A program made the position numbers and the translations under genes. Below are positions 1 through 51,147 of a stretch of 51,147 bases of DNA, one piece after another. Location: the NCBI RefSeq assembly GCF_024055665.1, contig NZ_JAMXMC010000019.1, positions 1 through 51,147 of the forward strand. The letters run 5' to 3'. This DNA comes from Ideonella oryzae (lineage in GTDB: Bacteria; Pseudomonadota; Gammaproteobacteria; Burkholderiales; Burkholderiaceae_C). The notes below the pieces were generated by a model. That model did not search any database. It was not told where the DNA came from and was given only the letters and a program-made list of their open reading frames with translations. Positions within the stretch are counted from its first letter, which is position 1, and every line of letters begins with the position of its first letter.

Positions 1-585
1 CTGCAAGCCCAGGCGCAGGTCACCGGGCAACTCGTTGCTGGCGTCTTCCAGCGTCTCGCCCAGCTTGGCGCGCAGCTTCTCGGGGCTTTGGGGGAAGACC
101 AGACCGAACTCGCCCAGCAGGCCGCGCAGGCGGTTGATGCAGCCGGTGCGTTCGGCCTTGTAGCCCTCGCGCAGGCGGTGCAGGCTCAGCATGCCCTGTT
201 GGGCAGCGGACTTGATGGGCACGAAGCGGGTGCGAGGGCGGCCGGCGGCTTCGCAGATGGCGGCCGCGTCGTTGGCATCGTTCTTCCCACTGCGGCCCTG
301 CACCCGGTAGGGTGTGACGAAGTGGCCGGCCATCAAGCGCGGATCCAGTCCCAGCAGGCGAAGCTCTCGGCCCAGGTGGTGGGCACCACCGCAGGCCTCC
401 ATCGCCACCATGCAGCCCGCAGGCAGCGTGGCCGCCCAGGCCAGGAACTTCTGCGGCGACATCGCCCGGGCCAACACCACGCGCTCGCTGCGGTCCACCG
501 CATGCACCTGGTAGACCTGCTTGGCCAGATCCACCCCCACACGCACGATGACACCGCACGCCGCACCTCGTGTAATCTCGCTCAT
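1..585 (-). CDS. IS110/IS1111-family transposase, N-terminal part (runs off the window)
   Basis: This is a DEDD-type recombinase that would move the insertion sequence. The 195 visible codons start at an ATG at 585-583 and stay open to the window edge. The N-terminal domain shows VGVDLAK (the first catalytic Asp in a RuvC-like fold), then MEACGGAHH, then the signature KNDANDAAAICEA followed by a basic stretch (GRPRTRFVPIKS), and a helical region with HRLREGYKAERTGCINRLRG. These match the IS1111 branch of IS110 more than IS110 itself. The C-terminal Ser-containing domain is not visible. A shine-dalgarno-like GGAAAGGGGAAG lies just upstream of the ATG. The family call is sure; the subgroup is inferred. 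Confidence 0.85.
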   Translation of the reverse strand, partial: MSEITRGAACGVIVRVGVDLAKQVYQVHAVDRSERVVLARAMSPQKFLAWAATLPAGCMVAMEACGGAHHLGRELRLLGLDPRLMAGHFVTPYRVQGRSGKNDANDAAAICEAAGRPRTRFVPIKSAAQQGMLSLHRLREGYKAERTGCINRLRGLLGEFGLVFPQSPEKLRAKLGETLEDASNELPGDLRLGLQ

Positions 586-665
586 GGACTTCCCCTTTCC
601 GATCAGATTGAACTTCCGCGAGTCAATCTTGGTACCTCGATACCGTCACAGGACTGGGGAAGTCC
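586..665. repeat. Nested inverted repeats in the leader of the IS transposase
   Basis: Three inverted repeats sit inside 80 bp. A perfect 10-bp pair has arms at 586-595 (GGACTTCCCC) and 656-665 (GGGGAAGTCC). Inside it is a 7-bp pair AGATTGA (605-611) / TCAATCT (623-629), and then GGTA/TACC around 630-643. Transcribed on the minus strand this leader would fold into a compact multi-stem RNA directly ahead of the transposase start codon. IS110-family elements use a structured noncoding RNA as target guide, but this segment is short for that and its role is unknown. Confidence 0.5.
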
Positions 666-674
666 CTTCGTATT

Positions 675-732
675 CGGTCAGGCGGACCTGTGCCAGCTAT
701 GCTGACTGGTCCGCTTACCGCGAACGTTGGGC
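675..732 (+). other. Remnant of an integron attC site (L''-L'-R', R'' missing)
   Basis: R' is GTTGGGC at 726-732, fitting GTTRRRY. Five bases upstream is L' CTTACCG (714-720). L'' is CGGTCAGG (675-682), which pairs with L' if one base is left extrahelical and one G-T wobble is allowed. The stem continues with GCGGACC (682-688) against GGTCCGC (708-714). The R'' box RYYYAAC that should lie five bases before L'' is missing; the sequence there is TCCCTTC. The site therefore looks broken by the adjoining insertion sequence. The cassette gene starts ten bases after R'. Confidence 0.6.
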
Positions 733-741
733 GTCATAGTC

Positions 742-1149
742 ATGGCCACCTCAACCATTTTGTTGATCGCTGCAATTGTCGGCACCATTGCTTGGGCCGT
801 CTTCTTTGGAGGGAAATTGCCAGTACCTTTCGGTGCGCGATCCTGCCAAGGACGAAATTGGCGCCGGTCATTCCCGAACGCATCAAAAGACGAAATTCGG
901 CAGTTTCTTTCAACTTTCACAGATTCTTTCGCATTCCAAGACCGGGAAAAATTGAAGCTCAACCCCAATGATCAACTGCTTGATATCTACCGCGCGTTGT
1001 ATCCCCACAGATGGCAGGCCGACGCGCTGGAATTTGAGACACTGAGTGAAGATCTTCAATCAAAGTACGGGGTTAATTTCAACAGTGCTTGGCGCGAAGG
1101 CTTGACGCTTGGTCAACTCTTCGAGCACGTGCAGCAGGCAAGGAAATGA
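742..1149 (+). CDS. Integron cassette gene: small membrane-anchored protein of unknown function
   Basis: A 135-residue protein occupies the body of a 505-bp cassette (727-1231). Residues 1-22 form one hydrophobic segment, so the rest is probably anchored at the inner membrane. After a basic patch (residues about 33-42, GARSCQGRNWRRSFP) comes a soluble region with PNDQLLDIYRALYP and a C-terminal LTLGQLFEHV. The last motif resembles the end of DUF1493/acyl-carrier-like proteins, but the match is weak and I do not assign a function. The ATG at 742 was chosen because the upstream in-frame codon at 727 is part of the recombination core site. GC content is clearly lower than in the rest of the window, in keeping with transfer. 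No promoter is seen. Confidence 0.75.
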   Translation: MATSTILLIAAIVGTIAWAVFFGGKLPVPFGARSCQGRNWRRSFPNASKDEIRQFLSTFTDSFAFQDREKLKLNPNDQLLDIYRALYPHRWQADALEFETLSEDLQSKYGVNFNSAWREGLTLGQLFEHVQQARK

Positions 1150-1150
1150 G

Positions 1151-1237
1151 GCCCAACCCGGCGGTCGACCTCGCTTCCTTCGGTCGCTGGACGCTGCGCG
1201 ATAAAGCCGCACAGCGCCGGTCACCTTTACGTTAAAC
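1151..1237 (+). other. Complete integron attC recombination site
   Basis: An 87-bp site directly follows the stop codon of the cassette gene. R'' is GCCCAAC (1151-1157), followed by a 5-base spacer. L'' is GGTCGACC (1163-1170) and L' is GGTCACC (1219-1225), which pair perfectly if the central C of L'' is extrahelical, the normal polarity mark of attC. A 5-base spacer and R' GTTAAAC (1231-1237) complete it. R'' is the exact complement of the core GTTGGGC at 726-732, as expected when both came from one circular cassette. The strand cut would be between 1231 and 1232. Confidence 0.85.
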
Positions 1238-1564
1238 CGCAGTGGCGACACTTTCCATCATTCGTTGGAGAGAAGACCCCATCGGCTTCACCGGCTGGGA
1301 TGCCAACGCGAAGTCCGAAACAAGGCGCCGGTTCAAACGCGCAATCGATGCGTGACCAAGGCTTCTTCGGGACCACCTCCGACAGATAAAAAATCGACAG
1401 TTGTTGATCATTGAACCCTGTCGCGGGAAATCGCCAGACCCTTGAAACTCAAGGTGCGGAGGTTTTTTCGAGTAGGTCACTTGCGCGGGACTGGAGACTA
1501 GGGGTCTGGGAAGTCTCTTTCATTCGTTATGTGTCGCCGAACTGGCTCATCTTCCAACTCAGAC
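1238..1564. other. 327 bp without a convincing gene (possible decayed second cassette)
   Basis: After the attC cut site the next cassette would start with TTAAAC at 1232-1237. I find no well-started reading frame here. A short plus-strand frame from a GTG at 1242 to a stop at 1351 has no recognisable features. A GTTATGT core-like heptamer at 1526-1532 lacks a matching stem. No closing attC with the expected GTTTAAC was found, so the cassette may be truncated or decayed. Confidence 0.4.
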
Positions 1565-1996
1565 ATGAAAAACATCTTCGCATTTCTCGGTCTCATCGCC
1601 GTTTTCACAGCTGCCAATGCTCAGGGCCTTCCAACCATCGCTGACGTCAAGGTGGTGACAGACGGCGTGATGAACAAAGTAGCCAAAGGAGACCTTGAGG
1701 GCGGCCTTAAATCCTTCAAGGAACTGACGGTCATCCCACCCGCAGAATTCGACGCGATGGTCGGCCAAGCCGCGATCCAGATGCCGCTCATCACCTCACG
1801 CTTTGGGGCCACGCTTGGACAGGAGTTCATCAAGCAGGTCACCGTTGGCGATTCACTGGCCGAGCTTGTGTACATCCACCGCTTTGACAGGCATGCGATG
1901 CGGTGGCAGTTCTATCTCTACCGCGGCAAAGACGGCTGGGTCATCAACACGTTTCGCTTTGATGATCGTTGGCCCGAACTTCTCGATCGGCAATGA
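1565..1996 (+). CDS. Hypothetical exported protein
   Basis: A 143-residue protein starts at ATG 1565 with a clear signal peptide: MKN, a hydrophobic stretch, and a cleavage site around ANA-QG near residue 20. The mature part is about 120 residues of mixed alpha/beta character ending in a Trp/Arg-rich region (YLYRGKDGWVINTFRFDDRWPEL). That is the kind of C-terminus seen in small NTF2-like or DUF4019-like periplasmic proteins, but I cannot name the family with confidence. It lies between the attC region and the DUF4124-like gene 14 bp downstream, and the two may be co-transcribed. Confidence 0.65.
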   Translation: MKNIFAFLGLIAVFTAANAQGLPTIADVKVVTDGVMNKVAKGDLEGGLKSFKELTVIPPAEFDAMVGQAAIQMPLITSRFGATLGQEFIKQVTVGDSLAELVYIHRFDRHAMRWQFYLYRGKDGWVINTFRFDDRWPELLDRQ

Positions 1997-2010
1997 CCTT
2001 GGCGCCTCGC

Positions 2011-2481
2011 ATGAACAAATGCCTGAGCTTGGCCGTCGTCGCTGGTTTCGTCAGCGCGGTAGCTTGTGCACAGGGACTTCCGCCGCCGTCCCGCGATGTC
2101 TTCCGTTGTGAGCACAACGGCCAGGTGTCCTACTCCGATCAACCTTGCCTCGCCGCCAAGAAGATTGATGTCGAACCAACGCGTGGATTGAACAAATCCA
2201 CGGGCAAGGAACGCGTGGGAGCGGATGTGCAGCGCGAGCGGTTCCATGAGGGCATGGCAGAGGCCCTCAGCCCCATCACCGGCGGCAAGGATGCGAAGCA
2301 GTTGAGCACCGACGCCAGGCGCTTCAAGCTCTCCCTCGACGCGCAGCGCGAATGCCGACGGCTCGATCAGACCATTCCGGACACTGAGCAGCGAGAGGCC
2401 TCAGCCACAGACGAAACCAGATTGCCCATCCAAAGGGCGCTCCTGGCTCAGCGCAAGCGCTTCATTGCGCTGGGGTGCTGA
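2011..2481 (+). CDS. Exported DUF4124-like protein
   Basis: A 156-residue protein starts at ATG 2011. It has a signal peptide (residues 1 to about 21, ending ACAQG) followed by a short motif VFRCEHNGQVSYSDQPC, typical of the DUF4124 domain of betaproteobacterial envelope proteins. The rest is charged and helical (residues about 60-150). Function is unknown. Its last 20 bp overlap the end of the convergent dctD-like gene. The start was picked because a longer in-frame extension would put charged sequence before the signal peptide. Confidence 0.7.
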   Translation: MNKCLSLAVVAGFVSAVACAQGLPPPSRDVFRCEHNGQVSYSDQPCLAAKKIDVEPTRGLNKSTGKERVGADVQRERFHEGMAEALSPITGGKDAKQLSTDARRFKLSLDAQRECRRLDQTIPDTEQREASATDETRLPIQRALLAQRKRFIALGC

Positions 2482-3811
2482 CCGACTGCAACCCATACTT
2501 CCTCACTTTGTCCGCCAGCGTCGTCTTGGGCACGCGCAGGGCCTGCGCGGCGCGGGTGATGCTGCCGCCGTGGCGGCCCAGGGCTTCGCGGATGAGGCTG
2601 CGTTCGAAGTCTTCCACCGTTTCGGCCAGTGAGAGCATGGTGGCCGCGGCGGGCACTTCGCCGTCGCCCAGCACTTCGCTGGGCACGCCCAGCACCAGGC
2701 AGTCGGCCACGTTGCGCAACTCGCGCACGTTGCCGGGCCAGTGGTGGGCCATCAGGGCGCGCAGCTGTGCAGCGCTCACCACCGGTTGGGGCAGGCCGTA
2801 GCGGCTGGCGGCCAGCAGCAGAAAGTGCTCCAGCAGCAGGGGAATGTCCTCGCGCCGTTCGCGCAGGGGCGGCAGGTCGATGGTGACGACGTTGAGGCGG
2901 TAGTACAGGTCGCTGCGGAAGCTGCCGTCCTGCGCCTTGTGCAGCAGGTCGTCCTTGGTGGCGGCCACCACGCGGCAGTCCACCGCCACCTGGGCGTTGG
3001 AGCCGAGGCGTTCCACCACGCGGTCTTGCAGCACGCGCAGCAGCTTGATCTGCACGCCCATGGGCATGCTTTCCAGTTCGTCCAGGAACAGGGTGCCGTG
3101 GTGGGCGTGTTCGATCTTGCCGATGCGGCGCTTGGCCGCGCCGGTGAAGGCGCCGGCCTCGTGGCCGAAGAGTTCGCTGTCCAGCAGGTTGTCGGGCAGG
3201 CCGCCGCAGTTCAGGGCCACCAGCGGGCCTTTGCGGCCAGAAAGATCGTGCAGGGCCTGGGCCACCAGTTCCTTGCCGGTGCCGGTTTCACCGCGGATGA
3301 GCACGTCCGCCCGGGCCGAGGCCACGCGGGCCACCAGCTGGCGCACCGCCACCATCTGCGGCGAGCGGCCGATGAGCCGCGCGCTGCCGCCTTCCTTGCG
3401 GGCCAGGGCTTCGCGCAGGGCCACCACTTCGAGCGTGAGGGCGCGCTTGTCCAGCGCGCGGCGCACCACCTCCACCAGCACCTCGGGCGAGAAGGGCTTG
3501 GGGATGAAGTCGTAGGCGCCGCTGCGCATGGCTTCCACGGCCAGGCTCACATCGCCATGGCCGGTGATCATGATGACGGGCAGCTCGGGTTCCAGCTCGT
3601 GGCAGTGGCGCACCAAGCTCAGGCCATCGGCGCCGGGCAGGCGCATGTCGGTCACCACCACGCCGGGGAAGCCGGCCGTCAGCCGGGGCCGCGCGGCCTC
3701 GGCCGATTCGACGGCGTCCACGGTCAGCCCGGCCAGCTGCAGGGCCTGCAGGCAGCCCAGTTGCATGGGCAGGTCGTCCTCGACCAGCAGCACGGAAAGT
3801 TCTTGGCTCAT
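2462..3811 (-). CDS. dctD: Sigma-54-dependent response regulator, DctD-like
   Basis: A 449-residue NtrC-family activator with three domains. The receiver domain (about 1-120) has the phospho-acceptor Asp in [13 protein letters not shown]. The AAA+ domain (about 145-375) shows GETGTGKE (Walker A), GAFTGA (the sigma-54 contact loop) and LFLDELE (Walker B). A Fis-type helix-turn-helix is at the C-terminus ([25 protein letters not shown]). It starts 4 bp after the histidine kinase gene and should be its partner. In known systems DctD activates C4-dicarboxylate uptake genes, but no dctA, dctP or other transporter lies in view, so the substrate is inferred from kinase similarity only. Confidence 0.85.
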
Positions 3812-3815
3812 GGGC

Positions 3816-5711
3816 TCAGGGCACGGCGTCGTGGGGCACGGGCGGCAGCCACAGGGTGAAGCAGGCACCGCCGTCGGGGTGATTGTCCGCCTCCAGTTCG
3901 CCGCCGGCCTCGCGGGCGATGTCGCGCGAGATGGCCAGGCCCAGGCCCAGGCCGCCGCCGGCCGACTTGGTGCTGAAGAAGGGTTCGAAGACGCGGTCGC
4001 GCAGGGCCGGGTCCAGGCCGGGGCCCTGGTCGCGCACGCGCAGGGCCACGCGGCCGTCCTGCGCGGCGGCGTCGATCCACAGCGCGCGCTGGGGCTGCTC
4101 GCGCATGGCGTCCAGCGCGTTGCCGATGAGGTTGATCAGCACCTGTTCCAGGCGGTTGGGGTCGCACCAGGCGGCCAGGGGGCTGTCGGCGGTGGCGTCG
4201 TGCACGGTCACCTGTTCGTTGCGGATGCGCTGGTGGTACAGGAACAGCGCGTTGTGCACCGCGGTGGCCAGGCGGGCGGCCTGCGGCTGGGCCTTGGACT
4301 TGCGGGCAAAGCCCTTGAGCGGCTCGATGATGGCGCCCATCTGCTCGGCCAGGCGGGCCATGATGGCCAGGTTGCCGCTGACCGCGTCCAGCTGGCCGCG
4401 CTGCATGAAGGCCACCGCATTGCCCGACAGGGTGCGGATGGCGCCCAGCGGCTGCGTCAGCTCGTGGGTGATGCCGGTGGCCAGCTGACCCAGCGCGGCC
4501 ATCTTGCCGGCGTGCACCAGCTCGTCCTGGGCCTCGCGCAGGGTGTGCTCGGCCTGCTCGCGTTCGCGCACTTCCTTGCGCAGGCGGGCGTTGGTTTCGC
4601 TCAAGGCCTGGGTGCGGGCGGTCACCTTCTCTTCCAGCTCGGCGTTGAGCTGCAGCTTCTGCTGCACGATGCGCCGGCGCTGGTTGACCAGCAGCATCAG
4701 CAGCAGCACGAAGCCGGCGCTGACGCCGGCCAGCAGGCTGTCCTGCGCGGCCTGCTGGCGCACCGGGCGCAGGTCGGCAAACATCAAGAGGCGCCAGTCG
4801 GTGCCGTCCAGCGTGCGGCCCAGCACCAGCATGCCGCGGCTGGCCGCGCTGCGGCCCTGGGCGCCGCTGGCCCCCAGGCCGGCGGGCAGCACGCCTTCGA
4901 CGATCTGGCTGTCCTCGTCCACCCGCAGGTCCACCTGCAGCGGAAAGCGGGTGATGCGGTGATCGCCATACAGGCGGGTGACCTGCAGGTCCACCTTGCG
5001 CTCCAGTGGCAGCTCGGCCAGCGCGGTGTAGGTCCACTCCGGGCGCGAGGACAGGATGACCACCTGGTTGGAATCGGCCAGCAGGGCCGGCGCGCCCAGC
5101 ATGCCCCAGGCCTCGTCCACCGGCTCCAGGCCGATCTTGAGCACCGCCACGCCCACCACCTTGGCGCCATCGTGGATGGGGTGGGAGACGTAGTAGCCGG
5201 GCACGCCATCACGCACGCCGATGGCGAAGTGGCGCCCCACCCGGCCGGACAGGGCCTCCAGGAAGTAGGGGCGGAAGGAGAGATCGTCGCCCACCAGGGC
5301 CGGGTCGCTGGCGGCCAGCACGATGCCGCGCTGGTCCTGCACGAAGAGCTGCATCCCGCCCAGGTGGGCGTTCAGCCGGCGCAGGTAGCTGCTGGCGGCC
5401 TGCACCCGCGCGGCGTCGCCCGGCTGGCGAAGCAGGGCCTGCACCTCGGTGCTGAGCTGCACGGTGGCGGGCATGGGCTCCAGCCGCCGCACCATGCCCT
5501 GCACGGCGGCGGCGAACAGGTCCAGCTGGTGGTTGGATTCGGCCCGCAGCTGCTCGGTGCGGCGCTGCACGCTGACGGTGAAGGCGCCCCAGCCGGCCAG
5601 CAGCATCAGGCCCAGCGCCAGCAGGGTGAGCCCCAGCGAACGGCGGCGGCGCCAGCGCAGCGGTCGGCCCTCGCCGCGGTCCGGTGCCCTTCCCTGCGCC
5701 TCAGCGGCCAT
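3816..5711 (-). CDS. dctB: Sensor histidine kinase, DctB-like
   Basis: A 631-residue membrane kinase. A transmembrane helix lies at about residues 25-45. A periplasmic double-Cache sensing region follows (about 50-300, with FVQDQRGIVLAASDP and DDLSFRPYFLEAL, typical of DctB), then a second helix (near VLLLMLLV) and a coiled coil. The HisKA domain has the phospho-acceptor His in GITHELTQPLGAI, and the C-terminal ATPase domain has an N box (NLIGNALDAM) and G boxes (DQGPGLDP, GGGLGLGLAI). The ATG at 5711 overlaps the end of the LysR gene by 11 bp, pointing to translational coupling. It pairs with the DctD-like regulator just downstream. Confidence 0.85.
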   Translation of the reverse strand: MAAEAQGRAPDRGEGRPLRWRRRRSLGLTLLALGLMLLAGWGAFTVSVQRRTEQLRAESNHQLDLFAAAVQGMVRRLEPMPATVQLSTEVQALLRQPGDAARVQAASSYLRRLNAHLGGMQLFVQDQRGIVLAASDPALVGDDLSFRPYFLEALSGRVGRHFAIGVRDGVPGYYVSHPIHDGAKVVGVAVLKIGLEPVDEAWGMLGAPALLADSNQVVILSSRPEWTYTALAELPLERKVDLQVTRLYGDHRITRFPLQVDLRVDEDSQIVEGVLPAGLGASGAQGRSAASRGMLVLGRTLDGTDWRLLMFADLRPVRQQAAQDSLLAGVSAGFVLLLMLLVNQRRRIVQQKLQLNAELEEKVTARTQALSETNARLRKEVREREQAEHTLREAQDELVHAGKMAALGQLATGITHELTQPLGAIRTLSGNAVAFMQRGQLDAVSGNLAIMARLAEQMGAIIEPLKGFARKSKAQPQAARLATAVHNALFLYHQRIRNEQVTVHDATADSPLAAWCDPNRLEQVLINLIGNALDAMREQPQRALWIDAAAQDGRVALRVRDQGPGLDPALRDRVFEPFFSTKSAGGGLGLGLAISRDIAREAGGELEADNHPDGGACFTLWLPPVPHDAVP

Positions 5712-6627
5712 CGCGGGCCTGGCTTTCCAGGAAGTCCCAGACTTCCTGGGCCACCGGCTTGGCGTGACGGCTGCCACCTGGGCGCTCGCGGTAGATGCGC
5801 ACTTCCATGGTCAGCTCGTCCTCCGGCGCGCCGGCCTGCACCAGGCGGCGGGCGCGCAGCTCCTTGCGCACCGAACTCACCGGCAGAAAGGCCAGGCCGT
5901 GGCCTTCCAGGGCCATGGCTTTCAGGCCCTCGGCCATGTCGGTTTCGTAGATGGGGTCCAGGTGGGCGGGCTGGGCGGTGCGCTTGAGCACCTGCTCCAC
6001 CAGCCGCGCCAGGTAGGCGCCCGCGGCGTAGCTGAGGAAGGGCACCGGCTGGCGTGGCGTGCCGGGCAGGCGGAACAGGGGTTCGCCCTCGGCGCCGGCC
6101 TTGGCAAAGGGCGCCAGGGTCTCGTAGCCCAGGCAGAGCATGTCGTAGCGGTCGGCGCTGAGCTGCAGCGGCTGGGTGGCGTGGTGGTAGGCGATGAGCA
6201 GGTCGCAACTGCCTTCGGTCAGGCGCAGCGCGGCGTCGTGCACGTTCAGCGCGATGAGCCGGCTCTTCAGGCCGTGGAACTGCTGCTTCAGCTCCATCAG
6301 CCAGTGCGGGAAGAAGGTGAAGGCCAGGGTGTGCGGCACCGCGAACTCGATCATGTCCTGCCCGGCCACCTGGTGGCCCCGCATCATGTTGCGGGTGGCC
6401 TGCAGCGCGCCCAGCATCTCCATGGCCTGGGCGTGGAAGGTCTCGCCCGCGGGGGTGAGCCGCGTGGGGTAGCTGGAGCGGTCCACCAGGTCGATGCCGG
6501 CCCAGGCCTCCAGCGCCTGGATGCGGCGCGAGAAAGCCGGCTGGGTGACGTGGCGCAGCTGGGCCGAGCGCGAGAAGCTGCGCGTCTCGGCCAGGCTGAT
6601 GAAGTCTTCAAGCCACTTGGTGTCCAT
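5701..6627 (-). CDS. LysR-family transcriptional regulator, HypT/YjiE-like
   Basis: A 308-residue regulator. Residues 1-60 form a winged helix-turn-helix (WLEDFISLAETRSFSRSAQL, then QPAFSRRIQALE), and the remainder is a substrate-binding domain. The N-terminal pattern resembles E. coli HypT (YjiE), a hypochlorite-responsive LysR protein, more than catabolic LysR proteins; this is a family impression, not proof. The ATG at 6627 lies 20 bp inside the end of the upstream ABC transporter gene, and its own end overlaps the start of dctB. It is therefore embedded in a minus-strand operon rather than divergent from a target gene, as LysR genes usually are. Confidence 0.8.
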   Translation of the reverse strand: MDTKWLEDFISLAETRSFSRSAQLRHVTQPAFSRRIQALEAWAGIDLVDRSSYPTRLTPAGETFHAQAMEMLGALQATRNMMRGHQVAGQDMIEFAVPHTLAFTFFPHWLMELKQQFHGLKSRLIALNVHDAALRLTEGSCDLLIAYHHATQPLQLSADRYDMLCLGYETLAPFAKAGAEGEPLFRLPGTPRQPVPFLSYAAGAYLARLVEQVLKRTAQPAHLDPIYETDMAEGLKAMALEGHGLAFLPVSSVRKELRARRLVQAGAPEDELTMEVRIYRERPGGSRHAKPVAQEVWDFLESQARDGR

Positions 6628-8452
6628 GGGTGTTCTTCTCGGTGGCGGTGGGGCGGGTGCTGCTGTGCTGCAGGGCCCACATGCGGGCATAGGCGCCGGC
6701 GCGGGCCAGCAGCGCGGCGTGGGTGCCGCGCTCGACGACCTGGCCGGCCTCCATCACCAGGATCTCATGCGCGTCCACCACGGTGGACAGGCGGTGGGCG
6801 ATGACCAGCGTGGTGCGGCCACGCGCGGCGCTGGCCAGCTCGGCCTGGATGGCGCGCTCGTTGGCCGAATCGAGCGCCGAGGTGGCCTCGTCGAAGACCA
6901 GGATGGGCGGGTTCTTCAGCAGGGTGCGGGCAATGGCCACGCGCTGCTTTTCGCCGCCGGAAAGCTTCAGGCCGCGTTCGCCCACCATGGTGTCGTAGCC
7001 CTTGGGCTGGGCGACGATGAAGTCGTGGATGCGGGCGGCACGGGCCACCGCCTCCACCTCGGCCGGCGTGGCGTCGGGCCGGCCGTAGGCGATGTTGTAG
7101 GCGATGGTGTCGTTGAACAGCACCGTGTCCTGCGGGACGATGCCGATGGCCTTGCGCAGGCTGTCCTGCGTGACCTGGCGGATGTCCTGCCCGTCGATGG
7201 TGATGCGCCCACCCTGCACGTCATAGAAGCGGTAGAGCAGCCGGGCCAGCGTGCTCTTGCCCGCGCCGCTGGCGCCCACCACGGCCACCGTCTGGCCGGC
7301 CGGGATGTCGAAGGACAGGCCCTTGAGGATGGGCCGCGCCGGGTCGTAGGCGAAGTCCACCGCCTCGAAGCGCACCGCGGCGCCCTGCAACGCCAGCGGC
7401 CGGGCCTCGGGCGCATCGGCCACTTCGCGCTCGCGGCCCATCAGCGTGAACATCTTGTCCAGGTCGGTCAGGCTCTGCTTGACCTCGCGGTAGAGCACGC
7501 CCAGGAAGTTCAGCGGGATGTAGAGCTGGATCAGCAGGGTGTTGATCAACACCAGGTCGCCCAGCGTGAGGTGGCCAGCCACCACGCCGGCCGTGGCCCG
7601 CCACAGCATGGCCAGCAGCGACAGCGCGATGATGGCCTGCTGGCCCACGTTGAGCAGAGAGAGCGAGGTCTGCGAGGTGATCTGGGCGCGGCGGTAGGCG
7701 TCCAGCCCCTCGTCGTAGCGGCGGGCCTCGAAGTCCTCGTTGTTGAAGTACTTGACCGTCTCGTAGTTCAGCAGCGCGTCCACGGCCCGCTGGTGGGCCT
7801 TGGAATCCAGCTCGTTCATCCGGCGGCGGAACTGGGTGCGCCACTCGGTCAGGCTGATGGTGAAGATGCCGTAGCCCACCAGCGCGCCCAGGGTGATCCA
7901 GACGAAGCCCATGTCGAACTTGCCGCCCAGCAGCGCCAGCGCCAAGCCCAGCTCCACCAGCGTGGGCAGGATGGTGTAGAGCGAGTACGAGATGAGCGAC
8001 TGCAGGGCCCGGGTGCCGCGCTCGATGTCGCGGGTCATGCCGCCGGTCTGGCGTTCCAGATGGAAGCGCAGCGACAGCGCATGCATGTGGCGGAAGACTT
8101 GCAGCGCGATCTCGCGCGAGGCACCGTGTGTGGCCTTGGCGAAGACGAGTTCACGCAGCTCGGTGAACAGCGAGGCCGACAGGCGCAGCGCCGCATAGCC
8201 CAGCAGCAGCCCGGCCGGCACCACCAGCAGGGCGCGCGGGTCGCTGGCGGGCAGGTTCATGGCGTCCACCAGGTGCTTGAGCAGCAGCGGCACGCCCAGG
8301 TTGGCCACCTTGGCCGCCACCAGGCAGAGCAGCGCCAACACCACCCGCGTGCGGTACTGCCAGAAGTACGGCGCCAGCTGCCGCAGGATGGCCCAATCCC
8401 CATGCTGACGGGGGGCGGCCGCCGATTCGGTCACAGGCGAACTTCGACGCAT
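6608..8452 (-). CDS. ABC exporter, Atm1/HMT1-type half transporter
   Basis: A 614-residue fusion of a six-helix ABC transmembrane domain (about residues 20-330) and a nucleotide-binding domain (about 355-600). Walker A is GASGAGKST, the signature is LSGGEKQRVAIART and Walker B is ILVFDEATSALD. The motifs LNYETVKYFNNE and LNFLGVLYREVKQSLTDLDKMF are characteristic of the Atm1/ABCB6/ABCB7 group, which exports glutathione-linked sulfur or metal species in bacteria and mitochondria. It would act as a homodimer in the inner membrane. A 50-bp gap separates it from a divergent thioesterase gene, so promoters for both must lie there. Confidence 0.88.
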   Translation of the reverse strand: MRRSSPVTESAAAPRQHGDWAILRQLAPYFWQYRTRVVLALLCLVAAKVANLGVPLLLKHLVDAMNLPASDPRALLVVPAGLLLGYAALRLSASLFTELRELVFAKATHGASREIALQVFRHMHALSLRFHLERQTGGMTRDIERGTRALQSLISYSLYTILPTLVELGLALALLGGKFDMGFVWITLGALVGYGIFTISLTEWRTQFRRRMNELDSKAHQRAVDALLNYETVKYFNNEDFEARRYDEGLDAYRRAQITSQTSLSLLNVGQQAIIALSLLAMLWRATAGVVAGHLTLGDLVLINTLLIQLYIPLNFLGVLYREVKQSLTDLDKMFTLMGREREVADAPEARPLALQGAAVRFEAVDFAYDPARPILKGLSFDIPAGQTVAVVGASGAGKSTLARLLYRFYDVQGGRITIDGQDIRQVTQDSLRKAIGIVPQDTVLFNDTIAYNIAYGRPDATPAEVEAVARAARIHDFIVAQPKGYDTMVGERGLKLSGGEKQRVAIARTLLKNPPILVFDEATSALDSANERAIQAELASAARGRTTLVIAHRLSTVVDAHEILVMEAGQVVERGTHAALLARAGAYARMWALQHSSTRPTATEKNTHGHQVA

Positions 8453-8502
8453 CGTGGAACAATCACATTCTTTGATTCAGAACAATACACAGGAACCCTG
8501 AA

Positions 8503-8958
8503 ATGAACATTCCCGTGAATCCGGCCAGTGTGCCCGAGGACCTGCGCACCCAACTGCCCACCGACCGGGAACTGGTGCTGCGCGTGATGCCGATGCCGGC
8601 GGACTCGAACAGCAATGGCGATATTTTCGGTGGTTGGATCATGGCCCAGGTGGACCTGGCCGGCTCCGTGCTGCCGGCGCGCCTGGCCAAGGGCCGCGTG
8701 GCCACCGTGGCGGTCAACGAATTCATCTTCAAGCAGCCGGTGTCCATCGGCGACCTGCTGAGCTTTTATGCGACCATCACCCACGTGGGCCGCACGTCGA
8801 TGACGGTGAAGGTCGAGGTGTACGCCGAGCGTGCGCCGGAAGACCTGCAGGTGGTGAAGGTGACCGAAGCCAATCTGACCTACGTCGCCATCGACCGTGA
8901 AGGCAAGGCGCGCCCCATCCCCCGGCCGCTGCCCGCGGCCTACAAGCACTTTGGTTGA
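8503..8958 (+). CDS. Acyl-CoA thioesterase, YciA-like hotdog fold
   Basis: A 151-residue single hotdog-domain protein that would hydrolyse acyl-CoA thioesters to free acids and CoA in the cytoplasm. The family signature NSNGDIFGGWIMAQVDLAG is near residues 30-50, including the catalytic Asp, and VNEFIFKQPVSIGDLL and GRTSMTVKVEV follow. Length fits YciA. It is transcribed divergently from the ABC exporter. The next gene starts 30 bp downstream on the same strand. Confidence 0.85.
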   Translation: MNIPVNPASVPEDLRTQLPTDRELVLRVMPMPADSNSNGDIFGGWIMAQVDLAGSVLPARLAKGRVATVAVNEFIFKQPVSIGDLLSFYATITHVGRTSMTVKVEVYAERAPEDLQVVKVTEANLTYVAIDREGKARPIPRPLPAAYKHFG

Positions 8959-8988
8959 TCGGACGGCTGGTCCCGCCCGCCCCTGCTG

Positions 8989-10077
8989 ATGTTCAAGACG
9001 CTGCGTGTCCCCGAGAAGGCCTTCGGCCTGCTGATGTGGATCGTCTCCCTGCTGTTCGCCGGTTTCCTGATGGGGCTGGGCGGGCAGTTGATCGGGGACC
9101 TGCCCAAGGTGGAGGACACGCTGACGCTGGAGCAGTTCGCCGATGCGAACGCCCTGCAGTCGGAGCGCACGCAGCTGCGCGACCTGGGTGAACAGGCGCG
9201 CACGCTGGAGGACGAGACCGAGCAGGCCCGACTCAAGCTGAACGCAGCCAGCCAGGCCTACCAGGCCGCGCGCAGCGCCCAGGCCAACCGGTTGGCCAGC
9301 CGCCAGGCCACGGGCGACGCCAGCACCAACGCCGAGCTGCAGCGGCGCACCCGCGAGCTCGACCAGCTCAAGCAGGCCGAGCGCGAGGCCCAGCAGACCC
9401 AGGAGAAGCTGGACCAGGACCGCCTGGACGTGAGCCAGGCCCAGGCCGGCCACCAGCGCCGGCTGGACACGCTGCTGAGCCAGGCCCAGGGTGTCTATGA
9501 GCGCGCGCAGTTCCTGCAGGAGCTGCGGGTCTTCGGCCTGCGCCTGGCGCTGACGCTGCCGCTGCTGCTGGTGGCCGGCTGGATGATCGCCCGCAAGCGC
9601 AAGAGCGACCACTGGCCCCTGCTGCGCGGCTTCGTGCTGTTCGCGGCCTATGCCTTCTTCTTCGAGCTGGTGCCCTACCTGCCCAGCTACGGCGGCTATG
9701 TGCGCTACGGCGTGGGCATCGTGCTGACCGGGCTGGGCGGGCACTACGCCATCCGGGCGATGCGGGGCTACCTGGCGCGCCGTGCAGCGGTGGAGCAGCA
9801 GAGCGAAGCCCAGCGCCGCCAGTCCCTGACCAACGACGAGGCCCTCAAGAAGATGGCGGCCAACGTCTGCCCGGGCTGCGAGCGCGCCATCCTGACCACC
9901 GGCGAGGTGAAGCCGGACTTCTGCGTGCACTGCGGCCTCAAGCTCTTCGACCGCTGCGGCGGCTGCGGCACCCGCAAGAACGTGTTCTTCCGCTACTGCC
10001 CCAGCTGCGGTGTGTCGGTCGACAGCGAAGCGCCGGCTCAGGCCGCTGAGGCCGCTCGGCCCGCTTCAGCCGGCTGA
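8989..10077 (+). CDS. Membrane protein with coiled coil and C-terminal zinc ribbons
   Basis: A 362-residue protein of unknown function with a distinctive layout. One transmembrane helix lies at about residues 10-32. A long Gln/Glu/Arg-rich coiled coil follows (about 50-170), then two or three further membrane segments (about 182-245). A cytoplasmic tail holds paired zinc-binding motifs (CPGCE, CVHCG, CGGCG, CPSCG). This suggests a membrane-tethered scaffold or regulatory protein. Its last 40 bp overlap the 3' end of the convergent hydrolase gene, so the tail past the zinc ribbon (an Ala/Pro-rich stretch) is encoded antisense to that gene. Confidence 0.75.
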
Positions 10078-10799
10078 AGCGCAGCCGCGCCTTCCAGCAG
10101 CATCTGCCGGGTCAGGGCCTCCACCCAGGCCTGGTAGCCCAGCAGCCCGGGGTGGAAGCCGTCGCGGGCCATCCAGCCCGCAGCCTCGCCCGGCATGGGC
10201 GGCAGGGCCACATGGCCGCGGTCGGCCTGGCCCGCCAGGTGGCGCTGCAGCGCCTGGTCCAGCCGGCGCGCATCGCGTCCCAGCACCCAGCGCAGCGGCT
10301 GCGGCAGCACCGGAAAGCGCTCCATCGGCGGCACGGCCGAATGCCAGGTGTGGCGCACGCCGGCCCGCGCACGGGCCACGCCATGCAGCGCGTCCAGCGT
10401 GGCCAGCCAGTGGCGCACCGGCGTCTGCCCCACCGTGTCGTTGACCCCCAGCGACGTGACCATCACATCGGCCGGGTGCAGTCGCGCAGCCTCCAGGGCT
10501 TTCAGCGCATCGGCCGCCCGGTGGCCGGTGCTGGCCACCAGCTGCCAGGCCACCCGGCCATCCAGGGCCAGGGCCAGACGCTCGGCCAGCGGTTCAGCCA
10601 GGGCCTGGGCCTGGTGATCCACCCCCACCCCGGCCGCGGCGGAATCGCCCACCACCAGGAGGCGCAGGCGCAGCGCGCCCTCGCCCACCACGCCCTCGCG
10701 CGGGCCGGCGGCCTCCGGCAGGCGCAGCGCATGGCGGCGCACCTGCCGGCCCTGGCGCAGCAGCACCGGGCCCAGCAGCAGCTTCAGCGGACCAGGCAT
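10038..10799 (-). CDS. SGNH/GDSL-family hydrolase
   Basis: A 253-residue protein with the blocks of the SGNH hydrolase superfamily. Block I has VVGDSAAAG (nucleophile Ser near residue 53), block III has SLGVNDTVG, and block V has DGFHPG with the catalytic Asp and His. It probably hydrolyses esters or thioesters. No signal peptide is obvious, although the N-terminus ([14 protein letters not shown]) is mildly hydrophobic. It starts 16 bp after the end of the enoyl-CoA hydratase gene on the same strand and may be co-transcribed with it. Confidence 0.82.
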
Positions 10800-10815
10800 C
10801 GGGCGGCAGCCAAGT

Positions 10816-11580
10816 TCACTGGAACTTCGTGAAGTCGGGCTTGCGCTTCTCGAAGAAGGCCTGGAAGGCCTCGCGGGCCTCGGGGCTGCGCAGGCGCTGG
10901 CCGAACAGCTCGGCCTCGGTGGCGATGACCTGCTGCAGCAGCTCGCGCTGCGGGGCCTTCATCAGGCGCTTGGATTCACGCACGGCCGAAGGCGCCAGGT
11001 GGTTGAAGCGCTCGGCCACGCGGCGGGCGTGGGGCAGCACCTCGGCCGCCGGCAGCACTGCGTTGGCAATGCCGCAGTCCGCCGCGTCGGCGCCGGTGAA
11101 GGGGTCGCCCAGCAGCAGCTTCTCGGCCGCCTTCACATGGCCCATCAGGCGCGGGATCAGCAGGCTGGAGCCGTACTCGGGCACCAGGCCCAGGCCGACG
11201 AAGGGCATGGCCAGGCGGGCCTCGTCGCTGACGAAGACGAAGTCGCAGTGCAGCAGCATGGTGGTGCCGATGCCCACGGCCGCGCCAGTGACGGCGGCCA
11301 CCACCGGCTTCTCGCAGGACTCCAGCGCGCGCATGAAGCGGAAGACGGAGGAATCCGGCCCGGCGGGCGGGCGCTGCATGAAGTCCTCCAGATCGTTGCC
11401 GGAGGTGAACACGCCGGGCTGGCCGGTGATCAGCAAGGCCCGCACGGCCGGGTCACTGCCGGCGGCCACGATGGCGTCGGTCATGGCGTCGTACATCGCC
11501 ATGGTCAGCGCGTTCTTCTTCTCGGGGCGGGCGATCTCGATGGTCGCCACGCCATCCACGACGCCGGTTCGGATGGTCAT
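10816..11580 (-). CDS. Enoyl-CoA hydratase/isomerase family protein
   Basis: A 254-residue crotonase-fold protein. It has FTSGNDLEDF for the first oxyanion-hole segment and AAVTGAAVGIGTTMLLHCDFVF for the second. The usual catalytic Glu positions read VPEYGSS. It would hydrate or isomerise unsaturated acyl-CoA in fatty-acid or related degradation. The ATG at 11580 is preceded by GGAGA and was preferred to an upstream in-frame start at 11622. A terminator-like hairpin separates it from the thiolase gene, so it may be expressed partly on its own. Confidence 0.85.
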   Translation of the reverse strand: MTIRTGVVDGVATIEIARPEKKNALTMAMYDAMTDAIVAAGSDPAVRALLITGQPGVFTSGNDLEDFMQRPPAGPDSSVFRFMRALESCEKPVVAAVTGAAVGIGTTMLLHCDFVFVSDEARLAMPFVGLGLVPEYGSSLLIPRLMGHVKAAEKLLLGDPFTGADAADCGIANAVLPAAEVLPHARRVAERFNHLAPSAVRESKRLMKAPQRELLQQVIATEAELFGQRLRSPEAREAFQAFFEKRKPDFTKFQ

Positions 11581-11604
11581 GCGGGTCTCCTGCTTCTGAC
11601 TTGA

Positions 11605-11633
11605 AATGAAAACGGGCGGCATGGTAGCCGCCC
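11605..11633 (-). terminator. Rho-independent-like terminator after the thiolase gene
   Basis: A perfect 7-bp GC stem, GGGCGGC (11614-11620) and GCCGCCC (11627-11633), has a 6-base loop. Read on the minus strand it is followed by GTTTTCATTT. It lies 18 bp beyond the thiolase stop codon and before the start of the enoyl-CoA hydratase gene. Confidence 0.6.
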
Positions 11634-11650
11634 GCGTGCGTGACCGTCGA

Positions 11651-12850
11651 TCAGACGGCTTCGAAGATGCCGGCCGCGCCTTGGCCGGTACCGATGCACA
11701 TGGTCACCATGCCGTACTTCAGCTTGTGGCGACGCAGGGCATGGATGGTGGTCGCGGCGCGGATCGCGCCGGTGGCGCCCAGCGGGTGGCCCAGGGCGAT
11801 CGCGCCGCCCATGGGGTTCACCACATCCGGGTTCAGGCCCAGGTCGCGGATGACCGCGAGGGACTGGGCCGCGAAGGCTTCGTTCAGTTCGATCCAGCCC
11901 ATGTCGGCGAGCGTCAGGCCACCGGCCTTCAGCGCGGCCGGGATGGCCTCGATGGGGCCGATGCCCATGATTTCCGGCGGCACGCCGCGCGAGGCGAAGC
12001 TCACGAAGCGGGCCAGCGGCTTCAGGTCGAACTGCTTGACGGCCTTTTCCGAGGCCAGGATCAACGCACCGGCGCCGTCGCTGGTCTGCGAGCTGTTGCC
12101 GGCGGTGACGCTGCCCTTGGCGGCGAACACCGGGCGCAGCTTGCCCAGGCCTTCCAGGCTGGTGTCGGGGCGGGGGCCCTCGTCCAGGCTGACGGTGCGG
12201 GTGGTGTAGCTGATCTCGCCGGTGGCCAGATCGGGCACGCGCTGGATGATGTCCACCGGGCAGATCTCGTCGGTGAACTCACCGGCCTGCTGGGCCTTGA
12301 TGGCGCGCTGGTGCGAGGCCAGGGCGAAGGCGTCCTGGTCTTCGCGGCTGACCTTCCAGCGATCGGCCACCTTCTCGGCGGTCAGGCCCATGCCGTAGGC
12401 GATGCCCACGTTCTCGTCCCGGGTGAAGATCTCGGGGTTGAAGGCCGGCTTGTTGCCGCCCATGGGCACCATGCTCATGGACTCGGCGCCACCGGCGATC
12501 ATCACATCGGCCTCGCCCACACGGATGCGGTCGGCCGCCATCTGGATGGCGGTGACGCCCGAGGCGCAGAAGCGGTTGACGGTGACGCCGCCGACGCTGT
12601 GCGGCAGGCCCGCCAGGGCCACCGCGATGCGGGCGAAGTTCATGCCCTGCTCACCTTCGGGGAAGGAGCAGCCGATCACGGCATCCTCGATCGCCTTGGG
12701 GTCCAGCGTGGGCACCTGGGCCAGCGCGGCCTGGATGGCGCGCACCAGCAGGTCGTCCGAGCGGGTGTTCTTGAAGTAGCCCCGGCCGGACTTGCCGATC
12801 GGGGTGCGGGTGGCCGCCACGATGTAGGCGTCTTGCACTTGCTTGCTCAT
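11651..12850 (-). CDS. fadA: Acetyl-CoA C-acyltransferase (thiolase)
   Basis: A 399-residue thiolase catalysing the last step of beta-oxidation, thiolytic cleavage of 3-ketoacyl-CoA. The nucleophilic Cys is in VNRFCASGVTAIQ (about residue 90), the His is in GGAIALGHPLGATGA, and the second Cys is in CIGTGQGAAG near the C-terminus. It starts 29 bp after the bifunctional dehydrogenase/hydratase gene, the normal partner in a trifunctional complex. Biosynthetic acetyl-CoA acetyltransferase is the alternative, but the neighbours favour the degradative role. Confidence 0.9.
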   Translation of the reverse strand: MSKQVQDAYIVAATRTPIGKSGRGYFKNTRSDDLLVRAIQAALAQVPTLDPKAIEDAVIGCSFPEGEQGMNFARIAVALAGLPHSVGGVTVNRFCASGVTAIQMAADRIRVGEADVMIAGGAESMSMVPMGGNKPAFNPEIFTRDENVGIAYGMGLTAEKVADRWKVSREDQDAFALASHQRAIKAQQAGEFTDEICPVDIIQRVPDLATGEISYTTRTVSLDEGPRPDTSLEGLGKLRPVFAAKGSVTAGNSSQTSDGAGALILASEKAVKQFDLKPLARFVSFASRGVPPEIMGIGPIEAIPAALKAGGLTLADMGWIELNEAFAAQSLAVIRDLGLNPDVVNPMGGAIALGHPLGATGAIRAATTIHALRRHKLKYGMVTMCIGTGQGAAGIFEAV

Positions 12851-12879
12851 GTCGATTCCTTGTCAGCGTGGGACGGCCA

Positions 12880-15261
12880 TCAGTTCCGGACGGGCTTGCC
12901 GGTCTGCAGCATGCCCATGATCCGTTCCTGGGTCTTGGGGTGCTCCAGCAGGCCGCAGAAGTGCTTGCGCTCCAGCGCCATCAGGTATTCCTCGGTCACC
13001 GGGGTGCCGGGGTCCACGTCACCGCCGCACAGCACTTCGGCGATCAGGCTGGCGATGTGGAAGTCGTGCTGGCTGATGAAGCCGCCGTCGCGCATGCCCA
13101 CCAGGGTGGCCTTGATGGTGGCCAGCACGGTGCGACCAGGCGCTGCGAAGGGCTTGGCCACCGGCGGACGGTAGCCCGCGGCGGCCAGGGCCTTGGCCTG
13201 GCTGATGGCGACGAACAGCAGCTCGTCCTTGTTGGGCACGACGATGTCGCTGTCCAGCAGGTAGCCCAGCTTGCGCGATTCCAGCGCGCTGGTGCCCACC
13301 TTGGCCATGGCCGCGGCCTGGAAGCCTTCCTTCAGGAAGTTCAGCACGTAGCTGTCCGGCGCGCTGGCTGCGCCTTCGGCGGCACGGCGGGCGATGTAGG
13401 TCAGGCCGCCGCCGCCCGGCAGCAGGCCCACGCCCACTTCCACCAGGCCCATGTAGCTTTCCATGGCCGCCACGCGCTGGCTGCAATGCACCGCCAGCTC
13501 GCAGCCGCCGCCCAGCGCGATGCCGCGCACGGCCGCGATGGTGGGCACCTGGGCGTAGCGGAAGCGCAGCATCATGTCCTGCAGCTTCTTCTCTTCCGGC
13601 GCGATGCCCTTGGCACCCTTGGCCATGAAGACCGGCATCAGGGCTTCCAGGTTGGCACCGGCGGAGAACACGTCGTCCGGCGACCAGACCACCAGGCCCT
13701 GGTAGCCGGCTTCAGCGATCTCCAGCGCCTTGAGCAGGCCCTCGGTGACCGTGGGGCTGATCAGGTGCAGCTTGGCGGTGATGCTGGCGATGACGACCTC
13801 GCCGTCCAGCGTCCAGACGCGGACTTCGTCGTTCTTGAACAGCTCGGTGCCGCTCTTGAGCGGATCGACCGCGCCGCTGCCCAGCACGGCCTCGGGGAAG
13901 TACTGGCGCTGGTAGACCGGCAGGCTCGAACGCGGGATGTAGCTGCCCTGGGATGCGGACCACGAACCTTCAGGCGTGTGCACGCCGTTGCGGCCGTCGA
14001 ACACCCAGGCCGGCAGCGGCGCGCTGCACAGGGCCTTGCCGGCGTCGATGTCGGCCTTGACCCACTCGGCCACCTGCTTCCAGCCGGCTTCCTGCCACAG
14101 CTCGAACGGGCCCTGCTTCATGCCGAAGCCCCAGCGCATCGCGAAGTCCACCTCGCGGGCGCTCTCGGCGATCTCGGCCAGGTGCACGGCCACGTAGTGG
14201 AAGGAGTCGCGCAGGATGGCCCACAGGAACTGGGCCTGCGGGTTGCTGGATTCGCGCAGCAGCTTCAGGCGCTCGGCCGCGGGCTTCTTCAGGATGCGGT
14301 CGACGATGGGGTCGGCCTTGGCGCCGCTCTCGACGTAGCTGCCGGTGGCCGGATCCAGACGCAGGATGGCCTTGCCGTCCTTCTTGAAGAAGCCGGCCTT
14401 GGTCTTCTGGCCCAGGGCGCCCTTCTCGATCAGCGCGGCCAGCACCTTCGGCGTGGCGTAGCTGCCGTAGAAGGGGTCGTCCTTCAGGTTGTCCTGCAGG
14501 GTCTTGATGACGTGGGCCATGGTGTCCAGGCCCACCACATCAGCGGTGCGGAAGGTGCCGGAGCTGGCACGGCCCAGCTTCTTGCCGGTCAGGTCGTCCA
14601 CCACGTCATAGCTCAGGCCGAAAGCCTCGGCCTCGTGGATGGTCGCCAGCATGTTGGCGATGCCCACGCGGTTGGCCACGAAGTTCGGGGTGTCCTTGGC
14701 CCGCACCACGCCCTTGCCGACGGTGGTGGTGACGAAGGTCTCCAGCTGGTCCAGGTACTTGGCCTCGGTGGTCGGGGTCGGGATCAGCTCCACCAGGTAC
14801 ATGTACCGCGGCGGGTTGAAGAAGTGGATGCCGCAGAAGCGCGGCTTGATCGACTCGGGCAGGGCCTCGGCCAGCTTGGTGATCGACAGACCCGAGGTGT
14901 TGGAGGCCAGGATGGCGTGCGGCGCCACGAAGGGAGCGATCTTGTGATACAGGTCCAGCTTCCAGTCCATGCGCTCGGCGATCGCCTCGATCACCAGGTC
15001 GCAGTCCTTGAGCAGGTCCAGGTGCTCTTCGTAGTTGGCCGGCGTGATGCGCGCGGCGTCCTCGGCCACGCCCAGGGGCGCCGGCTTGAGCTTCTTGAGG
15101 TTGTCGATGGCCTTGAGCGCGATGGCGCTCTTGGGGCCTTCCTTGGCGGGCAGGTCGAACAGCACGACCGGCACCTTGACGTTGACCAGATGGGCGGCGA
15201 TCTGCGCGCCCATCACGCCGGCGCCGAGCACGGCGACCTTGCGGACTTGGAATCGACTCAT
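12880..15261 (-). CDS. fadB: 3-hydroxyacyl-CoA dehydrogenase / enoyl-CoA hydratase
   Basis: A 793-residue bifunctional beta-oxidation enzyme. Residues 1 to about 190 form a Rossmann domain with VAVLGAGVMGAQIA, then come the dehydrogenase C-terminal helices (IHFFNPP, DTPNFVANRVG). A crotonase-like hydratase domain lies towards the C-terminus (about 490-720, with SAGANLEAL and ALGGGCELAVHCS). The order dehydrogenase-then-hydratase is reversed from E. coli FadB and resembles Bacillus FadN and many betaproteobacterial proteins. It starts 19 bp after the DUF2147 gene and sits in the beta-oxidation operon. Confidence 0.9.
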   Translation of the reverse strand: MSRFQVRKVAVLGAGVMGAQIAAHLVNVKVPVVLFDLPAKEGPKSAIALKAIDNLKKLKPAPLGVAEDAARITPANYEEHLDLLKDCDLVIEAIAERMDWKLDLYHKIAPFVAPHAILASNTSGLSITKLAEALPESIKPRFCGIHFFNPPRYMYLVELIPTPTTEAKYLDQLETFVTTTVGKGVVRAKDTPNFVANRVGIANMLATIHEAEAFGLSYDVVDDLTGKKLGRASSGTFRTADVVGLDTMAHVIKTLQDNLKDDPFYGSYATPKVLAALIEKGALGQKTKAGFFKKDGKAILRLDPATGSYVESGAKADPIVDRILKKPAAERLKLLRESSNPQAQFLWAILRDSFHYVAVHLAEIAESAREVDFAMRWGFGMKQGPFELWQEAGWKQVAEWVKADIDAGKALCSAPLPAWVFDGRNGVHTPEGSWSASQGSYIPRSSLPVYQRQYFPEAVLGSGAVDPLKSGTELFKNDEVRVWTLDGEVVIASITAKLHLISPTVTEGLLKALEIAEAGYQGLVVWSPDDVFSAGANLEALMPVFMAKGAKGIAPEEKKLQDMMLRFRYAQVPTIAAVRGIALGGGCELAVHCSQRVAAMESYMGLVEVGVGLLPGGGGLTYIARRAAEGAASAPDSYVLNFLKEGFQAAAMAKVGTSALESRKLGYLLDSDIVVPNKDELLFVAISQAKALAAAGYRPPVAKPFAAPGRTVLATIKATLVGMRDGGFISQHDFHIASLIAEVLCGGDVDPGTPVTEEYLMALERKHFCGLLEHPKTQERIMGMLQTGKPVRN

Positions 15262-15279
15262 TGTTTCTCCTTGGGCGTC

Positions 15280-15726
15280 TTACTCGACGCGAATCCAGGT
15301 CTGGGTGCGGCCGAACAGCGGCGCACCGATGTAGCCACGCACTTCCAGCTTCTTGCCCTCTTCGATGGGCTTGAGCCGGACCTTGTAGACCTTGCCGTTC
15401 TTGGGGTCCAGGATGTCACCGCCATCCCACAGGCCCTTGTCGTCACCGTCCTGCTTGACGCTGCGCAGGATGGTCATGCCGACGATGGGCTGGCCCTTGC
15501 GCTCGTCGGTGCACTTGTCGCACACCTCGGCGGCCTTGGCCGGGTCGGTGATCTTCTCCACCTTGGCGGTGAAGACGCCTGCGTTTTCCACGATGCGGAC
15601 CAGGGACTTCTCCTTGCCGCTTTCGTCGTCAATGGTGCGCCACAGGCCGGCGGGCGTGGCCTGGGCCCAGACGCTGCCAGTGGCGGCCAGCAGCAAGCTG
15701 GCCAGGATCAGTCGGGTCTTGTTCAT
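15280..15726 (-). CDS. Exported DUF2147 protein
   Basis: A 148-residue protein with a signal peptide (residues 1-22, cleaved about VWA-QA). The DUF2147 domain shows the typical opening GLWRTIDDESGKEKSLVRI, a CDKC pair, and a C-terminal GYIGAPLFGRTQTWIRV. Function is unknown. Members of this family are often found beside lipid or fatty-acid genes in Burkholderiales, and here it lies between acyl-CoA dehydrogenase and fadB, so a periplasmic role linked to lipid metabolism is a guess. Confidence 0.82.
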   Translation of the reverse strand: MNKTRLILASLLLAATGSVWAQATPAGLWRTIDDESGKEKSLVRIVENAGVFTAKVEKITDPAKAAEVCDKCTDERKGQPIVGMTILRSVKQDGDDKGLWDGGDILDPKNGKVYKVRLKPIEEGKKLEVRGYIGAPLFGRTQTWIRVE

Positions 15727-15766
15727 CGTGCTTGTCTCCTGGTGTGTGGGGGGATCGAGCGGGGGA

Positions 15767-17557
15767 TCAGAACAGCGCTTCGTCCATCGCCGTCAGCGGG
15801 GCGAGGCCCGCACGGCAGGTGCGGATCAGGCTGGCCGTCTCGGGCAGCAGCTTGGCGAAGTAGAAGCGGGCCGTGGCCAGCTTGGCGGTGTAGAAGGGAT
15901 CGCCGCTGTCCTTCTTGGCCAGCGCGATCTTGGCCATGCGGGCGAACATGTAGGCGAAGGTCAGGTGGCCGACCACGCGCAGATAGTCCACGGCCGCGGC
16001 ACCCACTTCGTCGGCGTTGCCCATGGCCTTCATGCCCACTTCCATGGTCAGCTTGGTGACCTTGTCGCCCAGGTCGGCCAGCGGGTTGATGAATTCCTGC
16101 ATCTCTTCGTAGACGCCCTGGTCTTCGACGAACTCGGCGATCTTCTTGCCCAGCTTCTTGAGCTTCTTGCCGTTGTCGGCCAGCACCTTGCGGCCCAGCA
16201 GGTCCAGCGACTGCACGGTGTTCGTGCCTTCGTAGATCATGTTGATGCGGGCGTCACGGACGTACTGCTCCATGCCCCATTCGTGGATGAAGCCGTGGCC
16301 GCCGTAGACCTGCATGCAGTGCGAGGTGGCGATCCAGCCGTTGTCGGTCAGGAAGGCCTTGATGATCGGGGTCAGCAGGGCCACCTCATCGGCCGCCTCG
16401 GCGCGCACCTCGGCGTCCGGGTGCTTGAGTTCCTTGTCCAGCTGGATGACGGTGTAGGTGGCCAGGGCGCGGCCCGCTTCGGCGTAGGCGCGGGCGGTCA
16501 GCAGCATCTTGCGCACGTCGGGGTGCACGATGATCGGGTCGGCCGGCTTGTCCGGGGCCTTGGGGCCCGACAGGGCACGCATCTGGATGCGGTCCTTGGC
16601 GTAGACCACGGCGTTCTGGTAGGCCACCTCGGTCAGGCCCAGCGACTGCATGCCCACGCCCAGGCGGGCGGCGTTCATCATCACGAACATGGCCTGCAGA
16701 CCCTTGTTGGGCTGACCGACCAGCGTGCCCACGGCGCCGTCCAGGATCATCTGGCAGGTGGCGTTGGCGTGGATGCCCATCTTGTGCTCCAGGCCGCCGC
16801 AGTAGATCGGGTTGCGCTCGCCCAGCGAACCGTCGGCGTTGACCTTGAACTTGGGCACCACGAACAGCGAGATACCCTTGGAGCCGGCGGGGGCGTCCGG
16901 CAGGCGGGCCAGCACCAGGTGGACGATGTTCTCGACCATGTTGTGCTCGCCGGCCGAGATGAAGATCTTCTGGCCGGTGATCTGGTAGCTGCCGTCGGCC
17001 TGCGGTTCGGCCTTGGTGCGCAGCAGGCCCAGGTCGGTGCCGCAGTGCGGTTCGGTCAGGCACATGGTGCCGGTCCACTCGCCGCTGACCAGCTTGGGCA
17101 GGTAGGTCTTCTTCTGCTCGTCGGTGCCGTGCGCGTGCAGGGCCTCGTAGGCGCCGTGGCTCAGGCCGGGGTACATCGTCCAGGACTGGTTGGCGCTGTT
17201 GAGCATCTCGTAGAAGCCCTGGTTCAGCGTGTGCGGCAGGCCCTGGCCGCCGTACTCGGGGTCGCAGGACAGCGCCGGCCAGCCCCCTTCGACGTACTGG
17301 GCGTAGGCTTCCTTGAAGCCCTTGGGCGGGCTCACCTCGTGGGTGCTCTTGTCCAGCACACAGCCTTCGGCGTCACCGGTGATGTTCAGCGGGAACACGA
17401 CCTGCGAAGCGAACTTGCCGCCCTCTTCCAGCACGGCGTTGATGGTGTCGGCATCCACCTCGGCGAACTCGGGGATGTCCTTGAACTCGCTGACGACATC
17501 GAACAGCTCGTGCAGCACGAACTGCATGTCACGCAGGGGCGGGTTGTACTGAGGCAT
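15767..17557 (-). CDS. Acyl-CoA dehydrogenase
   Basis: A 596-residue flavoprotein that would introduce the first double bond in acyl-CoA. It is of the long form with an extra C-terminal domain (DUF4445-like/AcdA type) common in betaproteobacteria. Motifs are MCLTEPHCGTDLG and GQKIFISAGEHNM in the middle domain and the C-terminal helical domain CMQVYGGHGFIHEWGMEQYVRDARI with IYEGTNTVQ. The ATG at 17557 (MPQYNPPL) follows GGAGAG and was chosen over longer starts. It leads the operon after the TetR gene. Confidence 0.9.
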   Translation of the reverse strand: MPQYNPPLRDMQFVLHELFDVVSEFKDIPEFAEVDADTINAVLEEGGKFASQVVFPLNITGDAEGCVLDKSTHEVSPPKGFKEAYAQYVEGGWPALSCDPEYGGQGLPHTLNQGFYEMLNSANQSWTMYPGLSHGAYEALHAHGTDEQKKTYLPKLVSGEWTGTMCLTEPHCGTDLGLLRTKAEPQADGSYQITGQKIFISAGEHNMVENIVHLVLARLPDAPAGSKGISLFVVPKFKVNADGSLGERNPIYCGGLEHKMGIHANATCQMILDGAVGTLVGQPNKGLQAMFVMMNAARLGVGMQSLGLTEVAYQNAVVYAKDRIQMRALSGPKAPDKPADPIIVHPDVRKMLLTARAYAEAGRALATYTVIQLDKELKHPDAEVRAEAADEVALLTPIIKAFLTDNGWIATSHCMQVYGGHGFIHEWGMEQYVRDARINMIYEGTNTVQSLDLLGRKVLADNGKKLKKLGKKIAEFVEDQGVYEEMQEFINPLADLGDKVTKLTMEVGMKAMGNADEVGAAAVDYLRVVGHLTFAYMFARMAKIALAKKDSGDPFYTAKLATARFYFAKLLPETASLIRTCRAGLAPLTAMDEALF

Positions 17558-17606
17558 GGAACTCTCCTGAAGGGCCGGGGCGGGAAAAACGGGGGTGGAA
17601 CGGGAC

Positions 17607-18314
17607 TCAGCGACGCTTGCGCGCGGCCGGGGCAGCGGGGACGGCCAGGGCCGCCTCGCCGGCCGCCGCACGGGGCGACGCAGGCAGGGCGTAATCGGCC
17701 AGGATGCGGTCGAAGCCCTTGCGGGCACGGTCGACCGCGTTGGGCAGACGCAGGAAACGGGCGTCGTGGTGCAAGGCCAGGATCAGGCCGTGCATCTCGA
17801 ACAGGATCTGGGCGACATCGACGTCCGGGCGCAACTGGCCGGCATCGGCCGCCAGGCGGATGGCGCGCGCCATGGCGTTGTGCCAGGCCAGCACCATGGC
17901 CGCCAGCGCGTCGCGCACCGGGCCGGGCCGGTCATCGAACTCCACCGCGCCGCTGATGTAGATGCAGCCGGAGTCCAGTTCCTTCGACACGCGGCGCACC
18001 CAGTTCTCGAACAGGGCGCGCAGGCGCGGCAGGCCGCGCGGCTCGCGCAGCGCCGGAAAAAACACCTCTTCCTCGAACTTCGTGTGATATTCGCGGATGA
18101 CGGAGATCTGCAGTTCTTCGCGGGAGCCAAAGTGGGCGAACACGCCCGACTTGCTCATGCCGGTCACTTCGGCCAGCGCCCCGATGGACAGGCCCTCCAG
18201 CCCCATGTGCGAGGCCAGGCCCAGCGCCGCGTCCAGGATGGTGGCGCGGGTCTGCTGCCCCTTGTGGAGGGTGCGGTTGCCGGTGCTGCGGCGGGGAGTG
18301 GTGTCGGTCGTCAC
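17607..18314 (-). CDS. TetR-family transcriptional regulator
   Basis: A 235-residue regulator with a GTG start. The N-terminal helix-turn-helix (about residues 20-65) reads RATILDAALGLASHMGLEGL, then GMSKSGVFAHFGSREEL. The C-terminal ligand-binding domain is of the TetR_C type found with fatty-acid genes. The C-terminus ends in an Ala/Arg-rich tail. It stands first in the minus-strand beta-oxidation block, so it probably represses that block in response to acyl-CoA. That role is inferred from position and from the operator-like palindrome just upstream of its start. Confidence 0.85.
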   Translation of the reverse strand: MTTDTTPRRSTGNRTLHKGQQTRATILDAALGLASHMGLEGLSIGALAEVTGMSKSGVFAHFGSREELQISVIREYHTKFEEEVFFPALREPRGLPRLRALFENWVRRVSKELDSGCIYISGAVEFDDRPGPVRDALAAMVLAWHNAMARAIRLAADAGQLRPDVDVAQILFEMHGLILALHHDARFLRLPNAVDRARKGFDRILADYALPASPRAAAGEAALAVPAAPAARKRR

Positions 18315-18329
18315 GGCGCTGATTATGAA

Positions 18330-18341
18330 ACGAACGGTCGT
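18330..18341. promoter_or_regulatory. Possible TetR operator
   Basis: The 12-mer ACGAACGGTCGT is an inverted repeat (ACGA, 4-base centre, TCGT) 15 bp before the TetR start codon, in the 218-bp gap facing the HNH gene. Such short palindromes in this place are typical of autoregulated TetR genes. No second copy was seen before the acyl-CoA dehydrogenase gene. Confidence 0.35.
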
Positions 18342-18532
18342 GCTATTTTGCAGATTTTTCGGGAAAGCGCATCGGGATTACCCGGGGGTTCCTCCAGAGA
18401 TCCGCCACACACCCCGGGCGTTCCCAGCCTGTCACAGCGGGTTTGCACCTATTTGACAGAGGCACCACACCCGAGCTTGAGAATGTCACGGCCGACGCGC
18501 TATGCTCAGCAGCTGAAGGAGTCGGCCACATC

Positions 18533-19090
18533 ATGGATGTGTTGCAGCTGGACGTGTCGGGGCGCCCCCAGGCGTGGGTGACGGTCAAGGAAGCCGCCAT
18601 CCTCTACGCCAGTGACGCCATTGCCTGGACCCTGGGCGAGGCTTGCCATGTGATGCGCGGCGGTGTGCAGCGCGCCACGGGCCTGCAGTCGCGCATCGAG
18701 GTCCATTCCATCATCGCGGTGCGCGGAGCCGTGCCCTCGCGGGCCTGGCGCAGCAGCCCGGCCCTGACCAACCCCAAGCTGTTCGTCCGGGACCGCTTCG
18801 TCTGCGCCTACTGCGGCGCGCATTTCGCTGCGGATGACCTCACCCGGGAACACATCATTCCCGTCTCGCGCGGCGGCGCGGACAGCTGGATGAACTGCAT
18901 CACCGCCTGCCGCGGCTGCAACGGACACAAGGGCAACCGCCTGCCCGAGGAGGTGCACATGAGCCTGCTGTACCTGCCCTATGTGCCCAGCCTGCACGAG
19001 GACATGATCCTGCGCGGGCGGCGCATCCTGGCCGATCAGATGGAGTTCCTGCTGGCCAGCGTGCCGCGCAGCAGCCGGCTGCACGACTGA
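18533..19090 (+). CDS. HNH endonuclease
   Basis: A 185-residue protein. The N-terminal part (1 to about 75) has no clear motif. The C-terminal HNH domain carries CAYCG, then DDLTREHIIPVSRGGADSW, then NCITACRGCNGHKGNR, which gives the His-Asn-His nuclease core and two zinc-binding CxxC pairs. The ATG at 18533 was chosen for the AAGGAG at about 18515 and because this start fits relatives in Burkholderiales. It stands alone with no methyltransferase or phage gene beside it, so it is likely a housekeeping HNH protein of unknown target. Confidence 0.8.
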   Translation: MDVLQLDVSGRPQAWVTVKEAAILYASDAIAWTLGEACHVMRGGVQRATGLQSRIEVHSIIAVRGAVPSRAWRSSPALTNPKLFVRDRFVCAYCGAHFAADDLTREHIIPVSRGGADSWMNCITACRGCNGHKGNRLPEEVHMSLLYLPYVPSLHEDMILRGRRILADQMEFLLASVPRSSRLHD

Positions 19091-19265
19091 GCCGGTGGGG
19101 CCCCTGGCCCAGTCAGCGTTGCGCCGGCAGTGAACTTCCGGCCCGGCAACAACTCTTTACCAGGTGGCCCCCGGCGAACAGCCGATGGCTCGTGCACCAT
19201 GAAGCCCTGTCAACGGGAGGCACTGTCCCGCCGTTGGCCCTTACGATCATTCCAACCGAGTTCCG

Positions 19266-19733
19266 ATGATGAAACGCCTCGCTCTTGCCCTCATGGTCGC
19301 TGCCAGCCTGGCGGCCTGCACCACCACCAGCCCAGACGTCATCCAGCGCGGTGACGCGCAGCGCCTGTCCACCGTGCAGGACGGCACCATCCTCAGCATC
19401 CGCCCGGTGACGGTGGACGGCACCCAGAGCGGCGTGGGCGGCGTTTCCGGCGCGGTGGTGGGCGGCGTGGCCGGCTCCAACATCGGCGGCCCGCGCTCTG
19501 GGGCCATCGGCGGTGTGATCGGCGCCGTGGCCGGTGCCGTGGTGGGCAACGCCATCGAGCGCGGCACTACCAAGGAAGATGCCTACGAGATCCTGGTGCA
19601 GCTGCGCAACGGCGACCGCCGGGCCATCGTCCAGGCCAAGGGCTCTGAAACCCTGAACCCGGGCGACCCGGTGATCATCGTGACCACCGGTGGCAAGGCC
19701 CGCGTCACCCGGGCGCCGGCGGTCCAGCCCTGA
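19266..19733 (+). CDS. Outer-membrane lipoprotein with glycine zipper, SlyB/PcP-like
   Basis: A 155-residue lipoprotein. The signal peptide ends with the lipobox LAAC, giving a lipidated Cys near residue 18. A glycine-zipper 2TM region (about residues 57-97: GGVSGAVVGGVAGSNIGG, then GAIGGVIGAVAGAVVGN) matches SlyB/PcP lipoproteins, which sit in the outer membrane and help envelope integrity. The C-terminal part is a small beta domain (YEILVQLRNGDRRAIVQ). Two adjacent ATG codons (19266, 19269) are possible starts. Confidence 0.85.
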   Translation: MMKRLALALMVAASLAACTTTSPDVIQRGDAQRLSTVQDGTILSIRPVTVDGTQSGVGGVSGAVVGGVAGSNIGGPRSGAIGGVIGAVAGAVVGNAIERGTTKEDAYEILVQLRNGDRRAIVQAKGSETLNPGDPVIIVTTGGKARVTRAPAVQP

Positions 19734-19765
19734 AGCGCTGAACCCTCCGGCGCGGCCCCGGCTGC

Positions 19766-21073
19766 TCAGCGCAGCGGGGCCGTGTCGTCCACCGGCAGCG
19801 GCGCGTCCAGCTGCAACAGCAGGAACTCGTTCGGGTCGGGCACGCCGGCCGTCTTGCTGCTGCCGGGGTAGTTGTTGTCGTTCATCACCAGCAGCGTGTT
19901 GGCGTCCATCACCAGCACGTCCTCGATGGTGACGAAGGGGAAGGTGAACAGGGTCTGGCCGTCCTGGTTCAGGTCGTGCGGATCCTGGATGGACATCAGG
20001 TCCACCACCGCCTGCTTGGCCACGCAACCCTGGCCATCGCGCTGGTTCAGGTCGATCAGGAAGATCTTCTTGAAGCGCGGCTCCTCGGTGCCGTTGCGCT
20101 CGATCACCAGGAACTGGTGGTCGTTCACCGCCGTCATGTCGCCGATGTTGGTGCCTTGCGGCTCCAGCGCATAGCACCACTGCTGGCCGGTGTAGGTCTC
20201 GCTGTCCACGTCGAAGGCGTTGATGCGCAGCGTGCACGCCGGGTCGCCGGTCACGGTGCCTTCCAGCAGCGTGAACAGCGTCGTGCCGGCCCGGTTGATG
20301 GCCATGCCCTCGAAGCCCCGCGAACTGCCCAGCGTGGGCGTGGCGCTGCCCAGGTAGGGGTTGTCGGGCGACATCACGCCGGCCATCGGCACCTCGCGGC
20401 GCAGCACGCGGCCACGGGCATCGGTCTTGACCAGGAAGGGGCCGAACTCCTCGCCGAACCAGTAGTGGCCGTGGTGGTCCACCCGCATGGACTCGATGTC
20501 CAGGTCGGCGCCGGTCAGCCAGTGGCCGGCCCGGATGCGTTCATCCACCGGGATACCGGCCTGGCCGGGGCCGCTGCCGACATAGGGATAGGCCTGCAGC
20601 TGGTTGATCTCGGTGAAGCCCAGGCGACCCAGCGGATCGGCCAGCGTGATGTGGCTGCGGGCGCTGAAGCTGGCCAGACGCCGGCCGCTGTCCACATCCA
20701 CCGGGCGCACGGCGCCGGTGCCGGCCACGCTGCGGCCGTTCCAGCGCCGGAAATCCGGCGCCACGGTGTAGACCCGCAGCACCGCATCCGGCGAATTGGC
20801 CTTGGTGCCGAAGCCGTTGTCCGGCATGACGCGGAAGGTGCCCGGGCGCGGTCCCGGCAGCACGGCCGAGAAGCCCTGCACCGCCTGCTGATTCACCAAT
20901 GGCAGCGTGCGGCCATTGGTTGAGCTGACGAACTGGCCCGAGGTCGGGCCGGGCGAGAAGGTGTCGGCCGGCAGGCTGGCAAAGCCGACCAGTTCGGTGG
21001 CCTGAGTCAGGCCGGCGGCGCACAGGGTCGCCAAAGCGACGGCGCGCAGCGCCAGAGACGCACGTGAGGACAT
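19766..21073 (-). CDS. Exported esterase-like protein of the phytase-like family
   Basis: A 435-residue protein with a signal peptide (1 to about 26, ending LTQATE). The body is a predicted beta-propeller of the phytase-like/esterase-like family (PF13449 type), with RVMPDNGFGTKANSPD near the N-terminus, GEEFGPFLVKTDARGRVL in the middle, RGFEGMAINRAGTTLFTLLEG, and TIEDVLVMDANTLLVMNDNNYPG near the end. These acidic loops bind Ca2+ in related proteins. It probably hydrolyses phosphate or other esters in the periplasm or outside. It is transcribed convergently to the lipoprotein gene. Confidence 0.82.
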   Translation of the reverse strand: MSSRASLALRAVALATLCAAGLTQATELVGFASLPADTFSPGPTSGQFVSSTNGRTLPLVNQQAVQGFSAVLPGPRPGTFRVMPDNGFGTKANSPDAVLRVYTVAPDFRRWNGRSVAGTGAVRPVDVDSGRRLASFSARSHITLADPLGRLGFTEINQLQAYPYVGSGPGQAGIPVDERIRAGHWLTGADLDIESMRVDHHGHYWFGEEFGPFLVKTDARGRVLRREVPMAGVMSPDNPYLGSATPTLGSSRGFEGMAINRAGTTLFTLLEGTVTGDPACTLRINAFDVDSETYTGQQWCYALEPQGTNIGDMTAVNDHQFLVIERNGTEEPRFKKIFLIDLNQRDGQGCVAKQAVVDLMSIQDPHDLNQDGQTLFTFPFVTIEDVLVMDANTLLVMNDNNYPGSSKTAGVPDPNEFLLLQLDAPLPVDDTAPLR

Positions 21074-21178
21074 GAAGGAACTCCCTGGGTTGTGGTGGGT
21101 GTTCCGCCATGCTCGCGGCCTGCGGTGACGCTCCGTTGACCGGCCCAGCGGCCATCCGGGCCAGGGCGGCCCGGACGG

Positions 21179-21313
21179 TCAGGACCAGCGCAGGCGGCGC
21201 TCGGTCCAGCGGGCCCGCCACAGGGCCAGGCACTCGCCCAGCCCGGCCAGCAGGGCCAGCGCCACGACCAGGCCGTGAAACAGACGTTGCACAAGAGACA
21301 GGGGCTGGGGCAT
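21179..21313 (-). CDS. Possible 44-residue single-span membrane protein
   Basis: A short frame starts at ATG 21313. After MPQPLSLVQRLFHG it has one strong hydrophobic helix (VVALALLAGLGECLALW) and an Arg-rich tail (RARWTERRLRW), which is good membrane-protein topology. A weak GAGGG lies upstream. It is in the 376-bp gap between the exported esterase gene and the M14 peptidase gene. I do not recognise it, and chance coding in GC-rich DNA cannot be ruled out. Confidence 0.45.
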   Translation of the reverse strand: MPQPLSLVQRLFHGLVVALALLAGLGECLALWRARWTERRLRWS

Positions 21314-21449
21314 GGCGGCACCCTCGGATGACAGCGACAGGCGCGACCGTAGGCCGTCTGCATGACATGCCCGTGACACACGGCCCGGCTAGCCTGTGCC
21401 GAACAGACAACCCGAGCCTCTCTCCTGCCCGCAGGAAAGGCCCGCCCCC

Positions 21450-22475
21450 GTGCCGCTGCCCCTGTCCTCCCTGCGCGAACTGCAGACCCTGGCCGCCCAG
21501 GCCGGCCCGGCCGCCACCCTGCACACGCTGGGGCAGGTGCAGGCCCACGGACACAGCCTGCCGCTGTGGGCGCTGAGCCTGGGCAACCCCGATCCCGCCG
21601 TGCCGGCGGTGGCCTATGTGGGTGGCGTGCACGGGCTGGAGCGCATCGGCACCGAGGTGGTCCTGTCCTACCTGCGCAACCTGGTGGCCCGCCTGCCCTG
21701 GGACGCCACGCTGCAGCACCTGCTGCAGGGCCTGCGCCTGCTCTTCGTGCCGGTGGTCAACCCGGGCGGCCTGCTGCGCGGCACCCGCGCCAACCCGCGC
21801 GGCGTGGACCTGATGCGCAACGCGCCGGTCGAAGCCCACCCGCCCGCCCCCTTCCTGCTGGCCGGCCACCACCTGAGCCCCGCGCTGCCCTGGTACCGCG
21901 GCCGGGCGGGCGAGCCGATGGAGGCCGAAAGCCAGGCCCTGTGCGACGTCATTCGCCGCGAGCTGTTCGGCCGCCCCCTGGCCATCGCGGTGGACTGCCA
22001 CTCCGGCTTCGGCCTGCGCGACCGGCTGTGGTTCCCCTATGCCCACACCGCCCTGCCCATCGACCACCTGCCCGAGTTGCATGCACTGGTGCAACTGTTC
22101 GACCAGAGCCTGCGCCACCACCCCTATGTGGTGGAGCCGCAGAGCCGCCAGTACCGCACCCACGGCGACCTGTGGGACCACCTGACGCTGCAGGTCCGCC
22201 GAGAACACCCCGAACAGGTCTTCCTCGCGCTGACGCTGGAGATGGGCTCCTGGCTCTGGGTCAAGAAGAACCCGCGCCAGTTCTTCAGCCGCCAGGGCAT
22301 GTTCAACCCCCTGATTGCCCACCGCCAGCAGCGGGTGCTGCGCCGCCACCACCTGCTGCTGGACTTCCTGGCCCGCGCCGCGCTGGGCGCGCCGCACTGG
22401 CTGCCCGATGACCCCGCGCGGGACGCCCACCTGGCCCAGGCCCTGGACCGCTGGTACCGCCTGCCGACCCCATGA
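21450..22475 (+). CDS. M14-family zinc carboxypeptidase-like protein
   Basis: A 341-residue protein of the M14/succinylglutamate desuccinylase superfamily. The zinc motif is GGVHGLERIG (His and Glu), followed by NPGGLLRGTRANPRGVDLMRN, the third zinc ligand region DCHSGFGLRD, and a catalytic Glu in ALTLEMGSW. The GTG at 21450 was chosen because AGGAAAGG lies at the right distance; a GTG at 21396 is the alternative. The substrate is unknown. Its last 4 bp overlap the next gene's start (ATGA), so the two form an operon. Confidence 0.78.
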   Translation: MPLPLSSLRELQTLAAQAGPAATLHTLGQVQAHGHSLPLWALSLGNPDPAVPAVAYVGGVHGLERIGTEVVLSYLRNLVARLPWDATLQHLLQGLRLLFVPVVNPGGLLRGTRANPRGVDLMRNAPVEAHPPAPFLLAGHHLSPALPWYRGRAGEPMEAESQALCDVIRRELFGRPLAIAVDCHSGFGLRDRLWFPYAHTALPIDHLPELHALVQLFDQSLRHHPYVVEPQSRQYRTHGDLWDHLTLQVRREHPEQVFLALTLEMGSWLWVKKNPRQFFSRQGMFNPLIAHRQQRVLRRHHLLLDFLARAALGAPHWLPDDPARDAHLAQALDRWYRLPTP

Positions 22476-23272
22476 CCTCGGTTCTTCCCACCACCTGGGT
22501 GCTGCTGCGCGGCCTGACCCGCGGCGCGGGCCACTGGGGTGACTTCCCCGCCCGCTGGCAGGCCGCCTGGCCGGGCCGCCGGGTGCTGGTGCCCGACTGG
22601 CCCGGCAACGGCGCGCGCTGGGCCGAACGCAGCCCGGCCACGGTGGCGGGGCTGACCGAGGCGCTGCGGCAGGATCTGCGGGCCCAGGGCGTGGCGCTGG
22701 GCACCGAGCCGGTGGGCGTGCTGGCCCTGTCGCTGGGCGCCATGGTCAGCTGCGACTGGGCCCGGCGCCACCCACAGGAACTGGCGGCCGCCGTGCTGGT
22801 CAACACCAGTCTGCGGGGCCACAGCCCCTTCTGGCAGCGCCTGCGGCCAGCGCGCTATGGCGGCCTGCTGCGGCGCAGCATGCTGCCCACCCCGGCCGAG
22901 GACTGGGAGCGGCATCTGCTGGCCATCACCGCGCCGCTGCACGCCCACAGCCCCGGGGCCGCCGCCACACGGGCCGACTGGGTGCGGCTGCGCCAGAACC
23001 AGCCGGTGAGCCGGGCCAACACGCTGCGCCAGTTGGCGGCAGCCCTGCGCTACCGCCCCCCCGTCACACCGCCCTCGGTGCCGCTGCTGCTGCTGTCGGG
23101 CGCGGGCGACCGCCTGGTCCACCCCGCCTGCAGCGCGGCCCTGGCCCGCGCCTGGGGCTGCCCGCTGCGCACCCACCCGGAGGCCGGCCACGACCTGCCG
23201 CTGGACGCGCCGGACTGGCTGATCGAACAGGTCCGGCACTGGCTGCAGGCCGAGGCACCCACCGACCAGTGA
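22472..23272 (+). CDS. Alpha/beta hydrolase
   Basis: A 266-residue hydrolase. The N-terminal strand and oxyanion region read WVLLRGLTRGAGHW. The nucleophile elbow is ALSLGAM (Ser about residue 88), which departs slightly from GxSxG. The acid is likely in SGAGDRLVHPACS and the His in HPEAGHDLPLD. Layout resembles BioH-like esterases, but there is no biotin gene nearby. It is translationally coupled to the M14 gene and ends 224 bp before hupS. Confidence 0.8.
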   Translation: MTSVLPTTWVLLRGLTRGAGHWGDFPARWQAAWPGRRVLVPDWPGNGARWAERSPATVAGLTEALRQDLRAQGVALGTEPVGVLALSLGAMVSCDWARRHPQELAAAVLVNTSLRGHSPFWQRLRPARYGGLLRRSMLPTPAEDWERHLLAITAPLHAHSPGAAATRADWVRLRQNQPVSRANTLRQLAAALRYRPPVTPPSVPLLLLSGAGDRLVHPACSAALARAWGCPLRTHPEAGHDLPLDAPDWLIEQVRHWLQAEAPTDQ

Positions 23273-23425
23273 CTTTCCAGTTCCAGGACAGGAACGGACA
23301 GAGCCTGACCATCCCCTGCACGGCAGCCCCGGTCCGCAGGGGCAGAAGACCCCTCCGAAAATGACCTGTCTCAAGTGGTAAGGGCCGCCGAGCCCTCCGG
23401 AGTTTCCCGCAGGGTTCCGGTTTCA

Positions 23426-23439
23426 GGCACGCGACTTGA
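23426..23439 (+). promoter_or_regulatory. Possible sigma-54 promoter of the hydrogenase operon
   Basis: GGCACG (23426-23431) followed by TTGAG (23436-23440) fits the sigma-54 pattern GGCACG-N4-TTGC except that the -12 GC is GA. It lies 57 bp before the hupS start codon. Hydrogenase operons driven by HoxA use sigma-54-type promoters in some relatives, though Cupriavidus and rhizobia differ in detail. A second candidate with the exact GG-N10-GC spacing but poorer flanks is at 23419-23432. The 224-bp gap holds no gene. Confidence 0.4.
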
Positions 23440-23496
23440 GTTCCATCCGGTTCCAAAGCCCCCCTGGTGGCGGGGCGACAACGAGGAGCCAACCTG

Positions 23497-24573
23497 ATGG
23501 AAACGTTTTACGAGGTCATGCGGCGGCAGGGCATTTCACGCCGCAGCCTCCTCAAGTACTGCTCACTGACCGCCACCTCCCTGGGGCTGGGCCCGGCCTT
23601 CGTGCCGCAAATCGCCCATGCCATGGAGACCAAGCCCCGCACCCCGGTGCTGTGGCTGCACGGCCTGGAATGCACCTGCTGCTCCGAGAGCTTCATCCGC
23701 TCGGCCCACCCGCTGGCCAAGGACGTGGTGCTGTCGATGATCTCGCTGGACTACGACGACACGCTGATGGCTGCCGCCGGCCACCAGGCCGAGGCCATCC
23801 TTGACGAGATCATCACCAAGTACAAGGGCAACTACATCCTGGCCGTCGAGGGCAACCCGCCCCTGAACGAGGACGGGATGTTCTGCATCCAGTCGGGCAA
23901 GCCCTTCATCGAGAAGCTGCAGCGCGTGGCCAAGGACTGCAAGGCCGTGATCGCCTGGGGTTCCTGTGCCAGCTGGGGCTGCGTGCAGGCCGCCAAGCCC
24001 AACCCCACGCAGGCCACGCCCATCCACAAGGTCATCACCGACAAGCCCATCATCAAGGTGCCCGGCTGCCCGCCGATCGCCGAGGTGATGACCGGCGTGA
24101 TCACCTACATGCTCACCTTCGACAAGATCCCCGAGCTGGACCGCCAGGGCCGCCCGAAGATGTTCTACAGCCAGCGCATCCACGACAAGTGCTACCGCCG
24201 GCCGCACTTCGACGCCGGCCAGTTCGTCGAGGCCTTCGACGACGAGAGCGCGCGCAAGGGCTACTGCCTCTACAAGGTCGGCTGCAAGGGCCCGACCACC
24301 TACAACGCCTGCTCCACGGTGATGTGGAACGAGGGCACGAGCTTCCCGATCAAGGCCGGCCACGGCTGCATCGGCTGCTCGGAAGACGGCTTCTGGGACA
24401 AGGGCTCGTTCTACGACCGCCTGACCACCATCCACCAGTTCGGCATCGAAGGCAACGCCGACAAGATCGGTGGCACCGCCGCCGGCGTGGTGGGTGCCGC
24501 GGTGGCTGCGCATGCCGCCGTCTCGGCCGTCAAGCGCCTGAGCACAAAGCACGACCAAACCACCGACGCCTGA
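23497..24573 (+). CDS. hupS: Uptake [NiFe] hydrogenase small subunit (HupS/HoxK), oxygen-tolerant type
   Basis: A 358-residue electron-transfer subunit holding three Fe-S clusters. The N-terminus has a Tat signal (SRRSLLK, residues 14-20), cleaved about AHA-METK, so the folded dimer is exported. In mature numbering, Cys17, 19, 20, 115, 120 and 149 are all present ([23 protein letters not shown]). Ordinary enzymes have Gly at 19 and 120; the two extra Cys mark the [4Fe-3S] proximal cluster of oxygen-tolerant membrane-bound hydrogenases. The medial and distal cluster motifs follow. A C-terminal hydrophobic helix (about residues 328-348) anchors it to the membrane and to HupC. The start follows GAGGAG. 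Confidence 0.97.
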
Positions 24574-24613
24574 GCGCCGCCACCCCACACCGAAGAATCA
24601 CCGAGGAATTTCC

Positions 24614-26470
24614 ATGGGCGTCATCGAAACCCAGGGCTTCAAGCTCGACAACACCGGCCGCCGCATCGTGGTGGACCCGGTCACCCGCATCGAAGGCCAC
24701 ATGCGCTGCGAGGTGAACGTCGACAAGGACAACATCATCCGCAACGCCGTCTCCACCGGGACGATGTGGCGTGGCCTGGAGGTCATCCTCAAGGGCCGCG
24801 ACCCGCGCGATGCATGGGCCTTCGTCGAACGCATCTGCGGCGTCTGCACCGGCTGCCACGCCCTGACCAGCGTGCGTGCCGTGGAGGACGCGCTGGGCAT
24901 CAAGATCCCGCTGAACGCGCACCTCATCCGCGAGATGATGGCCAAGACGCTGCAGGTGCATGACCACGCGGTGCACTTCTACCACCTGCATGCGCTGGAC
25001 TGGGTGGACGTGGTCTCGGCCCTGAACGCCGACCCGAAGAAGACCAGCGAGCTGCAGCAGCTGGTCTCGCCTTCGCACCCGCTGTCCTCGCCGGGCTACT
25101 TCCGCGACGTGCAGAACCGCCTGAAGAAGTTCGTGGACGCCGGCCAGCTCGGCCCCTTCATGAACGGCTACTGGGGCTCCAAGGCCTATGTGCTGCCGGC
25201 CGAGGCCAACCTGATGGCCGTCACCCACTACCTGGAGGCGCTGGACCTGCAGAAGGAATGGGTGAAGGTGCACACCATCTTCGGTGGCAAGAACCCGCAC
25301 CCGAACTACCTGGTCGGCGGCGTGCCCTGCGCCATCAACCTGGACGGCACCGGCGCCGCCGGCGCCCCGATCAACATGGAGCGGCTGAACTTCGTCGAGG
25401 CCCGCATCCAGGAGATGATCGAGTTCAACAAGAACGTCTACCTGCCCGACGTGCTGGCCATCGGCACGCTCTACAAGCAGGCGGGCTGGCTGTACGGCGG
25501 CGGCCTGTCGGCCACCAACGTGGCCGACTACGGCACCTACGAGAAGGTGCCCTACGACCACAGCACCCAGCAGCTGCCCGGCGGCGTCATCCTGAACGGC
25601 AACTGGGACGAGATCCTGCCGATCGACCCGCGCGACCCCGAGCAGGTGCAGGAGTTCGTGACCCACAGCTGGTACCAGTACGCCGACGAAACCCAGGGCC
25701 TGCACCCCTGGGATGGCGTGACCGAGCCCAGCTTCAAGCTGGGCGCCAACACCAAGGGCACGAAGACCGCGATCGAGAACATCGACGAGTCGGCCAAGTA
25801 CTCCTGGATCAAGTCGCCGCGCTGGCGCGGCCACGCCGTGGAAGTGGGCCCGCTGTCGCGCTACATCCTGGCCTACGCCCACGCCAGCAAGGGCAACAAG
25901 TACTGCCAGCGCCCCAAGGAGCAGCTGGAGTTCTCGGCCCAGATGATCAACAGCGCCATCCCCAAGGCCCTGGGCCTGCCGGAGACGCAGTACACCCTCA
26001 AGCAGCTGCTGCCCACCACCATCGGCCGCACCCTGGCCCGCTGCCTGGAAGGCCAGTACGCCGGCGAGATGATGCACGACGACTTCAAGCAGCTGGTGGC
26101 CAACATCAAGGCCGGCGACACCGCCACCGCCAACGTCGAGAAGTGGGATCCGTCCACCTGGCCCAAGGAAGCCAAGGGCGTGGGCACCGTGGCCGCGCCG
26201 CGCGGCATGCTGGGCCACTGGATCAAGATCAAGGACGGCAAGATCGAGAACTACCAGTGCGTGGTGCCCACCACCTGGAACGGCTCGCCGCGCGATGCCA
26301 AGGGCCAGATCGGCGCCTTCGAGGCCTCGCTGATGAACACGCCGATGGTCAACCCCGAGCAGCCGGTCGAGATCCTGCGCACCCTGCACAGCTTCGACCC
26401 CTGCCTGGCCTGCTCCACCCACGTGATGAGCGAGGACGGCTCCGAGATGTGCACCGTCAAGGTCCGCTGA
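24614..26470 (+). CDS. hupL: Uptake [NiFe] hydrogenase large subunit (HupL/HoxG)
   Basis: A 618-residue catalytic subunit that splits H2 at a Ni-Fe(CN)2CO site. The nickel ligands are Cys75 and Cys78 ([10 protein letters not shown]) and Cys597 and Cys600 (DPCLACSTH). After His603 a 15-residue C-terminal extension ([15 protein letters not shown]) is present; the protease HupD should remove it after nickel insertion. Length and ligand numbering are identical to Cupriavidus necator HoxG as I know it. It has no signal and rides out with HupS. It starts 40 bp after hupS. Confidence 0.97.
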
Positions 26471-26489
26471 TCAGACAAGGAATTTCCCC

Positions 26490-27059
26490 ATGAAACGCAT
26501 CCTGACCGCCACCGCCCTGCTGGGCACCACCACGCTGGCCCTGGCCCACCCGGGCCATGGCGCCGAGACCCTGGCCGACGGCCTGGCCCATCCCTTCGGG
26601 CCGGACCACCTGCTGGCCATGGTCGCCGTGGGCCTGTGGTCCGCCGCGGCCCTGTCCGGCGCCCGCCGCTGGCTGGGCCCCTTGACCTTCCTGGCCGCGA
26701 TGAGCGTCGGCGCCCTGCTGGGCGTGGCCGGCGTGGTGCTGCCCGGCGTGGAAGCCGGCATCGCGCTGAGCGTGGTGCTGTTCGGCGCCATGCTGGTGCT
26801 GGGCACCCGGCTGAGCAGCCGTGCCGGCCTGGGCCTGATCGCCTGCGCCGCCCTGCTGCACGGCCTGGCCCACGGGGCCGAGCTGCCCGCCGGTGCCAGC
26901 TTCGCGGCCTACGCCGCCGGTTTCCTGGCCACCACCAGCGCCCTGCACCTGGCCGGCCTCGGTCTGGGTCAGGCCCTGCGCCAGGCCAAGGCCGTGGTCT
27001 GGCAGCTGCTGGGCGGTGGCCTGGGCCTGGCCGGCCTGCTGATGCTGGTCCGCATCTGA
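26490..27059 (+). CDS. hupE: HupE/UreJ-type nickel permease-like protein
   Basis: A 189-residue membrane protein. A signal-like first helix (residues 1-19, LALAHPGHG) is followed by about six membrane segments. The family motif HPFGPDHLLAMVAVGLWSA (about residues 31-49) carries conserved His and Asp that bind metal. HupE proteins mediate nickel entry, here feeding HypA/HypB. It lies 19 bp after hupL, between hupL and hupC, whereas in rhizobia hupE comes after hupC and hupD. No HoxN-type permease is present. Confidence 0.9.
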   Translation: MKRILTATALLGTTTLALAHPGHGAETLADGLAHPFGPDHLLAMVAVGLWSAAALSGARRWLGPLTFLAAMSVGALLGVAGVVLPGVEAGIALSVVLFGAMLVLGTRLSSRAGLGLIACAALLHGLAHGAELPAGASFAAYAAGFLATTSALHLAGLGLGQALRQAKAVVWQLLGGGLGLAGLLMLVRI

Positions 27060-27087
27060 CCGCCCCGCGTCGGGTCAAGGAGACACC

Positions 27088-27822
27088 ATGAACGCACGCT
27101 CCACTTCGGCTGCGGCCGGCGACGCGACGGGCACCGACCCGAGCGCCGTCGCCCGCGGCGCCTCGATCAAGTCGGTCTACGTCTACGAGGCCCCGGTGCG
27201 CCTGTGGCACTGGATCAACGCCGCGGCCATCACCGTGCTGGCGGTGACGGGCTACTTCATCGGCAGCCCGCTGCCGACGATGCCCGGCGAGGCCAGTGCC
27301 CACTTCCTGATGGGCTACATCCGCTTCGCCCACTTCACGGCCGGCTACATCCTGGCCGTGGGGCTGATCGGGCGCATCTACTGGGCCATCGTCGGCAACC
27401 ACCACGCCCGCGAGCTGTTCACGCTGCCGGTGTTCAGCCTGGCCTACTGGAAGGAGGTGATCACCATGCTCAAGTGGTACGCCTTCCTGATTCCCCAGCC
27501 CAGCCAGTACGTGGGGCACAACCCCATGGCCCGGATGGCGATGTTCTGCGGCTACTTCCTGTTCACGCTGTTCATGGTCGCCACCGGCTTCGCCATGTAC
27601 GGCGAGGGCCTGGGCATGGACTCCTGGGCGAGCCACCTGTTCGGCTGGGTCATCCCGCTGATGGGCCAGAGCCAGGACGTGCACACCTGGCACCACCTGG
27701 GCATGTGGGGCATGGTGATCTTCGTGACGCTGCATGTGTACGCCGCGATCCGCGAGGACATCATGGGCCGCCAGAGCATCATCAGCACGATGGTCTCCGG
27801 CTACCGCACCTTCAAACGCTGA
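27088..27822 (+). CDS. hupC: Ni/Fe-hydrogenase b-type cytochrome (HupC/HoxZ)
   Basis: A 244-residue diheme cytochrome b with four membrane helices that passes electrons from HupS to quinone and holds the dimer on the membrane. Conserved elements are VRLWHWINAAAI (heme His), IRFAHFTAGYIL, and DVHTWHHLGMW followed by TLHVYAAIREDIM. It is about residues 35-230, with a 33-residue soluble N-terminal stretch. RBS is AAGGAG. A palindromic repeat follows its stop codon. Confidence 0.95.
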   Translation: MNARSTSAAAGDATGTDPSAVARGASIKSVYVYEAPVRLWHWINAAAITVLAVTGYFIGSPLPTMPGEASAHFLMGYIRFAHFTAGYILAVGLIGRIYWAIVGNHHARELFTLPVFSLAYWKEVITMLKWYAFLIPQPSQYVGHNPMARMAMFCGYFLFTLFMVATGFAMYGEGLGMDSWASHLFGWVIPLMGQSQDVHTWHHLGMWGMVIFVTLHVYAAIREDIMGRQSIISTMVSGYRTFKR

Positions 27823-27826
27823 CCAT

Positions 27827-27886
27827 GGGCCCCCAAGACGCTTCGCGTCGCCCCCCCGAGGGGGAGCGTTCGGCTTGGGGCGGCCC
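27827..27886. repeat. Palindromic repeat element (intergenic copy)
   Basis: A 60-bp imperfect palindrome is centred on CCCCCCGAGGGGG. The outer arms are GGGCCCCCAAG and CTTGGGGCGGCCC, with GACGC/GCGT-type inner arms. It fills the gap between hupC and the HTH gene. A related element of 67 bp is inserted inside hypD (37019-37085). Such GC-rich palindromes occur between genes in Burkholderiales. It could act as an attenuator or stabilise the upstream mRNA. Confidence 0.7.
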
Positions 27887-27896
27887 TGCGCCGAAC

Positions 27897-28241
27897 ATGA
27901 CCGCGTCGTCCACCCGTCCCCCCGCTCCACCGGCGGGTGTGCCGCTGCGCGCACCGCAGCACCCGGGGCGCTTTCTGGAGCGCCACTACCTGGTGCCGCT
28001 GGGCCTGAGCCAGAGCGAGACCGCGCGGCGGCTGGGCATCAGCCGCCGCCGGGTCCATGAGCTGGTCCAGGGCCAGCGGGCGATGACGCCCGACACCGCG
28101 ATCCGCTGCGCGCTGGCCTTCGGCCTGCCCGCAGCCACCTGGCTGGCCCTGCAGGCCGACTGGGACAGCTACCACGCCTGGAAGCAGCTGCGCCACGCCG
28201 CCCTGCCCAGCCGCGCCCCAGCCCCCGCGCTGGCGGCCTGA
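27897..28241 (+). CDS. HigA-like helix-turn-helix protein without toxin partner
   Basis: A 114-residue protein. After a Pro-rich N-terminus (about 1-25) comes PGRFLERHYLVPLGLSQSE, then a helix-turn-helix (TARRLGISRRRVHELVQGQ) and TPDTAIRCALAFGLPAATWL, the pattern of the HigA/VapI antitoxin family. The ATG at 27897 comes just after the palindromic repeat. No HigB-like toxin gene lies before or after it: hupC precedes it and hupD follows by 27 bp. It is therefore an orphan DNA-binding protein in the hydrogenase operon, and a regulatory role is plausible but unproven. Confidence 0.78.
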   Translation: MTASSTRPPAPPAGVPLRAPQHPGRFLERHYLVPLGLSQSETARRLGISRRRVHELVQGQRAMTPDTAIRCALAFGLPAATWLALQADWDSYHAWKQLRHAALPSRAPAPALAA

Positions 28242-28268
28242 CCCCTTCTTCCCCTTCCGAGTCCAGCG

Positions 28269-28961
28269 ATGAACACCTCTTCCGCTCCCGACCTGCCCGA
28301 AACCGCCTGTCACCCCTCCGGTGACAGCCCCGCCGACGACGCCCCCATCGTCGTGCTGGGCATCGGCAACGTGCTGTGGGCCGACGAAGGCTTCGGCGTG
28401 CGCTGCGTCGAGGCCCTGCAGCAGCACTGGGATTTCGCGCCCCATGTCGAACTGGTGGACGGCGGCACCCAGGGCCTGTACCTGATCCAGCATGTGCAAT
28501 CGGCCCGCAAGCTGCTCATCCTGGACGCGGTGGACTACGGCCTGGCGCCGGGCACGCTGCACCAGGTGGAGAACGAGGAGGTGCCGCGCTTTCTGGGCGC
28601 CAAGAAGATGAGCCTGCACCAGACCGGCTTCCAGGAGGTGCTGATGCTGGCCCAGCTGACCGAGCGCTACCCCGAGCAGGTGCTGCTGATCGGCTGCCAG
28701 CCCGAGGAGCTGGAAGACTACGGCGGCAGCCTGCGACCCTGCGTGCGCCAGGCGGTGGACGATGCCGTAGCCCTGGCCGTGGACCGGCTGCGCACCTGGG
28801 GTGCCCAGCCCCGCCCGCGCGCGCAGGCCCCCTCGGCCGAGGAAGCCGTCACCGTGCCCACCCTGTCCATCGAGGCCTACGAGGCCGGCCGCCCCGCCGC
28901 CGAAGCCGCCTGCCGCATGGGCGACGAGCGCTTCATGCCGCCCCGCGGCACAGCCGCCTGA
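28269..28961 (+). CDS. hupD: Hydrogenase maturation endopeptidase (HupD/HoxM)
   Basis: A 230-residue protease that cuts the C-terminal extension off the nickel-loaded large subunit HupL. The fold begins VVLGIGNVLWADEGFGVR (nickel-contacting Glu), then LLILDAVDYG (Asp) and KKMSLHQTGFQEVL (His), the three residues that sense nickel in this family. The first 25 residues and a 50-residue C-terminal tail (from about 180, Pro/Ala/Glu-rich) go beyond the usual size of about 165-200 residues. It cannot act on HoxC, which has no extension. Confidence 0.92.
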   Translation: MNTSSAPDLPETACHPSGDSPADDAPIVVLGIGNVLWADEGFGVRCVEALQQHWDFAPHVELVDGGTQGLYLIQHVQSARKLLILDAVDYGLAPGTLHQVENEEVPRFLGAKKMSLHQTGFQEVLMLAQLTERYPEQVLLIGCQPEELEDYGGSLRPCVRQAVDDAVALAVDRLRTWGAQPRPRAQAPSAEEAVTVPTLSIEAYEAGRPAAEAACRMGDERFMPPRGTAA

Positions 28962-28972
28962 GGCACGACACC

Positions 28973-29296
28973 ATGTGCATCGGACTGCCCATGCAGGTCC
29001 TGGCCACCCGGCCGGGCTTTGCCACCGTCACCGGCCGGGGTGACACCCGCGAGGTCAACACCGCCCTGGTGGGCGAGCGCAGCCCCGGCGACTGGGTGCT
29101 GGTCTTCATCGACGGCGCGCGCGAAGTCATCAGCGCCGAACGCGCGGCCGAAGTCGACGCCACGCTGGACCTGATCGCCCAGGCCATGGGCGACACCGCC
29201 CTGCTGCCCAACGCCCCCCCCGACGACCCCGGCTTCGAGCTGCCCTCGGCCTGGAGCGCCGAGCAGCTGGCCGCCCTGACCGGCCAGGCGCGCTGA
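28973..29296 (+). CDS. hupF: HypC-family chaperone HupF (HoxL-like)
   Basis: A 107-residue paralogue of HypC that starts MCIGLPMQVL, with the essential Cys2 exposed after Met removal. In relatives it carries the Fe(CN)2CO unit or protects the large subunit under oxygen. It is longer than the HypC at 36444 because of a C-terminal stretch (about 75-107). It lies 12 bp after hupD, in the hupDFGHIJK accessory block. Confidence 0.9.
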   Translation: MCIGLPMQVLATRPGFATVTGRGDTREVNTALVGERSPGDWVLVFIDGAREVISAERAAEVDATLDLIAQAMGDTALLPNAPPDDPGFELPSAWSAEQLAALTGQAR

Positions 29297-29362
29297 GTGC
29301 CGCCGAATGCCACTGAACGCCGCTGAACCCGCCCCCACCCAGACACACCGCGAGAGACCCCC

Positions 29363-29836
29363 ATGACCACCGACATCCTCGACGCCGCCGCCGATCCGGC
29401 CGAACGTTCCGCCCCCTTGGTGGCCCGCCTGGTGGAGGCCCACGGCGCCACCTGGGTCGGCCTGGCCACCCTGGCCGACTTCCTGGCCCGCCCCGGCGAC
29501 CAGGTGCTGTTCTTCCACGGCGACCCGGTGCGCTTCCCCGAGGTGCTGGACGTGGCCGTGGTGCTGCCCGAACTGAACAAGGCCTTCGGCCAGCGCTTCG
29601 GCATCGGCGTGGCCACCCGCGCCGACGAGGACGCCCTGGCCGCCCGCTTCGCTGTGGCGCGCTGGCCCTCGCTGCTGTTCCTGCGCGACGGTCAGTACGT
29701 CGGCGTGGTCCCCGGCATGCTCGACTGGACCGACTACCTGGCCGCGGTGCAGAAGCTGCTGGACACCCCGGCCAGCCGCGTGCCCGGCATCGGCATCCCG
29801 CTCGTCAGCGCCAACAGCGCTTCCGGCTGCCACTGA
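29363..29836 (+). CDS. hupG: Hydrogenase accessory protein HupG (HoxO/HyaE family)
   Basis: A 157-residue thioredoxin-like protein with no CxxC redox pair. Recognisable parts are DQVLFFHGDPVRFPEVLDVAVVLPEL and RWPSLLFLRDGQYVGVVPGMLDW. HyaE/HoxO proteins bind the small-subunit precursor and hold it back from Tat export until its clusters are in place. The 66-bp gap before it has a short degenerate repeat (GCCGCTGAA, GCCACTGAA) but no gene. Confidence 0.88.
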   Translation: MTTDILDAAADPAERSAPLVARLVEAHGATWVGLATLADFLARPGDQVLFFHGDPVRFPEVLDVAVVLPELNKAFGQRFGIGVATRADEDALAARFAVARWPSLLFLRDGQYVGVVPGMLDWTDYLAAVQKLLDTPASRVPGIGIPLVSANSASGCH

Positions 29837-29855
29837 TTCCCTTCCTGGAACCGCC

Positions 29856-30755
29856 ATGAACCCCAGCTCCACCCGCGCGCCCTTCCCCATCCCCGTCGTG
29901 GCCGCCGGCCCCGGCAGCCAGATCGAGGAAGAGAACCTCGAGTACATCAGCATGCCCCAGGGCATGGCCACCTACCAGAGCCCGATCCTCCCCGAGCCGG
30001 AGGAAATGCGCGGCCGTGACGGCGCACTGCGCGTGCTGCGCGCCACCGAGGCCGCGCTGCAGGCCGTCGTGGCCGGCCAGACTGCCGCCCCGGTCTCGCT
30101 GGCCGATCTGAGCGAGGCCGAGCTGGCCCTGGTCAACCAGGTGCTGGGTGAGGGCGAGGTGGCCGCCCGCGTGCTGCCCGCGCCGGGCCTGGGCGAAGCC
30201 CGCATCCAGGAATCGGTGTTCGCCGGCGTCTGGCGCGTGGTGCAGACCGAGGCCGACGGCACGGTGCACGACACCATCGAGGTGGGCGACGCCCCCGCCC
30301 TGCTGCGCGCCGCCGCCCGCGCCGATGCCCTGGGCAGCCGGCCCGACCTGCTCTCGGCCCCGGCCGGCGTGATGAACGCCCAGCCCATCCTGGCCGAGCT
30401 GGAAGACCAGCGCCAGCGCTTCGGCCTGCATGCCGAAGCCGAGCGCGCCAGGCTGCCGGCCCACGTGGTCAACCTCAGCCTGCTGCCGCTCAGCCCCGAG
30501 GACATCGGCTTCCTGGACCATGTGCTGGGCACCGGCCGGGTGCTCATCCTCTCGCGCGGCTACGGCAACTGCCGCATCACCAACTGCCAGGTGCCGCACA
30601 CCTGGCGGGTCATCTACTACAACTCGCAGGACACGGTGATCCTCAACTCCGTCGAAGTGACCGAGCTGCCCGAGGTGGCCTGCGCCGCCGCCGAGGACCT
30701 GGCCGACTCGCTGGAGCGGCTGACCGAGGTGCTGGCCTGGGTGGCCCAGGGCTGA
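29856..30755 (+). CDS. hupH: Hydrogenase accessory protein HupH (HoxQ/HyaF family)
   Basis: A 299-residue protein of the HyaF/HupH family, which works with HupG in maturing the small subunit of oxygen-tolerant enzymes. It carries the family opening EEENLEYISMPQGMATY, a central FAGVWRVVQ, and the C-terminal block LSRGYGNCRITNCQVPHTWRV with ILNSVEVTELPEVACAAAEDL. It has two domains, of which the second contains the conserved Cys pair. It lies 19 bp after hupG. Confidence 0.9.
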   Translation: MNPSSTRAPFPIPVVAAGPGSQIEEENLEYISMPQGMATYQSPILPEPEEMRGRDGALRVLRATEAALQAVVAGQTAAPVSLADLSEAELALVNQVLGEGEVAARVLPAPGLGEARIQESVFAGVWRVVQTEADGTVHDTIEVGDAPALLRAAARADALGSRPDLLSAPAGVMNAQPILAELEDQRQRFGLHAEAERARLPAHVVNLSLLPLSPEDIGFLDHVLGTGRVLILSRGYGNCRITNCQVPHTWRVIYYNSQDTVILNSVEVTELPEVACAAAEDLADSLERLTEVLAWVAQG

Positions 30756-30767
30756 GGAGCACACGTC

Positions 30768-30986
30768 ATGTTTGAAGGAAGCTACCTGGGCGACCGGGGC
30801 CGGCTGCCGGCCCACGCCAAGCTGGAATGCAAGATCTGCTGGTGGGTCTACGACCCGGACCAGGGCGACCCGGTCTGGCAGATCCCGCCCGGCACCGCCT
30901 TCACCGACCTGCCCGCCCACTGGCGCTGCCCGCAGTGCGACGGCGACGCCGAGCAGTTCATGGTGGTGAGCGGGGACGCGGCATGA
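30768..30986 (+). CDS. hupI: Rubredoxin-like protein HupI (HoxR)
   Basis: A 72-residue rubredoxin with two CxxC knuckles, LECKICWWVYDP and WRCPQCDG, which would bind one iron. HoxR/HupI is needed for making the proximal cluster of oxygen-tolerant enzymes in air. The aromatic residues near the first knuckle and DPVWQIPPGTAFTDLP are as in the family. It starts 12 bp after hupH, and its stop overlaps the hupJ start (ATGA). Confidence 0.92.
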   Translation: MFEGSYLGDRGRLPAHAKLECKICWWVYDPDQGDPVWQIPPGTAFTDLPAHWRCPQCDGDAEQFMVVSGDAA

Positions 30987-31489
30987 GCCTCCTTGCAGCG
31001 CGGGTCCTGGCGCTGGAAGCGGCCTTCCGGCGCATTGCCGCCACCCGCATGGCCGGGCTGCCGCTGCTGCAGCCGGGCCTGGCGGTGCAGGCCGTCGGCT
31101 TCGAGCCCGAGCCCGACGACGCCGGCCTGGCCTGGGGCGTGCTCGTCACCCCCTGGTTCATGAACCTGCTGCGCCTGCCACTGATGGCCGAGAACGCACA
31201 GCGCCTGCCCGAGCCCGGCGTGGCAGCCGACTGGACCGTGGGCGGCCACGCCGTGGGCTGCCTGGGCGCCGAAGAGACCCTGCTGGGCCCCGGCCCGCTG
31301 GCCCGCTATGCCCTGTGTTCGCTGCATTCGCCCATGCACCACTTTGCCGACCAGGCCAGTGCCCTGGCCGCAGCCCATGAGGTGCTGCGACTGCTGCGGC
31401 CGGCCCCCGCGGCCGCGCCGGTCGGTGCCCCGCCGCCCTCGCGCCGCGGTTTCCTGTTCGGACGGGGCCAGCCCCCCGGCACGCCATGA
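30983..31489 (+). CDS. hupJ: [NiFe] hydrogenase assembly protein HupJ (HoxT)
   Basis: A 168-residue protein of the HupJ/HoxT family. Family patterns are AWGVLVTPWFMNLLRLPL in the first half and PLARYALCSLHSPMHHFADQ in the second. It ends with a Pro-rich tail and RRGFLFGRG, the usual end. It assists hydrogenase assembly in the presence of oxygen, but its precise role is not known. Start and stop both overlap neighbours by four bases, so hupI-hupJ-hupK are translationally coupled. Confidence 0.87.
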   Translation: MSLLAARVLALEAAFRRIAATRMAGLPLLQPGLAVQAVGFEPEPDDAGLAWGVLVTPWFMNLLRLPLMAENAQRLPEPGVAADWTVGGHAVGCLGAEETLLGPGPLARYALCSLHSPMHHFADQASALAAAHEVLRLLRPAPAAAPVGAPPPSRRGFLFGRGQPPGTP

Positions 31490-32589
31490 GCCCGACCTTC
31501 GACCTGGTGGGCCAGGTGCAGCTGCGCCCCGGTCCGGGCCACCCCACCCTCACCAGCACCCGCCCGGCGCTGGTGGGCCGGCTGACCCAGGGCCGGCGGC
31601 CCGAGGAGCTGCCGCTGCTGCTGGGCAGCCTGTTCACGCTGTGCGGCCATGCCCACCAGCTCGCCGCGCAGATGGCGGTGGACGCCGCCCTGGGCCGGGC
31701 CACCGCACCACCGGCACCGGCGGCCGCGGCGGCCCTGCGCGTGGCCACGGCGCGCGACCAGCTGGTGCGCATCGCCCACGACTGGCCGCGCCTGCTGCCG
31801 GGCGCGCCCGACGAGGCCCTGGCGCAGAGCCTGGTCCATTGCCCGCTGGGCCCCGCCCTGCGCGACCCGGTGGCCCAGCAATCGGCCCTGGCCGCCTTGC
31901 CCGCCTGGCTGGAGAAGCACTGGCTGGGCCTGCCCGCGGCCGAGTGGCTGGCCCGGCAGGAGCAGGCCCCGGTCGAATGGGCCACGCACTGGGCCCGTGG
32001 CAGCACCACCGCCCTGGCCCGCCTGCTCCGCGCGCAGCACGGCCCAGCCGCCCGTCTGGCCACGCCGTCCCGGCCGCTGTCACTCTCCTCGCTGGAGGCC
32101 GGCGGCTTCCAGGAGCTGGCTCAGCAGCTGGAGCAGCTGCCCGCTCATGTGCTGCCCCAATGGCAGGGCGCCGTGCCGGACACCGGCCCCTGGACCCGCC
32201 GACGGGACGCCTCTCCCTTGCCTGCGCACAATGCCTGGATGCGCCTGCTCAGCCGCCTGACCGATCTGCTGCAACTGGCCGTCCCCGGCGGCGAGGACTG
32301 GCTGAGCCTGGGCCGGCTGCAGCCCGCCCCCAGTCAGGGCATCGCCTGGGTGGAGATGGCCCGCGGCCTGCTGATCCACTGGGTGCAGCTGAGCGATGAC
32401 CCGGCCGGCCCCCGGGTGGCGGCCTGCCGGGTGCTGGCCCCCACCGACTGGAACTTCCACCCGCACGGCGTGCTGGCCCATGCCCTGGCCGGCGTGACCC
32501 ACGAAGACGATGCCCGCCGCCTGGCGGTGGCCTTCGACCCCTGCGTCGCGTTCAGCGTCGAGATGCCCCAAGGAGAAACCCATGCATGA
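31486..32589 (+). CDS. hupK: Hydrogenase assembly scaffold HupK (HoxV)
   Basis: A 367-residue relative of the large subunit that has lost the active site and is thought to act as a scaffold on which the Fe(CN)2CO unit is built. Remnants of the two nickel motifs are visible: FTLCGHAHQLAA for the N-terminal one and AFDPCVAFSVEM for the C-terminal one, each with a single Cys. TDWNFHPHGVLAHALAG matches the late large-subunit region. It has no C-terminal extension. Its last 8 bp overlap hypA. Confidence 0.88.
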   Translation: MSPTFDLVGQVQLRPGPGHPTLTSTRPALVGRLTQGRRPEELPLLLGSLFTLCGHAHQLAAQMAVDAALGRATAPPAPAAAAALRVATARDQLVRIAHDWPRLLPGAPDEALAQSLVHCPLGPALRDPVAQQSALAALPAWLEKHWLGLPAAEWLARQEQAPVEWATHWARGSTTALARLLRAQHGPAARLATPSRPLSLSSLEAGGFQELAQQLEQLPAHVLPQWQGAVPDTGPWTRRRDASPLPAHNAWMRLLSRLTDLLQLAVPGGEDWLSLGRLQPAPSQGIAWVEMARGLLIHWVQLSDDPAGPRVAACRVLAPTDWNFHPHGVLAHALAGVTHEDDARRLAVAFDPCVAFSVEMPQGETHA

Positions 32590-32926
32590 AATGAGTCTCG
32601 CCGGGGGCATCCTGCGGGTGGTCGAACAGGCCGCCGAGCGCGAGGGCTTTGCCCGCGTGCAGCAGCTCACGCTGGAGGCCGGTGCGCTGGCCGGCGTGGA
32701 GGTGCGCGCCCTGCGCTTCGCGCTGGAGGCCCTGGCCCCCGGCAGCGCGCTGGAGGGTGCCGAGATCGTGATCCAGGAGCCGCCCGGCCAGGCCTGGTGC
32801 CTGCGCTGCGGCACCACCGTGGCCATCCAGACCCGGGCCGATCCCTGTCCGCACTGCGGCGGATTTCAACTACAACCCACTGGCGGCACCGAGCTGCGGG
32901 TAGTGGACCTGCTGGTGCAGGACTGA
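32582..32926 (+). CDS. hypA: Nickel metallochaperone HypA
   Basis: A 114-residue protein that passes nickel to the large subunit with HypB. It has MHEMSLA, with the N-terminal nickel-binding His2, and a zinc finger CLRCG / CPHCGG (about residues 73-93). Length is normal. It overlaps the end of hupK and is followed 18 bp later by hypB. Confidence 0.95.
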   Translation: MHEMSLAGGILRVVEQAAEREGFARVQQLTLEAGALAGVEVRALRFALEALAPGSALEGAEIVIQEPPGQAWCLRCGTTVAIQTRADPCPHCGGFQLQPTGGTELRVVDLLVQD

Positions 32927-32944
32927 GAGCAAGGAGAACACACC

Positions 32945-33988
32945 ATGTGCGTCGTCTGCGGCTGTGCCGACACCTCCCACCAACATGATCATTCGCATGC
33001 CCATCCGCATGAGCACGGGCATGCGCACGAACACGGACACGCGCATGGACATGACCATCCCCAGGGTCATGAGCAAGCGCAGGACCATGTCCACGTGGCC
33101 CCATCCACCGGCGACCTGCACTACGGCGCCGGCAGCGCCCGGGTCTCGGTGCCCGGCATGAGCCAGGCCCGCGCCATCCAGATCGAGACCACCGTGCTGG
33201 GCGAGAACGACCGCCTGGCCTCGCAGAACCGGGCCCATTTCGAGGGCCATGGCGTGGTGGCCTACAACCTCGTCTCCAGCCCCGGCTCGGGCAAGACCAC
33301 CCTGCTGTGCGCCACGCTGGAGGCGCTGAAGACCCGCGCCGCCGGCCTGCCGGTGGCGGTGATCGAAGGCGACCAGCAGACCTCCAACGACGCCGACCGC
33401 ATCCGCGCCACCGGCGCCCCGGCAATCCAGGTCAACACCGGCAAGGGCTGCCACCTGGACGCCCAGATGGTGGCCGATGCCTTCGCGCGGCTGCCTCTGC
33501 ATGCGCATTCCCATGCCCACGCCCACGACCATGCGCATGGGCATGACCACGGTCACGGCGACCATGACCCTTCCCACGGCTCGGTGCTCTTCATCGAGAA
33601 CGTCGGCAACCTCGTCTGCCCCGCCCTATGGGACCTGGGCGAGCGTGCCAAGGTGGCCATCCTCTCGGTCACCGAGGGCGAGGACAAGCCCATCAAGTAC
33701 CCGGACATGTTCGCCGCCGCGCGGCTGATGGTGTTGACCAAGACCGACCTGCTGCCGCACCTGGACTTCGACGTGCCGAAATGCATCGAGTACGCCCGCC
33801 GGGTGAACCCGGGCATCGAGGTGCTGCTCGTCTCGGCCCGCTCCGGCGAAGGCCTGGACGCCTGGCTGGACTGGCTGCTGCAGCCGTTGGAGGCCCCGGC
33901 CGAGACCGCCGCGCCCGCGGCGGACGAGCTGGCCCGGCTCAAGGCCCGCGTGGCCGAGCTGGAAGCGCAGCTCGCCGCCAAGGCCTGA
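32945..33988 (+). CDS. hypB: Nickel-insertion GTPase HypB with two histidine-rich regions
   Basis: A 347-residue GTPase. The N-terminus has CVVCGC (high-affinity nickel site), then a His-rich tail with 17 His at residues 12-50. The G domain shows SSPGSGKT (111-118), [11 protein letters not shown], the metal ligands Cys169-His170 (GKGCHLD), [11 protein letters not shown] with Cys225, and TKTD. Between these ligands, at residues 186-211, is a second run with 12 His, where other HypB proteins known to me have only a short turn. A C-terminal coiled coil (about 325-347) follows. The protein probably both stores nickel and delivers it. The inner His loop is the odd feature. Confidence 0.95.
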
Positions 33989-34019
33989 CCCGCGCAACCT
34001 GCCCGCGCTCGCACCCCAC

Positions 34020-36428
34020 ATGAACGCCGTGCTCACCCCCGCCGCCGCCCTGCAGCGCCTGCGCCTGCGGGTGGAAGGCGCCGTGCAGGGCGTGGGCTTT
34101 CGGCCCTGGGTGGCGCAGCAGGCCCGCCTCCTGGCCCTGAGCGGCTGGGTGCGCAACGACGGTCAGGGCCTGGAGGCCGAGCTGCAGGGCCCGACCGAGG
34201 CGCTGGCCGCCTTCGCCCAGGCGCTGCAGCTGAGCCCGCCGCCGCTGGCCCGGGTGCAGCGCGTGCAGCGCACGCCGCTGGCGGTGCAGCCGGACGAAGC
34301 CGGCTTCGTGATCCAGCCCAGCCGCGCCACGGCCCCCCAGGCGCTGACCACCACGCTGCCGCCCGACACCGCCCCCTGCAACGCCTGCCTGGACGAGCTG
34401 TTCAGCCCTGGCGACCGCCGCTGGCGCCACCCCTTCATCAACTGCACCCAGTGCGGCCCGCGCTTCACGCTGACCGCGCGCCTGCCCTACGACCGGCCGA
34501 ACACCGCGCTGGCCAACTTCCCGATGTGCCCGGCCTGCGCCGCCGAGTACGCCGACCCACAGGACCGCCGCCACCACGCCCAGCCGGTGGCCTGCCCACG
34601 CTGCGGCCCGCGCATCGCGCTGTGGGCGCCCGATGGGGCCGTCCTCATCGCCCCCGAAGCAGGCACCGACGCCGTGCTGGCCGAGGCCGCGCAGCGCCTG
34701 CGCGCCGGCCAGGTGCTGGCCGTCAAGGGCGTGGGCGGCTACCACCTGGTGGCCGACGCCACCCAGGCCGCGCCGCTGCAGCGCCTGCGCGCGGCCAAGC
34801 AGCGCGCCAGCAAGCCTTTCGCCCTGCTGGTGGCCAACACGGCCAGCGCCCGCCGCTGGGTTCAACTGGGCGACGACAGTGCCACGTTGCTGGCCAGCCC
34901 CGCCCGCCCCATCGTGCTGCTGCCCTGCCAGCCCGGCGTGGCCGCGGCCCACCCGGCCATCGCCCCCGGCCTGGACGAGTGGGGGTTGATGCAGCCGTCC
35001 AACCCGCTGCACTGGCTGCTGCTGCATGAACTGGCCGGCCGCCCCGCCGACCCCGCCTGGCGCCACACCGAACAGCCCATGCTGCTGCTGATGACCAGCG
35101 CCAACCCCGGCGGCGAGCCGCTGGTGGTGGACGAGGCCGAGGCCGTGATCAAGCTCGGCGGCCTGGCCGACGCGCTGCTGGTGCACGACCGCGCCATCCT
35201 GGCCCGGGCAGACGACAGCGTGCGCCGCCCGCTGGGCCGCGACGCCCAGGGCCGGCCGTTCTTCCCCTTCATCCGCCGCGCCCGGGGCCAGGTGCCCGAG
35301 CCCATCGCCCTGCCCGGTGTGCCGGCCGATGCGCCCCCGGTACTGGCCACCGGCGGCTACCTCAAGGCCACCGTCTGCCTCACCCGCGGCAACGAGGCCT
35401 TCGTCTCGCCCCACCTCGGCGACCTGGGCAGCGCCGCCAGCCGGCAGGGCCTGATGGAGGCCGTCACCCGGCTACAGGACTTCCTGGGCGTGCGCCCGCA
35501 GGCCGTGGCGCACGACCTGCACCCCGACTTCTTCAGCACCGCCCACGCCCAGGCCCTGGCCGAAGCCTGGCAGGTGCCCACCGTGCCGGTGCAGCACCAC
35601 CACGCCCATGCCGCCGCCGTGCTGGCCGAACACGGCCACGGCGGCCCGGCCCTGGCCCTGGTGCTGGACGGCGTGGGCCTGGGCAGCGACGGCCAACCCT
35701 GGGGCGGCGAACTGCTGCGCTGTGAAGGGACCGGCACCGGCTTCGCCCGCCTGGCCCACCTGCCCGCATTGCCCCTGCCCGGTGGCGACCGCGCCGCCCG
35801 CGAGCCCTGGCGCCTGGGCGCCGCCCTGCTGCACAGCCTGGGCCGTGGCGGCGAGATCGCCCAACGCTTCGCGGCCGAGCCGCTGGCCGGCTCGCTGGGC
35901 ACGGTGCTGGACCGCCGGCTGAACTGCCCGGCCACCGCCAGCGCCGGCCGCCTGTTCGACGCCGCCGCCGCACTGCTGGCCGGCGTGCACCACAACGGCC
36001 ACGAGGCCGAGGCCGCGATGCGGCTGGAAGCCCTGGCGCTGCGCCACCCCGGCCCGGCCACACCCTGGGCCGATGCCTTCACCCTGGACGCCCACGGCGT
36101 GCTGGACCTGCGCGGCCTGTGGACCGCGCTGGCCGACAGCCGGATCGACGCCCCCGCCGCCCAGGCCGAAGCCGCGGCCCGCTTCCACGCCAGCCTGGCC
36201 GCCGCGCTGGTGGCCTGGGTGGCCCACCATGCCCGCGCCCAGCATGTCGACACCGTCGCCCTGGGCGGCGGCTGCTGGATCAACCGCCCGCTGCGCCAGG
36301 CCGCGGTGCCGGCCCTGCAGGCCCGGGGCCTCACCGTGCTGGAGGCCACCCAGGCCCCCTGCGGCGATGGGGGCCTGAGCCTGGGCCAGGCCGCCGTGGC
36401 GCTGGCTTTCCTGAACCGTTCACGCTGA
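34020..36428 (+). CDS. hypF: Carbamoyltransferase HypF
   Basis: An 802-residue enzyme that makes the cyanide ligand precursor from carbamoyl phosphate and transfers it to HypE. The domains in order are: acylphosphatase (about 15-100, GAVQGVGFRPWV), a double zinc-finger region (CNACLDEL, CTQCGPRF, CPACAAEYADP, CPRCGPR), a YrdC-like domain (about 215-400, KGVGGYHLVADA), and a Kae1-like domain (about 430-790, VQHHHAHAAAVLAEHG and LGGGCWINRPLR). It is full length. It lies 31 bp after hypB. Confidence 0.95.
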   Translation: MNAVLTPAAALQRLRLRVEGAVQGVGFRPWVAQQARLLALSGWVRNDGQGLEAELQGPTEALAAFAQALQLSPPPLARVQRVQRTPLAVQPDEAGFVIQPSRATAPQALTTTLPPDTAPCNACLDELFSPGDRRWRHPFINCTQCGPRFTLTARLPYDRPNTALANFPMCPACAAEYADPQDRRHHAQPVACPRCGPRIALWAPDGAVLIAPEAGTDAVLAEAAQRLRAGQVLAVKGVGGYHLVADATQAAPLQRLRAAKQRASKPFALLVANTASARRWVQLGDDSATLLASPARPIVLLPCQPGVAAAHPAIAPGLDEWGLMQPSNPLHWLLLHELAGRPADPAWRHTEQPMLLLMTSANPGGEPLVVDEAEAVIKLGGLADALLVHDRAILARADDSVRRPLGRDAQGRPFFPFIRRARGQVPEPIALPGVPADAPPVLATGGYLKATVCLTRGNEAFVSPHLGDLGSAASRQGLMEAVTRLQDFLGVRPQAVAHDLHPDFFSTAHAQALAEAWQVPTVPVQHHHAHAAAVLAEHGHGGPALALVLDGVGLGSDGQPWGGELLRCEGTGTGFARLAHLPALPLPGGDRAAREPWRLGAALLHSLGRGGEIAQRFAAEPLAGSLGTVLDRRLNCPATASAGRLFDAAAALLAGVHHNGHEAEAAMRLEALALRHPGPATPWADAFTLDAHGVLDLRGLWTALADSRIDAPAAQAEAAARFHASLAAALVAWVAHHARAQHVDTVALGGGCWINRPLRQAAVPALQARGLTVLEATQAPCGDGGLSLGQAAVALAFLNRSR

Positions 36429-36443
36429 AAAGGACCCGACCCC

Positions 36444-36698
36444 ATGTGCCTAGCCCTGCCCTCCCGCGTGGTGGAGCGCCTGCCCGATGACCAGGCCCTG
36501 GTGGACCTGGGCGGCGTGCGCAAGACCGTCTCCATCGCCCTGACCCCCGAGGCCCAGGTCGGGGACTATGTGATCGTCCACGTCGGCCATGCCATCGGCC
36601 TCTTGGACCCCGAAGAGGCCGAGCGCACGCTGGCCCTGTTCGCCGAACTCGAAGCCTCCCAGGCGGAAGCCTCGCAACAACCAGGAGCCACGGTATGA
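36444..36698 (+). CDS. hypC: Hydrogenase maturation chaperone HypC
   Basis: An 84-residue protein starting MCLALPSRVV, with the essential Cys2. With HypD it assembles the Fe(CN)2CO unit. It has the usual beta-barrel pattern (GVRKTVSIALTPEAQVGDYVIVHVGHAIGLLD). It is distinct from the longer paralogue HupF at 28973. The last four bases overlap the hypD start (ATGA). Confidence 0.95.
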   Translation: MCLALPSRVVERLPDDQALVDLGGVRKTVSIALTPEAQVGDYVIVHVGHAIGLLDPEEAERTLALFAELEASQAEASQQPGATV

Positions 36699-37933
36699 GC
36701 GGCGGCATGAAGTACGTGGACGAATTCCGCGACGGCGCCCTGGCCCAGCAGATCGGCGCGCGCATCCGCGCCGAGGCTCGGCCCGGCCGCGAGTACCGTT
36801 TCATGGAGTTCTGCGGCGGCCACACCCACGCCATCGCCCGCTACGGCGTGGCCGAGCTGCTGCCGCCCAATCTGCGCATGATCCACGGCCCCGGCTGCCC
36901 GGTCTGCGTGCTGCCCATCGGCCGCATCGACCAGGCCATCGGCCTGGCACTGGACCACGGCGCCATCGTCTGCACCTACGGCGACACGATGCGCGTGCCC
37001 GCCAGCCCCTGGCGTGCCGGGCCGCTCCCAAGCGCCAGGGACCCCCTCGGGGGGCCTGACGCGCAGCGGCAGGTTCGGGGGCCCCAGGACAGCGGCCTGT
37101 CGATGATGAAGGCCAAGGCGCGCGGGGCGGACATCCGCATGGTCTATTCGGCCGCCGACGCGCTGAAGATCGCTCGCCAGCACCCCGAGCGCGAGGTGGT
37201 GTTCTTCGCCATCGGCTTCGAGACCACCACGCCCCCCACCGCCCTGGTCGTCAAGCAGGCCGCGCAGGAAGGGCTGAAGAACTTCAGCGTGCTGTGCTGC
37301 CATGTGCTGACGCCCGGCGCCATCGCCCACATCCTGGACGCGCCCGAGGCCAAGCAATGGGGCGACGCGGTGGCGCTGGACGGCTTTGTCGGCCCGGCCC
37401 ATGTGAGCATCGTGATCGGCTCGGCCCCCTACGAGGCCTTTGCCCGCGACTACCGCAAGCCGGTGGTCATCGCCGGCTTCGAGCCGCTGGACGTGATGCA
37501 GGCCATCCTGATGCTGGTGCGCCAGGTCAACGAAGGCCGGGCCGAGGTGGAAAACGAGTTCACCCGCGCCGTCAGCCGCGAAGGCAACCACGCCGCGCAG
37601 GCGGTGGTGGCCGAGGTGCTGGAGCTGCGCGAGAGCTTCGAGTGGCGCGGCCTGGGCGAGGTGGCCTACAGCGCGCTGCGGCTGAAGCCCGCCTATGCCG
37701 CCTTCGATGCCGAGAAGCGCTTCGGCCTGACCTACCGCCCGGTGGCCGACCACAAGCAGTGCGAGTGCGGCGCCATCCTGCGCGGGGTCAAGCGGCCCAC
37801 CGATTGCAAGCTCTTCGGCACCGTCTGCACGCCCGACAACCCGATGGGCTCCTGCATGGTGTCCTCCGAAGGCGCCTGCGCCGCCCACTACGCCTACGGC
37901 CGCTTCCGCGACATTGCCATCGTCGCCGCCTGA
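36695..37933 (+). CDS. hypD: Fe-S maturation protein HypD with a repeat-derived insertion
   Basis: A 412-residue scaffold on which CN and CO are added to iron. It has FCGGHTHAI, GPGCPVCVLP, GFETTTPPTA and the C-terminal [4Fe-4S] ligands (CECGAIL, TDCKLFGTVCTP, GSCMVSSEGACAAHY). Typical HypD proteins are about 370-385 residues. The extra length is one block, residues 105-133, between RVPAS and GLSMMKAKA. That block (37007-37093) includes a 67-bp palindromic repeat related to the one after hupC. The insertion is 87 bp, in frame and without a stop. All catalytic Cys remain, so the protein may still work, but this should be treated as unproven. Confidence 0.93.
   Translation: MSGGMKYVDEFRDGALAQQIGARIRAEARPGREYRFMEFCGGHTHAIARYGVAELLPPNLRMIHGPGCPVCVLPIGRIDQAIGLALDHGAIVCTYGDTMRVPASPWRAGPLPSARDPLGGPDAQRQVRGPQDSGLSMMKAKARGADIRMVYSAADALKIARQHPEREVVFFAIGFETTTPPTALVVKQAAQEGLKNFSVLCCHVLTPGAIAHILDAPEAKQWGDAVALDGFVGPAHVSIVIGSAPYEAFARDYRKPVVIAGFEPLDVMQAILMLVRQVNEGRAEVENEFTRAVSREGNHAAQAVVAEVLELRESFEWRGLGEVAYSALRLKPAYAAFDAEKRFGLTYRPVADHKQCECGAILRGVKRPTDCKLFGTVCTPDNPMGSCMVSSEGACAAHYAYGRFRDIAIVAA
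37019..37085. repeat. Palindromic repeat element inside hypD
   Basis: The arms are GGGCCGCTCCCAAGC on the left and GGTTCGGGGGCCCC on the right, around the centre ACCCCCTCGGGGGG. The reverse complement of the 27827-27886 repeat gives GGGCCGCCCCAAGC, CCCCCTCGGGGGG and GACGCGAAGCG in the same order, so the two are related. It is translated here as PLPSARDPLGGPDAQRQVRG within HypD. Confidence 0.75.
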
Positions 37934-37941
37934 CCCCTGCC

Positions 37942-38997
37942 ATGAACAAGAGAACCGACTACATCCGCCCGCTGGACTTCAAGCAGGGCCGCGTGGACAT
38001 GAACCACGGGGCCGGTGGCCGCGCCAGCCTGCAGCTGATCGAGGAGCTGTTCGCCCGCGTCTTTGACAACCCGGCCCTGCGCGAAGGCAACGACGGCGCG
38101 GTGCTGGACGTGCCGCCCGGCCACCGCCTGGTGATGGCCACCGACGGCCACGTGATCTCGCCGCTGTTCTTCCCCGGCGGCGACATCGGCTGCCTGTCGG
38201 TGCACGGCACGGTCAACGACATGGCCATGATGGGCGCCACGCCCACCGCCCTGTCGGCCAGCTTCATCCTGGAAGAGGGTTTTCCGCTGGCGGACCTCAA
38301 ACGCATCGTCGAATCGATGGCTGCCGCCGCGCGCGAGGCCGGCGTGCCCATCGTGACCGGCGACACCAAGGTGGTGGAGCAGGGCCATGGCGACGGCGTG
38401 TTCATCAGCACCACCGGCCTGGGGCTGCTGCCGGCGGGCCGGAACATCGGCGGCGCGAATGCGCGGCCGGGTGATGTGGTGCTGGTCAGCGGCACACTGG
38501 GCGACCACGGCGTGGCGGTGCTGTCGCAGCGCGAATCGCTGGCCTTCGACAGCGAAGTGGTGAGCGACACCGCGGCCCTGCACACGCTGGTGGCGGCGCT
38601 GCTGGCGGCCGTGCCCGAGGGCGCGGTGCGCACGCTGCGCGACCCGACCCGCGGCGGCCTGGCCACCACGCTCAACGAGATCGCCCGCCAGTCCGGCGTG
38701 GGCATGATGCTGGACGAGGCCCTGCTGCCCATCCTGCCCCAGGTGGACGCGGCCTGCGAGCTGCTGGGCCTGGACGTGCTCTACCTGGCCAACGAGGGCA
38801 AGCTGATCGCCATCGTCGCGCCCGAGGTGGCCGACGCGGCCCTGGCCACACTGCGCGCCCATCCGCTGGGGGCGAAGGCCGCCCGCATCGGCACGGTGCA
38901 GCAAGACCCTCACCACTTCGTGCAGATGCGCACGCGCTTTGGCGGGCAGCGGGTGGTGGACTGGTTGTCGGGGGAGCCGTTGCCTCGGATTTGTTGA
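37942..38997 (+). CDS. hypE: Carbamoyl dehydratase HypE
   Basis: A 351-residue PurM/AIR-synthase-like enzyme that dehydrates the carbamoyl group received from HypF to thiocyanate on its C-terminal Cys, then gives cyanide to HypC-HypD. The C-terminus is the required PRIC. ATP-binding parts include MNHGAGGRASLQL, GNDGAVLDV, VHGTVNDMAMMGA, VTGDTKVVEQG and RDPTRGGLATTLNEIA. It lies 8 bp after hypD and ends the hyp block. Confidence 0.95.
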   Translation: MNKRTDYIRPLDFKQGRVDMNHGAGGRASLQLIEELFARVFDNPALREGNDGAVLDVPPGHRLVMATDGHVISPLFFPGGDIGCLSVHGTVNDMAMMGATPTALSASFILEEGFPLADLKRIVESMAAAAREAGVPIVTGDTKVVEQGHGDGVFISTTGLGLLPAGRNIGGANARPGDVVLVSGTLGDHGVAVLSQRESLAFDSEVVSDTAALHTLVAALLAAVPEGAVRTLRDPTRGGLATTLNEIARQSGVGMMLDEALLPILPQVDAACELLGLDVLYLANEGKLIAIVAPEVADAALATLRAHPLGAKAARIGTVQQDPHHFVQMRTRFGGQRVVDWLSGEPLPRIC

Positions 38998-39047
38998 GCT
39001 TGTTGTTTGTTGGTGGTGGTTGGCGATGGCGTGGCGTGGCGGCGGGA

Positions 39048-39258
39048 GGGGACTGCCGGTCTGTTCTGCTCCATGTCCCCCGCCCCGGCCAGGCCGGGGC
39101 TCCTCCTTGACTTGCGCAGAACAGACCGGCAGCCCCCTCCTGTCACGGTTCGCGCAAGCTCCCGGGAACAGCCCGCCACGTTGGCAGACGAGGGACGCGG
39201 GCGACTGGCAGAGCGAAGTCAAGGAGGAGCCCTGGGCTGGCCCAGGGCGGGGGACATG
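39048..39258. repeat. Nested inverted-repeat array between hypE and hoxA
   Basis: Two long inverted repeats interleave. Pair 1: 39048-39069 and 39116-39136 (GGGGACTGCCGGTCTGTTCTGC type, one base difference). Pair 2: 39072-39113 and 39216-39258, whose outer ends CATGTCCCCC / GGGGGACATG and inner ends CTCCTCCTTGACTT / AAGTCAAGGAGGAG match perfectly. Each arm of pair 2 holds its own hairpin (CCCCGGCC-A-GGCCGGGG at 39083-39099; GCCCTGGGC-TG-GCCCAGGGC at 39229-39248). The 349-bp gap holds no gene. It may be a terminator/attenuator between maturation and regulatory genes, or a small mobile repeat. Confidence 0.75.
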
Positions 39259-39346
39259 AGCGGCGCCAGTCACCTGCGCCCCTCGTCACGCGCCACACCT
39301 CACCCGGGTTTGTCCAAGAATCACCCCGCATTACCATCACGAAGCC

Positions 39347-40848
<1,502 letters not shown>

Positions 40849-40852
<4 letters not shown>

Positions 40853-41871
40853 ATGCACCCGAGCCCCTGAACGTGCTGTGGCTGCAGTCCGGCGGCTGCG
40901 GCGGCTGCAGCATGTCGCTGCTGTGCGCCGACACGCCGGACTTTGCCGCCCTGCTGCGCGACGCCGGCCTGAACCTGCTGTGGCACCCCAGCCTCTCGCT
41001 GGAAAGCGGCCATGAGTTGCTGGCCCTGCTGGACGACTGCCTGACCGGCCGCACCCGGCTGGACGTGCTGTGCGTGGAGGGCGCCATCCTGCGCGGCCCG
41101 CAGGGCACCGGGCGCTTCCACCTGCTGGCCGGCACCGGCCGGCCGATGATGCACTGGGTGCAGGACCTGGCCCAGGTGGCCCGCCACGTGGTGGCCGTGG
41201 GCGCCTGCGCCGCCTGGGGCGGGCCCACCGCCATCGGCGTGGCCAGCGGGCGCAACCCCAGCGAGGCCTGCGGCCTGCAGTACGAGGACGAGCACCCCGG
41301 CGGCCTGATGGGCCCGGGCTTTCGCGCGCCCGGCGGGCTGCCGGTGGTCAACATCGCCGGCTGCCCCACCCACCCGGGCTGGGTCATCGACACGCTGGCG
41401 GCCCTGGCCGCGCAGGAACTGCGCCCGGAAGACCTGGACAGCCTGCACCGGCCCCGCCTGTACGCCGACCAGCTGGTGCACCACGGCTGCACGCGCAACG
41501 AGTACTACGAGTACAAGGCCAGCGCCGAGAAGCCCAGCGACCTGGGCTGCATGATGGAACACCTGGGCTGCAAGGGCACCCAGGCCCATGCCGACTGCAA
41601 CACCCGGCTGTGGAATGGCGAGGGCAGCTGCACCCGCGGCGGCTACGCCTGCATCAGCTGCACCGAGCCGGGCTTCCAGAGCCCCGGCCACCCCTTCCAC
41701 GCCACGCCCAAGATCGCCGGCATCCCGGTGGGCCTGCCCACCGACATGCCCAAAGCCTGGTTCGTGGCGCTGGCCTCGCTGTCCAAGAGCGCCACGCCCA
41801 CGCGGGTCAAGCGCAACGCCACCGCCGACCATGTCGTCGTGCCGCCGGTGGCGCGCAAGACCCACCGCTGA
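40849..41871 (+). CDS. hoxB: Regulatory (H2-sensing) hydrogenase small subunit HoxB/HupU
   Basis: A 340-residue Fe-S subunit without a Tat signal, so the sensor stays in the cytoplasm. It starts MNAPEPLNVLWLQSGGCGGCSMS, which carries GCGGC rather than the CTCC of HupS, so it has the standard proximal cluster. Other ligands are GACAAWGG, NIAGCPTHP, HHGCTRNEYYEY, GCKGTQAHADCN and GGYACISCTEPGF. With HoxC it binds H2 and signals to HoxJ. The start overlaps the hoxA stop. Confidence 0.94.
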
Positions 41872-41890
41872 CACGCCGCCAGGAACACCG

Positions 41891-43342
41891 ATGAGCCGTC
41901 TGATCGTGGGCCCGTTCAACCGGGTGGAGGGGGACCTGGAGGTCCAGCTGGAACTGGAGGCCGGCCGCGTGCGCGAGGCCCGCGTGGTCTCGCCGATGTA
42001 CCGCGGCTTCGAGAACCTGCTGCTGGGGCGCGACCCGCTGGACGCGCTGGTCATCGTGCCGCGCATCTGCGGCATCTGCTCGGTGTCGCAATCGGTGGCC
42101 GCCGCCCTGGCCCTGGCCGATGCAGCCGGCGTCACGCCGCCGGCCAATGGCCGCCACGCCCTGAACCTGATGCTGGCCTGCGAGAACGCGGCCGACCACC
42201 TGAGCCACTTCTACCTCTTCTTCCTGCCGGACTTCACCCGGCCGGTCTATGCCGACCGGCCCTGGCACGCCGAGGCCCTGCGCCGCTTTGCCGCCCAGGC
42301 GGGCGAGCGCGGCCGCGCGGCCCTGGCCGCCCGCCAGCGCTGGTTCACGCTGATGGGCACGCTGGGCGGCAAGTGGCCGCACACCCACAGCATCCAGCCC
42401 GGCGGCAGCAGCCGGGCCATTGAGCCGGCCGAGCGACTGCGACTGCTGTCGCGGGTGCGCGAGCTGCGGGCCTTCCTGGAGCAAACCCTGCTGGGCGACA
42501 CGCTGGAGGCCTTCCAGGCCCTGCCCGACGAGGCCGCGCTGCAGGCTTGGGCCGAACCACGCCGCCAGGCCGACCTGCCCTTCTTCCTGCAGATCGGCGC
42601 CGACCTGGGGCTGGAGACGATGGGCCCAGGGCCGGGGCGCTGGCTCAGCCATGGCAGCTTTGTCCAACCCGACGGCTCGCGCGTTGTGCCGCAGGGTGTG
42701 TTCCGCCAGGATGCGCTGGGCCCGCTGGACGTGGCCGCCATCACCGAGGACGCCACCCACGCCTGGCTCAACGAAGGCGACACCGCCCCGCGCCCGCCCG
42801 CCCAGGGCCTGACCCAGCCCGCGGCCGACAAACCCGGCGCCTACAGCTGGAACAAGGCGCCCCGCCTGGCCGGCGAGGTGGCCGAATGCGGCGCCATCGC
42901 CCGCCAGCTGGCCGCCGGCCAACCCCTGGTGCGCGACGCGGTGGCCCGCTGGGGCAGCACGGTGCACACCCGGGTGCTGGCCCGCGTGCTGGAGCTGACC
43001 CGGCTGGTGGTGTGGATGGAAGGCTGGCTGCAGGCCCTGCAGCCACGCGAGCCCTGGTGCGCCCCCTGCCCCCTGCCCGAGCAGGCCGAAGGCATGGGCC
43101 TGGTGGAGGCCGCCCGCGGCGCGCTGGGCCACTGGCTGCGGGTGGAGCGCGGACGCATCGCCCAGTACCAGATCATCGCGCCCACCAGCTGGAACTTCTC
43201 CCCGCGCGACGCGGCCGGCCAGCCCGGCCCGCTGGAGGCCGCGCTGGTGAACGCCCCGGTGCGTCCGGGCGAGACCACGCCGGTGGCGGTGCAGCACATC
43301 GTGCGCAGCTTCGACCCCTGCATGGTCTGCACGGTGCACTGA
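41891..43342 (+). CDS. hoxC: Regulatory hydrogenase large subunit HoxC/HupV
   Basis: A 483-residue nickel subunit. The ligands are in RICGICSVSQS and in DPCMVCTVH. The protein ends exactly at that His, with no C-terminal extension, so it needs no protease; this is a defining mark of H2-sensing hydrogenases. GGKWPHTHSIQPGG and PTSWNFSPRDAAG are also in place. It starts 19 bp after hoxB and is followed 10 bp later by hoxJ. Confidence 0.95.
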   Translation: MSRLIVGPFNRVEGDLEVQLELEAGRVREARVVSPMYRGFENLLLGRDPLDALVIVPRICGICSVSQSVAAALALADAAGVTPPANGRHALNLMLACENAADHLSHFYLFFLPDFTRPVYADRPWHAEALRRFAAQAGERGRAALAARQRWFTLMGTLGGKWPHTHSIQPGGSSRAIEPAERLRLLSRVRELRAFLEQTLLGDTLEAFQALPDEAALQAWAEPRRQADLPFFLQIGADLGLETMGPGPGRWLSHGSFVQPDGSRVVPQGVFRQDALGPLDVAAITEDATHAWLNEGDTAPRPPAQGLTQPAADKPGAYSWNKAPRLAGEVAECGAIARQLAAGQPLVRDAVARWGSTVHTRVLARVLELTRLVVWMEGWLQALQPREPWCAPCPLPEQAEGMGLVEAARGALGHWLRVERGRIAQYQIIAPTSWNFSPRDAAGQPGPLEAALVNAPVRPGETTPVAVQHIVRSFDPCMVCTVH

Positions 43343-43352
43343 GGGCCCAGCC

Positions 43353-44723
43353 ATGAGCGACCGCCTGCCGCCCCCGCACCCCGACCTGCCCACCCTGCCG
43401 CTGGAAGGCGTGGACGAATCCACCTGGGTGGACGTGATCCACAAGATGGACGAGGTCTATGCGCAGCTGCTGGCCGACGAGGCGGCGCGCGAGGAGAAGA
43501 ACGCCGAGCTGGAGCGCACGCAGCAGTTCATCCTGAGCCTGCTGACGGCCATGAGCGACGTGCTGCTGGCCTGCGACCAGCAGGGGCTGATCGAGGAGAC
43601 CAATGCCGCGCTGTGCGCGCTGGTGGGCCGGCCCGACGCCGCGCTGCGCGGCACCCCCGCGGCCGCGCTGATGATGGGCGGCCCGCAGGGCGAGGACGCC
43701 CGCCGCATGCGCGAGGCCCTGGCCCAGAGCCAGACCCGGCGCGACGGCGCGGTGGTGGAGGTGGCGCTGGCCGATGCCCAGGGCCAGCCCGTGCCGGTGG
43801 ACTTCAACTGCACGCCGCGCCTGGACCACCAGGGCCGGGTGATCGGCCATGTCTGCGTGGGCCGGCCGCTGGGGGAACTCAAGCGCGCCTACCGCGCCCT
43901 GCAGGAGGCCCACGAAGCCCTCAAGCGCACCCAGGCCCAGCTGCTGCACAGCGAGAAGATGGCCTCGCTGGGCCGGCTGGTGGCCGGCGTGGCCCACGAG
44001 CTGAACAACCCGATCAGCTTCCTGCTGGGCAATGTGAGCGCGCTGCGCAAGTACGCCGACCGGCTGGAGCAGTACCTGGGGGCCGTGCATGCCGGCCCGC
44101 TGCCGCCCGAGCTGGCCGCGCTGCGCCAGCGCCTGCGCATTGACGCCGCGCTGGCGGACCTGCCCTCGGTGATCGACGGCATGACCGAAGGCGCGCACCG
44201 CACCGCCGACATCGTCAACGCGCTCAAGCGCTTCTCGGTGATCGACCGGGCCGAGCGCAGTCCGGTGGACCTGGGCCAGGTGGTGGAGCAGGCCATCCAC
44301 TGGGTGCGCAAGGGCGCGGCGCCGGACTTCCGCATCGACTGGACCCCGCCGGCCGAGCCGGTGCAGGTGATGGGCAGCGCCGGCCAGCTGCTGCAGGTGA
44401 TGCTCAACCTGATCCAGAACGCGGCCGACGCCTGCGCGGGGCGGCCCGAGGGCCGGCTGCAGATCACGCTGGAGCCGCCGGCCCAGGCCGGCGGCCGGCT
44501 GCGGCTGCGCTTTGCCGACAACGGACCCGGCATCGCACCCGAGCATGTGGCCCGGGTGTTCGACCCCTTCTTCACCACCAAGCCGGTGGGCAAGGGCACG
44601 GGGCTGGGCCTGTCGATCAGCTACGGCCTGATCGACCAGCACGGTGGTCACCTCAGCCTGGCGCCGGCCGCCGGGGGCGGCGCGGAGTTCACGGTGGAGC
44701 TGCCGGTGGCCGAAGCGGCCTGA
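43353..44723 (+). CDS. hoxJ: Sensor histidine kinase HoxJ/HupT
   Basis: A 456-residue soluble kinase without membrane helices. A PAS domain at about residues 60-175 is where HoxBC docks. The HisKA domain has His215 in GVAHELNNPISFLLG, and the ATPase domain has MLNLIQNAADAC (N box), FADNGPGI (G1) and GKGTGLGLSISYGL (G2). In the family it phosphorylates and so silences HoxA when H2 is absent. It is last in the cluster, 19 bp from the convergent LysR gene. Confidence 0.93.
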   Translation: MSDRLPPPHPDLPTLPLEGVDESTWVDVIHKMDEVYAQLLADEAAREEKNAELERTQQFILSLLTAMSDVLLACDQQGLIEETNAALCALVGRPDAALRGTPAAALMMGGPQGEDARRMREALAQSQTRRDGAVVEVALADAQGQPVPVDFNCTPRLDHQGRVIGHVCVGRPLGELKRAYRALQEAHEALKRTQAQLLHSEKMASLGRLVAGVAHELNNPISFLLGNVSALRKYADRLEQYLGAVHAGPLPPELAALRQRLRIDAALADLPSVIDGMTEGAHRTADIVNALKRFSVIDRAERSPVDLGQVVEQAIHWVRKGAAPDFRIDWTPPAEPVQVMGSAGQLLQVMLNLIQNAADACAGRPEGRLQITLEPPAQAGGRLRLRFADNGPGIAPEHVARVFDPFFTTKPVGKGTGLGLSISYGLIDQHGGHLSLAPAAGGGAEFTVELPVAEAA

Positions 44724-44742
44724 TCCGGCCCGAGCCGACGCC

Positions 44743-45693
44743 TCAGCCCTCGCCCGTCGGCGCCTGCTGGCACTCCGGCAGCGACGCCAGCAAGGCCTGG
44801 CAGCGCTGGGCCAGGAAGGCGGCCAGGCGCCGCAGGCCGGGTGTGAGCTGCTGGCGGCTCACCACCACCAGGTTCAGCGGCACCGGCTCGCTCCAGCCCG
44901 GCAGCAAGCGCACCAGGCGGCCGGCGGCCAGGTCATCGGCCACGTCCAGCGCGCTCTTGTAGGCAATGCCCAGGCCCTGCACCGCCCACTGGCGCACCAC
45001 CGCGCCGTCGTCGGCCTGGTGGCGCCCGCGCACCTCCACCGTCTGGGCCGCGGCCACGCCCTCCAGCCGCCAGCGGCTGTAGAGCGACTCGCCCAGCACG
45101 AAGCGCAGGCAGTTGTGGCGCCGCAGTTCGGCCGGCGTCTGTGGCGCGCCGTGCCGGGCCAGGTAGGCCGGCGAGGCCACCAGCACCCGGGCGTTGCGCG
45201 GCGCCAGCGGCAGGGCGATGAAGCCGGAGTCGTCCGGCTCGCCGTAGCGCACCGCCAGGTCCACCGGCTGCTCCAGCAGGTGGGACAGGCGGTCGCTGAC
45301 CCGCAGCTCCAGCGACACGGCCTCGTCGTCGGCCAGGAACTCGGTCAGCCAGCCCAGCAGCTGGTGGCGGCCCAGGTCGCTGGGCAGTGCCATGCGCAAG
45401 GGGCCGGCCAGGCGCCCGGCCGGGTCGTTGGCGTCCTGCAGCGCGCCCTCGCACTGGGCCAGCGCCTGCAGGGCCTGGCGGGCCGGGGCCAGCAGGCGCT
45501 CGCCGGCCTCGGACAGGCGCACATGGCGCGTGGAGCGCTCGAACAGCCGCGTGCCCAGGGCCTGCTCCAGCCGCTTGACGACGGCGCTGACGGCCGCGGG
45601 GGTCAGGTGCAGGTGGCGCGCCACATCGGTGAAGCTGCCCGCCTCGGCGGCGGCCACGAAGACCTGCAGGTCGTCCAGTCGGTTGATCTTCAA
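44743..45693 (-). CDS. LysR-family regulator divergent to nitroreductase
   Basis: A 316-residue regulator. The first 60 residues form a helix-turn-helix (FVAAAEAGSFTDVARHLHLT, then AAVSAVVKRLEQALG), and the rest is a periplasmic-binding-like domain. The start codon appears to be TTG at 45693, with GGGA just upstream; no better start is in frame. It faces an nfsB-like gene across 89 bp that hold a LysR-type box, so it probably regulates that gene. It has no apparent link with hydrogenase. Confidence 0.82.
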   Translation of the reverse strand: MKINRLDDLQVFVAAAEAGSFTDVARHLHLTPAAVSAVVKRLEQALGTRLFERSTRHVRLSEAGERLLAPARQALQALAQCEGALQDANDPAGRLAGPLRMALPSDLGRHQLLGWLTEFLADDEAVSLELRVSDRLSHLLEQPVDLAVRYGEPDDSGFIALPLAPRNARVLVASPAYLARHGAPQTPAELRRHNCLRFVLGESLYSRWRLEGVAAAQTVEVRGRHQADDGAVVRQWAVQGLGIAYKSALDVADDLAAGRLVRLLPGWSEPVPLNLVVVSRQQLTPGLRRLAAFLAQRCQALLASLPECQQAPTGEG

Positions 45694-45694
45694 C

Positions 45695-45713
45695 GAATTC
45701 CCGAAAAATATTC
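45695..45713. promoter_or_regulatory. LysR-type box between divergent genes
   Basis: GAAT-N11-ATTC (45695-45698 and 45710-45713) is a perfect dyad of the T-N11-A type that LysR proteins bind. It sits immediately upstream of the LysR start codon and 69 bp before the nitroreductase start, where it could control both. Confidence 0.5.
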
Positions 45714-45782
45714 TCGACGGAGCATGTTTATCTTCGTCCGCTGCAGAGTCAAGATAGGAGGAATTGTCCTGAGGAGTTCTGC

Positions 45783-46445
45783 ATGAGCACTGCCGTCAAC
45801 CTGTCCGAGATCGCCCGCCGCCGCCATACCAGCAAGGCCTTCGACCCCAGCCGCACCATCCCGGCCGAGACGATGGACCAGCTGCGCACCCTGCTGCGCT
45901 ACGCGCCCTCCTCGGTCAACTCGCAGCCCTGGCATTTCGTGATCGCCGGCAGCGAGGCGGGCAAGGCCAAGGTGGCCCAGGGCACGCAAGGTCCCTTCGC
46001 CTACAACACGCCCAAGGTGATGAAGGCCTCGCACGTGGTGGTGTTGTGCGCCCGCACCGACCTGGACGACGCCCACCTGAGCGCCGTGCTGGAGCAGGAG
46101 GCCGCCGATGGCCGCTTTGCCACGCCCGAGGCCAAGGCCGGCCAGGCCAACAGCCGCGGTGGCTATGTGAAGCTGCACCGCGAGCTGGGCGACACCGCCG
46201 TCTGGGCCCAGAAGCAGGTCTACCTGGCCCTGGGCGAGTTGCTGCTGGGCGCGGCCACGCTGGGCCTGGACGCCTGCCCGATGGAGGGCTTCGACGCGGC
46301 CGCGGTGAACGCGGCCCTGGGCCTGGAGGCCCGCGGCCTGAGCGCCGTGGTGCTGGTGGCCCTGGGCCACCACAGCGACGAGGACTTCAACGCCAAGCTG
46401 CCCAAGTCCCGCCTGCCGGCCGAGACGGTCATCAGCGAGATCTGA
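45783..46445 (+). CDS. NAD(P)H nitroreductase, NfsB-like
   Basis: A 220-residue FMN enzyme of the NfsB group that reduces nitroaromatics or quinones with two electrons. Motifs are RRRHTSKAFDPS (FMN phosphate contact), LLRYAPSSVNSQPWHFVIA, and GLDACPMEGFDAAAVNAALG near the C-terminus. AGGAGGAATT lies upstream, with GAGGAG closer to the ATG. A small hairpin (GCGCCC-CGA-GGGCGC, 46454-46468) follows the stop codon and could be a weak terminator. Confidence 0.88.
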   Translation: MSTAVNLSEIARRRHTSKAFDPSRTIPAETMDQLRTLLRYAPSSVNSQPWHFVIAGSEAGKAKVAQGTQGPFAYNTPKVMKASHVVVLCARTDLDDAHLSAVLEQEAADGRFATPEAKAGQANSRGGYVKLHRELGDTAVWAQKQVYLALGELLLGAATLGLDACPMEGFDAAAVNAALGLEARGLSAVVLVALGHHSDEDFNAKLPKSRLPAETVISEI

Positions 46446-46573
46446 GCGCGGCAGCGCCCCGAGGGCGCCGGGTGTTAGAGTGGGTCGATCCAGAAGCCGC
46501 AAACCCCTGCGGCGGTGAGCATCCATTTGACCCTGCCCCCCTGCCTTATGCCCGCGTTCAGCGTGGCCGCGCA

Positions 46574-47446
46574 ATGACCCGGCTGCACTATGCGGTGGAT
46601 CTGAGCTACCAGATCGACGCGCCCGGCGCGGACTGTGTCTTCAACGTCCAGGCCGCGCACACGCCCCAGCAGCTGGTGGTGAGCGAGCGCCTGAACCTGA
46701 GCCAGCCGCGCGCCCTGGGCTGGGTGGACCCACAGCTGCGCAACCGCCTGCTGCGGCTGCAGGCCCTGCCCGGCCTGTTGCGCCTGCAGTACGAGGCCAC
46801 GGTGGACATCGCACACCACCGCGCGGTGCCGGCCTCCTTGCACGAGTTGCCCATCGCCGAGCTGCCGGGCCCGGTGCTGCCCTACCTCTACCCCAGCCGC
46901 TACTGCGAATCCGACCGCCTGCACGCGATGGCGGTGGCGCAGTTCGGTCGACTCTGGCAAGGCCATGCTCGGGTGCTGGCCATCCAGGACTGGGTGCGCC
47001 AACGGGTGCGTTTCGCGTCCAACTCCTCGGTGGGCACCACCACGGCCTGCGACACCCTGGCCAGCGGCGTGGGCGTCTGCCGGGACTTCGCGCACGTCAT
47101 GATCGCGCTGTGCCGCGCGCTGAACATCCCGGCGCGCTTTGCCACCGGGCTGGACTACGGCGCCGACCCGGCCCTGGGCCCGCCGGACTTCCACGCCTAT
47201 GTGGAGGTCTACCTCTCGCACCGCTGGTACCTGTTCGATCCGTCGGGCACCGCCATCCCGATGGGCCTGGTGCGCATCGGCACCGGGCGCGATGCCGCCG
47301 ATGTGGCCTTTGCCACCCTGTTCGGTCCGGTGCGCTCGCAGGCTCCCGTGGTGAGCATCCAGAGCGTGGCCGGCAGCGACGGCCGCCCGGCCGAGCTGCC
47401 CTGGCACACGCCAGAGGCCCTGTCCACGGACGCCGGCCAGGCCTGA
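46574..47446 (+). CDS. Transglutaminase-like family protein
   Basis: A 290-residue protein. Residues about 1-90 form the beta-rich N-terminal domain. The core catalytic triad is Cys in GVGVCRDFAHVMIALCRALN, His in PDFHAYVEVYL and Asp in WYLFDPSG. Family members are papain-like proteases or amidases of unknown substrate. It ends with a short, less ordered stretch. The 128-bp gap before it has only the weak hairpin after the nitroreductase gene. It is convergent with ppk2, 20 bp apart. Confidence 0.85.
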   Translation: MTRLHYAVDLSYQIDAPGADCVFNVQAAHTPQQLVVSERLNLSQPRALGWVDPQLRNRLLRLQALPGLLRLQYEATVDIAHHRAVPASLHELPIAELPGPVLPYLYPSRYCESDRLHAMAVAQFGRLWQGHARVLAIQDWVRQRVRFASNSSVGTTTACDTLASGVGVCRDFAHVMIALCRALNIPARFATGLDYGADPALGPPDFHAYVEVYLSHRWYLFDPSGTAIPMGLVRIGTGRDAADVAFATLFGPVRSQAPVVSIQSVAGSDGRPAELPWHTPEALSTDAGQA

Positions 47447-47466
47447 GACGGCCCCGCCGCCAGGGC

Positions 47467-48333
47467 TCAGACCGCCAGCCGCCGGCGCACGTCCTGTAGC
47501 TGCTCGGCGCTCAGCGTCGAGGCCGGGTAGTGCATGTCCAGCGCGTCCAGTGCCTCCACGATGACCTGGGAGACGATGAGGCGCGCGTTCTGCTTGTCGT
47601 CGGCTGGCACCACATGCCAGGGCGCATGGGCGGTGCTGGTGGCGCTCAGCGCGTCTTCGTAGGCCCGCTGGTAATCGTCCCAGCGCTCGCGCTCCTCGAT
47701 GTCAGCCATGCAGAACTTCCAGTTCTTGGCCGGGTCGTCCAGCCGGGCCAGGAAGCGCTGGCGCTGCTCCTCCTTCGACAGGTGCAGGAAGAACTTCAGA
47801 ATGCGGGTGCCGTTGCGGTGCAGGTGCTGCTCCAGGTCGTTGATCGACTCGTAGCGGTGCGTCCACAGGTGCGAGTTCTCGCGGGTCTTGTCCGGCAGGT
47901 TCTCGCCGGCCAGCACCTCGGGGTGCACCTTCACGATCAGCACCTCCTCGTAGTAGGAGCGGTTGAAGATGCCGATGCGGCCCCGCTCGGGCAGCCACTG
48001 GGTGCTGCGCCAGAGAAAGTCGTGGTCCAGCTCCTGGGCGCTGGGGTGCTTGAAGCTGGTGACCTGACAGCCCTGCGGGTTGACGCCGGACATCACGTGC
48101 TTGATGACCCCGTCCTTGCCCGCCGCGTCCATGGCCTGGAAGATCAGCAGCAGGGCGTAGCGGTCGTGCGCGTAGAGCAGGTTCTGCCGCTCGGCCATGC
48201 GGCGCACATGCCGGGCCAGCAGGTCCTGGTAGTCGGCCTTGTCCCGGTAGAAGGCCGGCACCTGCGTGGGCCGGCGGGCGAGCTTGACCTTCTCGCCAGC
48301 GGGGACGCGGAAGGCGGCGGTGTCGATCGGCAT
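47467..48333 (-). CDS. ppk2: Polyphosphate kinase 2 family protein
   Basis: A 288-residue PPK2 enzyme that transfers phosphate between polyphosphate and nucleotides. Walker A is in [16 protein letters not shown], Walker B in [21 protein letters not shown], and the lid region follows with [23 protein letters not shown]. The [18 protein letters not shown] stretch is typical of the short single-domain class I or III. Direction (AMP, ADP or GDP) cannot be read from sequence. It lies 58 bp after the PHB depolymerase gene on the same strand. Confidence 0.9.
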
Positions 48334-48391
48334 GGGCGGGCTCCGGCAAGAGGGGGTCTTGAGCTTACCCCCGCCACCGGCCCGGTCCGCC

Positions 48392-49624
48392 TCACTGCAG
48401 GCTGTGGATCATCTCCCGCACGCGGGGGTAGATCTGGGTCTGCCAGCGCCGGCCGCTGAAGACGCCGTAGTGGCCCACGCCGGTCTGCACATGGTGGGTC
48501 TTCAGATAGGGCGGGATGCGCGGGCACAGGTCGTGGGCCGCCACCGTCTGGCCAATGGCGCAGATGTCGTCGCGCTCGCCCTCCACCGTGAACAGGGCGG
48601 TGCGACGGATGGCCGCGGTGTCCACCCGCTCGCCGTCCAGCACCATCTCGCCCTTGGCCAGGGTGTACTCCTGGAACACCTGGGCCACGGTCTCCAGGTA
48701 GAACTCGGCCGGCAGGTCGTTGACGGCGAAGTACTCGGCATAGAACTCGGCCGTGCGGTTGGCGGCCTCGTCTTCGCCCACCACCCGCTTGTCGTAGAGG
48801 CCTCTGAGCGCCTCCTGGTGCCGCTGGGGGTTCATGCTCATGAAGGCGGTGAGCTGCAGAAAGCCCGGGTAGACGCGGCGAAAGGCCCCCGGATAGCGCC
48901 AAGGCACCTGGGAGATCAGGTTCTGCTCGAACCAGTCGATGGGTTGACTGGTGGCCAGTTCGTTGACCGCCGTGGGGTTGATGCGGGTGTCGATGGGACC
49001 GGCCATCAGCGTCATGCTGCGCGGCTGGGCGATGTGCTGGCGCTGCGCCATCAGCGCCACCGCGGCCAGCGCGGGCACGCAGGGCTGGCAGACTGCCAGC
49101 AGATGGGTCTCGGGCCCCAGGGTCTCGAGGAACTGGATCACATGCTGCACATACTCGGCCAGGCCGAAACGGCCTTCGGCCACCGACACATGGCGGGCGT
49201 TGTGCCAGTCGGTGATGTAGACGTCATGGTCGGCCAGCATGGTGCGGGCGGTGTCGGTCAGCAGCGTGGCGAAGTGACCCGACAGCGGCGCCACGATCAG
49301 CACCTTGGGCAGGCTGACCCGCCCGGCCTGCACATCGGCCCGCTCGAAGCGCAGCAAGGTGGCAAAGGGCGTGCGCAGCACCACGCGCTCGGTCACCGCC
49401 ACTGCCTCGCCGGTATCGGTCGTCACCGTGTCGATGCCGAACGGTGGCCGCAGGTGGCTCAGGCGCACGCGGGAGAACAGCTCCAGCGCGGCCGAAGTCT
49501 CACGCAGCCCGGGCACGGCCAGGGGCCCGCGCCCCCAGGGCCGCAGGGCCGCCGCGCCCCAGTGGGCCGCCTCTTGCCAAGGGCCGAAGCTGTCGGAAAG
49601 GGCCTGGTAGGCAGCGTAGAGCAT
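48392..49624 (-). CDS. phaZ: Intracellular polyhydroxybutyrate depolymerase (PhaZ)
   Basis: A 410-residue enzyme that mobilises stored PHB granules. Unlike secreted depolymerases it has no signal peptide or lipase box. The nucleophile is the Cys in [15 protein letters not shown], as in Cupriavidus PhaZ1. It starts [16 protein letters not shown] at 49624, the usual beginning of the family; a longer start at 49729 would add unrelated residues. [19 protein letters not shown] and [13 protein letters not shown] precede the active site, and a His near [12 protein letters not shown] follows. Confidence 0.9.
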
Positions 49625-49746
49625 GGCGTGGGCGTCCGGTGGGGTGCACACTTCCCGCAAGTTGCGGGCCATGCGTGCCGGCCCGCAGCCGGGGCCTGGC
49701 ATGGGGCTTGCGGCGGCGCGCTGGCCCACAAAGACAGGGAGACACC

Positions 49747-50406
49747 ATGGCCGCCACCACCCTCACGATCAGCAGCAAGAACTACTCGTCCTGGTCCCTG
49801 CGCGGCTGGCTGCTGTGCCGGCTGGCGGGCCTGGAGTTCAGCGAGGTGCTGGTCAGCCCGGACGACCCGGCCATCAAGGCCGAGATGCTGCTGCTGGCCC
49901 CGTCCATCCTGGTGCCCTGCCTGCGCCACCAGGGCGTGACGGTGTGGGACACCCTGGCCATCGCCGAGTACCTGCACGAGATCAAGCCCAAGGCCGGCCT
50001 GCTGCCCAGTGAGCGCGCTGCCCGCGCGCACTGCCGCGCCATCTCCGGCGAGATGCACTCGGGCTTCACCTCGCTGCGCTCGGCTCTGCCGATGAACCTG
50101 AAGGCCCACTTCCCGAAGTACAAGGTCTGGAGCCGTGCCCAGACCGACATCGAGCGCGTGCTGCAGATCTGGACCGAATGCCTGGCCCATTACAGCGGGC
50201 CCTACCTGTTCGGCGCCCACCCCACCATGGCCGACGCGATGTACGCCCCGGTCGTCACCCGACTGCAGACCTACGACGTGCTGCCCGCCGACGGCCCCTG
50301 CCGGGACTATTGCCGGACCATCCTGGCCCTGCCCGACCTGCAACACTGGTACGCCGAGGCCCGGCGCGAACCGGAAGCCATCGACGAGCTGGAAGTGGAG
50401 TTCTGA
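49747..50406 (+). CDS. Glutathione S-transferase
   Basis: A 219-residue protein. The N-terminal thioredoxin-like domain (ISSKNYSSWSLRGWLLCRLAGLEF) places a Ser in the position that activates glutathione. PSILVPCLRHQGVTVWDTLAIAEYLHE corresponds to the glutathione site. The helical C-terminal domain (about 85-219) has FGAHPTMADAMYAPVVTRL. It is divergent from phaZ. A GC hairpin follows at about 50429-50461. Confidence 0.87.
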   Translation: MAATTLTISSKNYSSWSLRGWLLCRLAGLEFSEVLVSPDDPAIKAEMLLLAPSILVPCLRHQGVTVWDTLAIAEYLHEIKPKAGLLPSERAARAHCRAISGEMHSGFTSLRSALPMNLKAHFPKYKVWSRAQTDIERVLQIWTECLAHYSGPYLFGAHPTMADAMYAPVVTRLQTYDVLPADGPCRDYCRTILALPDLQHWYAEARREPEAIDELEVEF

Positions 50407-50509
50407 CACGGGCCGAAGACGGCGCGGGCCAGGGCTGCCTCAAGCCGGTGCAGCCCATGCCCTGCCAAGGTGCCCACCGCACGGTGGTCCCCTGCTGACG
50501 CCGGCGGGT

Positions 50510-51055
50510 TCAACCCGGCAGGCCCGTCTCCACCGTGGCCGGCTGGCGCCGCGCCGACCAGGCGCTGCCCATGGACGCCGACATGATCAGCCCGATGGCC
50601 AGCCACTGTCCCCCGCTGAGCTGTTCACCCAACAGGCCCAGCGCCAGCAGCGCGGCCACCGCCGGCTCCATGCTGATCATGATGCCGAAGGCCTGCGGCG
50701 GCAGGCGCTTGAGGGCCACCATCTCCAGCGAGATGGGCACCGCGCTGGAAATGGCCGCCACGCACAAGCCCACCCCCAGCACCACGGGCGACAGCAGGAC
50801 CGCACCGGCCTGGGCCACGCCCACCGGCACCACCGTCAGCGCGGCCACCGTCAGGCCGATGGCCACCGACTGCCCGGCATGCAGATGCCCCACCCGCTTG
50901 CCGAACAGGATGTAGAGCGCCCAGCACACGGCGGCCACGGCAGCCCAGCCCACCCCCACCGGATCCAGCGTGCTGACCCCATGGCCCAGCGGCAGCAGCA
51001 GCCCCAGGCCTGCGATGGCCAGCAGCTGACCTGCCCCCTTCAGCCGTACCAGTGA
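50510..51055 (-). pseudogene. EamA/RhtA-like transporter, 5' half lost
   Basis: The C-terminal domain of an EamA (drug/metabolite transporter) protein. It has GVGWAAVAAVCWALYILFGK, ISSAVPISLEMVALKRLPPQ and GIMISMEPAVAALLALGLLGE, which match RhtA-type exporters of about 290 residues. Homology goes back to about LVRLKGAGQLLAIAGLG (near 51050). Beyond that the frame stays open but the residues no longer resemble the family, and the first five helices are missing. It therefore seems truncated at about 51053. A GTG at 50959 could start a short version, but a half transporter is unlikely to work. Confidence 0.6.
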
Positions 51056-51081
51056 TTCGGTTGGGGTCCTGGGGTTGAAGG

Positions 51082-51147
51082 TTAATGGATCTGGGCAGGG
51101 ATCTCGTGACGAGCGGCGTCGCCTGCCTGCTGACGCAGTTGCTCGGC
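51082..51147 (-). CDS. C-terminal end of an unidentified gene, perhaps a transposase (partial)
   Basis: A frame comes in from the right edge and ends with AEQLRQQAGDAARHEIPAQIH and TAA at 51084-51082. It lies about 27 bp from the point where the EamA gene loses homology. That position suggests the end of a mobile element that interrupted the transporter gene, but 21 residues are too few to name a family. Confidence 0.35.
   Translation of the reverse strand, partial: AEQLRQQAGDAARHEIPAQIH

Follow-up and report, generated by a model that had tools for sequence, protein, structure and literature searches.

An in-frame copy of a GC-rich, three-hairpin repeat in hypD of Ideonella oryzae, with further copies among the Burkholderiales

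Repeats that lie within bacterial genes and are read as part of the encoded protein have been described in several systems, which we summarize here from the accessible sections of the sources cited. RPEs are palindromic repeats inserted in frame in unrelated Rickettsia genes (Ogata 2000, 2002, via PMC10969869), and REPs occur beside and inside open reading frames (ORFs) in a number of species, the genes for DnaE, DNA ligase and tRNA synthetase among them; in two species of Xanthomonas, recB carries different REPs at much the same position (Di Nocera et al. 2013, PMC3733652). The QMITEs of Coxiella burnetii are described as small repeats that lengthen ORFs or lie within them while preserving the frame (PMC5896051). 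The Beta-proteobacterial repeat element (BRE) is portrayed as a GC-rich, chromosomal repeat of ~90 bp from Alcaligenaceae and Comamonadaceae, mostly intergenic and partly in tandem, with some copies wholly inside coding sequences, and with a full length of 75-91 bp and a mean GC content of ~69% in Bordetella (Hot et al. 2011, PMC3110155). Since RPEs and REPs provide precedents for palindromic repeats that are read in frame, the kind of event is itself known; an initial annotation of the DNA studied here, which had named Rickettsia as the precedent for the coding capture of palindromes, was right about that genus, yet according to the sections consulted of Di Nocera et al. (2013, PMC3733652) such capture extends well beyond it.

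In this work, we analysed a stretch of 51,147 nucleotides from Ideonella oryzae (contig NZ_JAMXMC010000019.1, positions 1 to 51,147, forward strand), hereafter the window, in which the hydrogenase maturation gene hypD carries an in-frame insert. The best overall explanation, which we consider very probable, is that a repeat was captured in frame in hypD and that HypD tolerates it. A literature search covering top-ranked results and few subscription journals returned no capture in hypD, as the initial annotation had supposed, nor in glyQ or hutU, and yielded no covarying three-hairpin element, same-site recurrence or start-codon spacing such as those described below.

The hypD insert and its repeat family

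The features on which the analysis is based are the following.

36695-37933, + strand: hypD, hydrogenase maturation protein of 412 aa (Pfam PF01924, 494 bits; NCBIfam hypD equivalog)
37007-37093, + strand: in-frame insert in hypD, 29 codons replacing one codon of uninterrupted relatives
37005-37081, - strand: repeat element, antisense to hypD (full-length match to model R1, 80.2 bits, E 2.8e-14; R1 training member)
37007-37040: hairpin 3, variable stem CCCTGGCG/CGCCAGGG and conserved loop TGCCGGGCCGCTCCCAAG; the stem covaries in the family
37042-37054: hairpin 2, near-invariant CCCCC-TCG-GGGGG (99.5% of cells paired in alignment A2)
37055-37073: hairpin 1, CCTG.CGC-GCA-GCG.CAGG, stem variable in the family
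37077-37081, + strand: terminal G-run, CCCCC on the element strand, adjoining the start codon in many intercistronic copies
27830-27900, + strand: second copy in the window (R1, 54.1 bits; in the R1 training set)
27088-27822, + strand: ORF resembling a [NiFe] hydrogenase cytochrome b subunit, named by eye, 5' of the second copy
ATG at 27897, overlapping the 3' end of the second copy: small helix-turn-helix-like ORF, named by eye
Same window as hypD: full-length hydrogenase large-subunit-like ORF, 618 aa, named by eye

The hypD gene gave one match in the window genome and is thus single-copy. Its insert encodes the peptide PWRAGPLPSARDPLGGPDAQRQVRGPQDS, flanked by RVPAS and GLS, contains no stops and has a net length divisible by three; the frame was said to be kept at the outset, and the insert indeed reads through to the 412-aa HypD. 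The bounds first proposed for an 87-bp block after RVPAS, 37007-37093, proved exact, whereas the 29 residues it was thought to add had to be corrected: relative to the closest uninterrupted homologues the net gain is 84 nt or 28 residues, because the 87-nt block replaces one codon of the relatives. As empty-site references we used Ideonella benzenivorans (L093) and Ideonella sp. B508-1 (L092), whose contigs are those of genomes G004 and G010. The HypD proteins of the window and I. benzenivorans share 374 of 381 aligned residues with a single gap of 28, and the hypD genes of G004 and G010 are 99% identical downstream, the alignment breaking exactly at the insert site. Among 16 same-genus genomes, 13 had a hypD match; the insert was present in the window genome (G000) and in G005, and the other 11 lacked it, the closest relatives giving the clean absence that had been proposed as a check. 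A separate observation is an imperfect inverted repeat located 3' of hypE (39077-39113 and 39216-39252; 37-nt arms, 84% complementary, 102 nt apart), possibly belonging to another repeat family.

The hypD block belongs to a family of GC-rich, non-coding repeats of ~77 nt that occurs in parts of the Burkholderiales. On the element strand, opposite to hypD, a C-run is followed by hairpin 1, whose stem is variable, by CCCCC-CGA-GGGGG, and by hairpin 3, in which a variable stem of 8-9 bp encloses a conserved TTGGGAGCGGCCCGG. The covariance model R1 (77 positions, 26 pairs) was obtained from A1, an alignment by sequence only of 30 sequences from several genomes, 6 of which were among the 10 window-genome hits reported below (hypD, glyQ, pgk, hutU, C2:75662 and 27830), and 117 matches (110 distinct) fitted to R1 constituted a second alignment, A2. 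Pairing in A2 reached 86.1% of cells (shuffles, 66.8%), doubly changed cells numbered 606 (shuffles, 200) and the covariation score was 0.463 (shuffles, 0.138), and none of 500 shuffles was as high in any of these measures; shifting the partners by one column lowered pairing to 55-58%. The signal was weaker in A1 (78.9% paired, 67.8% in shuffles). Pairs changed on both sides exceeded shuffles modestly (21/500 in A2, 23/500 in A1), and further pair types showed no clear excess over them (107/500 in A2, 278/500 in A1). Across helices 1-3 of hairpin 1, 62-79% of the A2 cells were paired, with double changes present. The element thus consists of three hairpins, two of which have covarying stems around conserved loops. 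Searches against Rfam gave no matches in the window at the gathering score, and none in nine repeat loci at E<=1.

By blastn, the best copy outside hypD, located in glyQ, was 83% identical to the hypD block over 71 bases (E 4e-14). The kinship initially suggested with an intergenic palindrome at 27827-27886 was borne out, since a search from the hypD block reached it at E 1e-5 and R1 matched both at full length. At E<=0.1, R1 hits numbered 10 for the window genome, 12 for G005 and one for G004, which provides the genome-wide count called for by the initial annotation, with other in-frame copies among the 10. The blastn value, the 10 R1 hits and the rarity of the element in the class (only two of 143 evenly drawn genomes, one of them the window's own) together place the likeness beyond chance. 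The weakest R1 hits (E above 3e-4; two in G000 and three in G005) resemble a shorter relative lacking the third hairpin. From position 1501 of loci L190-L194, R1 matched with weak scores a related but shorter repeat, CCCCCACGCTCCCTGCCGGTCGCTG-CCCCCCGAGGGGG, which lacks the third hairpin usual in the family and may represent a separate one.

Across the best 80 of 451 named HypD loci, the spacing at the insert site was the standard 19 residues in 72, and hence the insert does not form part of HypD as it ordinarily occurs. The eight exceptions among these best 80 comprised four with a related element, one with 12 additional residues (Ideonella sp. A 288, L107) and three with six (Azohydromonas; L108, L123, L125), the last two kinds being possibly remnants of the element. 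This variation in loop length is what could be invoked to regard the hypD segment as an ordinary lineage-specific loop expansion, its likeness to a repeat being a by-product of high GC content. Such a reading is scarcely credible in view of the blastn copies elsewhere in the genome (the glyQ copy at E 4e-14), the single hairpin order kept between genes and in unrelated enzymes, and the precise empty site in relatives with nearly identical HypD; the architecture common to the copies, with stems that covary, contradicts it. The initial proposal that a repeat had become protein sequence is instead upheld by the clean empty sites in relatives and the further copies in the genome; as the insert is foreign to ordinary HypD sequence among these loci and the palindrome does recur, neither of the two findings that would have spoken against that interpretation was obtained, and it is therefore supported.

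In-frame copies in other enzymes and probable tolerance by HypD

Of the 10 window-genome copies, five are read in frame as part of conserved enzymes, namely hypD, glyQ, one of two pgk genes, a DegT/DnrJ aminotransferase and hutU, the last with Pfam support. The glyQ gene (Pfam, 474 bits; one match in G000) has gained 84 nt at a precise empty site in one of 16 genomes, G008 showing a short ordinary variant there, and hutU likewise gained 84 nt at a precise empty site in one of the 14 genomes with a match. The insert in pgk (+78 nt, precise empty site) occurs in G000 and G005, the site being uninformative in the partial matches of G013 and G014; each carrier also has an uninterrupted second pgk, and therefore this capture is less telling. 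The hutU site was also struck in Ideonella sp. A 288 (L292, G023), within two residues and in the opposite orientation, so the two insertions are independent. In G005, a further copy resides in an oligopeptide-type ABC ATPase, and the 3' end of the G005 hypD holds another element, shorter than the first (L172, 605-663; G005:C1:914771-914829), which changes the C-terminus.

For a broader view, 179 matches were reduced to a sample of 140 copies by leaving out tandem neighbours, second copies per locus, doubly reached places, pattern-search copies of Ideonella azotifigens and one copy cut by a contig end (L320); this sample favours high scorers and includes hypD, G000 and G005 by choice. The sampled copies were 59-83 nt long, with a mean GC content of 77%. 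Coding-like sequence continued in frame on both sides of 29 of the 140, according to a codon-usage score for which genes of the window and hypD genes served as training data and the cut-off, 0.15, was set by hand, and the share was 18/116 when G000, G004, G005 and two hypD loci were excluded. All 20 in-frame ORFs that were scanned had a Pfam match, with names including DNA polymerase III alpha, NAD-dependent DNA ligase, MoeA, MeaB, NosD, FolE2 and an RND pump; the nine others, outside the scan, were the HypD loci L094, L161, L172 and L173, the DegT (L180) and pgk (L189) of G005, and L279, L278 and L339. The same in-frame insertion was also seen in an APH-type kinase gene of Roseateles oligotrophus and Paucibacter sp. 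KBW04 (L254 and L279, 1501-1577; homoserine kinase-like by eye, with a Pfam scan of L254 alone), a capture that seems to have been kept across genera.

The hypD site itself has been occupied in other lineages. Four metagenome-assembled genomes (MAGs), one of Aquincola (L094) and three of Rubrivivax (L095, L098, L161), carry related elements there that provide 25-29 extra residues, with the same hairpin order and orientation as the window copy; R1 scored 42.5 bits on L094 and 46.7 bits on L161, and had no match at E<=0.01 in the inserts of L095 and L098. In a HypD tree built without the insert segment, the window and G005 joined I. benzenivorans (100/100), apart from the MAGs. Separate arrivals in the MAGs and in Ideonella are the simplest reading, and losses or recombination may alternatively account for the shared site.

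Whether the occupied gene is still working bears on the possibility that the insertion damaged hypD and that the gene is decaying. Comparing G000 with G005, and leaving out the first 8 and last 24 codons, we found that 21 of the 351 codons outside the insert had changed synonymously and 7 non-synonymously, as had 0 and 2, respectively, of the 29 codons inside it. These changes are unevenly placed: 6 synonymous and 5 non-synonymous over 96 codons upstream, against 15 and 2 over 255 codons downstream, so that constraint upstream of the insert is weak, much weaker than downstream. Decay would fit with the upstream ratio and with the altered C-terminus of the G005 gene, but we regard it as improbable, given the downstream ratio, the frame kept in two species, the presence of the element in frame at the same site in four MAGs of other lineages, and the facts that hypD is single-copy and that the hydrogenase large-subunit-like ORF of the window is full-length. 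The codon changes suggest that the insert-bearing hypD is a working gene under purifying selection. An AlphaFold model placed insert residues 110-133 as mostly coil within the HypD fold; pLDDT was <50 for these residues and the model is poor overall (mean pLDDT 63), so that the surface loop, which the initial annotation had suggested modelling, is open to doubt.

Copy length showed no bias towards multiples of three (remainders 0, 1 and 2 in 49, 43 and 48 of the 140 copies), and each copy had a mean of 5.07 of six frames free of stops, compared with 4.40 in mononucleotide shuffles; because of this combination, the copies surviving in genes are best explained by selection on readable sequence. 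We thus propose that the ~77-nt element is mobile and would insert regardless of genes, that disruptive insertions would be removed by selection, and that in proteins it would survive as a mostly stop-free, Gly/Pro-rich flexible peptide in tolerant loops, as in a HypD that presumably still works. Against their empty relatives, four coding sites showed no target-site duplication above ~4 bp, the element ends not being fixed, and our search for a mobilising enzyme found none; Y1 transposases, with Y1_Tnp matches in 16 of 21 genomes, did not follow the number of copies.

Distribution and position relative to genes

The element was present at E<=0.001 in 27 of the 30 genomes reached through named loci, with 0-105 copies per genome: Ideonella azotifigens had 105, Hydrogenophaga taeniospiralis 53, Achromobacter veterisilvae 36, a Rhodoferax ferrireducens isolate 27, Variovorax paradoxus 14, Acidovorax facilis 8 and a Polaromonas MAG 2, and at this threshold none were found in Sphaerotilus sulfidivorans, Azohydromonas lata and Noviherbaspirillum denitrificans. 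With evenly drawn genomes, E<=1e-4 and stricter filters, R1 hits occurred in 20 of 200 genomes of the order and in two of the 143 of the class mentioned above, the window genome being included in both sets. One copy used as query matched a single record among 72,556 plasmid records, and presence of the element differs between close relatives. Tandem copies, two or three in a row, were observed at L183/L185, L309, L310, L312 and L322.

The positions of the 111 sampled copies that are not in frame inside genes were surveyed as raw counts. A co-directional stop codon lies 5' of the element in 50 of them, within 10 nt in 44 of those, and an antisense gene start lies beside it in 33. Of these starts, 25 are separated from the annotated end by 4-7 nt (by 6 nt in 20 cases), and 18 of the 25, which come from 12 genomes, display GAGGGG-N5-ATG, in front of varied genes. 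A stop of one gene and the start of another flank the element in 24 copies when the genes share its strand and in 26 when they are on the opposite one, and 11 copies fit no position class. The element may therefore supply a ribosome-binding site for adjoining genes, as judged from this spacing.

These positions, together with the covarying stems, are what favour a reading in which the element would primarily be a functional RNA, a leader or intercistronic module under selection, and the in-gene copies would be side products of its spread. It is a possibility to be taken into account, yet an unlikely one: places adjacent to stops and starts would also be left by selection against disruptive insertions, not all cases are independent, and genomes differ widely in copy number, from 0 to 105. 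The stop-codon pattern could result from selection of that sort, which explains the narrow start spacing less well; the count of close starts is in turn inflated by the common descent of some sites, where the downstream genes are similar across genera. An elaborated version, which we offer as a doubtful conjecture, would have a mobile gene-leader acting as a three-hairpin RNA switch that brings along a Shine-Dalgarno sequence at its end (GAGGGG, five bases ahead of ATG), the C-run being able to pair with this sequence or, alternatively, with the G-run of the element, and spreading between genes of operons in both orientations, with the in-gene copies becoming enzyme loops, repeatedly at permissive sites in hypD and hutU. 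If the supply of ribosome-binding sites were true, one small repeat would be a source of both regulation and protein sequence. Independently of this, capture of the repeat in frame remains our preferred reading of hypD, and the exact empty sites in close relatives make its effect measurable on near-identical proteins with and without the insert.

Comparison with described repeats

Among known families, the REPs or BIMEs of the GTAG/CGTC superfamilies, moved by RAYT (Y1) transposases, are palindromic as well and lie beside and sometimes inside genes, and more than half of the intragenic REPs are dimers or groups encoding 20-30 residues, according to the accessible sections of PMC3733652. That the present element is one of them is very improbable. 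A REP tag would be terminal, whereas GTAG was found in 0/140 copies and CGTC in 58/140, internal in the hypD copy, and membership in these superfamilies was rejected on this terminal tag; moreover, copies are 59-83 nt long instead of 20-40, and Y1_Tnp is absent from genomes with 25-35 copies (G018, G037, G041) and present in genomes with none (G022, G032, G045). In the same description REPs measure 20-40 bp, bear a tag at their end and are linked to RAYTs (PMC3733652), in contrast to a three-hairpin unit without GTAG. The QMITEs, likened to our element by description, are MITEs with terminal inverted repeats from another host (PMC5896051, accessible sections).

The repeat is probably the BRE, judged by description and distribution. 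The likeness lies in the taxa (Alcaligenaceae, Comamonadaceae and relatives), the chromosomal place and the occurrence of copies in coding sequences. Size and GC content are 75-91 bp and ~69% for the BRE of Bordetella and 59-83 nt and 77% here, where the bounds may be narrower. Three hairpins, two of them covarying, and precise in-frame captures with empty sites go beyond the BRE description, as far as its accessible sections extend. With the RPEs, the element shares in-frame insertion, clean empty sites in homologues and a gene still apparently under selection (the last for hypD alone); in the consulted sections of PMC10969869, RPEs are of ~150 bp with a conserved peptide, in contrast to a Burkholderiales element of ~77 nt that is read in at least two frames and in both orientations. 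Protein-coding palindromes are thus best known from Rickettsia and from the short REPs, and here a different, structured repeat is found in the single-copy genes hypD and glyQ.
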